In this document: piece by piece, positions 1 to 64,000 of the stretch
Layout: each line of letters begins with the position of its first letter
How positions within the stretch are numbered: the stretch's first letter is position 1
Made by a program: the position numbers and the translations under genes
From: Desulfobacterales bacterium
GTDB taxonomy: Bacteria; Desulfobacterota; Desulfobacteria; Desulfobacterales; UBA2156
Reading direction: 5' to 3'
Length of the DNA: 64,000 nucleotides
Assembly (NCBI GenBank): GCA_011049715.1
Contig: DRHF01000189.1
Span: 1 to 64,000 of the forward strand
Notes under the pieces: generated by a model
What the model saw: the letters and a program-made list of their open reading frames with translations, nothing else
The model's database searches: none
Told to the model about the DNA's origin: nothing

Positions 1-272
1 AAATCATTCGGGTGAATCCGAAAATTGCATTTGTCGGCATTCCCTTTGAATTGGAAAGTGCCCGGATTGCATGAAAAGCACGATAAATATATGCGGTTCC
101 GTCGATCAGGTATAATTTATTTTTTTTATTCATATCCAAATAAAAAAAAAGAAGACTCGGTTCAATCCGGCGATCGCTTCAGTTTGACGAGGTCCTTCCT
201 TTGGCTTAAATATTTTCTCCGAAACAGAGAACACTTTTTCTGCTTATCTGAAATTCCATCGGCGCTTGTTTA

Positions 273-2189
273 TCACCAGCCGACCAGGCAGTTATCGATA
301 TAGGTCCACTGATCATTTTGAACCCAGCGATATTTTTCAAAAAAAAGCCTGTCGCTCAAGTAGTATTTCCCTTTTTCCTTCCGTTTTAGAAACTGGTAAA
401 AATGCCTTGGTCCACCATTATACATGGCATAAGTGACACCTGCAAGGGTGTCGCCGTCGATGGGGTCTTTAATCTTCAATTTTTTAAGTGCGTATCGTTG
501 AAAATATTGATCGATGATTTCAACTCCTGCCATTGCGTTATAGCGTATATTCCATTTCAAGTGTTTTAAATTATATATACCCCGCCATACGCGTTCATTC
601 ACCTGCATCATACCGACCGAGGTCTTATTATACGACCGGAGATAGGTGATTTTCCCCTTCTTCACTTTAAACTGCTGAAAGCAACTCTCCTGCCAGGCCG
701 TGGAAAAAATGATCTCCCGGAAAATTTGATGATACTTTTCAGGTAGTTTGTTTCTTTTTAACAGATTACTTTCCGAACTTTCTAACAATTGTTTGACTCG
801 CTTCAAATACGTGTCAAGACCATCCTTCAGGGCGAGCCATTTTACAATATCTTTGAACTCAATTTCACTGTTTGATGTTTTTGCCCAGGCCGGGGTGGCC
901 AAAAACTGTTTAAACCCGTACCATAAATGATTCCTGTCATTTTTATTGACTCCTGTCTTATCGAGATCCAACTCATCCGGGCCATAAGCCGGTGTCGATG
1001 TCACCAACGGGGCACCCAGGTCAAGAATTTTCCGAAGGTCTGTATTGACGTTTGTATCATAATCGAGCCGAACCGGTTTTTCTTTGCTTAACAGGCCCGC
1101 TAAACGAATGAGACCGTTCCGACTGATTTCGATTCCCAAAGTGGGACCGAGTTTGTCAAATGCGGTAAGTGCATCGGAAGCGGTGAAAAAGGCGAGATAG
1201 CCGAGGGTATATTTGGATACCTCATCACCCAGATGTGTTCGGAAAATGGTAGACAGGTTTTTCCAGGCCATTACAAACTGTTCTCTGACCAGGTCGCGCT
1301 CCAAGGTTCTTTCAGAAAGCTCGGTAATAAAACGATATCGGGTTTCGAGCAGGGTATCGAATAAAATTTGTCGATCATTTTCCAATAAAGGCTCTTTTAC
1401 CAGCGAAGTGATGATACCCACGAGAAACGTATCCCAAGATTCCCATGCCTCGGTAATGGTTTCAAGCTCTTCATCGGAAAGCGGAAGTGGTTCAAGATCC
1501 TCGGAGATTTCATAGATTTCCTCAACATTCGCATCGATATTGATCTGAACCGCATCTGGAGTTACAAGGATCCTTTCCGGTCTCAAACTACTCAGCATTC
1601 TTTCTGCCTGCACGCGTACGTCTTCGGGAAAGAGCGGCAATAAAAATGATTTTAACTCCGAAAGAGGTGGCGCCAGATTGACGCTGATACTGTTCAAATA
1701 ATCGTAAGCCCAGGACTTCACAAGCTCCCAAACTATACCAGCAATTTTCGCCGGTTTACGGTGTTTGTTGTATAGGATCGAATCCATTGTATCAAATGAC
1801 AGTAGCATAGTTTTACTGTCAATTTTTGGTTTTTGAAAAAAGACCACATAACCTTCCCATTTGATCGGCATAAAGCACTTTTCTTTAACCGGTGTACCCA
1901 CTCTAACCTGAACTTTCGTTTCAAACCGGATTTGAGAACGCTCCTCGGAGAAGTTCGGCTCAGACAGCACGACATATATACAGCCATCGTTTTTATTTAA
2001 TACAACAACCGTCTGGTCAGGTTCGGTGAACGCATTGTAAATAACCAGCGACCTGAGCAGCGGGTAATCGATCGTTAAAGGAAGGGTGATTGTTTTTACA
2101 GGGGTAAAGCCTGATAATAAAAAAAGGAAGACCACCATCAAGATGAGAAGTGAAAATAATTTATTTCGATCCGTCTTTCTATTGATCAC
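273..2189 (-). CDS. Lytic transglycosylase (SLT-domain) protein with N-terminal membrane anchor
   Basis: 638 aa ORF; N-terminal hydrophobic segment; C-terminal AWQESCFQQF...SVGMMQVNERVWRGIYN...YNAMAGVEI resembles the SLT catalytic domain. Confidence 0.75.
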   Translation of the reverse strand: MINRKTDRNKLFSLLILMVVFLFLLSGFTPVKTITLPLTIDYPLLRSLVIYNAFTEPDQTVVVLNKNDGCIYVVLSEPNFSEERSQIRFETKVQVRVGTPVKEKCFMPIKWEGYVVFFQKPKIDSKTMLLSFDTMDSILYNKHRKPAKIAGIVWELVKSWAYDYLNSISVNLAPPLSELKSFLLPLFPEDVRVQAERMLSSLRPERILVTPDAVQINIDANVEEIYEISEDLEPLPLSDEELETITEAWESWDTFLVGIITSLVKEPLLENDRQILFDTLLETRYRFITELSERTLERDLVREQFVMAWKNLSTIFRTHLGDEVSKYTLGYLAFFTASDALTAFDKLGPTLGIEISRNGLIRLAGLLSKEKPVRLDYDTNVNTDLRKILDLGAPLVTSTPAYGPDELDLDKTGVNKNDRNHLWYGFKQFLATPAWAKTSNSEIEFKDIVKWLALKDGLDTYLKRVKQLLESSESNLLKRNKLPEKYHQIFREIIFSTAWQESCFQQFKVKKGKITYLRSYNKTSVGMMQVNERVWRGIYNLKHLKWNIRYNAMAGVEIIDQYFQRYALKKLKIKDPIDGDTLAGVTYAMYNGGPRHFYQFLKRKEKGKYYLSDRLFFEKYRWVQNDQWTYIDNCLVGW

Positions 2190-2245
2190 CCGTTTTACTC
2201 CTCAATCTGATTGTGATTTCTGTATAAGGCAAACTCGAAAATCGC

Positions 2246-2878
2246 TCAATTTGGTTCCGTTTTACCTTTGAGTATCACTTCGAGCTCTTTTAAGCTCTGA
2301 ATATGGTAATCTGCAGAAAGGTGCGGATTGTTATAGGCAATCAGAAATACCCCTGCCGCCCTTGACGCCATTTCATCCAATTCTGAATCACCGATGTAGA
2401 CCGCTTGAAAAGGCTCGATTTCAAAATGCGTTAGAATCTTCATCAGCAGGTCGGGATGGGGTTTGGGGTGCGCCACATCACGTGCACTTACAACCAGATC
2501 AAAATAGCCTTCGAGGTTGTGCTCGGCAAGGACGGAACCGATGGTGTCTGTCCGGTTGGTGGCAATGGCGGTTTTGTATTTGGATTTCAATTTCTTGAGC
2601 AATGGTTTTAAATCCGGTTCGATTTTCATTAACTTGATAAATGGGAAATAACCTATTTTTTTTCGATAGGCATGCGCGCTTTTGCATAGGCTTTCATCAT
2701 CAAACAGATACCTCAATGATGCATCGATTGTATGCATGTGGACATATGCAAACTGTTTGGATGTCAAATCCGGCATACCGAATTGATTCAGGATCTGATT
2801 ATAAAATGTCATATTCGCCTGTTTCGTATCGAATAAGACGCCGTCACAGTCAAAAGCAATGACCTGGATATCGTTCAT
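2246..2878 (-). CDS. HAD-superfamily hydrolase (phosphoglycolate phosphatase-like)
   Basis: FDCDGVLFDT motif I, AIATNRT motif II, HPKPHPD and YIGDSELDEMASRAAG motif IV. Confidence 0.85.
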   Translation of the reverse strand: MNDIQVIAFDCDGVLFDTKQANMTFYNQILNQFGMPDLTSKQFAYVHMHTIDASLRYLFDDESLCKSAHAYRKKIGYFPFIKLMKIEPDLKPLLKKLKSKYKTAIATNRTDTIGSVLAEHNLEGYFDLVVSARDVAHPKPHPDLLMKILTHFEIEPFQAVYIGDSELDEMASRAAGVFLIAYNNPHLSADYHIQSLKELEVILKGKTEPN

Positions 2879-2902
2879 TGATTCGGTCCGTTCAAAGCCG
2901 TG

Positions 2903-3607
2903 TTATTTCGGTTCGGTGATATACCCATATATCTTGATTTTAATTTCCGGCTGTATCATGGTGTCTGTTTTCATGGTGATCGTCTCAAAATAACGACCTT
3001 TTACCTGTTTTAGATTTTTAACCGTTAAAAGATATTCATCACCGGTCTCTGCAACGACTCGCTCAATCGTGTAGCTGATATTTTTTCCCTGGCTTTCCTT
3101 TCGCTCAACGAGTTTGAACGGATATTTTTTTTCCGGGATAATCCGTACGTAGCCCTTTATTTCCTTTCCGGCCTCGCCGATTAGTTTTATCCGCTTGGGG
3201 CTTATGGTGGCGAATTTTTCAACCTTTCCAAAAATGTGGAGCCTGAAAGTCGGTTGCTTTTTATCATTGGTATGGATTACCGCTTTTTTTTGAAGTTTTC
3301 TTCCACCATAACCGGTCGTATCAACCTTTATGGTAATTGCACCCTCACCACCGGGAGGAATCTGCCTCGAATAGGAGACAGCTGTACATCCTCAGTCCGT
3401 ACGGATCTTCAAAATATCAAGCGTGAGTGTACCTTTGTTTTGTATGGCAAAGGTATGTTGAATTTGAACACCATCCAAAACCGGTGCAAACTCAAACTTT
3501 TTGATTGGTAAAAAGGCGGATGGTGATTTTTGGGCTCCGGAAACAACAGAAGCGGCGACAAACAGGCCGCAAATTAAAGCGAAGATAAAATAGCGCTTCA
3601 TTCTCAA
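2903..3607 (-). CDS. DUF1573-like exported protein, probable selenoprotein (in-frame TGA at 3394-3392)
   Basis: ORF 3392-3607 (signal peptide + LDILKIRTD) continues in the same frame after TGA as GCTAVSYSRQIPPGGEGAITIKVDTTGYGGRKLQKKAVIHTND...YGYITEPK* (162 aa). The TGA falls on the first Cys of the conserved CGCT motif of DUF1573. Confidence 0.75.
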
Positions 3608-3752
3608 AACCCCTTTTCAATTGTAGTTCCCATTTTAAATTTCAATATATTTCTATCAACCGGAGAAAACTCTGGCAAGTCATCTTTTTCTATCTTTATC
3701 TGTTGGATATGGGAAATTATTGGATTAAAGCACTTTTTCTTATTCAATAATT

Positions 3753-3885
3753 GATGAACTCGTAAAAAGACCATATTGCTCTCTAAATGACCATTTTGGG
3801 GCGTTTAGATCCGCCTGCGGCGGATCAAAACACTTTCTCCCAAAATGCTCAAAGTCGTTCGCAAATGACTTTTTACGAGTTCATC
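3753..3885. repeat. Palindromic repeat element (about 133 bp) with 17-bp perfect inverted ends
   Basis: GATGAACTCGTAAAAAG (3753-3769) versus CTTTTTACGAGTTCATC (3869-3885); nested CATTTTGGG/CCCAAAATG and GATCCGCC-TGC-GGCGGATC stems. Confidence 0.8.
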
Positions 3886-4820
3886 ATAATTGCCGATCCA
3901 ATGATTCTGTTATTCAACGTTTTTGCGACCGCCAGGGCCTTATTCAAACCTGGAACACCACTTCTACCGCCATATTCCCTGCAAGATAAAGAAGCCACAG
4001 CAACAGAGAATTTGACAATCTGGTGAAGGTCAAATCCTTTTTTCAGTGCCAGGGCAAAGGCCCCGTGGAAATTGTCACCAGCACCGACGGTATCAACGGC
4101 TTTCACTTCAGGGGCGGCCACGTGATAGAGTTTGTCGTTTGATATATAATAGGCACCGTTTTTACCGTGGGTAACGATCAGTTTGCCGCGAACCATGTTG
4201 TCCAATTCGATTATTTTTTGATTAAACGGCGCAAGGCGCAAATTTAGTGCCTTGGCTTCCAAAAATTCGGACGACGGAATAAAATAGTCGGCCGTGTCCA
4301 TGATATCTTCGATACCGTCCCGCCATCTTTCGCAATCATAAACCAGTTTGATTTTGCCGCCTGTTTCGTTTTTTAATGGCCGGCAGAGATGGGTGACCTC
4401 CGGATCAAGCAAAGCAATATCCGATTGCAGAGCCAATTTTTTAACCGGACCGTCGATGGTAATTTTTGGCAATGTACTGGGTTCGTAAATGATGGTCCGA
4501 TTCCCCCCGGCTACGGTGACGAAAACGTATGAAACCGGCGTTTTTCCTCCTGCCACAATTTCAATAAACTCCGTTGTCACCCCACAAGCTTTTAAACGGT
4601 CCAGGCAAAATCTTCCTTCTTTGTCGTCACCGAGCTTTCCCACATAAGCAACCCTGCCGCCCAACCGGGAAATACAACAGGAAGAAGTCCCCCCCTGACC
4701 CCCCCCTTCGGTTAACCGAAACTCCAACGGCTGTTTTTGGTTTTCATCCGGAAATTGATTTACAACGGCAATATAATCGAGGCAGCTGCGCCCGATGACC
4801 AGCACATCAATGGTGTTCAT
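3873..4820 (-). CDS. PfkB/ribokinase-family carbohydrate kinase
   Basis: GGGQGGTSSCCISRLGG and DTVGAGDNFHGAFALAL signatures. Confidence 0.85.
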   Translation of the reverse strand: MNTIDVLVIGRSCLDYIAVVNQFPDENQKQPLEFRLTEGGGQGGTSSCCISRLGGRVAYVGKLGDDKEGRFCLDRLKACGVTTEFIEIVAGGKTPVSYVFVTVAGGNRTIIYEPSTLPKITIDGPVKKLALQSDIALLDPEVTHLCRPLKNETGGKIKLVYDCERWRDGIEDIMDTADYFIPSSEFLEAKALNLRLAPFNQKIIELDNMVRGKLIVTHGKNGAYYISNDKLYHVAAPEVKAVDTVGAGDNFHGAFALALKKGFDLHQIVKFSVAVASLSCREYGGRSGVPGLNKALAVAKTLNNRIIGSAIMMNS

Positions 4821-5326
4821 TTTTTATTTTGTTTAGATATCATGAATATCGCTCAGATCTTCTGATATGATGACCTTGCCCTGCCCAAGGGACGCTGTTT
4901 CTTTGTTCTTCGGTTTTCTCGAAATTCCAATTTTCTTTAGGCGTGGGCGACTGTGATGGATGCCTCTTGTATTTGAGAACTTGGATATTGACTATAGGTT
5001 TTGCACCTTTGATTTTACGATGACCCGCATCCGTCAGGGGCAAACTGAAATTAACATATGTGGTAGCCAAAGGCAAGATGGGGAAAACATTGTGCTCGTC
5101 CAAAAGCCGCTTAGCGCCTAAAGGAAAACAGGAGAAATGAGGTGCAATTCTCCTATCCTCATACCATGTAATTTTATTTTCAACTGTTTATCAAAGATGG
5201 CCATGGTATTTTTCATAGAATGAAACTTTATTTCATTATAATTCTTGACAGGATGGATCGGTTTGGATATTTGAAAAAGAGATCGAACATTACAAACTTT
5301 TCAATAGAATAGCGAGGGAGGCAGCA

Positions 5327-6244
5327 ATGTGTTGCATCGCAGGAATCCTTTTTAAACACGATAAGCGTCCGGATCTCGGCTTGACCACCGGCCAAGCACT
5401 AACTGAAATGCTGCATGCACAGGTGCACCGTGGTCCCGATTCAGCCGGGTGGGCTTTATATAAAAATATCCATGAAGGCGAGATCCGTTTGCGCTTCTTT
5501 ATATCTCAAAATGGGGGTTTGGACGAGGAGATCCTAAAAATCAAAAAAGCGCTTGCCGGACAAAATGCAGAAATCGTCCAGGAACAAGTTCTCGGTTGCA
5601 CTTACGGGGTAAGGGTCAAATACAGCAGGGACATCCAAAAATTATCTTATGCTGTGGGGAGTGTCACTGAACTGGTTTCGGTAGGTTCCAGTCTTGATAT
5701 CGTCAAGGATGTTGGCCTGCCCTACGACCTCGCCCCGCGGTATGATGTTTACAATTTTGATGGCAATCACGGACTCGCGCACACGCGTTTGGCTACGGAA
5801 TCCGGGGTGCATCCCAATACTTCACACCCATTTTGGGCTTCCGGTTTCTCCGATGTGGCCACTGTCCACAATGGCCAGATCACCAATTACTGGATCATGC
5901 GGCGGCGCCTTGAACGCCGGGGCATGGAGTTTCAAACCGAAAACGATACCGAATTGATCGCGGTATACCTGGCTTATAAAATGAGTCAGGGAGCTTCTTT
6001 GGAAGATGCGCTCAGAACTTCTCTTGAAGATCTCGACGGCACCTTTTCTTATTTGGTCGCCACAGAGGATTCGATCGGTTACGCCAAAGACAAACTGGCG
6101 GCCAAACCGATGGTAAAATATGAAGACGACGATCTCATTGCTATCGCCTCCGAGGAAGTGGGTATCAACCGCCTCTTCCCCGGTAGGGCCCTGGACACGA
6201 CCGAACCGCCTCCACTGACGTACGGCCTTTGGTCACGGTCATGA
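5327..6244 (+). CDS. Class II glutamine amidotransferase (GlxB/MgsA-like)
   Basis: N-terminal nucleophile MCCIAGILF, HRGPDSAGWALY, GLAHTRLATES, HNGQITNYW, ENDTELIAVYL. Confidence 0.85.
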   Translation: MCCIAGILFKHDKRPDLGLTTGQALTEMLHAQVHRGPDSAGWALYKNIHEGEIRLRFFISQNGGLDEEILKIKKALAGQNAEIVQEQVLGCTYGVRVKYSRDIQKLSYAVGSVTELVSVGSSLDIVKDVGLPYDLAPRYDVYNFDGNHGLAHTRLATESGVHPNTSHPFWASGFSDVATVHNGQITNYWIMRRRLERRGMEFQTENDTELIAVYLAYKMSQGASLEDALRTSLEDLDGTFSYLVATEDSIGYAKDKLAAKPMVKYEDDDLIAIASEEVGINRLFPGRALDTTEPPPLTYGLWSRS

Positions 6245-6273
6245 TAAAGGGTAGAGCCACCGTCTAGTCGTAT

Positions 6274-6565
6274 CTCAAGTTTCACACCTGATATTTTAAG
6301 GAAAATCGCATCAGGCATAGGGTAAAAAGAAATTTTTCTGAAAAAAATTGATAATGAGCGCTTTGACAACGGCACAAAACCTTTTAAGAGTTATCATTTC
6401 AGAAGCAACTGATATTGTAAAAGAAACCAGACCATCGCGTGCCTGTGCACAGTGATTACTTTATGGATACCGGTTCAAACTGATTGCCTCATTGTTTTTC
6501 CAAAAAATTTTATTTACCCCACACCAGATGCGGCACCGTGCCCCATTGGGGGTGCGAAACTTGAG
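6274..6565 (+). mobile_element. MITE-like element, full-length copy A (292 bp)
   Basis: CTCAAGTTTCACACC...GGTGCGAAACTTGAG terminal inverted repeats; near-identical along its length to the reverse complement of 59311-59603. Confidence 0.85.
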
Positions 6566-6611
6566 TATAGATCATCAACCTATCGTTTAAACTAGAGGGG
6601 ACATCTATCGT

Positions 6612-8585
6612 ATGATCACAATTGATTTGGCAGCAATGACAATTCGAAAAGCCAACGAGATCATCAGAGGGTATGGATCTACCCATCAAGATGTCGAAAT
6701 TGTTAACCCTGATGCTCGCCACTACATTGGTGTGGGACTTATCAGTCCCATCAAGGTCAAAATCCACGGTTCAGCCGGATATTATTGCGGTGGCCTGACA
6801 GACGGCCCCCATTTTGAGGTTGAAAAAAATGTGAGCTGGGGCGTGGGTGACAACATGTTCCTTGGAACGATTCTTGTCGGTGGAAACGCGGGTGCGATTG
6901 CCGGTGAGGGATTGCGGGGCGGGGAGATTGTGGTGAAGGGTAACATCGGCTCACGCGCCGGTCAGGTGATGAAAAAAGGCACGCTATGCTGCGCGGGCAA
7001 TTCCAATTTTATGGCCGGGTACATGATGTATGGCGGGCGTTTGATTATTCTCGGCAATTCAGGGGAACGGGTTGGCGAGGATATGATGGGCGGAGAAATC
7101 TATATCGGCGGCAAGGTCGAATCATTGGGAAGTGATGCTGAGCTCGTAGATTCCGAATCATCGGATATTGATAGCGTGATGGATTTTTTGGACCGCTACC
7201 GCTTGCCTTTTAAGGGTACCTTAAAAAAGGTCGTCTGTGCAGGCAAACAGCTTCGATTCAAAGTGGCCGAGCCGCGGATTCGCAACATGCCGTTCTTTAG
7301 CTTTTCCGGCGGTCATGTGGATTACTGGAACAAAAAAGTTCAGGAAGATATCCAGGTCAAATCGATCATCGGCCGCTACCGCATTCGGGGTTATGGCGCC
7401 GGGCGGCACATTCCTCATTTTTCCGATCTGGCCTTCAAAAGCGAATTGTCCGATTTGGGAAAGGACCCGGATGTGGTTTCAAAGGTGGATCTCAGGACCT
7501 TCATCGGTGATAAGCATGGCGGAAAACCGTTGGACCTCAGCATGCCGGTGATGATTGCTCCCATGAGTTTTGGCGCCCTCAGCCCACCGATGAAGACGGC
7601 GCTTGGAATTGCATCACGGCTCTCCGGTATTTCGGAAAACACCGGTGAGGGCGGCATGTATTCCTATGAACGGGCCGAGGCCCGACAACTGATTGCCCAG
7701 TGTCTGCCAGGTAGGCTCGGCTGGAATGTCCATGACATGAAACGTTCAGACGGAGTGGAAATCTATATATCGCAGGGCGCAAAGCCCGGACTCGGCGGTC
7801 AGTTGATGGCTGAAAAATTGACAAAAGAAATCGCTGCAATTCGTGGCATTCCTGCCGGTATGGATTTGCGTTCTCCCTCGCGTCATCCGGATATTTTGGG
7901 AGGCGATGACCTCATTATGAAGGTGCAGGAGTTCCGTGAGGCGGTCGGCTGGCGGGTGCCGGTCAGCATCAAGCTCGGTGCCGGTCGGATCCGAGACGAC
8001 ATCAAAATTGCATTCAAAGACGGACTGGACTTTGTCGAGTTGGACGGCATGCAAGGTGGAACCGGAGCCGCGGGCAACGAAGTACTGGAATATGTCGGCA
8101 TTCCGACCATCGCTGCGATTATGGAGGCTTTGGACGGACTGGAAGAGATTGAAGCTGCAGGCAAGCTGCCGATCGTTCTTATGGGCGGGATTAAAGACGG
8201 TGTCGATGCCGTAAAAGCCATTGCCCTTGGTGCGACGGCGGTCGGTCTCGGGACTTCCATGCTCATTGCCGGCGGTTGTGTTACCTGTATGCAGTGCAGC
8301 GTCGGCAGTTGCGTTGGCGGCCTTGCAACGCAGGACCCTGACCACGTGAACCGGTACGAAACTGAACACAGGGCCTCCCAGATGCATCGTTACCTGGAAT
8401 CGATGCGGTGGCAAATAGCGTCAATCGTTCATACCCTGGGATATAACGATATCCGGCAAGTCTCCTCCAAAGATCTTGTTGCCCTGACCCCTGAAGCGTC
8501 GGCCCTGACCCGCTTACCGTACGAGCCCGGGTACCGTGATCAAATCCGTGAACAAATCGAACAGGAAGGAGCTTTAATGCAATGA
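6612..8585 (+). CDS. Glutamate synthase-like protein: GXGXG domain fused to FMN/GOGAT barrel (GlxC+GlxD / MgsB+MgsC-like)
   Basis: N-terminal GGNAGAIAGEGLRGGEIVVKGNIGSRAGQ...GG repeats; C-terminal GISENTGEGGMYSYERAEARQLIAQ, ISQGAKPGLGGQL, VELDGMQGGTGAAGNEV. Confidence 0.88.
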   Translation: MITIDLAAMTIRKANEIIRGYGSTHQDVEIVNPDARHYIGVGLISPIKVKIHGSAGYYCGGLTDGPHFEVEKNVSWGVGDNMFLGTILVGGNAGAIAGEGLRGGEIVVKGNIGSRAGQVMKKGTLCCAGNSNFMAGYMMYGGRLIILGNSGERVGEDMMGGEIYIGGKVESLGSDAELVDSESSDIDSVMDFLDRYRLPFKGTLKKVVCAGKQLRFKVAEPRIRNMPFFSFSGGHVDYWNKKVQEDIQVKSIIGRYRIRGYGAGRHIPHFSDLAFKSELSDLGKDPDVVSKVDLRTFIGDKHGGKPLDLSMPVMIAPMSFGALSPPMKTALGIASRLSGISENTGEGGMYSYERAEARQLIAQCLPGRLGWNVHDMKRSDGVEIYISQGAKPGLGGQLMAEKLTKEIAAIRGIPAGMDLRSPSRHPDILGGDDLIMKVQEFREAVGWRVPVSIKLGAGRIRDDIKIAFKDGLDFVELDGMQGGTGAAGNEVLEYVGIPTIAAIMEALDGLEEIEAAGKLPIVLMGGIKDGVDAVKAIALGATAVGLGTSMLIAGGCVTCMQCSVGSCVGGLATQDPDHVNRYETEHRASQMHRYLESMRWQIASIVHTLGYNDIRQVSSKDLVALTPEASALTRLPYEPGYRDQIREQIEQEGALMQ

Positions 8586-11143
8586 CCGAGATAGGCGCCC
8601 AGGTCACAGAGCCAAAAGTTTTGTACGATGAGTACCATGATATTCAATGGGTTCCGGCGCCCTGCCAGGAGGCATGTCCCGTCGGTACCGATGTACCCTC
8701 CTACGTCGGCCTGATTTGGGAAGAAAAATATGAAGACGCGCTCGAGGCAATCACCGCCACCAACCCATTCAGCTCGGTTTGTGGACGTGTCTGCGCCATG
8801 CCATGCGAGACAAAGTGCCGACGGGGTGAAAGTGATGCGCCTGTGGCCATCCGCAATCTCAAACGCTTCGTCATGGAGCGGCTTGGCCACGATTTTCATC
8901 TTGCCCCCGTATCGGTGACCCGGTCTCAAACGATCGGTATTATCGGCAGCGGGCCTACCGGTCTGACCGCAGCTCAAGACCTTGCAGAAGCCGGGTATGA
9001 GGTACATGTGTACGAGAAATTGGAACGTCCCGGCGGCATGATGAATGTCTTTCCTGAATTTCGCATTCCTCGACGCGTTATTGAAGCCGACATCAACCGT
9101 TTGCTGGATCATTGCCCGGGAGTCAAAGTCCATTTGAACTGTGAACTGGGAGATGGAATCAGCCTCCAGGAACTAAAAAAACGTCACGATGCGATATTTT
9201 TAGCTATCGGCCTGTGGCGGAACAAATCCGCCGGCATCCCGGGAGAAAAAGATGGATTGGAGGGGTTTTACGGCATTGAGTTCCTAGACGACCTCAGCAA
9301 GGGTATAGAGATCGCATTGAGCGGAAAGGTGATTGTCATCGGTGGCGGAAACGTTGCGATGGACACGGCCAGGACCGCGCTGCGGGTCGGGGCACAGGAG
9401 GTCCAGCTTTATTGCCTTGAATCCAGAGAGGAAATGCCGGCCTTCAAATATGAAATCGAGCAAGCGGAAAAGGAAGGGGTTGTTGTCCATCCTTCCTGGG
9501 GCCCCAAACAGATCTTAAGCCACGATGGGAGAGTGACCGGGGTCGAGTTTAGAAACTGCATTTCCGTATTTGATCCCAGAGGGCGTTTCAATCCAGTTTA
9601 CGGCCAGAAGACCATGCGCGTTGATGGCGAGGTAGTGCTTTCCTCGATCGGCCTTGATGCGGATAACGCCGAACTGGAAAGCCTGGGCATGTTAGACCGC
9701 GGAAGGGTAAAAACCGACTTTGAGACGATGTGTACGTCTGACCCAAAAGTATTTGCAGCAGGCGATTGCGCCTTTGGCTCATCGGCGGTAGTATATGCCA
9801 TGAATCATGGACACCGGGCTGCGTATTATATACAGGCCTTTTTGGAAAACCGGAAAAACCCGCTTCCTTATCGCGTACCCTATCGTACGCGCCGGGTTCC
9901 GGTGGCCCAGGATCCGTTGTGGGAGAAATTACCACGGGAGGAGCAGCCTTTTCATGGTATCGGCAAGGATTGTCCTGCGCCCCGGTTATCAGAATGTGAG
10001 TCGACCATGGACGCCGAGGGGGTAAAACGACAAGCCGCTCGATGTCTGCGTTGTGACGCCGAGACAGGCTCATCCGATTATTCCCGGCGTACCCGCGAAC
10101 ATATTCAAGCCATGGCCCGGACCGAACCCGATGACATTGAACGACATAGACATATATTACTTCAACGGTTGAAACCCCGTAACAACCCATTTCCACCGGA
10201 ACGCCCGGCTCACATTGATGATCTTGTATTCCTTTCCGCGGCACTCACCCGGTTGGTGATCGACCCTTATCGCGAAGCATGTTCCACTATCACAGTGATC
10301 GGAGAATCGTTTGCTTTAAAACAGCCGTTTCTCTGTGTCGGCTTTGACGAAGCGCCCGAAGAGGTCCAACAGGCGTTGGCGTTAGGTCTGGCAGGAAGCG
10401 GTTGTGCTTACATCGGCTTTCAGCCGCTATTTACAGGAAATCCTGAAGTCGAGGCATCTTCTCAAGATGGAAAATTGAGATGGTTACAACTTATTTCTCC
10501 GGATCGGTCCGAACCCCGGGCCGATGCAGATGGATTGATACACGTGATCGGACCCGAATTTCATCCGATTCATGCAGAACGGCTCCACCAGGATCAATTG
10601 CTGGGTCTGGCGGTTTCCGCCCCGGCGCTGGAAAAGGCAATCCCATATGCTTTGGAACAAGGGTTTGATCTGTTGCTGCTCGATGGCAGTTCCGGGATAG
10701 ACAAACCGTGGACTGAACTGCACGTTGAACCGGACCTGACAGTCATGCGCGATGCCATTCGTCTGTTGCGCAAAATTAACCGTGAAGAAGATATTTCCCT
10801 GCTTTATTTCGGCGGTCTGAAATCTGGAACCGATGTGGCCAAAGCGCTGGCAATTAATTGCAACGCCGGTGTATTCGGCGTGGCGATGGGAATTGCCATC
10901 GGGGGTGTCATCGAAGGCGATCATATTAAATTTGATAGCAGCCGTACGCTTGAAGAGCGCCGAAATGCGGTTGAAAGTTGGATCAGGGCCACTGCGCAGG
11001 AAACGGCCATAATTGCTCGATGTACCGGCAAAACAAATGTTCACAATCTGGAACCGGAAGACATGCGCAGTATCACTATTTCCACTTCAAAAGCATTAGA
11101 TATACCCTTGGCATCCGGTATGGGACGTAGGGAAGGATTTTAG
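8582..11143 (+). CDS. GltD-like NAD(P)-dependent glutamate synthase small subunit/FAD oxidoreductase fused to a degenerate GOGAT barrel
   Basis: CxxxCP/CxxxC cluster region (CQEACPVGTDVPSYVGL, CGRVCAMPCETKC), IGIIGSGPTGLTAAQDLA, VIGGGNVAMDTAR; C-terminal LLYFGGLKSGTDVAKALAINCNAGVFGVAMGIA...ARCTGKTNVHNLEPEDM resembles GOGAT barrel sequence. Confidence 0.85.
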   Translation: MTEIGAQVTEPKVLYDEYHDIQWVPAPCQEACPVGTDVPSYVGLIWEEKYEDALEAITATNPFSSVCGRVCAMPCETKCRRGESDAPVAIRNLKRFVMERLGHDFHLAPVSVTRSQTIGIIGSGPTGLTAAQDLAEAGYEVHVYEKLERPGGMMNVFPEFRIPRRVIEADINRLLDHCPGVKVHLNCELGDGISLQELKKRHDAIFLAIGLWRNKSAGIPGEKDGLEGFYGIEFLDDLSKGIEIALSGKVIVIGGGNVAMDTARTALRVGAQEVQLYCLESREEMPAFKYEIEQAEKEGVVVHPSWGPKQILSHDGRVTGVEFRNCISVFDPRGRFNPVYGQKTMRVDGEVVLSSIGLDADNAELESLGMLDRGRVKTDFETMCTSDPKVFAAGDCAFGSSAVVYAMNHGHRAAYYIQAFLENRKNPLPYRVPYRTRRVPVAQDPLWEKLPREEQPFHGIGKDCPAPRLSECESTMDAEGVKRQAARCLRCDAETGSSDYSRRTREHIQAMARTEPDDIERHRHILLQRLKPRNNPFPPERPAHIDDLVFLSAALTRLVIDPYREACSTITVIGESFALKQPFLCVGFDEAPEEVQQALALGLAGSGCAYIGFQPLFTGNPEVEASSQDGKLRWLQLISPDRSEPRADADGLIHVIGPEFHPIHAERLHQDQLLGLAVSAPALEKAIPYALEQGFDLLLLDGSSGIDKPWTELHVEPDLTVMRDAIRLLRKINREEDISLLYFGGLKSGTDVAKALAINCNAGVFGVAMGIAIGGVIEGDHIKFDSSRTLEERRNAVESWIRATAQETAIIARCTGKTNVHNLEPEDMRSITISTSKALDIPLASGMGRREGF

Positions 11144-11215
11144 GAGGAAAATGAAAAATTCTCCCTTCCAATTTTTTTACTTTCTCTCAATCTAAATTTA
11201 AGGAGTATTGCAGTC

Positions 11216-12670
11216 ATGGAAAAAGGAACATTAGGAGGGTTGAACGGCGGGATCTATCGCCCCTTCACCGATGTGGACCTGCGTAAGGTTGATGGGGCAA
11301 TTACCCGGCTTTTGTCCGAAGTTGGGATCAAGGTAGCGAATAAACGCGCCTTTGAGCTGTTCAAGGCCAAGGGCATTGAGACGGACGAAGAAAAGAAACT
11401 GGTGTATATCCCCAGAGGATTGCTGGAAGATTGTATCGCTTCAACACCTTCGGAGCTTATTTTATACGGCCGTGGCAATCCAGATTACAACATCCATGTG
11501 GGGGGCACTCGCGTTCATTTTGGCAGCGGTGGAACAGCGTTGAACATTATAGATCTGGAAACAGGACAAAAACGTCCCTCCACACTCAAAGATGTTCAGA
11601 ATGTCTCCAAACTGATGGACTATCTGGACAACGCCCATTTTCAAGTTATCCCTGTTTTCCCAAACGATCTGCCGATTGAGAAGGTGGACATCAATCGTTT
11701 TTTTGCGGCTATAAACAACACGAACAAGCACGTCCAGGGCGGTATCTACACGGCTTCAGGAACCAAGGAAGTAGTGGAGATGTGTTCCATGATTGCGGGT
11801 GGTCTGGAGGCGCTGCAGAAGGAACCCTGGGTTTCGTTTATCACCTGCATGATCAGCCCTCTGGAAATCGATCAAACCTACGGCGATTTAATGATGATCT
11901 GCGCTGAATCGGGACTCCCGTTGTCCATTCCCGCCGAGCCGCTCACAGGGGCCACCGGTCCTATTACGGTTGCGGGAAATGTGGCCAACGTTTGCGCTGA
12001 GTCATTGGCGGGCCTCTGTTTGGCCCAAATCGTCAATAAGGGAACGCCTGTATTGATGGCCTGCACATCCGCGTCCACGGATCTGCGAACCATGGGATAT
12101 GTGTCCGGCTCTGTGGAGGAAGGGCTTATCAATGCTTGCGCCGCACAAATGGCACAGTATTACGAGCTTCCTTTTTACGGAACCGCAGGACAATCTGATT
12201 CCAAGATTCTGGATGCACAGGCCGGTTACGAAGGTGCGATCACCAACCTGCTCGTGGGCATGGCCGGGGGCAATTTCATTCATGACGCATTGGGACTTCT
12301 GGAATTTTGCCTAACAGCTTCATATGAAAAGTACGTCATGGACAATGAAATTCTGGGTGAAGTGATGCGTGTTTTGAAAGGGGTGACGGTAACAGAGGAG
12401 ACACTGGCAGTGGATGTCACGGCTGAAGTGGGTCCCGGAGGAAACTTTCTTCAGGAAGATCACACATTTGATCACATGCGCGAGGAACATTTTGTGCCCA
12501 AGATTGCAGACCGGAAGCCGAGGGAAAAATGGGAGGCGACAGGGAAAAAAGATACGTTTACCCGTTGTCATGAGATCGTGCTTGAAGTCCTTGAAACCCA
12601 TAAAGCCGAGCCGGTGGATGAAGAGGTTGTGAAAGCCATCCGGACCAAATTCAAGAATTTTGTGCAATAG
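11216..12670 (+). CDS. MttB-family (trimethylamine/betaine) methyltransferase, no in-frame amber codon
   Basis: 484 aa MttB-type protein: VHFGSGGTALNIIDLETGQKRPSTLKDV, EPLTGATGPITVAGNVANVCAE, DSKILDAQAGYEGA; followed by a corrinoid protein gene. Confidence 0.9.
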   Translation: MEKGTLGGLNGGIYRPFTDVDLRKVDGAITRLLSEVGIKVANKRAFELFKAKGIETDEEKKLVYIPRGLLEDCIASTPSELILYGRGNPDYNIHVGGTRVHFGSGGTALNIIDLETGQKRPSTLKDVQNVSKLMDYLDNAHFQVIPVFPNDLPIEKVDINRFFAAINNTNKHVQGGIYTASGTKEVVEMCSMIAGGLEALQKEPWVSFITCMISPLEIDQTYGDLMMICAESGLPLSIPAEPLTGATGPITVAGNVANVCAESLAGLCLAQIVNKGTPVLMACTSASTDLRTMGYVSGSVEEGLINACAAQMAQYYELPFYGTAGQSDSKILDAQAGYEGAITNLLVGMAGGNFIHDALGLLEFCLTASYEKYVMDNEILGEVMRVLKGVTVTEETLAVDVTAEVGPGGNFLQEDHTFDHMREEHFVPKIADRKPREKWEATGKKDTFTRCHEIVLEVLETHKAEPVDEEVVKAIRTKFKNFVQ

Positions 12671-12735
12671 AAATATATGGATAAATGCATAGCATAGATA
12701 GATAATTAATTTTTTCACCAAGGAGGAAATGATCG

Positions 12736-13365
12736 ATGGCAGATCTTACAGACATTATCAATGGGGTTTTCAAAGGTAAACTCAAGGAAATTCAAGGTCT
12801 GGTTCAGGCAGTTTTAGATGAAGGGGTTAATGCCGACCAGATTTTGGACGAAGGATTAGTCAAGGGGATGGATGTGGTGGCACAAAAGTGGAAAGAAGGC
12901 GAAGTTTTCGTGCCGGAGGTCCTTCGATCCGCCAAAACCATGCAATCGGGCATGGATATTCTAAAACCACTTCTGGGAGAAGATGCATTGAAACCGAAGG
13001 GTGTTTTTGCTATTGGAACGGTCAAGGGAGATCTGCACGATATCGGGAAGAACCTGGTAGCCATTATGTTGGAAAGTGTGGGTTATCAGGTGATCAATCT
13101 GGGGATTGATCTGGATCCAAGTGTTTTTGTGGAGCAGGTAGAAAAAGGGGTATCCCTCATCGGCATGTCTGCACTTTTGACCACAACGATACCCCAGATG
13201 AAAATCGTAATCGACTCCCTTGAAGAAGCGGGACTTAGACAGAAGTGTAAGATCTGGATAGGGGGGGCGCCGGTGACCCAGGAGTTTGCCGATGAGATCG
13301 GAGCCGACTTTTATTGCATAGAAGCGGCCCAGTGTATCGATCAATTAAACAGCCTCAATCCCTGA
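12736..13365 (+). CDS. Corrinoid (B12-binding) methyl-carrier protein, MttC/MtbC-like
   Basis: GTVKGDLHDIGKNLVAIMLESVGYQVINLGID (DxHxxG motif), SALLTTT, helical N-terminal cap. Confidence 0.93.
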   Translation: MADLTDIINGVFKGKLKEIQGLVQAVLDEGVNADQILDEGLVKGMDVVAQKWKEGEVFVPEVLRSAKTMQSGMDILKPLLGEDALKPKGVFAIGTVKGDLHDIGKNLVAIMLESVGYQVINLGIDLDPSVFVEQVEKGVSLIGMSALLTTTIPQMKIVIDSLEEAGLRQKCKIWIGGAPVTQEFADEIGADFYCIEAAQCIDQLNSLNP

Positions 13366-13415
13366 GGGGCCATTTCAAAACAGATTTTTTACTTTATAAT
13401 AGAAAGGCATAAGCT

Positions 13416-14213
13416 GTGATTATTATTGGAGAAAGGATTAATACGAGTCGAAAGCCCATTGATGAGGCTGTCGATAAACGAGACCAGGCTTTTTTACAGG
13501 ATGAAGCCCGCAAACAGGAAGCAGCAGGAGCTGCCTTCATCGATGTAAATTGTGGATCGAGGTTGAAATCCGAGTGCGATGATTTCCTTTGGCTGCTGGA
13601 CCTGATACAAGAGGCTGTTTCGATTCCCCTTTGCCTGGATAGCCCGGATCCGAAGGTGCTGGCAGCCGGCTTGAAACAGGTTAAGCAAAGACCGCTGATT
13701 AATTCCATCACCCTTGAACCGGATCGTTTTGATGAAGTGGCCCCTATCCTGGAAGGTGATGTGGCCGATGTGATTGGCCTCTGTATGGACGAAACCGGGA
13801 TTCCAAATACAACGGAAAAAACAGTCGAAAACGCCGTCAGGTTGGTGAAAAAACTAGAGGCGTTGGGATTAAAGCGTTCGAGCATCTATCTCGATCCGCT
13901 GATTCAGCCCTTGAGCACCGATACGGAAAATGGTAATACTGCGTTAGCTTCCATCGCAACGATTATGGAATCGCTTTCAGGAGTCCACACCACTTGTGGA
14001 CTAAGCAATGTTTCTTACGGTTTGCCGGAACGCTACCTCATTAACCGAACCTTTCTGGTCTGTGCCATGGACAAGGGGCTTGATTCAGCGATCATCGATC
14101 CCCTGGATAAAAAGATCATGACCAACCTCCTGACCGCGGAGATGATTCTCGGTATGGATGAATACTGCGGTAACTTTATCGATGCCATGCGTGATGGGAA
14201 AATCGCAAGCTAG
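13416..14213 (+). CDS. Pterin-binding methyltetrahydrofolate:corrinoid methyltransferase (MtrH/AcsE-like)
   Basis: MIIIGERINTSRKPIDEA, AAFIDVNCGSRL, IPLCLDSPDPKVL, TTCGLSNVSYGLPER. Confidence 0.88.
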   Translation: MIIIGERINTSRKPIDEAVDKRDQAFLQDEARKQEAAGAAFIDVNCGSRLKSECDDFLWLLDLIQEAVSIPLCLDSPDPKVLAAGLKQVKQRPLINSITLEPDRFDEVAPILEGDVADVIGLCMDETGIPNTTEKTVENAVRLVKKLEALGLKRSSIYLDPLIQPLSTDTENGNTALASIATIMESLSGVHTTCGLSNVSYGLPERYLINRTFLVCAMDKGLDSAIIDPLDKKIMTNLLTAEMILGMDEYCGNFIDAMRDGKIAS

Positions 14214-14257
14214 CCGGATCAATTTATGACAAAAAAGGCCACTATCCTCTTCGTGCA

Positions 14258-14310
14258 GTCGAGTTTGGGATCGATGTCGGCGGCACGTTTAGCGATGAGG
14301 CAAACTCCCG
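14258..14310 (+). pseudogene. Possible remnant of a hydantoinase/oxoprolinase N-terminal (ASKHA) domain
   Basis: One intergenic frame reads ...AVEFGIDVGGTFSDEANSRP, close to the GIDVGGTFTD phosphate-1 motif; no full-length ORF. Confidence 0.35.
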
Positions 14311-14339
14311 GCCCCGAAAAGGGCTGTTTCGAGGATTAA

Positions 14340-14957
14340 ATGGACCAACAGAATGCACACAGCATATCGGGTGCGCGTGATAATAAACTGGAAGTTTCAA
14401 TCGGCCGGCAGGTACGTGCCTTTCGAAAAAAGCTAGAGCTGACCATTGCCGGACTGGCTAAATTGGCCGGCCTTTCCAACGGCATGTTGTCAAAAATTGA
14501 AAACGGCGTTGCTTCTCCCTCATTGGCTACGCTTCAGTCGCTGGCAGATGCCCTTCACATACCGTTCACCGCCTTTTTCCGTAAGTACGAAGAGGAAAGA
14601 GACGTCAGCTTCGTCCGCGCCGGCGATGGACTCATTATCGAGCGCCGCGGCACCCGTTCCGGTCACCAATATCAGCTCTTGGGCCACAGCATCGGTAAAA
14701 CCATCGCTGTTGAGCCCTATATGATCACCCTCACCAGAGAATCCGATGTTTTCCCGATTTTTCAACATTCCGGCATGGAGTTTATCTACATGATCGAAGG
14801 TGAGGTGGGATACAGGCATGGGAATAAGACCTATTCCCTCACCCCGGGGGACTCGCTTTTTTTCGACGCTGACGCCCCCCACGGTCCGGAGGCGCTGAAA
14901 AAATTACCGATCCGGTTTTTATCGGTGATTGCCTATTCCCGCTTTAGCGAGGAATAG
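14340..14957 (+). CDS. XRE-family HTH regulator with C-terminal cupin domain
   Basis: VRAFRKKLELTIAGLAKLAGLSNGMLSKIENGVASPSLATLQSLADAL; cupin MEFIYMIEGEVGYRHGNKTYSLTPGDSLFFDADAPHGP. Confidence 0.9.
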   Translation: MDQQNAHSISGARDNKLEVSIGRQVRAFRKKLELTIAGLAKLAGLSNGMLSKIENGVASPSLATLQSLADALHIPFTAFFRKYEEERDVSFVRAGDGLIIERRGTRSGHQYQLLGHSIGKTIAVEPYMITLTRESDVFPIFQHSGMEFIYMIEGEVGYRHGNKTYSLTPGDSLFFDADAPHGPEALKKLPIRFLSVIAYSRFSEE

Positions 14958-15034
14958 GGTTTTGTATCATCCCTGTTCCTGGGGTTGAAAATCTCAACCG
15001 GTACATTAAAAGAAGCAACGACAGATAATAGAAA

Positions 15035-15128
15035 ATCAAGTTTCGCACCTGATATTTTAAGGAAAGTCGCATCAGGCATAGGGTTACCAGATGCGGCACC
15101 GTGCCCCATTGGGGGTGCGAAACTTGAC
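15035..15128 (+). mobile_element. MITE-like element, short internally deleted copy (94 bp)
   Basis: (A)TCAAGTTTCGCACCTGATATTTTAAGGAAAGTCGCATCAGGCATAGGGT...CCCATTGGGGGTGCGAAACTTGA(C); flanked on both sides by ATAGAAA. Confidence 0.8.
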
Positions 15129-15164
15129 ATAGAAACATAAAGATTGAAAAGGAGGAATTAAGAC

Positions 15165-16562
15165 ATGGGGGTATATGCAAAAAAAGGCGAGAGCAGGGAA
15201 GAGATTAGAGCCAGACTAAAAGAAGCCGGAGTCGAGTATCTTTGGGCACAATTTGTGGACATGAACGGGGCTGCCAAGGTCAAGCAGGTTCCTTTTGCTG
15301 CCTTTGACGATATCATCGATGAGGGGGCCGGATTTGCCGGTGGCGCGGTTTGGGGACTGAATCAAGGGCCTCACAGCCATGATCTAATGGCTCGGGCTGA
15401 TTTTGAAACATTTCGCCAATTGCCGTGGAAGCCCAACACGGCTATGGTCAACTCCAATCTTTTCGTAGATGATGAGCCGTGGCCGGCATGTTCCCGAATC
15501 AATTTGATACGAATGACTGATCTGTTTGCGAAGGAGGGCTATGTACTTAATGGGGGATTTGAGCCCGAACATTTTCTGGTAGTAAAAAATCCCGATGGAT
15601 CCATCTCGGGTTGGGACCCCCAGGGAATCGATACGTTGGCCAAGCCGTGTTACGATGTTAGGGGAATTTCCCAGGCGGCTGATTATCTCCAGGACATCAT
15701 GAAGTACAGTGCGGAGGTGGGAATGTACATCTACCAATGCGACCATGAGGATGGCAATTGGCAGTATGAGGTCAACTGGCAGTGGGCCGACATGTTATCC
15801 TCTTCCGATATGTGCGTTTTTTTCCATACGATGGCCCCACAAGTGGCTGCAAGGCACGGGTTTAACGTTACATTTATGGCCAAACCATTTGAAGGCAAGA
15901 CCGGTACAGGAAACCATCTGCATTTTCATGTTGCTGACGTCAAAACAGGTGAAAACCTGTTTCCCCTCAAAGAGGGTGAAAAAGACTGGAAAGATGATCG
16001 TATGGGATACTCCAAACTGGCGTATCACTTTATTGGCGGTCTGCAGGAGCACAAGGACGCCATTTGTGCCGTATCTTCACCCACAATTAACTGTTACCGT
16101 CGCATACAAAGCGGGGAAGCCGTCTATTCTTCAGGATCCCAGTACACCTGGACACCGGCCTGGAACTCTTTCGGTGACAACAATCGTACCCAGATGTTCC
16201 GGTCGCCGGCCAACAACCGCTTTGAGGACAGATCAATATCCGGAATGGCCAACCCATACCTTGTGGCCGCCGTGTTCATTGCGGCGGGACTGGACGGGAT
16301 CAAAAGAGAGATCGATCCGGGTGAACCGGTGATTGGAGAAAACGTTTGGGATATGCCCTATGAAGAACGGCGAGAACGCGGGATGACACCGCTGCCACAG
16401 GATCTGGGACGGGCCTGTGACGCTCTTGAAAAAGACGAAGTGGTAAAATCCGGTCTGGGGGCCATCGCCGACGATTACATCAGACTCAAGAGAGCCGAAT
16501 GGGGCCAGTTCATGATGCATGTGACAGACTGGGAGGTCGAGCGGTACATTACTTTGGTCTAG
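15165..16562 (+). CDS. Glutamine synthetase family, GlnT / gamma-glutamylmethylamide synthetase-like
   Basis: FVDMNGAAKVKQVPF, GTGNHLHFHVAD, SSPTINCYRRIQSGEA, RSPANNRFEDRSISGMANPYLVAA. Confidence 0.85.
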   Translation: MGVYAKKGESREEIRARLKEAGVEYLWAQFVDMNGAAKVKQVPFAAFDDIIDEGAGFAGGAVWGLNQGPHSHDLMARADFETFRQLPWKPNTAMVNSNLFVDDEPWPACSRINLIRMTDLFAKEGYVLNGGFEPEHFLVVKNPDGSISGWDPQGIDTLAKPCYDVRGISQAADYLQDIMKYSAEVGMYIYQCDHEDGNWQYEVNWQWADMLSSSDMCVFFHTMAPQVAARHGFNVTFMAKPFEGKTGTGNHLHFHVADVKTGENLFPLKEGEKDWKDDRMGYSKLAYHFIGGLQEHKDAICAVSSPTINCYRRIQSGEAVYSSGSQYTWTPAWNSFGDNNRTQMFRSPANNRFEDRSISGMANPYLVAAVFIAAGLDGIKREIDPGEPVIGENVWDMPYEERRERGMTPLPQDLGRACDALEKDEVVKSGLGAIADDYIRLKRAEWGQFMMHVTDWEVERYITLV

Positions 16563-16582
16563 TACAGAAGATAGTCATATTC

Positions 16583-16662
16583 CCCCGATGGGGCATGGTG
16601 CCTCATCGGGGGTGGGTAGGGTAAATTTTTTGGGAAAACAATGAGGCAATCTGTAAGAACCG
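16583..16662 (-). repeat. Diverged fragment of the MITE-like element
   Basis: GGGGTGGGTAGGGTAAATTTTTTGGGAAAACAATGAGGCAATCTGTAAGAACCGGTT matches the interior of 59311-59603; no intact terminal repeats. Confidence 0.65.
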
Positions 16663-16679
16663 GTTTTTTTACGTTAGGG

Positions 16680-17387
16680 CTAACCACCTAAATAGGCTTT
16701 TTTCACCTGTTCATTCTCTTTCAACTCTTTCGAATCACCTTCTAGGACGATGTTTCCGGTCTCGAGCACATAGCCTTTCTGGGCCAGCGCCAGCGCCAAG
16801 CGGGCATTTTGTTCGACCAAGACGATCGTTCGGCCTTCTTTATGAATATCCCTTATAATCTTTGCAATTTCCACGCACATCAGAGGGGACAGGCCCAGCG
16901 AAGGTTCATCCAGCAGGAGCAACTTGGGATTCGACATGAGGGCTCGCCCCATGGCCAGCATTTGCTGTTCTCCCCCGCTCATGGTGCCGGCCGATTGTTT
17001 TTGCCGGGCTTTCAAGATCGGAAAATGTCCAAATACATTTTTAAGATCCCTATTTATCCCGTCGGTGTCCTTCCGTAGAAACCCCCCCATCTCCAGGTTT
17101 TCCGCCACCGTCATTTGAGGGAATACTCTCCTTCCTTCGGGGACCTGAGCAATCCCGACCTTGTTGATTTTTTCAGGTGCAAAGCGATCGATTCTCTGGC
17201 CGTCAAACCAGATTTCTCCGGTGGTCGGATGGTTGAGCCCGGATATGGCCCTTAAGGTTGTACTTTTCCCGGCTCCATTGGAGCCAATCAGGGTAATGAT
17301 GGTACCCTCGACTACCTCAATTGAGATGTTCCTTATGGCATCTACTTTGTGGTAATGAACGGTAATGTCTTTCACTTCGAGCAGCAC
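16680..17387 (-). CDS. livF: Branched-chain amino acid-type ABC transporter ATP-binding protein
   Basis: GSNGAGKSTTLRAISGL, MSGGEQQMLAMGRALMSNPKLLLLDEPSLGLSP. Confidence 0.9.
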   Translation of the reverse strand: MLLEVKDITVHYHKVDAIRNISIEVVEGTIITLIGSNGAGKSTTLRAISGLNHPTTGEIWFDGQRIDRFAPEKINKVGIAQVPEGRRVFPQMTVAENLEMGGFLRKDTDGINRDLKNVFGHFPILKARQKQSAGTMSGGEQQMLAMGRALMSNPKLLLLDEPSLGLSPLMCVEIAKIIRDIHKEGRTIVLVEQNARLALALAQKGYVLETGNIVLEGDSKELKENEQVKKAYLGG

Positions 17388-17417
17388 GTCTTCCCCCTCA
17401 AATAAAGCGTTACCCTT

Positions 17418-18197
17418 TTATTCTCCAAGCAGTTCGACAACCTCAGCGCCTCCCAGGTATGCCTCGATCACATCGGAATTCTCTTTAATCTCTTCAGGCA
17501 ATCCATCCGCAAGCTTCTTCCCGAAGTTGAGAACGGTGATTTTGTCGCATAGACCCATTACCACCTTCATATCATGTTCTACCAGCAATATGGTCATTTC
17601 CCACTCGTCCCGGACCTTTCGAATGAGGTCTGTCATATGTTTGGTTTCAGTCGGGTTCATACCGGTAACCGGTTCATCCAGCATGATCATTTTTGGTTCA
17701 GCAGCCAGTGCCATGGCCATGCCCAGTGATCTTTGATGGCCATGCGGGAGGTTATCGGCCAGTTCGTTCTTGAGGTCCGACAGGCCCATAAAGTCGATGA
17801 TTTCCAAGGCCTTCTCCTCGTGCTCTATGTCAATTCGCCGGTTTGTTCCGAATATGGTCCTGAAAAGTCCTACCTTGGCTTGTAAATGACGGGCCACCAA
17901 CACATTGCCCATAACAGTGAATTTATGGAAAAGGGCAGTCCTTTGAAAAGTTCGCACGACGCCCATTCCCGCTATTTTGCTTGCTATAAGGCCGGATATT
18001 TCTTTTCCCTGGTATATAATTTCCCCACTTGTTGGTCGATAAACTCCGCTGATGACGTTAAATAGGGTTGTCTTCCCGGCGCCATTTGGTCCAATGATTC
18101 CCCGTATCTCTCCTGCCTCTACTTGAAGGTCCAGGTCGCTTAATGCCGCCAATCCACCAAAATATTTGGTTAATTCCTTTACTTCAAACATAGCCAT
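17418..18197 (-). CDS. livG: Branched-chain amino acid-type ABC transporter ATP-binding protein
   Basis: GPNGAGKTTLFNVISGVYRPTSG, LPHGHQRSLGMAMALAAEPKMIMLDEPVTGMNPTE. Confidence 0.9.
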   Translation of the reverse strand: MAMFEVKELTKYFGGLAALSDLDLQVEAGEIRGIIGPNGAGKTTLFNVISGVYRPTSGEIIYQGKEISGLIASKIAGMGVVRTFQRTALFHKFTVMGNVLVARHLQAKVGLFRTIFGTNRRIDIEHEEKALEIIDFMGLSDLKNELADNLPHGHQRSLGMAMALAAEPKMIMLDEPVTGMNPTETKHMTDLIRKVRDEWEMTILLVEHDMKVVMGLCDKITVLNFGKKLADGLPEEIKENSDVIEAYLGGAEVVELLGE

Positions 18198-18233
18198 GGA
18201 GTTTTTTCTCCAGCAAAAATTATGGGTGTCTCT

Positions 18234-19190
18234 TTAGGTTGTTTTTTGTTTTTTATTCCAGAAAGTAAATTTGGGGATTAGACTCTCCAGACCACCCGGC
18301 AAGAAGATTAAAAATCCGATTAAAATAGCGCCAAAGAATAAGGGTCGCCATGCCAGCAGCGGACGTGTCCATTCAAAGAGAAATGTCATCACGGCCACCC
18401 CGATTACGGGACCCGCAAAGGTGGCCGTGCCCCCTACAACCACCCAAACAAGGAGATACACCATTTCATCTAGGCCAAACTGATGTGGGTCTATGGCACT
18501 GAGCCGATGAGCCAGGAGAGCACCGGCGATTCCGGCGAAAAAAGAGCCGAGGACAAAAGCGAAGCTTCTGTATCGCCCGACCCTGATACCGATAGATTCT
18601 GCCAAAACATCATCTTCATAAATAACCTTGAAGGTATTTCCTATGCGAGACCTGTCAATTCGATACATAATGAACACGCACCCCGAAGTGATCATCAGCG
18701 TCATAAAGTAGTAAGGGATGGCCTCATAAAAATCTATCGGTCCTAATTCGCCCACATAGGGAATGTTTATCATACCGCGAGGACCTCCGAAAGGGGTGTG
18801 GAACTTGATCCAGACCAATCTAATGAATTCCCCGATAGCTAAAGACGCAATAAAAAAGGCGAAACCCACGGTCCTAAGCAGAGGATACACAATTCCAAAC
18901 CCAACCAAGCCGGCGGCTGCGCCTGCCAGTGGCATGGTCATCCAAAAGGGCCAACCAAAATGCTTGGCCATGAGGGCGCTCGCGTACGCGCCGGCACCCA
19001 TCAAAACTACATGGCAAAGCGTCCAGTCTCCTGTCGTAGCGATCAGCCGGTAGCTGACCGCGAGGATGACGTTAATCAGGAATATGATCAGAATTTCAAC
19101 ATAGTATTCTCTGGCAAAAAACGGCAGGGCACTCATGACGGCAAGCAATGCTGCTACACCGATTATTGATAATACCTTATGCTTTGACAC
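18234..19190 (-). CDS. livM: Branched-chain amino acid-type ABC transporter permease
   Basis: Polytopic LivM-like protein, GNTFKVIYEDDVLAESIGIRVGRYRSFAFVLGSFFAGIAGAL. Confidence 0.88.
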   Translation of the reverse strand: MSKHKVLSIIGVAALLAVMSALPFFAREYYVEILIIFLINVILAVSYRLIATTGDWTLCHVVLMGAGAYASALMAKHFGWPFWMTMPLAGAAAGLVGFGIVYPLLRTVGFAFFIASLAIGEFIRLVWIKFHTPFGGPRGMINIPYVGELGPIDFYEAIPYYFMTLMITSGCVFIMYRIDRSRIGNTFKVIYEDDVLAESIGIRVGRYRSFAFVLGSFFAGIAGALLAHRLSAIDPHQFGLDEMVYLLVWVVVGGTATFAGPVIGVAVMTFLFEWTRPLLAWRPLFFGAILIGFLIFLPGGLESLIPKFTFWNKKQKTT

Positions 19191-20046
19191 GGCCCATTAA
19201 CCCTGTTGGTTTTACGATTAGAATGAAGGCCATAAACGCAACGCCGACCATAACCGCCAAAGTTGCATCGAATATGGTAGTGACAAAGGTGTGAATAAAG
19301 CCTAAAAGAAAAGCAGCTAAAACAGCGCCCTCGATACTCGCCATTCCCCCCACTATGACTACAATGAAAGCTGTAATGAGAAGATCGCGTCCCATATAGG
19401 GGGTAACGGCATGGATGGGTGCCAGGAGGGCTCCGGCCACCCCGGCATATGCCCCGGCGATGCCCATGGCAAGGGCTGTCATCTTATTTATACTGATCCC
19501 TTGCAGCACAGCGGCTTCCGGATCCTGAGCGCAGGCGCGCAGGGCCTTGCCCCACCTGACCCGATGCAGGAAGAACCATAGAAACCCGAGCAGGATGCAG
19601 GCAGCCGGTACTATCAGGACCCTTTGCCAGCCTATCAGGGCGCCGGCAATGTTTGCCGCCCCCATGTAAGGCGTGGGTATCATTTTCATAAAAGCCAACC
19701 CCCAAATCCGCCCCGCGGCAGTCTGTAGAACCCAGGTTAACCCGGCCGTTGCCATAAAACCGGCCAGGACGTTTCCCCTTGTGGGCCGGAAAATGAATCG
19801 CTCGGTCAATAAACCAATAATAGCAATAGTTGGAATGGCCGCCAGTACTGCGAGGGGGAAAGGCATCCCACCCAAAGCGTAGAATACGTATACCACATAG
19901 GCCCCTAACATGAAGAACTCGCCGTGGGCGTGATTGGCCATTTGCATGACCCCAAAAGCCAAGGCCAATCCCACGGCGACTGTGGCGTAAATAGATCCTG
20001 CGACCACGGAATTGGCTATCGTTTGTATAAAAGTCGTCAGTTCCAT
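19177..20046 (-). CDS. livH: Branched-chain amino acid-type ABC transporter permease
   Basis: SIYATVAVGLALAFGVMQMANHAHGEFFMLGAY; GKALRACAQDPEAAVLQGISINKMTALAMGIAGAYAGVAGAL. Confidence 0.88.
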   Translation of the reverse strand: MELTTFIQTIANSVVAGSIYATVAVGLALAFGVMQMANHAHGEFFMLGAYVVYVFYALGGMPFPLAVLAAIPTIAIIGLLTERFIFRPTRGNVLAGFMATAGLTWVLQTAAGRIWGLAFMKMIPTPYMGAANIAGALIGWQRVLIVPAACILLGFLWFFLHRVRWGKALRACAQDPEAAVLQGISINKMTALAMGIAGAYAGVAGALLAPIHAVTPYMGRDLLITAFIVVIVGGMASIEGAVLAAFLLGFIHTFVTTIFDATLAVMVGVAFMAFILIVKPTGLMGRVKA

Positions 20047-20118
20047 ACCATTACCTCTACCATTCTATGGCCTATCAAACATGGGACGACAAAGATGCCG
20101 CCCCATGGGTTTGTCCGG

Positions 20119-21423
20119 TTACTTCCGCTGGTCAAAGTACTGCCCTTTTTCTTTGACCACTCTGATTATCGTATCCTTTCTCGCTTCGAACCACTCTTCG
20201 AATTTAATATGGGCTTGAATACGCTTGCATTTGCAGTCCGCCTTTACTTCAGCAATAGGAATGGGGGGCGATACCATGTTATCTATGCCCCACATGTCTT
20301 TTCCGTACATTACCGCCGGTCCCAAAATGGTGGGAATGGACTTGGCGGCCCTGAGTGCTTCCAGTATCTTATCTGGGTCAAAGGTGCCGGCTAGCTGTGC
20401 CCCATGGGCCCACACCATGAGCATGATCATGTGGTCCCAGTCGATGCCGGTTATTTTACGGTGCAAATCCCCGGGGGCGCCCGGACCGTATTTGGCATTC
20501 CACTCTTTGATAAACTCGTGCTGCCAGGAGGGTTCCCCCCACCAGGGGTCGTCGAATAAAGGAAAGCTGTTCACGCTTTTGGTAAGCTCCATATACTCGG
20601 CAGGCACTTTCTGGAGAACAGACTCGGTGTCGATATAGTTGCCTGAAATGATCCCCTTGAAGCCCTGGAGGTATAACTGCTCTATGATCAGTGTAACATA
20701 ATCGGGCCAAGTAAGGTTAAGGCTGACCACGTCGGGCTTTGTCGCCAAAATGGCAGTCACCACCGGGGCGAAATCGGTGGTCTCCAAAGAAAAATGCTTG
20801 TCATAAACAACGTCCCAGCCCTCAGCGATGGCTGAGCCTACTTCCCAAGCCTGACAGGTTCGGCCGATGGTCTCGTCTTGAGAAGTGACCGCCCATCTCT
20901 TTAACTTCGGGTTATTAAATTTGTGATACCAGGGCCTTAACATATCGATTCTGGGGGTCACATCCCCGCCCCCGATCAAGTATGGTCTGTCCGGCATGAT
21001 ATCTGTCGATATTAGTGTTGCATAGAAAACCTTCTTCTTGGAGAGGAAGGGGTGGGTGGCGTCGGCAGATGTCCCACCAATGGCGCTTATGAATTTTACG
21101 TCATGCTCCAAAACCAGCTGCCGGGCGCCCTGCAGGGCCTTACTGCCGGTTGCCTCATCGTCAAAGGCATACATCTTAATCTTATATCTCTTCCCGCCGA
21201 CCAGAAGACCCCCCTCGGCGTTGACCCGGTCGATAAAAATCTGATTACCGGTAAGCCCCGGCAGGCCCCATCCGGCGTCGGGTCCGGACAACGCTGCCAG
21301 AAAACCAATGTTAACCGTCTCTGCAGCCTGGGCGGTTGGTACGCTCATTATGGATAAGGCGACTACTAATGATACAATTGTTGTCATAGGAACGAGTGAT
21401 TTTAGAAAACCTTTTTTTTTCAT
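20119..21423 (-). CDS. ABC transporter substrate-binding protein (LivK-like)
   Basis: Signal peptide, VNIGFLAALSGPDAGWGLPGLTGNQIFIDRVNAEGGLLVGGKRYKIKMYAFDDEATGSKALQGARQL. Confidence 0.88.
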   Translation of the reverse strand: MKKKGFLKSLVPMTTIVSLVVALSIMSVPTAQAAETVNIGFLAALSGPDAGWGLPGLTGNQIFIDRVNAEGGLLVGGKRYKIKMYAFDDEATGSKALQGARQLVLEHDVKFISAIGGTSADATHPFLSKKKVFYATLISTDIMPDRPYLIGGGDVTPRIDMLRPWYHKFNNPKLKRWAVTSQDETIGRTCQAWEVGSAIAEGWDVVYDKHFSLETTDFAPVVTAILATKPDVVSLNLTWPDYVTLIIEQLYLQGFKGIISGNYIDTESVLQKVPAEYMELTKSVNSFPLFDDPWWGEPSWQHEFIKEWNAKYGPGAPGDLHRKITGIDWDHMIMLMVWAHGAQLAGTFDPDKILEALRAAKSIPTILGPAVMYGKDMWGIDNMVSPPIPIAEVKADCKCKRIQAHIKFEEWFEARKDTIIRVVKEKGQYFDQRK

Positions 21424-21776
21424 GTTGTCCCCCTTGGTAAAATTTTTATCAATTATTTTTTAAAGTTCGTTTTGTCCGCTTTCTCACCTCCTTTCGCACA
21501 AAATATCGTTTCCTACTACAGCGTAGTATGAAAAATTCACTTGCTTAATAACCTACTCAACATAACGATGTCAAGGGCTTATGAAAAAAAATTTCATATA
21601 ATTCAACTTGACCTCGTTTGAGCTTTTTTGATACGAATAAGCGCTATCGATTTTTTCCTTAATTCGCCCGGAGAAGTTTTGCGATAACGTTACTGGGCTT
21701 GCCTGAAGTCTGCCACATCTCAGCTTTGACACATGTTTCGTTTTGATACCTATATTTTTATTAAAGGAGATCGACT

Positions 21777-22484
21777 ATGACTGACCTGAAATACAAAAAC
21801 TATCAAAGCGGAAACAAACCAACTGATGAAAAGGTGGGCCTTCTCGCACTGATGAAATCAAAAAAACTAGGCCATATTCCAGTAATATCTAAAAGTTACA
21901 TAAATCTCAGAATTCAAAAAAAAGATAGACGGGTTGAAAAATGGATCAAAGAATATATCGGAAAGATAAAAGAAAAATATTCAGACCATAATTGGAAAAA
22001 CACGCCGGCATTCGAGGGATATATTCAATTGCATGATCGGTATACGGAGAAAAAGGGAATCCCTTCATCAAGTGCCGGATTGATTGATTTTATCTTGGAA
22101 AAAGGGTCCGTACCGAAAATCAACACTTTCGTGGATATATACAATGTGGTTTCATCTTTTACAGGCATTTCAATCGGTGCTCACGATATTGATAAGCTGG
22201 AAGGGACCCCAAAACTTGATATCATAATACAGGACATGCAGTTTAAGATGATAGGGGGCGGAAAAGACGGGGTCGCCAGAAAAGGTGAATACGGTTATAT
22301 CGATGAAAAAGGCATTCTATGCAGAATGGATATAAAGCAGTGTGATAGAACAAAAGTGACAGAAGATACAAAACAGGTTTTGATGATTTTCCAGGGTAAC
22401 TCCTATTTAGGATGTGACGATCTGGAGAAAGGTATACGAATGCTGGATAAAATAATCCGGCACACCCCGCATATCCAAGATTAA
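21777..22484 (+). CDS. Stand-alone B3/B4 tRNA-binding-domain protein (PheT B3/4-like)
   Basis: FVDIYNVVSSFTGISIGAHDIDKLEG...GEYGYIDEKGILCRMDIKQCDRTKVTEDTKQVLMIFQG pattern. Confidence 0.65.
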   Translation: MTDLKYKNYQSGNKPTDEKVGLLALMKSKKLGHIPVISKSYINLRIQKKDRRVEKWIKEYIGKIKEKYSDHNWKNTPAFEGYIQLHDRYTEKKGIPSSSAGLIDFILEKGSVPKINTFVDIYNVVSSFTGISIGAHDIDKLEGTPKLDIIIQDMQFKMIGGGKDGVARKGEYGYIDEKGILCRMDIKQCDRTKVTEDTKQVLMIFQGNSYLGCDDLEKGIRMLDKIIRHTPHIQD

Positions 22485-22544
22485 AGAAACGGGAGTGGGA
22501 AGGCGTTTCTGGCAAAACGGCCAACGGTACTTAACCACTAATAA

Positions 22545-25034
22545 TCACATCATCATATATGGATCGACATCGATCACCACCTTTACATTTTGCGTGTTCA
22601 ATTTGAAGGTGTTTTGAAATAACAGCTGGCGGGCAAACCGATGCAGTGTTTTTGTCTGGGAACCTTTGAAAAGGATCTGCCATCTAAACCGATTCGCAAT
22701 TTTCGGAAGCGGAGCTTCAATTGGGCCGAGCATTTCGACAGATTTTAAAAAAGTTGTATTTCTTTTTCTTAAACGGTTGCAAAAATTTCCGATGGCCATT
22801 GCATGCACCTGAGTAATTTGCTTATCCTTCCCCGAGATTTTCAACTGGATCATTCGCGAGAAGGGCGGGTAGTTGAGTGATTTTCTAAAACCGATCTCTT
22901 GGTTGAAGAATGCTTTGAAATCCTGCTTTCTGGCCGATAAAATGCTGAAATGATCCGGGTTGAAGGTTTGGAGGATCACCTTGCCCGGCACCGAGCCACG
23001 GCCGGATCTCCCGGACACTTGCGCCAAAAGCTGAAAAGTACGTTCTCCGGCTCGAAAATCCGGGAAGCTGAGGGAAAGATCCGCACAGATGATGCCAACT
23101 AGTGTAATGTTGGGGAAATCGTGGCCTTTTGCGACGATCTGGGTACCCACTAGAACGTCGATGGTTTGATTTTTCAGGCCCCTCAGGAAGGATAAAATGG
23201 CCCCCTTTCGTTGAGTCGTGTCGCGATCCATTCTTGCCACCCTCGCATTCGGAAAAAGGGTTTTTACCGCGGATTCGACCTTTTCGGTTCCCCACCCGAT
23301 TTTTTTTATTTGGGACGATCCACATGCAGTACAGTTTGAAGCAGAAAATCGGGTATAACCACAGTAATGACACAGGTATGCTTTTGAACTCTGATGGAAT
23401 GTGAGGGAAATATCACAGTTTTTGCACCGAACGGCCGCACCGCAGGCCGAACAGACCGGAAATCCAGCGAAACCCCTTCGATTAAGGAAAAGAAGAACCT
23501 GCTTTCCCGAACCCAATGTTTCTTCCATGGCTTTATAAAGTTCGGGGGTAATAAAGCGCCGGGTTCCCCTCAGATTCCTGGTTTTACTCAGATCAACAAT
23601 GGTGACCTCTGGGAGCGGCCGTTTTTCAACACGTGTTTTCAGTCCGACCTCTTTAAACTTTGATTTTGTTACATGGTAATAGGATTGAATTGAAGGAGTT
23701 GCAGACCCAAGAAGTACAACACAGCCGTGGAGCATCGCTCTTACCACGGCAATATCTCTGGCATGATACCGAAAATGATGATCTTGCTTGTAAGATGTAT
23801 CATGTTCTTCATCTACAATGACGATTCCGATACCGGTGAAAGGTGCAAAAACCGCTGATCTGGCACCGATGGCGATGGTGGCTTTTCCGGAAACGATTCG
23901 CATCCACTGATCATAGCGTTCTCCGGAAGAAAGCCCGCTATGGAGTAAAGCAACACAATCGCCAAAACGGGCCCGAAATCGCCTTTCTATTTGCGAGATC
24001 AGCGTAATTTCAGGAACCAGAACCAGTGCGGAGAGACCTCGCTGTAAAACCGCCGCCACCAGCTGCATGTAAACCTCTGTTTTCCCGCTCCCTGTTACAC
24101 CTGCCAGGAGAAAGGTTGAAAATCCCTTGCCTATAGCACCTGTCACCGTCGAAATTACCCTGTTCTGTTCATCGGTGAGGTTGGGAGGGATATCAGGTTT
24201 AATAGGCTCACCAAACGGATCGCGATACACCTGTTTTTTAAAAATTGAAATAACTTGTTCAGTTTCGAGCACGCTGATCAGTTTTGAAGCAGATGGGACT
24301 GCCTCTGCTAAATTTTTTACGGAAATTTCACCCTCATTCCTAACGATATCGATAATTCTTTTTTTTGCCCCGACAAACTGGTTCGAGGAGATGTCCGACC
24401 CTGCAATCGAAATAAACCGTTTCAGCCTCGGCCGGGTCCGCCCACCTTTGAGTCCCTTTTTCTTTACGATCCAACCGCTATCTTCCAAGGTTTGTATGAG
24501 GGCATTCGGGATCTCTTTTTTTAAATTTTTTCGAAGATCTTTCAGGCGGCAGGACCCCTGTTTTAGGCAACTCAAGATTTCCTTTTCAAAAGGAGTAACC
24601 CAATGTTTGACGGTTGCATTTTGACCGGTTTGCGTTATGGAAAGGATGGTAAAATCGTAAAGATTGAGTCCGCCGGGAAGGGCGCTCTTTATGGTTTCTC
24701 CAAGGGGATATATATAATAATCTGAAATCCATTTAAAAAATGGAATCATCGCTGCCGGAAAAAGCGAAATATCATCCAATACATCAAGAATTTGTTTAAT
24801 TTTTTTCCCTTGAATCTCCTTGGATGATCCTAGAATATATCCTGTTACCACCCGACGACCAAATGGGACTAAAACCCTCTTTCCCGGTGAAATGAATTGG
24901 GCAAAGGTTTCAGGGATCGAATAGGTAAACGTATGGAATACCGGAAGCGCAACCGCGACTTCGATGTATGACAGATCAGGGGATTCCTCTTTTTCCTTGA
25001 CTCTTCTCCCCATTTTTTTTATGTTGTGGTTCAT
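22545..25034 (-). CDS. priA: Primosomal protein N' (replication restart helicase)
   Basis: GVTGSGKTEVYMQLV, DEEHD, LFLNRRGFAGFPVCSACG, Zn-binding cysteines, GTQIVAKGHDFPNITLVGII. Start codon uncertain; the open frame extends to 25103. Confidence 0.92.
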   Translation of the reverse strand: MNHNIKKMGRRVKEKEESPDLSYIEVAVALPVFHTFTYSIPETFAQFISPGKRVLVPFGRRVVTGYILGSSKEIQGKKIKQILDVLDDISLFPAAMIPFFKWISDYYIYPLGETIKSALPGGLNLYDFTILSITQTGQNATVKHWVTPFEKEILSCLKQGSCRLKDLRKNLKKEIPNALIQTLEDSGWIVKKKGLKGGRTRPRLKRFISIAGSDISSNQFVGAKKRIIDIVRNEGEISVKNLAEAVPSASKLISVLETEQVISIFKKQVYRDPFGEPIKPDIPPNLTDEQNRVISTVTGAIGKGFSTFLLAGVTGSGKTEVYMQLVAAVLQRGLSALVLVPEITLISQIERRFRARFGDCVALLHSGLSSGERYDQWMRIVSGKATIAIGARSAVFAPFTGIGIVIVDEEHDTSYKQDHHFRYHARDIAVVRAMLHGCVVLLGSATPSIQSYYHVTKSKFKEVGLKTRVEKRPLPEVTIVDLSKTRNLRGTRRFITPELYKAMEETLGSGKQVLLFLNRRGFAGFPVCSACGAAVRCKNCDISLTFHQSSKAYLCHYCGYTRFSASNCTACGSSQIKKIGWGTEKVESAVKTLFPNARVARMDRDTTQRKGAILSFLRGLKNQTIDVLVGTQIVAKGHDFPNITLVGIICADLSLSFPDFRAGERTFQLLAQVSGRSGRGSVPGKVILQTFNPDHFSILSARKQDFKAFFNQEIGFRKSLNYPPFSRMIQLKISGKDKQITQVHAMAIGNFCNRLRKRNTTFLKSVEMLGPIEAPLPKIANRFRWQILFKGSQTKTLHRFARQLLFQNTFKLNTQNVKVVIDVDPYMMM

Positions 25035-25115
25035 TGTTTCAATTCGTGGTTTCGATTTTGCAAACCGTTGGAGTTCAAAATCGGTTTGTATAATTTGTTT
25101 CAAAGGGAGGGATAT

Positions 25116-25418
25116 ATGTTTAAAATCGCAAAAAAAATTATCATCTTTTTTGTGGTGGGAACCTTGATTCTTGTTCCCTTCGGCGCTTCAGCTTTGGCGC
25201 AAGACCCATTGCAAGATGAGGATGTCACCGCTCCAAAGATGATTGTGGACGTGTTGGTCGCCAGACCCTTGGGGTTGATAGCCACTGTTTTGGGCATAGC
25301 GCTCTTTGTCATATCCTTTCCTTTTTCAGCGGCAGGCGGAAACACGGAAGCGGCGTATCAGAAACTGATCCTTAAACCCGCTAAATATACTTTTGAAAGA
25401 CCACTGGGTGACCTGTAG
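25116..25418 (+). CDS. Small exported/membrane hypothetical protein
   Basis: Good SD (AAAGGGAGG) before ATG 25116; signal-like N-terminus plus one further TM segment. Confidence 0.6.
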   Translation: MFKIAKKIIIFFVVGTLILVPFGASALAQDPLQDEDVTAPKMIVDVLVARPLGLIATVLGIALFVISFPFSAAGGNTEAAYQKLILKPAKYTFERPLGDL

Positions 25419-25749
25419 TATTGATAGATGGTGCTGAAATCTGTTGCAAGGCATCACCCTTCCACAAAAGATTCTGAGATCGGTTGGAACCAAAATTTCA
25501 GGCGCATTTCCTGCAGCCGGCTGTCGGGAGCGCCCAAATTCAATATTTCTTCCCTTTGCTCTAACCATACCATCTTTTTATCATAGACGAATCTTAATTT
25601 CTATAAGCAAACACCGACCAACCCGCGAAAATTTCAAATCAAATCCTTTATGCGCGGTATTTTTTTTTAAGAAGAGGCACTGAAATCGCGTAAAAACTAA
25701 AATCCATTCGCAAAGGAGTCTCAAAACCAAAAAATAGCAAGGAGAGAAC

Positions 25750-26220
25750 ATGATCGAGATCGATATTCCGGGATATAAGAAACTCCATCTAAAAAATCTG
25801 GTTTTAGACTACAACGGAACCCTGGCATGTGATGGCGAGATGCTCCCCGGTGTAAAGGCATGTTTGACGAAATTGGCAGAGGAGCTCGACATTCATGTGC
25901 TGACTGCCGACACTTTTGGTAAGGCCCGATCGGGACTCAATGGTATCCCCTGTGATCTTTCAATTCTTCCGCTCAATCGTCAGGATATCGGTAAGCTGGA
26001 GGTTGTTGAGCGCCTTGACGAACGGCATACCGTATGTATCGGGAATGGTCGAAACGATCGCTTGATGCTCGAAGAAGCAGTCCTCGGCATTGCCGTGATT
26101 ATAGGTGAGGGAGCAGCAATGGAATGCGTGACAGCGGCCGATGTCGTCTGTTCCAATATTCTTTCAGCTCTTGAACTGCTGACGAATCCACTGCGCCTGA
26201 TCGCTACACTAAGATCCTAA
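25750..26220 (+). CDS. HAD-family soluble phosphatase-like protein
   Basis: LVLDYNGTLACDGEMLPGV, HVLTADTFGKA, CIGNGRNDRLMLEEAVLGIAVIIGEGA. Confidence 0.8.
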   Translation: MIEIDIPGYKKLHLKNLVLDYNGTLACDGEMLPGVKACLTKLAEELDIHVLTADTFGKARSGLNGIPCDLSILPLNRQDIGKLEVVERLDERHTVCIGNGRNDRLMLEEAVLGIAVIIGEGAAMECVTAADVVCSNILSALELLTNPLRLIATLRS

Positions 26221-26356
26221 CTCAAGTTTCACACCTTTGACTTTATTTTTCACTGATGGCATATGGATTTTCTGTTTCAGGTCTTCGAATGTGCGTATCG
26301 AGATTGCCCTCGGGAGGAGCGATCACAAGCAGGGTTTTGCGGGGCGAAGCTGAACC

Positions 26357-26584
26357 TTATCCACAGCTCGCACAACTGGTGGCGGCGCATCCGCTGCAGG
26401 AAGATCCGGCAGAAGAAGATACGGTTTGACCGCCATCGCCTTTGCTGACAAAGCCGCAGGCAGACATTAGCCGGCAGACATTTTTCCCGTTGCAGGCCGG
26501 ACAACAATCTGGTTCCTCTTTTCCAAAAACGAGTTGTTCAAAATCTTTTTCGCAAGTTTCACAATGATATTCATAAATCGGCAT
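26357..26584 (-). CDS. FmdB-type zinc-ribbon protein (CxxC_CxxC)
   Basis: MPIYEYHCETCEKDFEQLVFGKEEPDCCPACNGKNVCRLMS. Confidence 0.85.
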   Translation of the reverse strand: MPIYEYHCETCEKDFEQLVFGKEEPDCCPACNGKNVCRLMSACGFVSKGDGGQTVSSSAGSSCSGCAATSCASCG

Positions 26585-26810
26585 TTATTCGCTCCTTATC
26601 CGACAGCTCATCTTTCCTAAAGGGCAGTGTTTTTTACTGCCATGAAATGGTATTTTCTTGATAAAATCTTGTACAGCCCTAATTGAGAAAGGAATAATCA
26701 TTATCATTTGCAAAATCAACTTGCAATGGCAAATGATTCCGGGGACCGTTGTCTTTTTTTAAAAAAATACCGGAGATATTCTAACCAGGAAAGTGCGCGG
26801 AAAGGAAATA

Positions 26811-27764
26811 TTATGAATCTTTCAACTCTTCAATAATACCGGCAGCAATCAATGGCAGCATGATTTCGTGGTGACCCACAAGATTGAATCCTTTTCCGCC
26901 TTTGGATGTGGGCCGGTCCACCACGTTGGTGAGGGGTCGATAATGTCGGTTAAAATCCATATTGACGGTGGTGAATTTATTCAGTTGATGGCCGAGGTTT
27001 CGGGCGAGGGCAACCGCCTTTAAGAAAACTTCCGGGAGAATGACGGCGGATCCAATATTGAGGTATACGCCCCTCTCAAGGGTGGCAATTACAGATGTAA
27101 ACGTCATGAAATCCCGATGGGATGCTTCACCGGTATTGCCGGCGTCGAAACCGGGATGCATATGAATGATATCAGTTCCGATGGCCACATGAACCGTAAC
27201 CGGTATGCCCAGGCGGGTACCGGTTGCCAGAATGCTTTTCTCAAAAAAGGGGAGATTTTTTTCAAGGATATGCCGGCCTACACCTTGGCCCAACCCGTTG
27301 GTTCCATTTTTGGCTTCTTGAACAGCATCATTTAAAAAATCGCACGTTTCGCTGGCCATTCCAAAGGTTCCGTTTTCGATGGATGCGGCAACATCTTCGG
27401 ATGTCTTTCCGGTCATCGCAAGCTCAAGATCATGAATGATTCCCGCACCGTTCAGTGCAATTGCGGAGACCACTCCCCGCTTCATGAGGTCGATGACCAC
27501 CGGATTTAGTCCCACTTTGATCACATGGGCGCCGAGACCGAAGACAATGGTCTTTTTTTCAAAAAATGCGGAAACAACCGAAGAAATCACATCCTTGAGA
27601 TGATCACCGGCAAGGATATTGGGCAGTTTGTCGAGGAAATCTTTAAAACCGCCTCCCTTTTCCCACGGTTTTGCAAAATCATCGGTAGATACTTTGCTCT
27701 CTCTCTCGAAAAGAGAGAATGTTCTGACATCGGTATTATCGATCGGTTTAAAAATGTGCGCCAT
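26811..27764 (-). CDS. Deoxyhypusine synthase-like protein
   Basis: FGLGAHVIKVGLNPVVIDLMKRGVVSAIALNGAGIIHDLELAMTGKTSEDVA resembles the DHS fold; family call by eye. Confidence 0.5.
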   Translation of the reverse strand: MAHIFKPIDNTDVRTFSLFERESKVSTDDFAKPWEKGGGFKDFLDKLPNILAGDHLKDVISSVVSAFFEKKTIVFGLGAHVIKVGLNPVVIDLMKRGVVSAIALNGAGIIHDLELAMTGKTSEDVAASIENGTFGMASETCDFLNDAVQEAKNGTNGLGQGVGRHILEKNLPFFEKSILATGTRLGIPVTVHVAIGTDIIHMHPGFDAGNTGEASHRDFMTFTSVIATLERGVYLNIGSAVILPEVFLKAVALARNLGHQLNKFTTVNMDFNRHYRPLTNVVDRPTSKGGKGFNLVGHHEIMLPLIAAGIIEELKDS

Positions 27765-27782
27765 CTTTCGAAACTTGAGTGT

Positions 27783-28361
27783 TTATTTAAACTGATCCGG
27801 GAACAGGATTCTGTCGACCAGATTGCAGAGTATATGCCCCATGGTGATGTGTACTTCCTGTATTCTTGCGGTGGTGTCCGATTCCACACGAAACGCCAGA
27901 TCGACAAGTTTTGCCAGGCGGCCCCCACGGCCTGTCATACCAAACGAGAAGATCTCAATTTTTTTTGCCGCTTTTATCCCCTCTATGACATTTTTTGAAT
28001 TTCCACTGGTGCTGATGCCCCAGGCAATATCGCCTTTTTTCCCCAGGGCGTGGACCTGCTTAGCAAAGATATCATCAAATTGATAATCGTTGCCGATGCT
28101 GGTGATGATGGAGGTATCGGTTGTCAAAGCAATAGCGGCAAGGGGCGGGCGTTCAATTTTAAATCGGTTTACAAACTCGGCGGTAATATGCTGCGCATCT
28201 GCAGCACTGCCGCCGTTGCCAAAAATAAGAACCTTATGGCCGGCGGCCAAACTGGTGGCGATTCTATCCGCGCCTGAGATAATTCGATCGATGTTTTTTT
28301 TAATCGATCGGTTTTTTACCTCGATGCTCTCCTCGAGTATTTTCTGAATGATCTCTCTCAT
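27783..28361 (-). CDS. gmhA: SIS-domain phosphoheptose isomerase
   Basis: LIFGNGGSAADAQHITAEFVNRFKIERPPLAAIALTTDTSIITSIGNDY...GISTSGNSKNVI. Confidence 0.9.
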   Translation of the reverse strand: MREIIQKILEESIEVKNRSIKKNIDRIISGADRIATSLAAGHKVLIFGNGGSAADAQHITAEFVNRFKIERPPLAAIALTTDTSIITSIGNDYQFDDIFAKQVHALGKKGDIAWGISTSGNSKNVIEGIKAAKKIEIFSFGMTGRGGRLAKLVDLAFRVESDTTARIQEVHITMGHILCNLVDRILFPDQFK

Positions 28362-28366
28362 CGATA

Positions 28367-29710
28367 CTATTGCGATCTATTGGCCGGATGGTTGTTGTTG
28401 ATTTTTTCGATAAACTCTGAGGAGTCATACCCCAAATCTAGGGCCTTTTGAAACTGTTCCAGGGCTTTATCGAGCCTGTTTTGCTTAAGATATCTTTCAC
28501 CAAGGCGATGTCTGAACAGTCCGTTCTCAGGTGATAATCTCACACTTTGTTCACATAAAGTGGTAGCAATTTCGGAGTTTTCACCCTGGATGTCAAAAAA
28601 ATGGCCCAGTGCTGAAAGCGATGCCGCATCAGACGGGTTCTGTTTTACTGCCTTGGTATAGGCATTAATCGCTTCTTCGATCATTTCATCTACAGCATAG
28701 CTTTCTCCCAGAAAACGGAACGCAGATCCGGAACCAGGTTGAAGTTTCACAGCTTTTTCGAGAAATTTTCTTCCCTCTTTGGATTTTCCCATCTGGAGAT
28801 AAATTCTGCCGATTTGAAACAAGATTTCAAAGACAGCTTCGCCGGATTGGTTAGCCTGCAGGAAGAAATCGAGCGCTTTTTCCCAACTCTCCTTCATCAT
28901 AAATATGAGGCCCTTGTTATATAACGCCATGATCTCAGTGGGGTCTAGCCACAAGGCCGCATCAAAGGATTCAAGTGCTTTTTCCAATGAGCCCAGAATA
29001 CCGTGGCATACACCGAGACTGTTGTGTAAGTTTACATTCGAAGGATCGATCATAAGCCCGATTGTGAATTCTTTAATGGCGCCACGAAAATCTTTTTCCT
29101 GATACCGTTTATCACCGCTGATGTTAAAACTGACGGCGTCCAATGAAACTATGCTGTTTCCATTGAAAAAGGCGGCATGATCGAGGGCCTTATGGGTGTT
29201 TTCAATGGTCTGGGATTTGTTAAAATTGAGCATCGGATAGGTGGAAATACCGATTGAAATCGTCTCGTTTCGAAACGATGAGAGTCGGGTTTGAATTTTT
29301 TTGGCGGTTTTCCGGCAGAAAAGATCGTCTTTTTCAGAAAGCACACATCCAAAGAAATCCCTGGTGAGCGGTCCCCAGATTCCATTTTCCTTTTGGCATA
29401 TTTCGTCAATGGCTTTGGCAACGTCTATCCAAACATTCGGTCCATCATCTTCTGATTCCAATTTAGCCTGGAAATTGTCTATTTGAATCGCCATGGCGCC
29501 GAATTTCCGAGAAGAATGGAGAACCGTCAAAGCATGATCGGCAATCGATTGATCTAAAACCAAATCCGGGAACTCTTTTTTTATTCGATCCCAGTCGATA
29601 AGTGGTGTTTTGCCTGTTTTTCCTTTTTTGGTTGGTGAATCTGTTTTGGAAACCAGAAATTCTTGGGTTGAACGGCGAATGTGGAAAACCCTTTGCCGGT
29701 TTGACGTCAT
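28367..29710 (-). CDS. TPR-repeat protein with N-terminal degenerate GGDEF-like region
   Basis: Multiple TPR units (ALYNKGLIFMMKESWEKALDFFLQANQ etc.); N-terminal FGCVLSEKDDLFCRKTAKKIQTRLSSFRNETISIGISTYP. Confidence 0.7.
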   Translation of the reverse strand: MTSNRQRVFHIRRSTQEFLVSKTDSPTKKGKTGKTPLIDWDRIKKEFPDLVLDQSIADHALTVLHSSRKFGAMAIQIDNFQAKLESEDDGPNVWIDVAKAIDEICQKENGIWGPLTRDFFGCVLSEKDDLFCRKTAKKIQTRLSSFRNETISIGISTYPMLNFNKSQTIENTHKALDHAAFFNGNSIVSLDAVSFNISGDKRYQEKDFRGAIKEFTIGLMIDPSNVNLHNSLGVCHGILGSLEKALESFDAALWLDPTEIMALYNKGLIFMMKESWEKALDFFLQANQSGEAVFEILFQIGRIYLQMGKSKEGRKFLEKAVKLQPGSGSAFRFLGESYAVDEMIEEAINAYTKAVKQNPSDAASLSALGHFFDIQGENSEIATTLCEQSVRLSPENGLFRHRLGERYLKQNRLDKALEQFQKALDLGYDSSEFIEKINNNHPANRSQ

Positions 29711-29713
29711 GGT

Positions 29714-31135
29714 TCAGGTCCTTTTTAACAGGTTCTCGAAAGCGGTTCCGATAATCACAAGCTCATCATCTTGTATGGTTCTGGGGTCCAGAATGAAGCA
29801 ATCTTCTTCTATCCTGCCGATGATAGGGGTTGAATTTTTTCTCATGAACTTTTCGATGGCATTGGCGGATATCTCTTTAATTTTTATTGCAACACATTTG
29901 GTCGGTAATTCCAAAAGGGGAAGCGCCCCGCCCCCGACGCGAGAGGAGAGGTCGACAAGTTGAATAGATAGACGAGGGTCTTTCAGATCTTCCAACAGAT
30001 GGCAAAGCCGAACGGCTTTCATTTCAATGGCCTTAAACGACATGGTCAGCATTTTCAGCGTGGGAATCGTTTCAATCGCCCTGTTTTCATCCCGGTATGC
30101 TGAAACGGTGCTCTCAAGAGCAGCGAGTGTGAGTTTGTCAATTCGAAGGGCTCTTGTCAGCGGGTTTTTTTTGATTGTGTGAAGCATGTCCTTTTTCCCC
30201 AGAATAATTCCAGCCTGCGGGCCCCCCAACAGCTTGTCACCGCTGAAAGTGACAACATCGACCCCTGTGGCCACAGATTCCTGAATCGTCGGTTCCTTTA
30301 TCATCCCGTATTTTGAAAAATCGATGAAGGTTCCGCTTCCCAAATCTTCCATAACAGGAATATGATGGGTCTTGCCGAGTGCAACCAGTTCTTTGAGAGT
30401 GACGGCCGCAGAAAATCCAACAACGCTGTAATTGCTGGTATGGACCTTTAAAAGGAGCCCTGTGTTGTCTTCAATTGCGTTTTTATAATCTTTCAGGTGG
30501 GTCCGGTTGGTCGTACCGACCTCCTTCAAAATGCCGCCACTTTTTGCCATGATATCCGGAATCCTGAATGAACCGCCGATTTCGATCAACTCTCCCCTTG
30601 ATACGATCACTTTTTTCCCTTTTGCAATGGTGTCCAAACACAGCAGAACAGCGCCGGCATTATTGTTTACCGCCATGGCTGCTTCTGCCCCACTGATCTC
30701 ACAGAGAATCTCTTCGATGCAGCTATATCTGGAACCCCGCATACCTTTTGTCAGGTCGAACTCCAGATTGGAATATTTTTTGGCTATGGTTAAAAGGTTT
30801 TCAACGGCATCAGGTGATAGGGGTGACCGTCCCAGGTTGGTATGTATCACAACACCGGTAGCATTTATCGTTGTTACCAGATTCGGATGGATGGCATGTT
30901 CGGCCCTCTCTCTGACTTTTTGAATGATTGTTTCGTCCGAGAGGTTTTTTCCCGCTGTATTTTGCGAATCATCGAGAATGCTTTTCCTCAGTTCCGCAAC
31001 CACCAGGCGGATGGAGCGGGTTACCACCGAATTGGGCACGGTCTTGAAAAAAGGATCAGCCTGGGTCAGTTCAAGGAGGTAGTCAACCCCCGGGAGGGTT
31101 CGCAAAAGTTTTTGTTGATCTTCATTTACACCCAT
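29714..31135 (-). CDS. selA: L-seryl-tRNA(Sec) selenium transferase
   Basis: LLRTLPGVDYLLE, TINATGVVIHTNLGRSPL, NNNAGAVLL, VVTFSGDKLLGGPQAGIILGKK; ORF extends to 31222 but MGVNEDQQ is the likely start. Confidence 0.95.
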   Translation of the reverse strand: MGVNEDQQKLLRTLPGVDYLLELTQADPFFKTVPNSVVTRSIRLVVAELRKSILDDSQNTAGKNLSDETIIQKVRERAEHAIHPNLVTTINATGVVIHTNLGRSPLSPDAVENLLTIAKKYSNLEFDLTKGMRGSRYSCIEEILCEISGAEAAMAVNNNAGAVLLCLDTIAKGKKVIVSRGELIEIGGSFRIPDIMAKSGGILKEVGTTNRTHLKDYKNAIEDNTGLLLKVHTSNYSVVGFSAAVTLKELVALGKTHHIPVMEDLGSGTFIDFSKYGMIKEPTIQESVATGVDVVTFSGDKLLGGPQAGIILGKKDMLHTIKKNPLTRALRIDKLTLAALESTVSAYRDENRAIETIPTLKMLTMSFKAIEMKAVRLCHLLEDLKDPRLSIQLVDLSSRVGGGALPLLELPTKCVAIKIKEISANAIEKFMRKNSTPIIGRIEEDCFILDPRTIQDDELVIIGTAFENLLKRT

Positions 31136-31345
31136 TTTTCTCCCAAATTTTTGTTCAGGCTGAAAGGAGACCCCGTCCAAAGCGCCCCAAAAGGAAAACC
31201 GTGAAAAGCTAAATTTGATCATATATCATTGGAATCTAAATAATTTCAATAGATTTCTTGGCATGGGGATCATGTGATTGAAAAAAATGCTTTATGGAAG
31301 AAAATTTTTAGACTATGAACAGATCTGAAAAAACTATATTAAAAG

Positions 31346-32281
31346 GTGATGATGTCCTCTTCTGACTTTGCTTTTATCGTCAATCCAGCTGCGGGAAACG
31401 GTTCAACAGAATCGGTGTGGCCTGCCATTGAAGCGATCGCCCGGGATCGGCTGGGGCATTTCGAGACGTATATTACAACCGGCCCTGGAACTGCCGTTTC
31501 GTTAACGAAAAAAGCGGTTTCAAAGAGGGCAAGACGGCTGGTCTGTGTCGGTGGAGACGGCACATTGAACGAGGTGATCAATGGGCTCATGGAGACTGAA
31601 GACACCGCCAGGTCGGATTTGGTTCTGGGCGTGGTTCCAAATGGAACCGGGTGTGATTTTATCAAAACCGTTCGGATACCTACCGATATCAAAGAGGCAA
31701 TCGATTTGATTGCCACGGCCCAATATAAAACCATCGATTTGGGCAGGCTTTTTTATCTGGATCATCAGGGACGTGAAAATTGCCGCTACTTTCACAATAT
31801 AGCAAGCTTCGGATTGGGGGGCGAAGTGGTCAACCGTGTCAACAGGACCACAAAGATGTTTGGCCCTTTTTTTTCTTTTCTTTGGTCGACGCTCGTTTCC
31901 ATATTTCTGTACGGAAAAAAAAAGATACACCTGAGAGTTGGGGATAGTTTTAATAGCGAATGCATTATATGGAACGTTGCAGTTGCAAACGGCCAGTATC
32001 ATGGGGGTGGAATGTGGGTTGCTCCGGATGCAGTTGTTGATGATGGCCTCTTTGATGTTACGATTATCGGAGATTTGAGACTTTTCGAGATTTTTTTAAA
32101 TCTTCCGAAACTATACAATGGTAAGATAAAAGAGGTTGATAAGGTGATAACCCTTTCAGGTAAAAAGGTTGAAGCATCGTCGGATCAGAAGGTGCTTCTG
32201 GATGTCGATGGTGAACAGCTTGGGACTCTTCCGGTTACCCTCGATATTCAACCGGGTGCATTAAATATTATTTCAGAGTAG
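31346..32281 (+). CDS. Diacylglycerol kinase family lipid kinase
   Basis: FIVNPAAGNGSTESVWP, VCVGGDGTLNEVINGLM, LGVVPNGTGCDFIKTV. Confidence 0.9.
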   Translation: MMMSSSDFAFIVNPAAGNGSTESVWPAIEAIARDRLGHFETYITTGPGTAVSLTKKAVSKRARRLVCVGGDGTLNEVINGLMETEDTARSDLVLGVVPNGTGCDFIKTVRIPTDIKEAIDLIATAQYKTIDLGRLFYLDHQGRENCRYFHNIASFGLGGEVVNRVNRTTKMFGPFFSFLWSTLVSIFLYGKKKIHLRVGDSFNSECIIWNVAVANGQYHGGGMWVAPDAVVDDGLFDVTIIGDLRLFEIFLNLPKLYNGKIKEVDKVITLSGKKVEASSDQKVLLDVDGEQLGTLPVTLDIQPGALNIISE

Positions 32282-32289
32282 AAGAACAT

Positions 32290-33345
32290 ATGAAAACCAT
32301 TTTGGTGACAGGCGGTTTCGGGTTTATCGGGGCAAATTTCATTCATTACCTGCTTAAAGAATCGGATTTTTCGGGGCAGGTCGTCAATGTAGACAAACTG
32401 ACCTATGCAGGCAATCCTGAAAACCTGAAAAAGATAGAAGAACAATTTCCCGATCGCTATCATTTTATCAAGACGGATATTTGCGATAGAGCATCCATGG
32501 CAAACATATTTGAAAAATATGAAATCGATACCATATGTCACTTTGCGGCAGAGTCCCACGTGGACCGGTCGATTGCCCGACCCGACGCATTTATCAAGAC
32601 CAATATAGACGGTACGTTTAATCTGCTGGAGCTTGCAAAAATGAGAAAGGACCAAATGGTTCTGTTCCATCATGTGAGTACGGATGAGGTATACGGCACC
32701 CTGGGTGAGTCAGGCTTTTTTGTGGAGGATACACCCTACAGACCCAATAGCCCCTACGCAGCTTCCAAGGCAGCTTCAGATCACCTGGTGCGGGCATATA
32801 ACAAAACATATGCGCTGCCGATGACCATTTCCAACTGTTCCAATAATTATGGACCGTTCCAGTTTCCGGAAAAGCTGATACCGCTGATGATTCTCAACGC
32901 CCTTGAAGGGAAACCGCTTCCGGTCTATGGAGACGGACGCCACATCAGGGATTGGTTATATGTGAAGGATCATTGCCGAGCGGTTTGGATGATCATGAAA
33001 TATGGGTTACGTGGCGGAACATACAACATCGGCGGTCGGTGTGAAATGCACAATATTGATGTGGTCAATTCGGTTTGCGATCTCCTCGACGAAATGCTTC
33101 CCCCGTCAGATGGTCGGCCACGCAGAAATCTGATCTGTTTTACCAAGGATCGGCCAGGGCACGATCGAAGGTACGCCATTGATTGCTCAAAACTGGAAAC
33201 GGAATTGGAATGGGCGCCTGAAGAATCGTTTGAGACAGGGCTAAAAAAAACAATCAAATGGTATCTTGAAAATAAAGAATGGATCGAAAGAGTTAAAAGC
33301 GGCGCATACATGGAATGGATCGAAAAGCATTATGAAGGCATCTGA
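32290..33345 (+). CDS. rfbB: dTDP-glucose 4,6-dehydratase
   Basis: VTGGFGFIGANFIHYLL, HFAAESHVDRSI, HVSTDEVYGTLGE, SPYAASKAASDHLVRAYNKTYALP. Confidence 0.93.
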   Translation: MKTILVTGGFGFIGANFIHYLLKESDFSGQVVNVDKLTYAGNPENLKKIEEQFPDRYHFIKTDICDRASMANIFEKYEIDTICHFAAESHVDRSIARPDAFIKTNIDGTFNLLELAKMRKDQMVLFHHVSTDEVYGTLGESGFFVEDTPYRPNSPYAASKAASDHLVRAYNKTYALPMTISNCSNNYGPFQFPEKLIPLMILNALEGKPLPVYGDGRHIRDWLYVKDHCRAVWMIMKYGLRGGTYNIGGRCEMHNIDVVNSVCDLLDEMLPPSDGRPRRNLICFTKDRPGHDRRYAIDCSKLETELEWAPEESFETGLKKTIKWYLENKEWIERVKSGAYMEWIEKHYEGI

Positions 33346-33378
33346 TCGGTTTAATGGAATCGGTCCGCAAGATTATAG

Positions 33379-34104
33379 ATGAGACCTGCAAAGGATTATA
33401 TTGTCTTTCCACTTGATGTTCCGTCCATGGCGGCTGCAAAGGAATATGTCGCGCTTCTTTCCGATGTTGTGGGCATGTTCAAAGTCGGTTTGGAACTTTT
33501 TGTCCGGTCAGGTCCCCAGATTATCGAATGGATCAAATGCTCGGGGGATACGCAGGTTTTTTTGGACCTCAAACTTCATGACATTCCTGAAACGGTAAAG
33601 CGGGCAATGAGAAGCATCTCCGATTTGGGTGTCACATTTGCAACGGTTCACTGTGGTGAGACGAAACAGATGCTGGAAGCTGCTGTAGCAGGGAGTGGTG
33701 GAGACGTTGGGGTTCTTGGGGTTACTGTTTTAACCAGTGTTTCGGGCACCGATCTTCATACGGCAGGATTCAGGGAGGAGTTTCATTCAGATGCGTCGAA
33801 GCTAGTCATGAAAAGAGCTGCCATGGCCAAGGGTTCAGGGTGCATGGGTGTGGTATGCTCAGGGCTTGAAGTGCGAATGATAAAAGATGCGTTTGGAAAA
33901 GATTTTATCGGGGTCACGCCGGGAATACGGCCGGCCATAGATGGCGTGCCTGATGATCAGCAACGGGTTACCACTCCGGCACAGGCCATTTTAAACGGTG
34001 CAGACTATCTGGTGATCGGAAGACCGATAAGGGAGGCAAAGGACCCAAGGAGCGCCGCAATACAAATTGCAGCTGAAATCAAACAAGCGCTCAAACGGAT
34101 ATGA
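33379..34104 (+). CDS. pyrF: Orotidine 5'-phosphate decarboxylase
   Basis: FPLDVPSMAAAKEYV, FKVGLELFVRSGPQII, VFLDLKLHDIPETVKRA, GADYLVIGRPI. Confidence 0.93.
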   Translation: MRPAKDYIVFPLDVPSMAAAKEYVALLSDVVGMFKVGLELFVRSGPQIIEWIKCSGDTQVFLDLKLHDIPETVKRAMRSISDLGVTFATVHCGETKQMLEAAVAGSGGDVGVLGVTVLTSVSGTDLHTAGFREEFHSDASKLVMKRAAMAKGSGCMGVVCSGLEVRMIKDAFGKDFIGVTPGIRPAIDGVPDDQQRVTTPAQAILNGADYLVIGRPIREAKDPRSAAIQIAAEIKQALKRI

Positions 34105-34135
34105 ACAAAATTCGGAGTGTTCATCCGTTTATCGG

Positions 34136-34231
34136 TTAAAAGGGGTGGAACGATCTGTAAATAAAGATCCCTATGATTGCAATTCCCAAAATGACGACAA
34201 ATATCAACTGATTGGTGGTGAACGTTTTCAT
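34136..34231 (-). CDS. Possible 31-aa single-TM microprotein
   Basis: Frame reads MKTFTTNQLIFVVILGIAIIGIFIYRSFHPF*; weak ribosome-binding context. Confidence 0.3.
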   Translation of the reverse strand: MKTFTTNQLIFVVILGIAIIGIFIYRSFHPF

Positions 34232-34291
34232 CGCAAAACCACTCGCAACATACCTGCTCTTTTGTTTTTGATAAACGGTGTGGGGTAAAAA

Positions 34292-35509
34292 CTATATCTT
34301 GTCTATCTCAAATGCGGTATGAAGCGCCCGAACCGATAGCTCTGCATATTTTTCCTCAACGATGCACGATATTCTGATTTCAGATGTACTGATCAGCAAA
34401 ATATTTATGTTTTCATTGGCCAGTGCTGCGAACATCTTTGACGCAACCCCTGTGTGGCTCCTCATACCAACACCGGTAACAGAAACTTTTGCAATATTTT
34501 CATCGCCGAAAACGTTTTCAGCACCGATTTCATCAGCGACCTTTTTTCCTATATCCAGCGCATCGTTAAAGCAATCCTTCGGAACGGTGAAGGTGAGATC
34601 GGTTTGGCCTTCGGAACGCGTATTCTGAATAATCATGTCCACCAGAATATTTGCTTCTGCAATCGGTAGAAAAATTTTCGCAGCCACACCCGGCGTGTCC
34701 TGGACCCCTTTTAGGGTGATCCGGGCTTCATCCTTTGTGCAGGTGACGCCGCTGACGACCACGCTCTCCATATCCGCATCTTCATTAACCACCATGGTTC
34801 CCTCCTCTTCTGAAAATGACGATCTTACATGAACCGGAACGTTATATTTTTTGGCAAATTCCACCGATCGAATCTGCAAGACCTTGGCGCCGAGGCTCGC
34901 CATTTCGAGCATTTCATCATAAGAAATCTTGTCGAGCTTTTTGGCTTTCTTGCAAATATTGGGGTCAGTGGTATAAATACCATCCACATCCGTATAGATT
35001 TCACATGCATCGGCCTTTAGGGCTGCAGCGATTGCCACCGCAGATGTGTCCGATCCTCCCCGTCCCAGCGTCGTAATATTCCCTTCCGGATCACAACCCT
35101 GGAATCCGGCCACTATTACGATGTTGCGATTTTCAATAAGGTTCTTTATCCGTGTGGCCCCGATTTCAACAATACGGGCGTTGCCAAAGGTCCGATCGGT
35201 AAAAAGCTCCGCCTGATGGCCGAGTAATGATACGGCGGGATAGTCCATCGATTTTAATGTGATGGCCAACAGGGCGGCTGTGGTTTGTTCTCCGGTCGAA
35301 AGCAAGACATCGAGTTCTCGTTTTTCAGGTGTATCGGTGATCTGCTTCGCCATATCAATCAGCCCGTCGGTCACACCCGCCATGGCAGAGAGAATAACAA
35401 CCACATTATTTCCCAGGTCGTAGGTTTTTATTATTCGATTTGCGACATTGCGTATGCGATCAATATTTGCGACCGATGTGCCTCCGAATTTTTTAACGAT
35501 CAATCCCAT
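34292..35509 (-). CDS. lysC: Aspartate kinase
   Basis: VKKFGGTSVANIDRI, GRGGSDTSAVAIAAALKADACEIYTDVDGIYTTDPNI, two ACT regions. Confidence 0.94.
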   Translation of the reverse strand: MGLIVKKFGGTSVANIDRIRNVANRIIKTYDLGNNVVVILSAMAGVTDGLIDMAKQITDTPEKRELDVLLSTGEQTTAALLAITLKSMDYPAVSLLGHQAELFTDRTFGNARIVEIGATRIKNLIENRNIVIVAGFQGCDPEGNITTLGRGGSDTSAVAIAAALKADACEIYTDVDGIYTTDPNICKKAKKLDKISYDEMLEMASLGAKVLQIRSVEFAKKYNVPVHVRSSFSEEEGTMVVNEDADMESVVVSGVTCTKDEARITLKGVQDTPGVAAKIFLPIAEANILVDMIIQNTRSEGQTDLTFTVPKDCFNDALDIGKKVADEIGAENVFGDENIAKVSVTGVGMRSHTGVASKMFAALANENINILLISTSEIRISCIVEEKYAELSVRALHTAFEIDKI

Positions 35510-35982
35510 TTAATCTCCTTCATCCTTTTTAATTGGTCGATCACCTCAACCGCTTTGCTGCCATAGGGTGTAATGGTGATTTTTCTACAGGTATCGTCCA
35601 GTGTTTCAAAACAGACATGAAGATGCTCCTTAAGAAAATCTTTCGGGAGCTTGTCCGCCCATTCAACAGCCACAATTGCATCATTCATCAATATTTCATC
35701 AAAACCGATATTTTCCAGATCATCGGAATGCTCAACGCGGTAAAGGTCAACATGAAACAGCGGGTATCGTCCTGGGTATTCATTTATAAACGTGTAAGTT
35801 GGACTGGTAATATAATAATCATCTGAAATATCAAGCCCTTTGGCAATCCCTTGCACTAGGGAGGTTTTCCCGCAGCCAAGATCGCCGGTTAAAGCGATAA
35901 CCATTGCATTTGAAAAGGATTTGCCGATCCGTTGACCCAATGCGTGGGTTTCATCGAGGGAATGGGTTGTGAACCGTATCAA
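35500..35982 (-). CDS. tsaE: tRNA threonylcarbamoyladenosine biosynthesis ATPase TsaE
   Basis: LTGDLGCGKTSLVQGIAKGL, SPTYTFINEY, HVDLYR, VEWADKL. Confidence 0.92.
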   Translation of the reverse strand: MIRFTTHSLDETHALGQRIGKSFSNAMVIALTGDLGCGKTSLVQGIAKGLDISDDYYITSPTYTFINEYPGRYPLFHVDLYRVEHSDDLENIGFDEILMNDAIVAVEWADKLPKDFLKEHLHVCFETLDDTCRKITITPYGSKAVEVIDQLKRMKEIKWD

Positions 35983-37601
35983 ATACCCACCGCTATATCT
36001 CTAATCTGATTTGGCAGTGCTTTCATCACATCCGTGGCAAGATAACCGATCGGCCCATTTTTTTTTGCAAGAAAATCTCCGGCAGAACCATGGATGAAGA
36101 CCGCCAGATGGGTGGCGGATTCTGTTGGATAGCCCTGGGCCACGAACCCCCCGATCATGCCGGTAAGTACGTCTCCCATACCACCCGAAGCCATTCCCGG
36201 ATTACCGGTGGGGTTGATAAAAACTCGTCCATCCGGGTGAGCAATGACCGTCTTTGCACCTTTGAGCACCACATGCACATTAAATTTTGTTGCAAAGCTC
36301 CGGGCACAATTGATGCGGTCTATTTGGATGGCGCTAACGCTGATTTGCATAAGACGTGCCATCTCTCCCGGGTGTGGGGTCAATATAACGGAAGGTCCTA
36401 TATCTTTTAGCATTTCAATATGTTCAGCCAGATGGTTTAGGCCGTCCGCATCAATGACAATCGTGATCGGGCTCTGTCGGAGGATTTTGTAAATAAGTTT
36501 ACCGGTACCAATCGAAGTGCCGAGGCCGGGGCCGATAGCGAGGCATTTTTTTCCGGAAAGAAGACCCTGGATTGTATCGAATGAGGATTCATCGAGCACA
36601 CCGGTTTCTGTTTCAGGAAGCGGACACGTCATTACCTCCACCAACTGGGTTTCTAAAACTCTGTTTAAGCTTCGGGGTATTCCCAGGGTAACCAGACCCG
36701 CACCGACTCGCATGGCAGATACGGCGGTCATCGCCGCTGCACCGGTTTTGCCCTCAGAGCCTGCAATTACCAGAAGATGGCCGGCGTTTCCTTTGTGGGC
36801 ATCAGATGGCCGGGGCTGAATGTAGGTTCGAATCAGCTCAGGCGTGAGGAGGTGTTGCCCAGGGGAGACTTCCTCGGCCACATGGGGGGGGATTCCAATA
36901 TCAACCAATTCAAGATTTCCGGAATAATCTGCTCCCGGGTAAAGAACATGACCGGTTTTAGGATATGCGAAGGTTGCGGTGGTATGCGCGCGGATGCATA
37001 CACCACAGGGTTGGCCGGTGTCTGAATTGAGGCCAGAGGGGATGTCGACCGAGAAGACCGGCTTATTTAGTCCGTTGACAAACTCGATAATCTTTTTAAA
37101 ATATCCTTTTACATCCGATTTTAACCCGGTTCCAAGTATGGCATCAATCAAGATGTCCTGATGAAGGATATTTATTTTAATAGGCTTTGAAAACGATTTT
37201 TGATCCGGCAGCTCGATAACCGAAATATCGAGGGGCGTTAAGAGTTTAAGGTTTTCGGCAGCATCCCCTTTGACATGGCTTCTGTGTGCCAGGAGAAAAA
37301 CCGTGACTCCAACGCCTTTTTGGGCCAGGTAGCGGGCGATGACAAAACCGTCTCCGCCGTTGTTTCCCCGGCCCGCAAGGACCCCCACTTTTCGGTTGGA
37401 AAGGTAGTCAAACTGTCTGAGGAAAATTTGCGTTGCACCTTTTCCGGCATTTTCCATCAGAACCCTGCCGGGCAGCCCAAATTCCTCGATGGTTTTCCTG
37501 TCCATCTCCTGCATTTCACTTGCGGTTACGAGATACATCGATTGCTCCTTTGCAACGGTTTTTATTGTAGGCCGGACCGCATTTTGTATCATCTTTACCA
37601 A
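35979..37601 (-). CDS. nnrDE: Bifunctional NAD(P)H-hydrate epimerase / ADP-dependent dehydratase
   Basis: GRGNNGGDGFVIARYL; GNAGHLLVIAGSEGKTGAAAMTA; GNPGMASGGMGDVLTGMIGGF. Confidence 0.92.
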   Translation of the reverse strand: MVKMIQNAVRPTIKTVAKEQSMYLVTASEMQEMDRKTIEEFGLPGRVLMENAGKGATQIFLRQFDYLSNRKVGVLAGRGNNGGDGFVIARYLAQKGVGVTVFLLAHRSHVKGDAAENLKLLTPLDISVIELPDQKSFSKPIKINILHQDILIDAILGTGLKSDVKGYFKKIIEFVNGLNKPVFSVDIPSGLNSDTGQPCGVCIRAHTTATFAYPKTGHVLYPGADYSGNLELVDIGIPPHVAEEVSPGQHLLTPELIRTYIQPRPSDAHKGNAGHLLVIAGSEGKTGAAAMTAVSAMRVGAGLVTLGIPRSLNRVLETQLVEVMTCPLPETETGVLDESSFDTIQGLLSGKKCLAIGPGLGTSIGTGKLIYKILRQSPITIVIDADGLNHLAEHIEMLKDIGPSVILTPHPGEMARLMQISVSAIQIDRINCARSFATKFNVHVVLKGAKTVIAHPDGRVFINPTGNPGMASGGMGDVLTGMIGGFVAQGYPTESATHLAVFIHGSAGDFLAKKNGPIGYLATDVMKALPNQIRDIAVGI

Positions 37602-37784
37602 TTGAAAAAAATATTATCAATCTTGAAATTTCGATGAAAGATAAAAAGCTTATTTACAAATCAATTTAATCTCTTGACCCCGTTACACAAAGTGGGCTAC
37701 AAATACTAATTTTCGTTTAATTGCAGATAAAGATACCTTTGAAGAGAACGATTTCAAAAAATGCCCGACAGACAAATTTGAGGA

Positions 37785-39320
37785 GTGCATCAATTGGAAA
37801 ATGGTACCCGAATAACAAATCGAACGTTGCCCAATGAATCTACAGTGAAAGTTCTGCTGATCTACCCGAAATTTCCAGACACCTTCTGGAGCTATAAGTA
37901 TGCATTGAAATTCATTCGGAAAAAAGCTGCACTTCCCCCGCTGGGTCTGGTCACCGTGGGAGCGATGCTCCCCGAACAGTGGTCCAAGCGGTTGATTGAT
38001 CTGAACGTAACCCGGCTGACTGAAAAAGATTTGGCCTGGGCAGATTATGCCATTGTCAGCGCCATGGTGGTGCAAAGAACATCCTCCCAGGAAGTCATTT
38101 CCACGTGTAAGAAAGCCGGGTTGAAGGTTATCGCAGGTGGCCCCCTATTTACCAGTGAATATAGCCAGTTTGAAGAGGTGGATCATTTCGTGCTGAATGA
38201 AGCTGAATTGACCCTCCCGCCCTTTTTAAGTGATCTGGAACAAGGATGTGCCAGGCGTTTCTACCAGACATCTGAATTGCCCGACATGGAGAAGACCCCA
38301 CCTCCCCTGTGGGGACTGATCGATATGAAAAGATATGCATCCATGAGTATCCAGTTTTCGAGAGGCTGTCCGTTTAACTGCGAATTCTGTAATGTGACGG
38401 CGCTTTTCGGGCATAGGTCACGGATCAAAAAAGTGGAGCAGATAATCGAAGAGCTCGATATTCTCTATGACCTGGGATGGCGTGGCCAGGTCTTTTTTGT
38501 AGACGACAATTTCATCGGCAACAAAAAATATTTAAAAACCCAGCTCCTGCCCGCATTAATCGAATGGCAGAAAGGCAAAAAGGGGATCCCGTTCAACACC
38601 GAAGCTTCCATAAATTTGGCGGATGACGAGCCGTTGATGGAGATGATGTTCGAGGCTGGGTTTGATGCCGTCTTTATTGGAATCGAAACGCCTGACGAAA
38701 AAGGCCTGATGGAATGCAATAAAAAACAGAACAAAAATCGTGACATGGTCGATAGCGTAAAATGCATCCAGAGGACCGGTTTAGAGGTTCAGGGCGGTTT
38801 TATCGTGGGATTCGACAGTGACACTCCATCCATATTCCAGCGGCAGATTGATTTTATCCAAAAGAGTGGTATCGTGACGGCCATGGTCGGCTTGCTTCAG
38901 GCGCCTCCGGGCACACGGCTTTATGAACGTCTTAAAAAAGAGGGTCGTTTGCTCGGCCAGATGTCGGGTGATACTGACGGTACGACAAACATCATCACTC
39001 AAATGGACCTTCAAGCGCTGCACGAGGGGTATCGGAACATCATTCGTTACATCTATTCCCCTCGGCACTATTATCAACGGGTTAAGGTTTTTTTGCGAGA
39101 GTATAAAGCGCCAAGGTTTGAAGCATCGATGGATTTTCAGCGATTCATGGCTTTTTTTCGTTCCGGGATCCGTCTCGGCATTTTTGGAAAGGAACGGTTT
39201 CAGTATTGGCGGCTTTTGTTGTGGACGCTTTTTCGACGCCCGGCGTTCCTCTCACTCGCAGTCACATTTGCGATTCACGGTCATCATTTTCGAAAAATCT
39301 GTAAATTATACCTCAGTTAG
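37785..39320 (+). CDS. B12-binding-domain radical SAM protein
   Basis: SRGCPFNCEFCNVTALFGHRSRIK, FFVDDNFIGNKKYLK, FIGIETPDEKGLMECNKKQN. Confidence 0.9.
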   Translation: MHQLENGTRITNRTLPNESTVKVLLIYPKFPDTFWSYKYALKFIRKKAALPPLGLVTVGAMLPEQWSKRLIDLNVTRLTEKDLAWADYAIVSAMVVQRTSSQEVISTCKKAGLKVIAGGPLFTSEYSQFEEVDHFVLNEAELTLPPFLSDLEQGCARRFYQTSELPDMEKTPPPLWGLIDMKRYASMSIQFSRGCPFNCEFCNVTALFGHRSRIKKVEQIIEELDILYDLGWRGQVFFVDDNFIGNKKYLKTQLLPALIEWQKGKKGIPFNTEASINLADDEPLMEMMFEAGFDAVFIGIETPDEKGLMECNKKQNKNRDMVDSVKCIQRTGLEVQGGFIVGFDSDTPSIFQRQIDFIQKSGIVTAMVGLLQAPPGTRLYERLKKEGRLLGQMSGDTDGTTNIITQMDLQALHEGYRNIIRYIYSPRHYYQRVKVFLREYKAPRFEASMDFQRFMAFFRSGIRLGIFGKERFQYWRLLLWTLFRRPAFLSLAVTFAIHGHHFRKICKLYLS

Positions 39321-39418
39321 TTTCTAGGTTATACAGCTCCATGGCTGGCACAGTGCGCAAAGGAAAAATAAAGAAAAGATCTTGGCGTCTTTGCGCCTTA
39401 GCGAGAGATTTTATTTGG

Positions 39419-39509
39419 CTCAAGTTTCACGCCCCCAATTGACCGGCGCTTCACATTCGCCCCACGCCGAATGCCGGGTCATGGTAAAATCAGAGGTGCG
39501 AAACTTGAG
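39419..39509. mobile_element. MITE-like element sharing terminal repeats (91 bp, divergent interior)
   Basis: CTCAAGTTTCACGCC...GAGGTGCGAAACTTGAG. Confidence 0.65.
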
Positions 39510-39577
39510 TGTTAATTGTCCAGCAGGTTTTTCATCAACGATTTACATGCTCAACGCCCGGGGCCGAACAATGGCGC

Positions 39578-40078
39578 CTAGTTGCTTCTTCCGATCTCTC
39601 TTTCTGAAGGGCCATAATAGTAGTGCGGTGGTTGCGGTAAATCATAGGCAAAGAGCGTCTTCTCATCAACGACTTTAAAGACCGCATGATACCATCCGGT
39701 AAACAGATATCCATATAGCTGACCATCAGGCCCATGGATGCTTCTCAGGGCAGGCGCATTGCCCGGATATTCATAGATCATGATCCAACTCACAACCTCC
39801 GATACCCTTTCACGGCCCTCTATCTTGATCCATCGACGACTTGGAGAAAGGGTTTTGGTGTCATTTTTCGGATCAAACATAATGCCGGACGAATTGTTCT
39901 CCGCATATCCTGAATAGTAAATATGATAGTTATTCGAATTCGCTATCAGATCTTCAATGCTTATATTTTCTCCGGATTCGGAATGATATCTAAGTGTTCC
40001 ATAACTCGAACATCCGGTGAGCAAAATTATCGATAAAAAGCCGATCAAGGCTAAATATTTGTGTTTTTTCATATCCAT
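39578..40078 (-). CDS. Putative lipoprotein of unknown function
   Basis: MDMKKHKYLALIGFLSIILLTGCSSYG lipobox. Confidence 0.65.
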   Translation of the reverse strand: MDMKKHKYLALIGFLSIILLTGCSSYGTLRYHSESGENISIEDLIANSNNYHIYYSGYAENNSSGIMFDPKNDTKTLSPSRRWIKIEGRERVSEVVSWIMIYEYPGNAPALRSIHGPDGQLYGYLFTGWYHAVFKVVDEKTLFAYDLPQPPHYYYGPSEREIGRSN

Positions 40079-40238
40079 GGTGATTCTCCTCTCATGGGTT
40101 TATTGAGAGTGGTCCACCCTCATCACACCAAAAGATAATCACTCGCCCCCTTTTTGCAAATGATCTCCCTATTCGCAGTAATTTTGTGGGTCGCTCCATC
40201 AAGGGGGGGGCTCTCACTCGATCCCGAGAGTTAATTTA

Positions 40239-40267
40239 TTGACAATCGATCTAAATTTTTCTAAACT
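40239..40267 (+). promoter_or_regulatory. Sigma70-type promoter for the REC-MBL gene
   Basis: TTGACA-N17-TAAACT. Confidence 0.45.
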
Positions 40268-40311
40268 AATCTGACAGTTAAAACAAAAAGCCGACTTGTT
40301 TGGAGTGCTTC

Positions 40312-41541
40312 ATGGGAAAAAAATATCGATTTTTTTTGGTTGATGATGACCCAAACATCATAGAGCTGTTTTCCACCGTGCTAAAAACAGACGGCCACAC
40401 GGTGTTCCGAAACACCTCTAGTGTGGCGGCCCTGCCGCAAATTATTGAAAAAAAACCCGATTGTGTCCTTCTCGACATTATGATGCCCGAAATCGATGGT
40501 TTTGAGCTTTGCAAACGGTTAAAGGTGGAACAATCCCTGGATCAAATGAAAATTGTCATGATTTCCGGGAAAACTTACGAGTATGATCGCCAGCATGCGT
40601 TGGCACTGGGAGCCGATGATTTTATCACCAAACCGGTGGAGGTGGCAAAATTATTGGGCCGGCTAGAAAGAATCATCGACGACTGGATCGAACTGAATTA
40701 TTGGGGTGTCCGGGGCACCATACCGGTTCCCGGTGAAAAAACGCTGAAATACGGCGGAAATACGTCTTGTATCAGCCTTGAGTTTACCCGGGGCAATTTT
40801 TTCATTTTTGACGCAGGGACAGGAATTATGCTCCTATCCGAGCATCTCATGGCCAGGGAGCGCTCAAGGATAGAAGCAAAGATTTTTATTTCCCACCCTC
40901 ACTGGGATCACATAAACGCTTTGCCATTTTTTACGCCCCTTTATATGCAGGGCAATGAATTTGAGATTTGTGGCCCGTCCCAAAACGAAGTCAAAATGCG
41001 CGAACTGATCTCAGCACAAATGGATGGCATGTTTTTCCCCATTCGAATAAGAGAGTTGGGTTCGAGGACCTATTTTCATGATCTGACGGAAGAACAGTTT
41101 GAAATCGACGGGATAAAAGTACAGACCATGCTCCTCAACCATCCCGGCCACTGCCTGGGGTATCGTGTGACTTATAAGGATCGATCCATCTGTTATGTCA
41201 CTGACAATGAAATCTACCCAAAATCAAGCCGGTTCTTCAACGAAAACTACAATGGCAAATTAAAAAAGTTCGTATTGGACGCAGATATCCTGATAACCGA
41301 TTGTACTTACAGTGATAAAGAATATGAAACCAAAATCGGTTGGGGACATTCCTCCATCAGCGAAGTTGCGGGTTTGGCCGAGCGAGCGAGGGTAAAACAT
41401 CTCCACCTGTTCCACCACGATCCTGAACAGACAGATGATGACATCGATTCAAAGTTGGAATCGATGCGCGAAATGCTCGTGAATAGAAAATCTAAAACCG
41501 AGTGCATGGCGCCAAAAGAGAAGCAGCGGTTTTTTGTCTAG
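40312..41541 (+). CDS. Response regulator receiver domain fused to metallo-beta-lactamase-fold hydrolase
   Basis: N-terminal FLVDDDPNIIELFSTVLK...CVLLDIMMPEIDGFEL...DDFITKP; C-terminal VRGTIPVPGEKTLKYGGNTSC, ISHPHWDHINALPFF, HHDPEQTDDDID. Confidence 0.88.
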   Translation: MGKKYRFFLVDDDPNIIELFSTVLKTDGHTVFRNTSSVAALPQIIEKKPDCVLLDIMMPEIDGFELCKRLKVEQSLDQMKIVMISGKTYEYDRQHALALGADDFITKPVEVAKLLGRLERIIDDWIELNYWGVRGTIPVPGEKTLKYGGNTSCISLEFTRGNFFIFDAGTGIMLLSEHLMARERSRIEAKIFISHPHWDHINALPFFTPLYMQGNEFEICGPSQNEVKMRELISAQMDGMFFPIRIRELGSRTYFHDLTEEQFEIDGIKVQTMLLNHPGHCLGYRVTYKDRSICYVTDNEIYPKSSRFFNENYNGKLKKFVLDADILITDCTYSDKEYETKIGWGHSSISEVAGLAERARVKHLHLFHHDPEQTDDDIDSKLESMREMLVNRKSKTECMAPKEKQRFFV

Positions 41542-41551
41542 AAGGTTAGGT

Positions 41552-42097
41552 TCAGGATCGTTCAAACCGCGCGGCAACAATACCAGCTACGAATCCACAA
41601 AGATGGCCCTCCCATGAAATCCAGTAGTATGTGGGCAGTAGACCCCATATTAAACCACCATAGGCAAAAACAGTAATTAAAGAAACGATGAGCGAACTGA
41701 TGCTCTTTTTAAAGATTCCCCTCGAAACCAGGTATCCAAAATATCCAAAAATTAAACCACTTGCCCCTACATGATAGGATGATCTTCCGATTATCCATAA
41801 CCCCAATCCACCGACCAAAATGATGAAGAATGTTACTTCCAGGAATATCCATTTGCCTCGCCAACAGATGAGGCCGCCAAGGATGATGATGGGGCCCGTA
41901 TTCAAAATAAGATGCATTATACCGGTATGAATGAAAGGACTAAGGGGTATGCCCACAAGGCCTTTCACGGTCCTTGGGAGTATGCCCCACCTGATAAGCT
42001 CGTAACCGGTTAAAAAATTAACCGCCTCCACCGCCCAAAGCGTGGCAACGAAATAAATAATTAGTGAAAACGAGTGGTTGGCCCCCTGATCGTTCAA
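41552..42097 (-). CDS. Rhomboid-family intramembrane protease
   Basis: SPFIHTGIMHLILNTGPIIILG, HVGASGLIFGYFGYLV, WEGHLCGFVAGI. Confidence 0.85.
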   Translation of the reverse strand: MNDQGANHSFSLIIYFVATLWAVEAVNFLTGYELIRWGILPRTVKGLVGIPLSPFIHTGIMHLILNTGPIIILGGLICWRGKWIFLEVTFFIILVGGLGLWIIGRSSYHVGASGLIFGYFGYLVSRGIFKKSISSLIVSLITVFAYGGLIWGLLPTYYWISWEGHLCGFVAGIVAARFERS

Positions 42098-42112
42098 TGA
42101 TCTACCCTTCTT

Positions 42113-43306
42113 CTAAACAGAAACATTTAAAGAAAATTGTCTTCCATATTCAAAACATTTTGCCATACTTTCACTATCGGGATTCCACATTACTCTCAAA
42201 CCTTCACCGACAACATCAAATCCGGATCCCTTTAATAACGCATTGATAATCTTGACCGATTCTCCACTCCACCCATAACAACCGAATGCATTCGCTTTTT
42301 TGTTCTTAAATTTTAGCCCCTTTATCATTTCAAGAATACCGGCAACCGAAACCAAGATTCCCCTGTTGATAGTTGGGGACCCGACTAGAATTGCTTTGGA
42401 TTTGAAGACTTCAGTGATAACATCGTTCTTATCTGTTTTCGACAAATTAAATAGCTTTAGGTTGACCTCTGAATCGCTGTTTTGTATTCCCTTGGCAATA
42501 TTTTCGGCCATCACTCGAGTGCCGTTCCACATGGTATCATAAATAATGGTAATTTGGTTTTCCTGATAATTACCAGCCCATTCCAGGTACTGTTCAACGA
42601 TCTTCCCGGGGTTATCCCGCCATATTACCCCGTGACTGGTGCAGATGAAATCCAAGGGGAGATTGAAGCCGAGGACTTCTTTTATCTTTTTAATAACCAT
42701 GGGACTGAAGGGGGTTAGTATATTCGCATAATATTTAATACACTCACTGAACAACTCCGATTGATCAACAAGATCATTGAACATATATTCGGAAGCATAG
42801 TGCTGCCCGAACCCATCATTGCTAAAGAGAATATTATCTTCGGTCAAATAGCAAAACATGCTGTCCGGCCAATGGAGCATCGGGGCTTCAATGAAAATCA
42901 GTTCTTTTGGCCCCAAGCTCAGACGATCGCCGGTTTTCACAACATTAAAATTCCAATCCTGATGATAATGTCCCTTCAATGAATTGACGGCATTTTTCGT
43001 ACAATATATTGGCGTGTCGGGAATATATTGCATTAATTCCGGAAGCGCACCGCTGTGATCGATCTCTGCATGGTTGGCTATCACATAGTCAATTTTCTTA
43101 AGGTCGATTTCCTTGACAAGATTGGTTATAAATTCCTTCGAAAAAGACGCCCAAACCGTATCGATCAAGGCTACTTTTTCCTCTTTAATTAAGTATGGAT
43201 TGTAGGTCGATCCCCGATGGGTAGAATACTCGTCGCCATGGAATTTTCTAATCTCCCAATCGATTTTACCGACCCAGTAAACATTATTTTTGACACATAG
43301 ACTCAT
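42113..43306 (-). CDS. FprA-family A-type flavoprotein (MBL diiron + flavodoxin)
   Basis: NPYLIKEEKVALIDTV, NHAEIDHSGALPEL, GSPTINRGILVSVAGILEMIKGLKFKNKKANAFGCYGWSGESV. Confidence 0.92.
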   Translation of the reverse strand: MSLCVKNNVYWVGKIDWEIRKFHGDEYSTHRGSTYNPYLIKEEKVALIDTVWASFSKEFITNLVKEIDLKKIDYVIANHAEIDHSGALPELMQYIPDTPIYCTKNAVNSLKGHYHQDWNFNVVKTGDRLSLGPKELIFIEAPMLHWPDSMFCYLTEDNILFSNDGFGQHYASEYMFNDLVDQSELFSECIKYYANILTPFSPMVIKKIKEVLGFNLPLDFICTSHGVIWRDNPGKIVEQYLEWAGNYQENQITIIYDTMWNGTRVMAENIAKGIQNSDSEVNLKLFNLSKTDKNDVITEVFKSKAILVGSPTINRGILVSVAGILEMIKGLKFKNKKANAFGCYGWSGESVKIINALLKGSGFDVVGEGLRVMWNPDSESMAKCFEYGRQFSLNVSV

Positions 43307-43395
43307 TTTCCCCTCCTTTGGGCAGAACATTGCTTAATGAATAGCCACCCCATCCAAAATGGCTTTAATTGAAGCAATGATCGGCAGTAAATTAC

Positions 43396-43680
43396 TCAAG
43401 AATCGTAACTTATAATCGCGACATCAGCAGCCTTATCACGGATGGGAATCAAGTCTTGGTAGGTTTCGGAATTATACCAATTTTGTATGGCAGATTGGTC
43501 CGAAAATTTTATGACAACGGCATGATGATAAGGATGCTCGCCGGCAAGGACTGTTGCACGCTTTCCCCGGAAAATGAGTTCTGCTCCAAAGGGGATTAAA
43601 GATTTTTGGACGCCGTCGACATAATTTTTCCACAAAATAGGATCTTTAATTGTAATATGACCTATAAGGTAAGCAGCCAT
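43396..43680 (-). CDS. DUF1330-family protein
   Basis: AAYLIGHITIKDPILWKNYVDGVQKSLIPFGAELIFRGK...VVIKFSDQSAIQNWYNSETYQDLIPIRDKAADVAIISYD. Confidence 0.85.
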   Translation of the reverse strand: MAAYLIGHITIKDPILWKNYVDGVQKSLIPFGAELIFRGKRATVLAGEHPYHHAVVIKFSDQSAIQNWYNSETYQDLIPIRDKAADVAIISYDS

Positions 43681-44167
43681 TTTCCCTCCTTATGATAAAA
43701 TAGTGTATACCCTTTGGAATTTATTACCCCTAATCTGTCTCACAGCCGGCTGACGTACTGCTGCAATCTATCGATGCCCGTCACCATGCGAGGGGCATTT
43801 TTCCTGACAAAGCCCTCTTCTTCCGCAGGGGTCTAAGGCGGGGAAAAGGCCCTTCCAGCCGTTTTAATCTTTAAAGTTAGGCAAAATTCTCAAATGTCAA
43901 GACGCAAACCCATCTACCCTAACTATGGCTATGCATCTATTGTTTTATTGTTCAAAAATTGAACACAAAATCTTTGAATGCCACTTGCCCGGGTTTTGGA
44001 GTTGATGTAAAGTGCTTTTTGTTTTCATTCCTTCTTTATTTTCTAAATAAATCGTCTGCCAATTGGGCTGTCTATAGATATGTTATCGGGTATTCTTTTT
44101 AAAGTCTTTTAAGTATAACTTTATTTTCTTCACTGATAAAGTCATAAAGAATGAAAAATGAGGAAAA

Positions 44168-45703
44168 ATGATCATGAAAGAAATTTCTCTTGGATACGAC
44201 GGTATGACACTGGAGGATCTGGTCGCCATTGCACGACAAGGCGCTTTGGTAAAACTATCAAAAGAGTCAAAAAACCGGATCATGGGCGGCCGGAAACTGA
44301 TCGACCAATGGGTTAAGGAGGAAAAAACAATTTATGGGGTCACCACCGGGTTCGGCGCCTTGAGCGATGTCCGCATTTCCAAAAACGACATCCGTCAGTT
44401 GCAGAAAAATATCTTGATGAGCCATGCGGCGGGTGTCGGTGATATACTTGGCGAAGAGACGGTCCGGGCGACTATCGCCTTAAGAATCAAAGATCTTGCC
44501 AGGGGACATTCGGGGATCCGGCTGGAAACAACCACCTCCTTGGTGGAACTGATCAATCGCGAAATCTACCCGGTTATCCCGGAAAAAGGATCGGTGGGGG
44601 CAAGCGGGGACCTGGCGCCCCTGGCTCACCTCGCCCTTGTTCTGATCGGTCTGGGTGATGCATATTACAAGGGCCAACGCGTCTCCGGCGCAGACGCATT
44701 AAAGCTTTGCGGATTGCGGCCAATCCATCTCGAGGCCGGTGAAGGCCTTGCCCTGGTAAACGGCACACAGGTGATGTCCGCCATCGGCGGGCTGGCAACC
44801 CATGATGCCGAGTGTTTAGCCAAAACCGCCGATATCGCGGCCGCTATCAGTCTTGAGGTGCTGATGGGGAGCCGAACCGAATTCGATCCCAGAATTCAGC
44901 AGGTCAGACCCCATCCAGGACAGGCGGCGGCCGCGGATAACATGAGACGAATCACCTCAAACAGCGAAATCATCACCTCTCACAAAGACTGCTCCCAGGT
45001 TCAGGATGCGTACACCCTGCGGTGTTCACCTCAAGTGCATGGCGCCAGCAAAGATGCCATCGCCTACACCCGGAAGGTGGTGGAAATCGAAATGAACTCC
45101 TCAACCAACAATCCGCTCTTTTTTCAGGATTCCGAAGAGTTTTTGCTTGGCGGAAATTTTCACGGTCAGCCGATTGCGATGGCCCTGGACTTTCTTTGCA
45201 TAGCCGTTTCCGAGCTGGCCAATATTTCCGAGAGGCGAATCGAACGGATGGTCAATCCCCACTTGAGCGGCCTTCCGGCTTTTCTGATCGGTGACGGCGG
45301 TCTCAATTCCGGATTCATGATAGCTCAGTACACTGCTGCTGCCCTGGTTTCAGAAAACAAAATACTTTCTCATCCGGCCTGCGTCGACTCCATTCCGACC
45401 TCCGCCAACAAGGAAGATCATGTATCGATGGGAAACCTTTCGGCCAGAAAATCGAGAGACACCGTTAAAAACACCGAAGAGGTGATTTCCATCGAACTTT
45501 TATGCGGCGCCCAGGCCATGGATCTGTTTACTAACCAAAAACCCGGGGAGGGAACCCTTGCCGCTTATCAAGTGATCCGGGAAGCGGTCACCCACATGGA
45601 AAAGGATCGAATTCTGTCCAACGATATCGCAACAGTAAAGCAACTGATAAAAAGTGGAAAAATCCTCAAGGCGGTGGAAGAGAAGGTCGGAAAACTCCGA
45701 TAA
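44168..45703 (+). CDS. Histidine ammonia-lyase-family (MIO) enzyme
   Basis: YGVTTGFGALSDVRIS, GSVGASGDLAPLAHLALVLIG (MIO ASG), SGLPAFLIGDGGLNSGFMIAQYTAAALVSEN. Confidence 0.9.
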   Translation: MIMKEISLGYDGMTLEDLVAIARQGALVKLSKESKNRIMGGRKLIDQWVKEEKTIYGVTTGFGALSDVRISKNDIRQLQKNILMSHAAGVGDILGEETVRATIALRIKDLARGHSGIRLETTTSLVELINREIYPVIPEKGSVGASGDLAPLAHLALVLIGLGDAYYKGQRVSGADALKLCGLRPIHLEAGEGLALVNGTQVMSAIGGLATHDAECLAKTADIAAAISLEVLMGSRTEFDPRIQQVRPHPGQAAAADNMRRITSNSEIITSHKDCSQVQDAYTLRCSPQVHGASKDAIAYTRKVVEIEMNSSTNNPLFFQDSEEFLLGGNFHGQPIAMALDFLCIAVSELANISERRIERMVNPHLSGLPAFLIGDGGLNSGFMIAQYTAAALVSENKILSHPACVDSIPTSANKEDHVSMGNLSARKSRDTVKNTEEVISIELLCGAQAMDLFTNQKPGEGTLAAYQVIREAVTHMEKDRILSNDIATVKQLIKSGKILKAVEEKVGKLR

Positions 45704-45756
45704 TCTCTATGGTATTAAACCGGTGCGGACAAACGGTGAAACAAAGCGTTTCTCTG

Positions 45757-45784
45757 TTGACACAAGGGAATTTTTGACTATAGT
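45757..45784 (+). promoter_or_regulatory. Candidate sigma70 promoter upstream of the AOR gene
   Basis: TTGACA-N16-TATAGT. Confidence 0.35.
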
Positions 45785-45997
45785 AAGTGGCTTTTACCAA
45801 GAGGCAATTACAAAACGTCTTATGTAGCCCAATCTCTGCGTCAGGCTCAAATTTTAATCCTCAAAATACTCAATGTTTTCCTGTGGTTATTTTTTTGCCT
45901 TCCTTGACCTTGGACAAACTAGAAAGTTTTGAAACTACCCTATACGGACTGTTTTATATACTCATTCATAAATTAAGAAAGAACGGTTTTACAGATT

Positions 45998-47881
45998 ATG
46001 CAGATACTCGGACGAATACTCGATATCGATTTAACAAATAAGAGATGGTGTTTTTCACCCTTCCCCGAAGATTTGATATGGAAGTGTCTGGGTGGACGGG
46101 GCTTTAATGTGTGGTATCTTTTTCATCATCTCTCTCCCACCGTCGATCCGCTGGGACCTGAAAATATTCTTATTTTTTCAGATGGCGTCCTCACCGGAAC
46201 AGCGGCGCCCGCTGCCTCGAGGATGAATATCAACGCCATATCACCTCAGACCGGTCTTTTGGGCAGCTCTAATGTAGGAGGGGATTTTGGCGCTGAACTC
46301 AGGTCATGCAACATCCAGACCCTGATCATTCGGGGGCAATCAATCGAACCGGTATATCTTTGGATCGACGGTGACACCGTGGAAATCAGAGACGCCAGGC
46401 CGCTTTGGGGACTGGATACCTGGGAGACCCAGGATCGGATCAAGGCCTCCAATGGCCATAAAAAGGTAAAAACTCTCGCCATAGGGCCCGGCGCTGAAAA
46501 CGGGGCCCTGTTCGGGTGCATGATGGTCGATCGCGATCACGCCGCCGGCCGAACCGGTATGGGAACGGTAATGGGGTCAAAAAACCTCAAAGCGATCGCG
46601 GTTCAGGCTCAAAAGAAAAAAGGACTTTTTGTTTCGAATCACAAGGCCCACGAAGCGGCCAAGCAATATGTTTTGCAAATAAAAAACTCACCCCATTTTG
46701 AAGCGACTTCCAGATACGGCGGTGCTGGATACGTCCAGTGGGCGAATGAATTGGGAATACTGGCAACCCACAACTACAGGGAAAATCGATTTGATGCAGC
46801 GGCTCAAATCGATGGTAAACACCTTGAAAAAAATATAACCCGGACTCGCGGTTGCTTGCGTTGTCCTGTGCAGTGCAAGGCTGAACTTGAATTCAAAAAT
46901 AAAAGATTTAAAGGCGGTAAAGCGATCCGACCCGAGTTTGAATCGATGTTGTCTTTGGGGTCCAAATGCGGCCTGCGCGATCTGGAAACCCTGGTCTATC
47001 TCGATAATCTCTGTTCCCGCCTCGGGATCGACACCATTTCCACCGGGAATTCAATTGCCTTTGCCATGGATCTATATGATCGGGGCATTCTGACCCTGGT
47101 CGATACCGGCGGTATCGATCTTTCTTGGGGAAACGGAGAAGCGATGGAAACCCTGATTCGCCAGATAGGCTCACGTGAAGGATTCGGCGCAATTCTTTCA
47201 CAGGGCGTCCGGAATGCCGCAAAGGTCATCGGCAGAGGGTCTGAACGGTTTGCGGCGCATGTCAAAGGATTGGAAATGTCGGGGTACCATCCCTACAGCA
47301 TCATGGGAACCGCCCTCGGGTATGCGGTGGCCAGCCGGGGAGCGGATTTTAATGATATTTATGCGACCCTGGAATACAAATGGCTACCGGAAAAAGCGGA
47401 CAGAGAGTTTGGCACACCTGAGGCGGTAAACCTGCAGTCGATCAAGGGAAAAGCCCTTCTGGTCAGACGGGCGATGATTGTTGGCGTTGTTCTGGACAGC
47501 CTCGGCCTTTGCAAGGTGCCGGCGCTATGTCTCATCTGCAAGTTTGACCTTGAATCTGAAGCAGAGCTGGTTTCGGCGTTGACCGGCCAACCAATAAACG
47601 GATCTGAACTCTTTCGGATCGGTGAAAGGATCATCAATCTGGAAAGACTTTTTAATCTTCGACAGGGTGCCGGAAGTAAAGACGATCGACTCCCTGATAT
47701 GTTTTTTGATAAAGAATATAATTCCGGAAGAAAACCGTCAAAGCCCCGAGAATGGATGGAACCGATGAAGCAGGAGTTCTATCATCTCATGGGATGGAAT
47801 GGGGAAGGAGTCCCCACCAGAGGAAAATTGGAAGAACTGAGCCTTTTCCCTTCACCTTGCCCCGCGAAATCTGCTGCCTAA
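45998..47881 (+). CDS. Aldehyde:ferredoxin oxidoreductase family (tungstopterin) protein
   Basis: GRILDIDLTNKRW, LGGRGFNVWYLF, SSNVGGDFGAELR, AAGRTGMGTVMGSKNLKAIAV, CLRCPVQC. Confidence 0.9.
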   Translation: MQILGRILDIDLTNKRWCFSPFPEDLIWKCLGGRGFNVWYLFHHLSPTVDPLGPENILIFSDGVLTGTAAPAASRMNINAISPQTGLLGSSNVGGDFGAELRSCNIQTLIIRGQSIEPVYLWIDGDTVEIRDARPLWGLDTWETQDRIKASNGHKKVKTLAIGPGAENGALFGCMMVDRDHAAGRTGMGTVMGSKNLKAIAVQAQKKKGLFVSNHKAHEAAKQYVLQIKNSPHFEATSRYGGAGYVQWANELGILATHNYRENRFDAAAQIDGKHLEKNITRTRGCLRCPVQCKAELEFKNKRFKGGKAIRPEFESMLSLGSKCGLRDLETLVYLDNLCSRLGIDTISTGNSIAFAMDLYDRGILTLVDTGGIDLSWGNGEAMETLIRQIGSREGFGAILSQGVRNAAKVIGRGSERFAAHVKGLEMSGYHPYSIMGTALGYAVASRGADFNDIYATLEYKWLPEKADREFGTPEAVNLQSIKGKALLVRRAMIVGVVLDSLGLCKVPALCLICKFDLESEAELVSALTGQPINGSELFRIGERIINLERLFNLRQGAGSKDDRLPDMFFDKEYNSGRKPSKPREWMEPMKQEFYHLMGWNGEGVPTRGKLEELSLFPSPCPAKSAA

Positions 47882-48021
47882 AAAAGCGACCGAACACAAT
47901 CTTTAAACACAAATGTGGAACGTCATCTAAAAATTCGGTCGAATCATTGGGATTCAAGGGGTCGGGGGTTCGAGAGAATAGAAAAAGAACCACGAAAATT
48001 AAATTAAGGAAGTCCACGATC

Positions 48022-49461
48022 ATGGCGTTGGAGAATATCGGCTTTAAACCACAATTGTCATTTTTATCCTCAGAGGATAAAGACCAAATTCATCAAGGCG
48101 CCCTGGAGGTTTTAAATGAGACCGGGATGCAGATTCTTCATGGGGAAGCTTTGAAGCTGCTAAAAAAGGCCGGCTGTTCGATCTCGGAGAACCAAATGGT
48201 TCGGATACCCGCGACATTGGTGGAAAAAGCGGTAGAGAGTGCGCCGGAAAATATTGAGATCTGGAACCGTGAAGGCAGTCTTGCAATGGATCTCGGGGAT
48301 CGTCGATCTTATTTCGGTACCGGGTCAGATCTGATCTATTCACTCGATTCACAAAAAATGGTCCGCCACCCCTGTGTCCTCAAAAACGTCAAAACAGCCG
48401 CAAAGGTCAGTGATGCTTTGGGAAATATTGATTTTATCATGTCTTTTGCGCATCCATCGGATATTTCTCCCGGGCGGGCGTACCTTGCGAGCTTTCAGGC
48501 CATGGTCGAAAGCTCGATAAAACCGATCGTCTGCACCGCAGAGTGTCGGGATGACCTCTATGAAATGTGGAACATTGCCAAGATCATCAGAGAAAGCGAA
48601 GAAGCGCTGAGGGTAAAGCCCTATTTTATTCATTATGCAGAACCGATCAGCCCACTCAAGCATCCGTTTTCCAGTCTCGATAAACTTTTATTTTGTGCTG
48701 AAAAAGCGATCCCGGTGATATATTCTCCGGCCCCCATCGCTGGCTCCACCGCGCCGATGACCCTCGCCGGTCATGTGGTTCAAGGCTTGGCAGAGTGTTT
48801 TTGCGGACTGGTGATACATCAGTTAAAGGCAAAAGGCGCTCCTTTTCTGATGGGAATGGGCCCAGCGGTGCTGGATATGGTGACCGGAGAGTGTTCTTAC
48901 AACGCACCGGAGTACTACCTCGCATATATGGCCATGACTGAAATGAGCCATTATTATCATCTGCCCAACTGGGGATATGCCGGAACGAGCGACTCACAGA
49001 TTCCGGATGAACAGGCCACTTTTGAAGCCGGGCTTCTTACTTTTCTGGCTGCTTTTGCCGGCTCCAATCTCAATCATGACGTCGGATACCTCGATTTCGG
49101 ACGAACCGGGAGCCTCGAAATGATCGTAATTTCAGATGAGCTCATCGACCAGGTCCGCAGAATGCAACGCGGCATCCCGGTGACTAGAGAAGAAATGGCC
49201 ATCGATGTGATTCGGGAAACCGGCCCAAAAGGTCATTTTCTGACCCATGAACACACACTCAAACATGTCCGAAAAACCCAGTGGCGTCCGGCGCTTCTCA
49301 ATCGGATGGGATTTGAAGATTGGGAAAAATCTGGTGGTTCGAGTCTTTTGACGCGGGCACACCAGCGGCTTTTGGAGATACTCAAAAACCACCAGCCACC
49401 TTTGGTCGGGGAAAAAAAGCAACAGGAGATTCAAAAAAGGGTCGACCGGTTTAAACCATAA
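48022..49461 (+). CDS. MttB-family methyltransferase paralog 2
   Basis: LEVLNETGMQILHGEALKLLKKAG, YFGTGSDLIYSLD, APIAGSTAPMTLAGHVVQGLAE; SD AAGGAAG upstream of ATG 48022 (ORF track begins at 47752). Confidence 0.88.
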   Translation: MALENIGFKPQLSFLSSEDKDQIHQGALEVLNETGMQILHGEALKLLKKAGCSISENQMVRIPATLVEKAVESAPENIEIWNREGSLAMDLGDRRSYFGTGSDLIYSLDSQKMVRHPCVLKNVKTAAKVSDALGNIDFIMSFAHPSDISPGRAYLASFQAMVESSIKPIVCTAECRDDLYEMWNIAKIIRESEEALRVKPYFIHYAEPISPLKHPFSSLDKLLFCAEKAIPVIYSPAPIAGSTAPMTLAGHVVQGLAECFCGLVIHQLKAKGAPFLMGMGPAVLDMVTGECSYNAPEYYLAYMAMTEMSHYYHLPNWGYAGTSDSQIPDEQATFEAGLLTFLAAFAGSNLNHDVGYLDFGRTGSLEMIVISDELIDQVRRMQRGIPVTREEMAIDVIRETGPKGHFLTHEHTLKHVRKTQWRPALLNRMGFEDWEKSGGSSLLTRAHQRLLEILKNHQPPLVGEKKQQEIQKRVDRFKP

Positions 49462-49480
49462 AGTTTAGGTGAAAGTCGGG

Positions 49481-50962
49481 TCATTTTTTAACCAGTTCCC
49501 TCTCACCCTTTTGTTTAATTTGGTTCAAAGCGGCCAATGTTTTGTCCGAAAGGGGGGGTGCTTCATGGTTTTTCAATATAACCCGGAGTTTTTCCTGAAT
49601 CCGACCGGCCATATCTTTGGCCCCTTGACTTTGCCAATCCTCATAGGCCTCTCTTGTCATAAGGGTAGGCGTCCAGAGCTCGCTTTTGAAATGGTCATAT
49701 GTGTGATCTTCATTGAGAAAATGCCCTCCGGGTCCGACCTTCTCAATCACTTCACGGGCCAGGGTTTCACTGTTGACCTCAATTCCTCGTATAAAACGTT
49801 TTGCCATCCCGATATTCTCGTCCCCCAGAACTAACTGTTCAGCAGAGCAAACCATACCGTTGTCCATATATCCGACGTCATGGATCAGGTTAAGGCCGGC
49901 CAAACCCTGGGCCAGGATGGAGAATGCAGATTCGGATCCGGCCTGCGCATCTATCAATTTAGCGTCGGTCGCCCCGGCCAGGCCCCATGAGGGTAACCCG
50001 AAGGACTGCGCCACCTCGGCTTGAGCCGCAAGGGCGAGGCTCATTTCCGGTGCAGCGATCGATAGAAGACCTGTGGTCATATCAAATACACTGAAATTGC
50101 AACCGAGGCCACAGGGGCAGCCCGGTTTGCGCAGCTGGGCCAGAACCAGACACATCAGAGATTCTGCCAGGGCTTGAACAACGGCCCCGGCCAGAGTGAC
50201 AGGGCCCGTAGCGCCAAATTGGGTGGTCGGGCCTTGTATTTGAGGCATATTCAAATCGGCGCAGATAAACAAACGATCAATCACATCGGCCGGAAAGACA
50301 AACGGTGAGATCGGCTCCGGATAAAAAATGAGAAAAGGCCGTTGCTGCAAGTTTTCGATCCCGCCGGCCACCTCGATCGCCATCTCATAAACCATCTCAA
50401 CACCCCGGGCGGTATATCCTAGAAAAACAATCGGCTTGGTGGTATGGGTCACTGCAGCTTCGAATTCGTACAATTCGGCGACCGTGGGAGGCACATCCTG
50501 AACAGAACCCATCGGCATGACCCAGTCGATGTTCATCAGCGCGTCGGCAACTTTGGCCCCAATGGCAATATCGGCCACGCGGGTCGGATGAATTTCACCG
50601 CTCAATGCATCTTTGGTGTTCGGGCTGGCAGTGGAAGTGCCATAGTAGCTTTTGCGACCCTCTACTTCCATAGCCCGTTTTCCCTCTCGATCATAAACTG
50701 TCCAGCCCTTGGGCGCCGTTCTGAGACACTCGTTCACGACATATTCAGGAACTTTAACAATCTCATCGCTAACAAGCGCTCCCGCTTGGTTGAGCATTTT
50801 ACGGGCGCCTCCATGATAAACCTTAAAGCCTACCTTTGACATCACTTCGAAAGCAGCCCGCTTGATTTCTGCAATCTGGTCGTTGGTCAGAACCCGGAAC
50901 GACACAGATCTTTTTTCTGTTGAACCTGTCTGAATCATAATCCCCCCTCTGGCGCTTAACAC
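49481..50962 (-). CDS. MttB-family methyltransferase paralog 3
   Basis: AFEVMSKVGFKVYHGGARKMLNQAG, TTQFGATGPVTLAGAVVQALAES, TDAKLIDAQAGSESA; start may be 50938. Confidence 0.88.
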   Translation of the reverse strand: MLSARGGIMIQTGSTEKRSVSFRVLTNDQIAEIKRAAFEVMSKVGFKVYHGGARKMLNQAGALVSDEIVKVPEYVVNECLRTAPKGWTVYDREGKRAMEVEGRKSYYGTSTASPNTKDALSGEIHPTRVADIAIGAKVADALMNIDWVMPMGSVQDVPPTVAELYEFEAAVTHTTKPIVFLGYTARGVEMVYEMAIEVAGGIENLQQRPFLIFYPEPISPFVFPADVIDRLFICADLNMPQIQGPTTQFGATGPVTLAGAVVQALAESLMCLVLAQLRKPGCPCGLGCNFSVFDMTTGLLSIAAPEMSLALAAQAEVAQSFGLPSWGLAGATDAKLIDAQAGSESAFSILAQGLAGLNLIHDVGYMDNGMVCSAEQLVLGDENIGMAKRFIRGIEVNSETLAREVIEKVGPGGHFLNEDHTYDHFKSELWTPTLMTREAYEDWQSQGAKDMAGRIQEKLRVILKNHEAPPLSDKTLAALNQIKQKGERELVKK

Positions 50963-51234
50963 CGTCGTATCGAAAATTGGTTGCCGATATTTGCAATATA
51001 CAGTTTATGACATTTGCGGCCGATGCTCGATTCTTGATGACAAGAATTGGAATCCTATCTATTTAATGAAAATGATTAACATCCTTAATTTTAAGCAATT
51101 TAGCCTCGCTGTAAGCGGGATAGGCATTTGTAGCTCAGGTTACCGCATGATATCTTGTGAGATACTGTGGAATTTACAACATTTGCTGAATAAAAAAAGG
51201 TTTTTTTATCATTTCTCAACGAAAGGAGAGAAAA

Positions 51235-51357
51235 ATGTATAGCTATACAAATAGTATAAAAGATGAAGAGCTTTTTGTAGGGGGCGAAGTTATTTCTGCG
51301 CGAACCCTAAGTTCTTGGAGTGGCAATCGGAATTTAAACGAGGCCCCCTTCATTTAA
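51235..51357 (+). CDS. Possible 40-aa small ORF
   Basis: Strong SD GAAAGGAGAG upstream of ATG; MYSYTNSIKDEELFVGGEVISARTLSSWSGNRNLNEAPFI*. Confidence 0.35.
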   Translation: MYSYTNSIKDEELFVGGEVISARTLSSWSGNRNLNEAPFI

Positions 51358-52506
51358 AGGCCTGTTCTCAAGAATTCGTTCAGGCCGGAAGATAGACAAA
51401 TCGAGAACCGGCTGTAGACCGATAATCAGTTCGGACAGGTATCGACCCACGGCCGGTGCCTGTTGGAGTCCATGGCCGGAAAAGCCGTTGGCCAGATACA
51501 ATCCCTTGATCTCCGGCCATTCGCCTAAAATGGCATTGCCGTCTAGAGTGTTGACCGCATAAAGCCCTGCCCAGCCCCTTAAAAGCTTGAGCGTGTCGAA
51601 GGCCGGAACAAACCGGGCCAGCTCAGGCCAGAGTATTTCCGTGAACCGTTTGTCATCCCAGCTGAAATCGAACCCGACCGGATCCTCGTCCATTGACTTT
51701 CCCAGAAGAATCTGACCACCGGTCTCGGTTCTAAAATAGAGCCCTGAAGGCAGGACGGTCAGTGGAAGCGGCCCATCGGGCTTCACAGCCGGATCCAGTG
51801 CGAAGACCTGCCGCTTGACCGGTTCAACGGGAAGCTTCACCCCGGCCATCAGGGCTACTCCGGCCGCCCATGCTCCGGCACAATTGATTACAAATTTGGA
51901 TGTCAAACGTTCTCCAGACCTCAGCCTGACCCCGGCGATGTGCCCTTCGCTGGATACGAGTTCAACTACCTCGCCATGGATATATTCTGCACCCAGTGAC
52001 CTGGCCTTGGCCTTGTACCCCATAAGCACCGTGTAGGCATCAAAGTGACCGTCCTGAGACCCGAAGGTCCCGCCTACCAATCCGGACATGTCATAAAGCA
52101 GGTAGTGCTGCTCAATTTTATCAGGCGTCCACCACTCTATCCGGCAATTCAGGCTTTTCTGTAATTCCAGGGCCTCCCTGGCTGCAGGGCTGCTGCTTTC
52201 GTCAAAAAGGAATAAATTTCCCTCGCGGCGATAGGCGATGTTCAGTCTATCCTCGCCAACGGACATGGTTTCCTCGAAATTATTCAGCACCTCAAACGTA
52301 TACTGCGATATCTGGATGTTCTCTTTTAAACTGTACTGGATGCGGGCGTTGGCCATCGACAGGGCGGTCGACGCCCGTGTGTAGCTTGGATCCATCTCCA
52401 CCACAGCCACGTTGAGTCTGTTGTCCGCACGCATCAGATTGTAGGCCGTGGATGAGCCCACGATACCGCCGCCAACGATAACGATATCATACAGTTTTTT
52501 CCCCAT
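51334..52506 (-). CDS. DAO-family FAD-dependent oxidoreductase (sarcosine/dimethylglycine/D-amino-acid oxidase-like)
   Basis: DIVIVGGGIVGSSTAYNLM, FVINCAGAWAAGVALMAG, NGFSGHGLQQAPAVGRYLSELI. Confidence 0.88.
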   Translation of the reverse strand: MGKKLYDIVIVGGGIVGSSTAYNLMRADNRLNVAVVEMDPSYTRASTALSMANARIQYSLKENIQISQYTFEVLNNFEETMSVGEDRLNIAYRREGNLFLFDESSSPAAREALELQKSLNCRIEWWTPDKIEQHYLLYDMSGLVGGTFGSQDGHFDAYTVLMGYKAKARSLGAEYIHGEVVELVSSEGHIAGVRLRSGERLTSKFVINCAGAWAAGVALMAGVKLPVEPVKRQVFALDPAVKPDGPLPLTVLPSGLYFRTETGGQILLGKSMDEDPVGFDFSWDDKRFTEILWPELARFVPAFDTLKLLRGWAGLYAVNTLDGNAILGEWPEIKGLYLANGFSGHGLQQAPAVGRYLSELIIGLQPVLDLSIFRPERILENRPLNEGGLV

Positions 52507-52811
52507 ATTAATCTCTCCTTTGTGATCATTTTACCGAATCTCATGAACGCCCACCCCTTGTCGTTACGCAAAAAAGGTGTCCACATCACGAGTTGACAGC
52601 TGGATCTAAGTTTACTATATTTTCCGCAATAGATTCTGATACGATTGTTGAAAACAAGACAGAATCGCTCGATGCATCAACACTCTAAAATTGCCTGCCC
52701 TACGTCTCTGCATGGCAGCTTTTCCCATACGGCACGGCAGGCAGCGATAAACTCTAATATAACAATCGGTATCGTCATTTCCTTATATAATGATAACCAA
52801 GGAGAAAAAAG

Positions 52812-53204
52812 ATGAAGATTCTAGTGGGCTACGACGGTTCTAAGGTAGCCGAAGACGCTCTGAAGATGGCCCAAAAACATGCAAATGCATTTAAGGGAGA
52901 TATTTTTATTGTAACCTCACTGGAACAAAGCCATACGTTGCAAAAAGAAGATATTGATAAAGCGGAAGGCAAGCTGGAATATCTAAGAACAACCTTCAAC
53001 CTAGATGATATTTCATGTGAGACACATGCATCCGTTAATTATCTGTCTCCAGGAGAAGATCTGGTTCAATTCGCGAAAGACAACGCTATTGATGAAATCA
53101 TTATCGGAGTTAGAAGAAGATCAAAAGTTGGCAAATTAATCTTCGGTTCCACCGCTCAGTATGTCATCCTGAATGCGCCATGCCCGGTGGTTACGGTCAA
53201 ATGA
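52812..53204 (+). CDS. Universal stress protein (UspA) family
   Basis: MKILVGYDGSKVAEDALKMA ... IIIGVRRRSKVGKLIFGSTAQYVILNAPCPVVTVK. Confidence 0.92.
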   Translation: MKILVGYDGSKVAEDALKMAQKHANAFKGDIFIVTSLEQSHTLQKEDIDKAEGKLEYLRTTFNLDDISCETHASVNYLSPGEDLVQFAKDNAIDEIIIGVRRRSKVGKLIFGSTAQYVILNAPCPVVTVK

Positions 53205-53253
53205 ATGGACTGAAAATCGATTTTGAAAAACTTTTATCAATTTCAGCACCTAC

Positions 53254-55371
53254 TTATTGACCGACCGCCGCCGGCTTTTGGAGACGCTCTGAAGCATCCG
53301 GCACATGGATTACGGGCTCCACCTTGCTTAACTCTTCGATCGGTATATGACATTTGATGACGTGCCGATCTACCACGACCTGCTCCGGCGGCATCTCATT
53401 ATCACAAATGTCGCCAATTTTCCGCGGGCAGCGCGTACAAAATGGGCAGCCTTTCGGAGGGTCCATTGCGCTCGGCAGGTTTCCTTCCAGCACGATTTCG
53501 CGCTTGGTCACTTCGGGATCGGCAATCGGCACCGCTGATAACAGCGCCTCGGTATAAGGGGAATAGGGTGGAGCGAAGATTTGTTCCGTGGTGCCTCTTT
53601 CAAGAATATGTCCGAGATACATTACCACAATGCGATCCGACAGGTAACGCACCACACTCAGATCGTGACTGATGAAAAGCAGCGTGGTTTTATGCTCGCG
53701 TTGAATCTCCATCAGCAGCTCTGTCACCGCCGCCGCGACAGAGACGTCGAGCGCGGAGACCGGCTCATCGGCGATCACCATACTCGGGTTTCCGGCAAAT
53801 GCGCGCGCAATACCGACCCGCTGTTTCTGTCCGCCCGACAGCTGCCTGGGTTTGCGGAAATAGAAATCCTTGGGTAGTTTAACCGTATCCAGCAGATTCA
53901 TGACACGGTCAAATATCTTCTTTTTGTCTGTCTCCACGCCGAATTTTTTGATAACGCGTGAAATCTGTCCGCCAACACTGTGGCTTGGGTTCAAGGTATC
54001 AAACGGATTTTGAAATACCATCTGCAGCGAGCTAATCTGTTTCGCACTACGGTCCCGGACGGCCGTATTTGAAAGATCTTTGCCTTTATGGCGTATTTCG
54101 CCTTCGGTACCGGTTTCCAAACCCATCAGCACTTTGGCAAAGGTTGATTTGCCACAGCCGGATTCACCCACAATGGCGACCGTTTCCCCCTCTCTGGCCG
54201 TAAAATTCAACTTCTCATTGGCTTTGACATACCGAGTTCTTTTACCGGTAAATAAAGCACGCAAGGAGCTGTCACGAACCTCGTAGTATTTCTTGAGGCC
54301 ATCTACATTGAGGACCCGTTTACCGAGCTTCATCGGCTCCTTGGCTTCACTTCCCGGCGCCTCTTTGCGATGGTCGATCTCTCCCCAGCGTAAACAGCGC
54401 ACACGGTGGTCTGCGGCACTCCCCTCAACATACTCCATTTTGAAATGATCAACGTTACATAACCCAGGTTTGAAATGATCACAGCGTGGGTGGTAATAGC
54501 ATCCCTGGGGCCGTTCAAACGGCAACGGGAGTTGACCCCGAATCGGTTTGAGCGGTGCCGTATTCTTGTCGGCGGTCGGTAAGGGGATACAGGCAAAAAG
54601 GCCGTGGGTGTATGGGTGCCTTGGCCAGGTAAAAAGCGAGTCAATCGTCCCCTCTTCTACAACTTCCCCGGAATACATCACAAATACCCGGTCGCAGGTT
54701 TCCAGAATCAGTCCGAGGTTATGGGAAATATAGATCTGGGAAGTGCCAAACTTCTGGCTGATATCGGCCACCAGCTTCACGATGCCGGCCTCTACGGTAA
54801 CATCCAGCGCAGTGGTAGGCTCATCGAGCAGCAGTAGAGCGGGCTTGGACAAAAGCCCCATAGCGATAACGGCCCGCTGCTGTTGCCCACCCGATAACTG
54901 ATGCGGATAAGCGTCCATCAGCCGTTCCGGGTCAGGCAGATTGACATCCTTCAGCAGTTGCAGAGCCCTTTGCCGCGCTTCAGCTTTGGTAATGTTCTCA
55001 TGCGCAAGCGGCACCTCCATCAGCTGCGTGCTGATTTTGAGGCTTGGGTTTAGCGAAGCAAAAGGCTCCTGATAAATCATGGCGATCTCCGAGCCGCGGA
55101 CTCGGCGCAACTCATTCTCCGACATCCGGTTTAAATCACGGCCCTTAAACGTGATGCTGCCGCTCTTGATGCCGCCGTTGGCGCCCATGTACTGCATGAT
55201 TGCCATGGCCACGGTCGATTTGCCGCAGCCAGACTCGCCCACAATGCCGATGGTCTCACCGGGCAATACCGTCAATGAAAAATCCACTACCGCCGGAATC
55301 TCTCCCGCCCGGGTATAGTAAGAGATACAAAGGTCCTTGCAGACAAGGATAGGTTCTTGAGTGGCATTCAT
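53254..55371 (-). CDS. Peptide/nickel-type ABC transporter, two ATPase domains fused (DppD-DppF-like)
   Basis: Two Walker A (GESGCGKSTVAMAIM; GESGCGKSTFAKVLM) and two LSGGQ motifs; oligopeptide C-terminal CxFxxRC cysteine motifs. Confidence 0.92.
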   Translation of the reverse strand: MNATQEPILVCKDLCISYYTRAGEIPAVVDFSLTVLPGETIGIVGESGCGKSTVAMAIMQYMGANGGIKSGSITFKGRDLNRMSENELRRVRGSEIAMIYQEPFASLNPSLKISTQLMEVPLAHENITKAEARQRALQLLKDVNLPDPERLMDAYPHQLSGGQQQRAVIAMGLLSKPALLLLDEPTTALDVTVEAGIVKLVADISQKFGTSQIYISHNLGLILETCDRVFVMYSGEVVEEGTIDSLFTWPRHPYTHGLFACIPLPTADKNTAPLKPIRGQLPLPFERPQGCYYHPRCDHFKPGLCNVDHFKMEYVEGSAADHRVRCLRWGEIDHRKEAPGSEAKEPMKLGKRVLNVDGLKKYYEVRDSSLRALFTGKRTRYVKANEKLNFTAREGETVAIVGESGCGKSTFAKVLMGLETGTEGEIRHKGKDLSNTAVRDRSAKQISSLQMVFQNPFDTLNPSHSVGGQISRVIKKFGVETDKKKIFDRVMNLLDTVKLPKDFYFRKPRQLSGGQKQRVGIARAFAGNPSMVIADEPVSALDVSVAAAVTELLMEIQREHKTTLLFISHDLSVVRYLSDRIVVMYLGHILERGTTEQIFAPPYSPYTEALLSAVPIADPEVTKREIVLEGNLPSAMDPPKGCPFCTRCPRKIGDICDNEMPPEQVVVDRHVIKCHIPIEELSKVEPVIHVPDASERLQKPAAVGQ

Positions 55372-55385
55372 GGGTTGGTTACCTC

Positions 55386-56285
55386 CTAGTCACGCAAAGA
55401 GATTTCACGCAGGCCGTCCGCCAGTAAGTTAAATCCCAGGATCAACGAAGATATCGCGACACAGGGAAACAACGTCATATGCGGAAAGACCATGGCCATC
55501 TGGCGGGTTTCATTGACCATGCCGCCCCAATCCGGGTCCGGCGGGGGCAGACCCAGGCCCAGAAAACCGAGCACGCCGATAGTGATAATGACGTAACCCA
55601 GACGCAGACAGGCATCGACGATAAGGGGGCCGCGCGCATTGGGTAAAATCTCAACCAGCATCACTCTCCAATCTGATTCGCCCCGGGTCTGGGCGGCGGC
55701 AACATAGTCACGATTGCGAAGATCCAGCACCAATCCGCGTACAATGCGCATGATTCCGGGGGAGGATGCAAAGGTGATGGCAATAATGATGTTAATTCCG
55801 GATGCGCCGATCGTGGCGATGATGATAATATACAGCACCAGCACCGGAAATGAGAGAATGATATCGGCGATGCGCGACAAAATATCATCCACCCAACCGC
55901 GGCGATATCCGGCCAAAAGCCCCATCAGAATACCCACCGTGTAAGCCGAAAGGGTTGCCAGGGGCGCATAGATCAGTACCGTGCGCGAACCCCACATAAT
56001 ACGCGACAGGATATCCCGCCCCAGATGATCGGTGCCGAGCCAGAATGTACCCCCGGTTTTGATCGCTTCGGCTCCCGGTTTGGCAAACGGTTGAATCGAC
56101 GAGTTGGGGTCAAATGGCGCCAGCCAGGGGGTCGAAATTGCTGTCAGCACCCAGAATAAGACCAGGAAAGCCCCCACCATACCGACCCAGCTCTCCCGCA
56201 ACAGTCCGAAAGATTTCAGGCCGCGCCATAACGCCGCTCCGTACCCGGCCGTGGGCATTTGTGTTGTAACTGCAGTTGTATTCAT
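55386..56285 (-). CDS. Peptide/nickel-type ABC transporter permease (DppC-like)
   Basis: LGTDHLGRDILSRIMWGSRTVLIYAPLATLSAYTVGILMGLLAGYRRGWVDDILSRIADIILSFPVLVLYIII. Confidence 0.9.
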   Translation of the reverse strand: MNTTAVTTQMPTAGYGAALWRGLKSFGLLRESWVGMVGAFLVLFWVLTAISTPWLAPFDPNSSIQPFAKPGAEAIKTGGTFWLGTDHLGRDILSRIMWGSRTVLIYAPLATLSAYTVGILMGLLAGYRRGWVDDILSRIADIILSFPVLVLYIIIIATIGASGINIIIAITFASSPGIMRIVRGLVLDLRNRDYVAAAQTRGESDWRVMLVEILPNARGPLIVDACLRLGYVIITIGVLGFLGLGLPPPDPDWGGMVNETRQMAMVFPHMTLFPCVAISSLILGFNLLADGLREISLRD

Positions 56286-56296
56286 CGTTCGTCTCC

Positions 56297-57232
56297 TTAA
56301 CTGAAACGGATGCGCGGGTTGAGGAATGTGTAGCCAATATCGGCTATGGTTTGCGTGGCAACCGCAACACAAACCGCCACCATGGCGCACGCTTCCAGAA
56401 GGGCGATATCGTTATTCAGGGAAGCCTCCAGGATCAACGCCCCAAACCCCTTATAGGCAAAGAAAAACTCAACTACAATAACCCCGGACAACAGCCAGTT
56501 GATTTGTAACATGATAACCGTGAAAGGCGCTATGAGTGCATTGCGCAACGCATGTTTAACGATCACCGATTTGTAGGGCAGGCCCTTTAGCACCGCTGTC
56601 CTTATGTACTGGGAGGTCATCACCTCCGCCATGGATGCCCGGGTCATGCGGGCGACATAACCAAAATCATAGACGACCAGCACCATGGCCGGCAGAATCA
56701 ACTGATTAAACTCGAACCCGCCCGACATGCTGCTGGTGCCCGGCAGCCATTTCAAAGTGAATACAAAGAGGGCCGAGAAAAATACCGCGCTGGCGAATTC
56801 CGGCACGGAGGTGGTTAAAATACCAAAAACCGATATCGATCGATCGAGCTTTGAACCCTCCTTCATCCCCGACAAGACGCCGAGGATCAATGATAGCGGA
56901 ATCATGATGGCAAAGGTCCAAAATCCCAGTATGGCGGTGTTCCACAGCCGGGGCCACATCACATCCGCGACCGGGCCTTTGAAGCGGATGGATTCACCTA
57001 GATCACCGGTCGCAAAATTGCCCAACCACGACAGATACCGCACCATGACAGGCTGGTTATATCCGTGTTGTTCCCGCCATAGCTCCCGTTGTTCTTCATT
57101 TGAAAATTGGCCCAGCACCCGGGCTGCCGGATCGCCCGTGAGATCAGTCTCCAGGAGCATAAATAGAATCAGCGATACGACAATCATGGTAAAAATCATG
57201 AATCCGATGCGTTTTACCACCAGGGTGACCAT
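56297..57232 (-). CDS. Peptide/nickel-type ABC transporter permease (DppB-like)
   Basis: RIGFMIFTMIVVSLILFMLL, DLGESIRFKGPVADVMWPRLWNTAILG, ARMTRASMAEVMTSQYIRTAVLKGLPYKSVIVKHALRNALIAPFTV. Confidence 0.9.
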   Translation of the reverse strand: MVTLVVKRIGFMIFTMIVVSLILFMLLETDLTGDPAARVLGQFSNEEQRELWREQHGYNQPVMVRYLSWLGNFATGDLGESIRFKGPVADVMWPRLWNTAILGFWTFAIMIPLSLILGVLSGMKEGSKLDRSISVFGILTTSVPEFASAVFFSALFVFTLKWLPGTSSMSGGFEFNQLILPAMVLVVYDFGYVARMTRASMAEVMTSQYIRTAVLKGLPYKSVIVKHALRNALIAPFTVIMLQINWLLSGVIVVEFFFAYKGFGALILEASLNNDIALLEACAMVAVCVAVATQTIADIGYTFLNPRIRFS

Positions 57233-57334
57233 TTTGACTCCTCCTGATATGATTTATTTTTATCGTTTTTGGGGGGATAATAGGGCGGGGAGCGCCGTAG
57301 CGCTCCCATTACCCAAACGCAAGTTGTTTTTTAT

Positions 57335-59038
57335 CTACGCCAGCGAGACCTTGTGGAAGCGGTAGTATCGGGTTGGATGCATTTCAAAGCCGACAACGTC
57401 GTCACGGACCGCGGTGAAGACCGAACGGAAGAAGGGCTGGACCAGGACGGCGTCGTCCTGCAGAATTTTCTCTACTTTCTCCATCTTGGCCCGGCGCTTT
57501 TCAACATCCAGTTCGGCTTCCGCTTCGGTCAGGGCGGCATCCCACTCAGCGTTGGCATAGCTGGATTCGTTCCACGGTACACCGGTACGGTAGGCAAGGC
57601 CCAGTACCATGACGGCCAATGGGCGGTGGGTCCAGGAGGTGAGGCTAAAGGGCGCTTTTGTCCAAACATCCCAATATTGCGCCGACGGCATCAGGTTTAT
57701 TTTGATGTTGATCCCGGCTTTGGCGGCATCTTCTTTGAGCACGGCTACGGCATCCTGCTCCCAAACGCCATCGGTATTGCCCACGTTACAGGTTAATTCA
57801 ATGCCATCCGGGTAGCCGGCCTCGGCCAGCAGTTTCTTGGCGCCCGCGATGTCCTGCTTGAACGGGGGCAGGGCAAAGTATTCGGGGTGTATCTTGGCGA
57901 CATGATGATGCTCCGCCTCTATTCCCAGGCCGCGGTGGGCGATGTCGAGCATTCGTTTGGCATCACAGGATTTCTGAACCGCCTTGCGCACGCGGATATC
58001 GGTGAACGGTTTCTTGTTGACCTTCATTCGAATCACACCGGTTTGGGTCGACGGAATCGAGATCACCTTGATTCCCGGAATATTCTTGGCCGCTTCCAGG
58101 GTCGTCAGATCAAGCATATAGATTGCATCCACCTGTTTTGAAGCAATGGCGGCCAGTGCTGCACCCGGATCTTGACCCAGGTCAATAAAGCGAATCTCAT
58201 CCAGAAAGACTTCGCCACCCCAATAAGGTTCTTTGCGTTTTTTCAATACGGCGATCTCACCGACCCTAAATTTGGTAAGCGTGTAGGGTCCGGTACCCAC
58301 CGGGTTTTTGGAGAAATCCCCGCCCTCTTTTTCAAAATTGCGGTGAACGATTGCAGTGGGATAGTTGTACAGGTTTTCAGGAATAGACAGCACCGGTGAG
58401 TTCAGGTTGAGTTGGACCGTATGCGCATCCACTTTCTGCACCGCATTTTTGGTCATGCGTTTGATCGGGTTGCCTTTGGAATCTTTCTCGCCGGTCGCTT
58501 CGAGCATGGCGTTGAACAGGCCCAGGTTGGATGATCCGGTTTTGGGATCGAGCCAACGGGTGAAGGTAAACACCACATCATCGGCATTGAAGTCATCGCC
58601 GTTTGACCACTTGATCCCCTTGCGCAGATGAAAGGTCCAGGTTTTCAGATCATCCGATGCTTCCCAACGTTCGGCCAGATAGGGTCGGGTGATGTTATCC
58701 GGCCCGGTCTCTACCATGTACTCGATGATATGGCGCGCCACGATGGACTTCTGGGTCCATGAATATGTCGCCGGATCGGCCATTTCCTGTACCTGCAAAC
58801 CAAATTTTAATACGCCGCCTTTTTTCTGCGCGGCGTGGGCGGATGAAATAAAATCCGGCAACCCCGCCATGCTGTAGGCAACTGTTGCAGATACGCCCAG
58901 AAGGGTGACGGTGCGTAGAAATTCACGCCGTGAACATTTGCCGTCGGCGAGGGATTTTTGCATTTGCTCAACGCCGGGGTGGACTCTCTGAGTGGTCTGC
59001 TTCTTTTTTTCATCAATCATAATTTTACCTCCTCCCAT
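57335..59038 (-). CDS. Peptide-type ABC transporter substrate-binding protein with Tat-like signal
   Basis: [79 protein letters not shown]. Confidence 0.92.
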
Positions 59039-59055
59039 AAATATTACGTTGTTAA

Positions 59056-59241
59056 AAAACCTCGTAAAAAGCTTGAAACCATCTGAAATTAATGGGCAAA
59101 GAAATTAGAAGTTAGCGATTTCCAGACTTTTTACGAAACCATCAAAAAAAGCTGACAAAACAACTCTATAATGCGGTGGATAATTAAAAATGGTGCGGTT
59201 GGAATAAATAAAAAATAACGTTCCGCTTTTTATGAGGTTTT
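59056..59241. repeat. Imperfect inverted-repeat element (about 186 bp)
   Basis: AAAACCTCGTAAAAAGC (59056-59072) versus GCTTTTTATGAGGTTTT (59225-59241), one mismatch; internal CTTTTTACGAAACCATC. Confidence 0.6.
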
Positions 59242-59310
59242 AGGAATTAAATCAGATCAACCATAGACAATCGTTTTTGGGCTGTCAAGGACAAATCAAA
59301 TTGAAAGTTA

Positions 59311-59603
59311 CTCAAGTTTCGCACCCCCAAAAGGGCACGGTGCCGCATCTGGTGTGGGGTAAATAAAATTTTTTTGGAAAAACAATGAGGCAATCAGTTT
59401 GAACCGGTACCCATAAAGTAATCACCGTGCACAGGCACGCGATGGTCTGGTTTCTTTTGTAATATCAGTTGCTTCTGAAATGATAACTCTTAAAAGATTT
59501 TGTGCCGTTATCAAAGCGTTCATCATTAATTTTTTTCAGAAAAATTTCTTTTTACCCTATGCCTGATGTTACTTTCCTTAAAATATCAGGTGCGAAACTT
59601 GAG
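59311..59603 (-). mobile_element. MITE-like element, full-length copy B (293 bp) with 8-bp target-site duplication
   Basis: CTCAAGTTTCGCACC...GGTGCGAAACTTGAG termini; GAAAGTTA directly on both sides (59303-59310 and 59604-59611); reverse complement of copy A. Confidence 0.9.
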
Positions 59604-59802
59604 GAAAGTTATTCTGAAAACCCGGAGAGTTGGATTCGAAACAAGCGGGTGCGGTCGGCTGAAAAGATCTCGATCGACCTCCTTTCCATCAGATAGAGGG
59701 ATTTAAAATTTGACTTTTCCAAACAGGGGCTATACTTCGTTGAAACAGATGGACAGGTTACGGATTATTTTTTTTCATAATTATTTGGAAAGGAGTATAG
59801 CG

Positions 59803-60594
59803 ATGGTGTCTTTTGGAAACCGTGATTTCGGTATCAACCACATAAAAACCCGCAGGAACCACACATGCTACGGAATGGGGCTGGGGATTATGGTGCTTGA
59901 CGATCCATATCCCGGTTTTCCCGGCGATGTTCGCAATGCCAGTGCCTTTCCCTACCCTGTGCAGTATGAGATTGTCGATGGGGTAAACAACTATACCCTG
60001 GTGTGGGAGGAAGACAAAAGCCCCTGTTTAGAACCGATCAAACGCGCCGCAAAAAAACTGGAGCGAATGGGTTGTCGTGCCATCGCCGCAGAATGCGGAT
60101 ATTTCGCCTATTTTCAAAAAGACATTGCCGGCTACGTTGACGTCCCTGTGTTTATGTCAAGCCTTCTGCAGGTACCGTTTATGCAGCAACTGATCGGTCC
60201 CGAAAAAGTCGTAGGTATTGTTTGTGCCCAAAAGCGCTTTTTAAGCCATACTCATCTTCAGAATGTCGGGGTCGATCTGAACAGTAACTTTGTTATTGCC
60301 GGTGCAGAGGACGAATATGAATGCCCGGAGTTTGACAATCTTTGGAACCCTGAAAAGCGTCCGGAAGTTCCCGAAAGCTATTATGACAAGGCTGAAAAAG
60401 ACATGATCCAAATCTGCAGTGAATTTTGCCAAAAACACCCTGGTATCGCTGCCCTCCTATTGGAATGCACCGGCATGCAGCCGTTTGCCCGCGCTGTGCA
60501 ACGGGTTGTTGAACTGCCGATCTTTAGCTGGGGCACACTTTTGGACTATGCCTATTCTGTGGTTGTGCACAGGGATTACTATGGACATGTATAA
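59803..60594 (+). CDS. Asp/Glu/hydantoin racemase-superfamily-like protein
   Basis: GCRAIAAECGYFAYFQKDIAGYVDVPVFMSSLLQVPFMQQL ... ALLLECTGMQPFARAVQRVVELPIFSW; two catalytic-type Cys; SD GGAAAGGAG before ATG 59803. Confidence 0.65.
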   Translation: MVSFGNRDFGINHIKTRRNHTCYGMGLGIMVLDDPYPGFPGDVRNASAFPYPVQYEIVDGVNNYTLVWEEDKSPCLEPIKRAAKKLERMGCRAIAAECGYFAYFQKDIAGYVDVPVFMSSLLQVPFMQQLIGPEKVVGIVCAQKRFLSHTHLQNVGVDLNSNFVIAGAEDEYECPEFDNLWNPEKRPEVPESYYDKAEKDMIQICSEFCQKHPGIAALLLECTGMQPFARAVQRVVELPIFSWGTLLDYAYSVVVHRDYYGHV

Positions 60595-60713
60595 CATGAT
60601 CCCAGTCTTTTGCCGGAATCAGGAATCAAAAGAAGACGAAAAAGATGTCTTTGGGCAAACTTGCTGAAGTGGATTTGATGACCAGCAGCGTCATCGCATT
60701 TGCGCTGGAACCA

Positions 60714-62126
60714 TTACCTGCTTTGCTTTCGATCCTTGACAAATTGAATCAGCCTGTTTTTAAGTTTCGCACCCATCTGCGGTTCTTCATATTGGGCCAG
60801 CCGATTTTCAAGCAATTGACCGGCCCTTGCGGTGATATCCCGAGGTGCCATCTCAAGCCAATTGGTATGGTGTGTGCGGATGCCCAGGTCAGGGGTAAAG
60901 AATTCCTTTCGACACCGGCCTAGCGTATGATCCTGTAACAGATAATTTCCTTCGGTACCCAATTCTTTGATCAAGTCAAGGGCAAACGCATCATCCGTCA
61001 ACTCGACAGGTTTCATCAGTTTTTTCACCGCGCCGCAAAGGTCTTCGTCAGCAATAAATTTTTCAAAGCTCATGGCCAGCATCGACCCGAAGGTGCCACA
61101 GGAATGGAGCACCACATGGATGCCGCTCAAGGCGGCCACTGTGAGCATCATTGCCGATTCCATTCCGGCCTGATAGTCCAGGCAAAACGATTCTGTCACC
61201 GCTCCTTGTCCCCTGCAGGGCATATCATAATATCTTCCCATGGCCGAACTGATGGCAACATGCTTGGCATCTTCGGGCGAGGCATTCACATATCCGCCTG
61301 TCCGCATATCCATAGGGCTTCCGCCCAGGCCGTACACCACGGGTGCTCCCGGATTGATCAACTGGGACAGGCATATTCCCGCCAAAGTGGTGGCATTGGA
61401 GATCACTAAAGAGCCGGCTGTGGTAATGGGTCCGGTTGCCCCCAATGTGCAGGCGGAATGGATTATCAGAGGCTGACCGGCTGCGGCAAACACCATTAAC
61501 GCTTCAACGCTTTCCGTAGCATACTGCAGAGGTGACAGAGAATCGATCAGCGATATCATTACCGGCCGGTCTAGAGACCCCCATATCATTTGCGCCAGGT
61601 TGAGCGAGTCCCGGGCAGCTGCTTCCGATACCGAACTACCCATTATGGGCTTGTCTGTCAACACTAGCGCCGCTAGCAGGAGATCCAGATGGGCTGTTTC
61701 CGGCGGGACATCCCCGGGTTGAACAATGATGGCGCTGTTAAAGTCTATGCATTTTGAGGTTTGAACCAGTTTGCAAAAGGTTTCTACATCCGCCAGCGTG
61801 GCATCTCGTTTTTCGCCGGACGACTCGATGATAAACGGCGGTCCGTATCCGGGAGCCATGACGTAGTTGGATTCTCCGATTTGGATGTTACGGGAGGCGT
61901 TGCGGGCCTCGATGGTAAACGCTGCCGGGACTGTTTCAAGTGCTTTTTGAATATGCTTTTCTTCAAAGCGCACCATGGATCCATCCACCCGGAATCCGTG
62001 CGTTTTGAAAAGGGCCAGCGCTTTTTCACTGGGAAATCGGATACCGATATCCTGCAACAACTCTAAAGAATAGGTATGGATGGTATCAAAAGACGCTTGG
62101 TTGAGGTTTAAGATTGCTCTATTCAT
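60714..62126 (-). CDS. MttB-family methyltransferase paralog 4
   Basis: LELLQDIGIRFPSEKALALFKTHGF, CTLGATGPITTAGSLVISNATTLAGICLSQLINPGAPVVYG, CLDYQAGMESA. Confidence 0.85.
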   Translation of the reverse strand: MNRAILNLNQASFDTIHTYSLELLQDIGIRFPSEKALALFKTHGFRVDGSMVRFEEKHIQKALETVPAAFTIEARNASRNIQIGESNYVMAPGYGPPFIIESSGEKRDATLADVETFCKLVQTSKCIDFNSAIIVQPGDVPPETAHLDLLLAALVLTDKPIMGSSVSEAAARDSLNLAQMIWGSLDRPVMISLIDSLSPLQYATESVEALMVFAAAGQPLIIHSACTLGATGPITTAGSLVISNATTLAGICLSQLINPGAPVVYGLGGSPMDMRTGGYVNASPEDAKHVAISSAMGRYYDMPCRGQGAVTESFCLDYQAGMESAMMLTVAALSGIHVVLHSCGTFGSMLAMSFEKFIADEDLCGAVKKLMKPVELTDDAFALDLIKELGTEGNYLLQDHTLGRCRKEFFTPDLGIRTHHTNWLEMAPRDITARAGQLLENRLAQYEEPQMGAKLKNRLIQFVKDRKQSR

Positions 62127-62163
62127 CTTCTAATTCTCCATCTGTAAGCAAATCGTTTAAATC

Positions 62164-62260
62164 CCAAATCACAAAACTCAAATTCCAAATAAATCTCAAT
62201 AACCAATGAATTAAATTCAAAACGGTTTAAGCGCATTGGAAATTGGAATTTGTGATTTGG
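62164..62260. repeat. Inverted-repeat intergenic element
   Basis: CCAAATCACAAA (62164-62175) perfectly complements TTTGTGATTTGG (62249-62260); nested AATTCCAA/TTGGAATT. Confidence 0.7.
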
Positions 62261-62350
62261 TGCTTGGAATTTTCTCAATTCATGCACTTAATTGGGTTTA
62301 GATATCCCATACGACTTTTTTAATATATTTGTGGAACAGCATGCTAAGTG

Positions 62351-63394
62351 CTATGAGCTAAACCCAAGCACCTCCCGATTCATGGCCTCAAAATTTGCTC
62401 TCGGCGTATTCGGGGAGGTGGTGCCGGCAGTGGAAAAAATGTAGCCGGCCATCGATTTGGCTTTTTTCAGATGCGCCCTGGTTTCCCGGGCGACTTCATC
62501 CGGTGTTCCGATCAAGAGGTTGCCGTTGGGATTCAAGTTGTCGAAAATGCAGATGCGTTCGCCACATTTGTCTTTGAGCACCCGCAGATCGAGTACAGTC
62601 TCCTGGGTGAGGTTGCCGGGCATAATCCCATGGATATCCATCTCAAACAGCTTGTCGACAATGCCCGTTTTAACGATGTCTCCGCACATGTGCGGCAACA
62701 CACGGGCTCCCATTTCAATCAGCCGATTGACGACCTTGCGAGTAGGCTCGTGCACGAATTCCCGATAATGATCGGGTGAAATCAACAGAGGACACTCCAT
62801 GTCCGCGCCGTAGAAGATATACTCTACGCCGGCCCCGACCAGGGCCCGGCCGATTTCGATATCCAAAGGTACCAGTACTTCCTGCAGGGTTCGGACCAGC
62901 TCGGGCGAGTCGTACAAATCCCCCATAATTTCATTGGTGCCCCTGAGACGGGTGGCGATGGTAAAGGGTGAAATGTACTCGCAGGCAATCGGTATCTCCC
63001 CATTGAGTTGCTGCTTCAACAGGGAGATCCCGTTTAAAAAGCGTTCCATCCGATCGGTGTGCACCCTGGTCTTGGCGATGGTGTCCACATCGGCGATGGA
63101 TTTGACGCTGGTCTGTTCAATAATCGGAAAGGCATCTTCGGGATAACTTACCCCACATCCCATAGCTTCCGGAATGATTCCGCCGATAAGTCCCATACCC
63201 GCTATGACCCAGTCAAATTCAAACTCCTCCAGCGCTGCAAGGTGGACGTCTGCCATGACCTTTTCTTCCATCAACGCTTCACGAAAACTGGCGCCGAAAT
63301 AATTGCAAATGGGGGCTTCATAAAACGGGGCATTTGGTACCCGGTCCACCGGTTTTAGATGGATGGCGGCATTCATTCTTTCAGTGGAATTCAT
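62351..63394 (-). CDS. Uroporphyrinogen decarboxylase-superfamily methyltransferase (MtbA/MtaA-like)
   Basis: MNSTERMNAAIHLKPVDRVPNAPF, VLPHMCGDI (HxC), FDNLNPNGNLLIGTPDEV. Confidence 0.85.
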   Translation of the reverse strand: MNSTERMNAAIHLKPVDRVPNAPFYEAPICNYFGASFREALMEEKVMADVHLAALEEFEFDWVIAGMGLIGGIIPEAMGCGVSYPEDAFPIIEQTSVKSIADVDTIAKTRVHTDRMERFLNGISLLKQQLNGEIPIACEYISPFTIATRLRGTNEIMGDLYDSPELVRTLQEVLVPLDIEIGRALVGAGVEYIFYGADMECPLLISPDHYREFVHEPTRKVVNRLIEMGARVLPHMCGDIVKTGIVDKLFEMDIHGIMPGNLTQETVLDLRVLKDKCGERICIFDNLNPNGNLLIGTPDEVARETRAHLKKAKSMAGYIFSTAGTTSPNTPRANFEAMNREVLGFSS

Positions 63395-63507
63395 TCTGAA
63401 AATTCTCTCCTTTCACAAAACAGAATATGGGGGCATTTTAACATCAATTTTTGTTGACTCGAGAAATTGTTAGAATCAAAATGAGTAATTAAATCAATTG
63501 GCGTTCA

Positions 63508-64000
63508 TTAGATCTCCGGCAGATAGCCTGAAAAACAGATTTCTACCGGTCCGATCATGACCACGGAGTTATCATCTTTCAACTCGATTTCCACCGATCC
63601 GGCCGGCATGATCACTGTCATGCGCTTTTCCTTTGTAAGCCCCCGGCGATGAGCCGCACCCACGGCAACACAGGCACCGGTGCCGCATGCCGTGGTCAGC
63701 GTGCCAGGGCGTTCCCAGACAGAGAGTTTGAGGGTTTTGGAATCAACAAGCTGTGCAGCACCGATGTTGGCCTCCTGCGGAAAAAGCGAATCTTTTTGCA
63801 GCTGCGGTCCGAATGCGGCCAGATCGATTGCATCCAGATCGTCCACAAAGAAAACCGCATGGGGATTGCCGATGTTCATGCCGACCGGGTCTTGTAGAGG
63901 GCCGGCGCTGATTTCCAGGTGTAATGTGTCCATTTCCCGGGCCAGGGGGATGTCCTGCCAGCCGAGACGCAGTTTGCCCATGTCGACGGCCACTTTTTTA
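63508..64000 (-). CDS. dapF: Diaminopimelate epimerase, partial (N-terminus beyond the window)
   Basis: MNIGNPHAVFFVDDLDAIDL, TTACGTGACVAVGAAHRRGL; frame stays open to the right edge. Confidence 0.92.
   Translation of the reverse strand, partial: KKVAVDMGKLRLGWQDIPLAREMDTLHLEISAGPLQDPVGMNIGNPHAVFFVDDLDAIDLAAFGPQLQKDSLFPQEANIGAAQLVDSKTLKLSVWERPGTLTTACGTGACVAVGAAHRRGLTKEKRMTVIMPAGSVEIELKDDNSVVMIGPVEICFSGYLPEI

What the first reader, a model, noticed from the sequence alone, without database searches (positions are those of the whole stretch)
2903..3607. Probable selenocysteine-containing DUF1573 protein (U-G-C-T in place of C-G-C-T)
Seen: the minus-strand ORF stops at TGA (3394-3392) after ...LDILKIRTD. 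The same frame then stays open for 162 codons to TAA at 2905-2903, reading GCTAVSYSRQIPPGGEGAITIKVDTTGYGG.... Established: DUF1573 proteins carry a conserved [S/T]CGCT motif at this point, so the TGA replaces exactly the first Cys of the Cys-Gly-Cys pair. The coding frame and family continue on both sides. A naive gene caller would split this into a 71-aa stub. I do not recall DUF1573 as a textbook selenoprotein family, but I cannot verify novelty here.
Basis: partly seen in the sequence, partly recalled or inferred. Interest (0 to 1): 0.88.

Follow-up and report, generated by a model that had tools for sequence, protein, structure and literature searches.

The report
Known selenoprotein family, DUF1573/OS_HP2 member
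This gene from a bacterium of the order Desulfobacterales reads a 'stop' codon as the rare amino acid selenocysteine; the call is right, but the protein belongs to a selenoprotein family (OS_HP2/DUF1573) reported since 2007-2008, so it is a new member and not a discovery.

Summary
On the minus strand a DUF1573 reading frame (window 3607/3601 to 2903) is interrupted once, by TGA at 3394-3392, exactly at an invariant Cys column. The selenocysteine (Sec) reading is strongly supported. In 45 distinct Desulfobacterales loci (39-91% identity) this column is TGA in 35 and Cys in 10, with no other stop nearby. A bacterial SECIS-type stem-loop follows the TGA in Sec forms, is more stable than synonymous recodings, shows compensatory changes, and is gone in Cys forms. 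Both sides of the TGA are under purifying selection. selA lies in this window and selB elsewhere in the genome; selC was not found in this 461-contig assembly but is present in the same-genus relative and the four other family genomes. The family is already catalogued: NCBIfam NF041425 'OS_HP2 family (seleno)protein' (142 bits, cut-off 100), the 2008 GOS selenoproteome (OS_HP2, pfam07610, UxC), and two reviews (DUF1573, UGC) citing the 2007 Olavius symbiont paper. What I add: the Sec form predominates among the best hits across Desulfobacterales, a HAD-phosphatase gene usually follows, and the predicted fold is two Ig-like domains. Biochemical function remains unknown; an exported, non-thioredoxin redox or metal site is the best guess. 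Low interest.

The parts
2903..3601 (-). OS_HP2/DUF1573 selenoprotein gene, ATG 3601 (TTG 3607 alternative) to TAA 2905-2903; signal-peptide-like N-terminus plus two predicted Ig-like domains
   Evidence: Pfam PF07610 E=1.7e-16; NCBIfam NF041425 142.3 bits vs cut-off 100; AF2 model pLDDT 88
3392..3394 (-). in-frame TGA read as selenocysteine (U of the U-G-C-T motif)
   Evidence: TGA in 35, Cys in 10 of 45 distinct homologous loci at this column
3355..3393 (-). bacterial SECIS-type stem-loop: lower stem of 5 pairs (3393-3389 with 3359-3355), upper stem of 7 pairs (3381-3375 with 3368-3362), six-base loop
   Evidence: MFE -14.7 kcal/mol against mean -8.5 for synonymous recodings, z about -2.0, 3.8% of recodings as low; covariation in 32 Sec homologs; lost in Cys homologs
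2246..2878 (-). HAD-family phosphatase gene just downstream, conserved neighbour
   Evidence: Pfam HAD_2 E=4.6e-33; relative of this ORF found in 25 of 31 loci compared, usually directly after the DUF1573 gene
29744..31105 (-). selA, L-seryl-tRNA(Sec) selenium transferase (trans-acting machinery in the same contig; extent of the profile match)
   Evidence: TIGR00474 608.6 bits over cut-off; Pfam SelA E=5.9e-159

Best explanation
The gene encodes an exported selenoprotein of the known OS_HP2/DUF1573 family. The UGA at 3394-3392 is decoded as selenocysteine by SelB and Sec-tRNA(Sec), directed by the stem-loop directly 3' of the UGA inside the coding region (strongly supported by computation; incorporation itself not shown). 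The product has an N-terminal signal-like segment and two Ig-like beta-sandwich domains (predicted). Sec-Gly-Cys-Thr lies in a short turn between two strands of the first domain (predicted). Most likely the Sec/Cys pair is a reactive selenol-thiol site in the cell envelope, used in redox chemistry or in binding a soft metal or sulfur/selenium species (inferred; no function is known to me for any family member). The confidence given is for the Sec and family assignment; for the envelope redox or metal role it is about 0.4.
For: Family: NF041425 above its cut-off, DUF1573. Sec/Cys interchange at one invariant column. Of the 150 best places printed, 140 carry one in-frame TGA (one with an extra TAA) and 10 none. 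Hairpin: Sec forms mean MFE -14.3 and mean z -1.48 against synonymous recodings (n=35); Cys forms about -8 and z +0.3 (TGC, n=6) and 0.0 (TGT, n=4). Covariation: 5 of 12 pairs with two-sided change, 15 cells, 0/500 shuffles reach either; 86.7% paired against 38-56% when slid. Same-genus relative: dN 0.026, dS 0.185 before and dN 0.044, dS 0.237 after the TGA, with a two-sided change (A-U to G-C) in the lower stem. Machinery: SelA, SelB 389 bits, tRNA-Sec with anticodon TCA in relatives. Fold; Foldseek hits to ciliary HYDIN/central-apparatus Ig-like domains.
Against: No selC was found in this genome assembly, though it has 461 contigs and is 94.8% complete; selD was not searched. The window sequence's own hairpin is only modestly exceptional (z about -2). 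No expression or selenium data. The redox/metal role is inference.
Confidence: 0.95

Rival explanations
1. The TGA is a true stop in a decaying pseudogene, or a nonsense mutation leaving a short stub.
For: The table-11 ORF is a 71-aa stub; selC not found in the assembly.
Against: TGA at the same column in 35 distinct loci down to 39% identity; purifying selection after the TGA; no other stops or frameshifts.
Confidence: 0.02
2. Sequencing or assembly error turning TGC/TGT into TGA.
For: The window comes from a fragmented assembly (461 contigs).
Against: The same TGA in independently assembled genomes, including single-contig or near-closed ones (G118, G186, G054), with a SECIS-type hairpin present only in TGA forms.
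Confidence: 0.01
3. TGA is read as something else (general UGA=Trp code, near-cognate suppression) and not as Sec.
For: No direct chemical evidence for Sec.
Against: Replacement partner is always Cys, never Trp; the selA frame in this window closes at TGA 29716 with another frame's ATG just after, so TGA also serves as a stop; SelA and SelB present.
Confidence: 0.02

Closest known systems
OS_HP2 family (seleno)protein, NCBIfam NF041425; = DUF1573 'UGC' selenoprotein of the Olavius algarvensis delta-1 symbiont (Zhang & Gladyshev 2007, cited in PMC9312934 and PMC13188914); GOS OS_HP2, pfam07610, UxC (PMC2398784)
   Same: Same domain, same U-G-C motif, score above the family cut-off, same broad bacterial group (Desulfobacterales, formerly Deltaproteobacteria).
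   Different: Nothing that defines a new class; this is another family member. The breadth in Desulfobacterales, the covarying SECIS and the HAD neighbour were not described in the passages I read.
Cys-containing DUF1573 proteins (e.g. Desulfamplus magnetovallimortis; Bacteroidota such as Prevotella and Bacteroides)
   Same: Same domain and C-G-C-T motif.
   Different: Cys codon in place of TGA; the Desulfobacterales Cys forms mostly lack the SECIS hairpin.
HYDIN-type (ASH) Ig-like domains of ciliary proteins
   Same: Fold: PF22544 match and Foldseek hits.
   Different: No U/C-G-C-T site known to me there; unrelated biology, resemblance of fold only.

Membership tests
OS_HP2 selenoprotein (NF041425) | score above the curated NCBIfam cut-off (100 bits) | tested here: met
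   142.3 bits, profile 2-98 of 98
OS_HP2 selenoprotein (NF041425) | U/C-G-C motif with Sec or Cys at the first position | tested here: met
   U72-G73-C74; Sec/Cys column invariant in 45 distinct loci
DUF1573 (PF07610) | match above the Pfam gathering score | tested here: met
   60.5 bits vs 26.1
Bacterial SECIS-dependent selenoprotein | conserved stem-loop immediately 3' of UGA | tested here: met
   (computation only; bSECISearch itself not run)
Bacterial SECIS-dependent selenoprotein | organism encodes SelA and SelB | tested here: met
Bacterial SECIS-dependent selenoprotein | organism encodes tRNA-Sec (selC) | tested here: inconclusive
   not found in the 461-contig assembly; found in the same-genus genome G005 and the four other family genomes
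Bacterial SECIS-dependent selenoprotein | organism encodes SelD | not tested
   not searched
Bacterial SECIS-dependent selenoprotein | selenium in the protein (75Se or MS) | not testable with these tools
   needs experiment

The most novel reading that the evidence does not exclude
OS_HP2 is a widespread core envelope selenoprotein of Desulfobacterales in which a Sec-Gly-Cys pair on an Ig-like (non-thioredoxin) domain forms a selenenylsulfide redox or metal/selenium-binding site, functionally tied to the downstream HAD phosphatase gene.
Probability: 0.3. Interest if true: 0.45.

Novelty: new member of a known kind. Interest (0 to 1): 0.2.

Why it matters
Standard gene callers truncate this protein, so a gene with a relative in 341 of 390 Desulfobacterales genomes sampled, mostly in the Sec form among the best hits, is probably mis-annotated as a short stub in many of them. 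The close Sec/Cys pairs (e.g. L069 against L050/L052) are good material for testing what Sec adds in a protein that is not a thioredoxin-fold enzyme. The existence of the family itself is not news.

Tried and rejected
Novel selenoprotein family: rejected, already catalogued. Pseudogene, sequencing error and UGA=Trp: rejected. selC in this assembly by Rfam and by the same-genus tRNA-Sec sequence: nothing found (the second search carries no positive control in this genome). Solved-structure sequence search: no match. A second DUF1573 protein with an in-frame TGA in the same genome (C376) was checked as a possible variant: its TGA aligns with the motif's Gly column, its hairpin is not exceptional (z -0.18), and no ortholog was found, so it is left open. 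A genome-contig scan with a Cys-based pattern returned only Cys forms, because such patterns cannot match TGA. The 2007 Zhang & Gladyshev paper itself is not held; it is cited through the reviews.

Full report
What is there. On the minus strand the frame starting at TTG 3607 (more plausibly ATG 3601) stops at TGA 3394-3392 and stays open for 162 further codons to TAA 2905-2903. Read through, it is a 234-residue protein whose DUF1573 domain spans the TGA.

Is the TGA meaningful? In the order-wide search 341 of 390 genomes had a relative at E <= 1e-6; of the 150 best places printed, 140 carry one in-frame TGA (one of them with an extra TAA) and 10 have none (my count of the printed list). I located the column precisely in 45 distinct loci: TGA in 35, TGC in 6, TGT in 4, and no other stop from 50 codons before to 130 codons after it. 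The residue is invariant as Sec or Cys, and so are the following Gly and the second Cys. All six genomes of the family have TGA there. Against the same-genus relative (91% identity) dN/dS is about 0.14 before and 0.19 after the TGA. This excludes a pseudogene and a sequencing error.

Is there a SECIS? Directly after the TGA the RNA can form a lower stem and an upper stem with a six-base loop. In 35 Sec forms the mean folding energy is -14.3 kcal/mol and the mean z against synonymous recodings -1.48; in 10 Cys forms it is about -8 kcal/mol and z about 0 to +0.3. For the window gene alone z is about -2.0, with 3.8% of recodings as stable, so the single-sequence case is modest and the comparison carries the weight. 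On 32 aligned Sec sequences, 5 of 12 pairs show two-sided changes and 0 of 500 shuffles reach that; sliding the partner lowers pairing from 87% to 38-56%. These sequences are related, so the shuffle count is not a probability. The genus pair itself shows an A-U to G-C change in the lower stem.

Is the machinery there? selA is in this window (29744-31105; Pfam SelA) and selB is in contig 16 with 389 bits. tRNA-Sec was not found in this assembly but is found with anticodon TCA in the same-genus genome and in the four other genomes of the family. I attribute the gap to assembly incompleteness; this is inference. The order is named Desulfobacterales from the titles of records that match genomes of the same order.

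What does it do? AlphaFold2 gives a confident model (mean pLDDT 88) of two beta domains after a signal-like N-terminus, with Sec-Gly-Cys in the turn between strands 61-68 and 72-77 (numbering from ATG; Sec modelled as Cys). Foldseek finds HYDIN-type Ig-like domains of ciliary proteins, a 2007 structure of unknown function from Porphyromonas gingivalis (2qsv) and other Ig-like proteins. TM-scores over the whole chain are low, as expected if the domain arrangement differs; this supports the fold, not a function. A HAD-family phosphatase gene is near this gene in 25 of 31 loci compared, and priA-like genes in 16 (the priA name is by eye from the sequence). No experimental function is known to me. 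An exported selenol/thiol site for redox or soft-metal chemistry is the most economical guess and is unproven.

Is it known? Yes. NCBIfam NF041425 'OS_HP2 family (seleno)protein' matches above its cut-off. The 2008 Global Ocean Sampling selenoproteome lists OS_HP2, pfam07610, motif UxC (PMC2398784). Reviews of 2022 and 2026 list DUF1573, motif UGC, citing the 2007 Olavius algarvensis work (PMC9312934, PMC13188914). The modest additions here are the breadth in Desulfobacterales, the SECIS covariation with its loss in Cys forms, and the HAD neighbour. I did not find these in the passages read, but I did not search exhaustively for prior reports of them.

Noticed in passing
same genome, contig C376:23094-24035 minus (L010:1009-1950, L125): A second, longer DUF1573 protein (about 310 aa) with an in-frame TGA in '...EGC-TGA-SPEV...'; the TGA aligns next to the conserved Cys column, giving a Cys-Sec neighbour pair if real. 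No ortholog found in the order or phylum samples; hairpin not exceptional; the contig could be a contaminant (assembly contamination 5.35%). Unexplained.
   Followed up: partly
window 3755-3885: A palindromic repeat of about 131 bp between the pfkB-family gene and the selenoprotein gene; 66 full or partial matches in the genome (some double-counted, since the palindrome matches both strands), with related pieces in the same-genus relative: MITE-like or REP-like element.
   Followed up: partly
window 3708-5050 against L061: The pfkB-family kinase region is absent at the orthologous place in the same-genus genome G005, where the two flanks adjoin directly: an insertion here or a deletion there.
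   Followed up: no
window 11216-12670: MttB-like (trimethylamine/glycine betaine methyltransferase family) ORF by eye; open without an internal TAG, so apparently a non-pyrrolysine form. Family not tested with a profile.
   Followed up: no
loci L050, L052, L054, L055 against L069: Close Sec and Cys forms of the same protein within one genus (g85), some genomes carrying both; the Cys copies keep only remnants of the hairpin or none, which suggests recent Sec/Cys exchange.
   Followed up: partly
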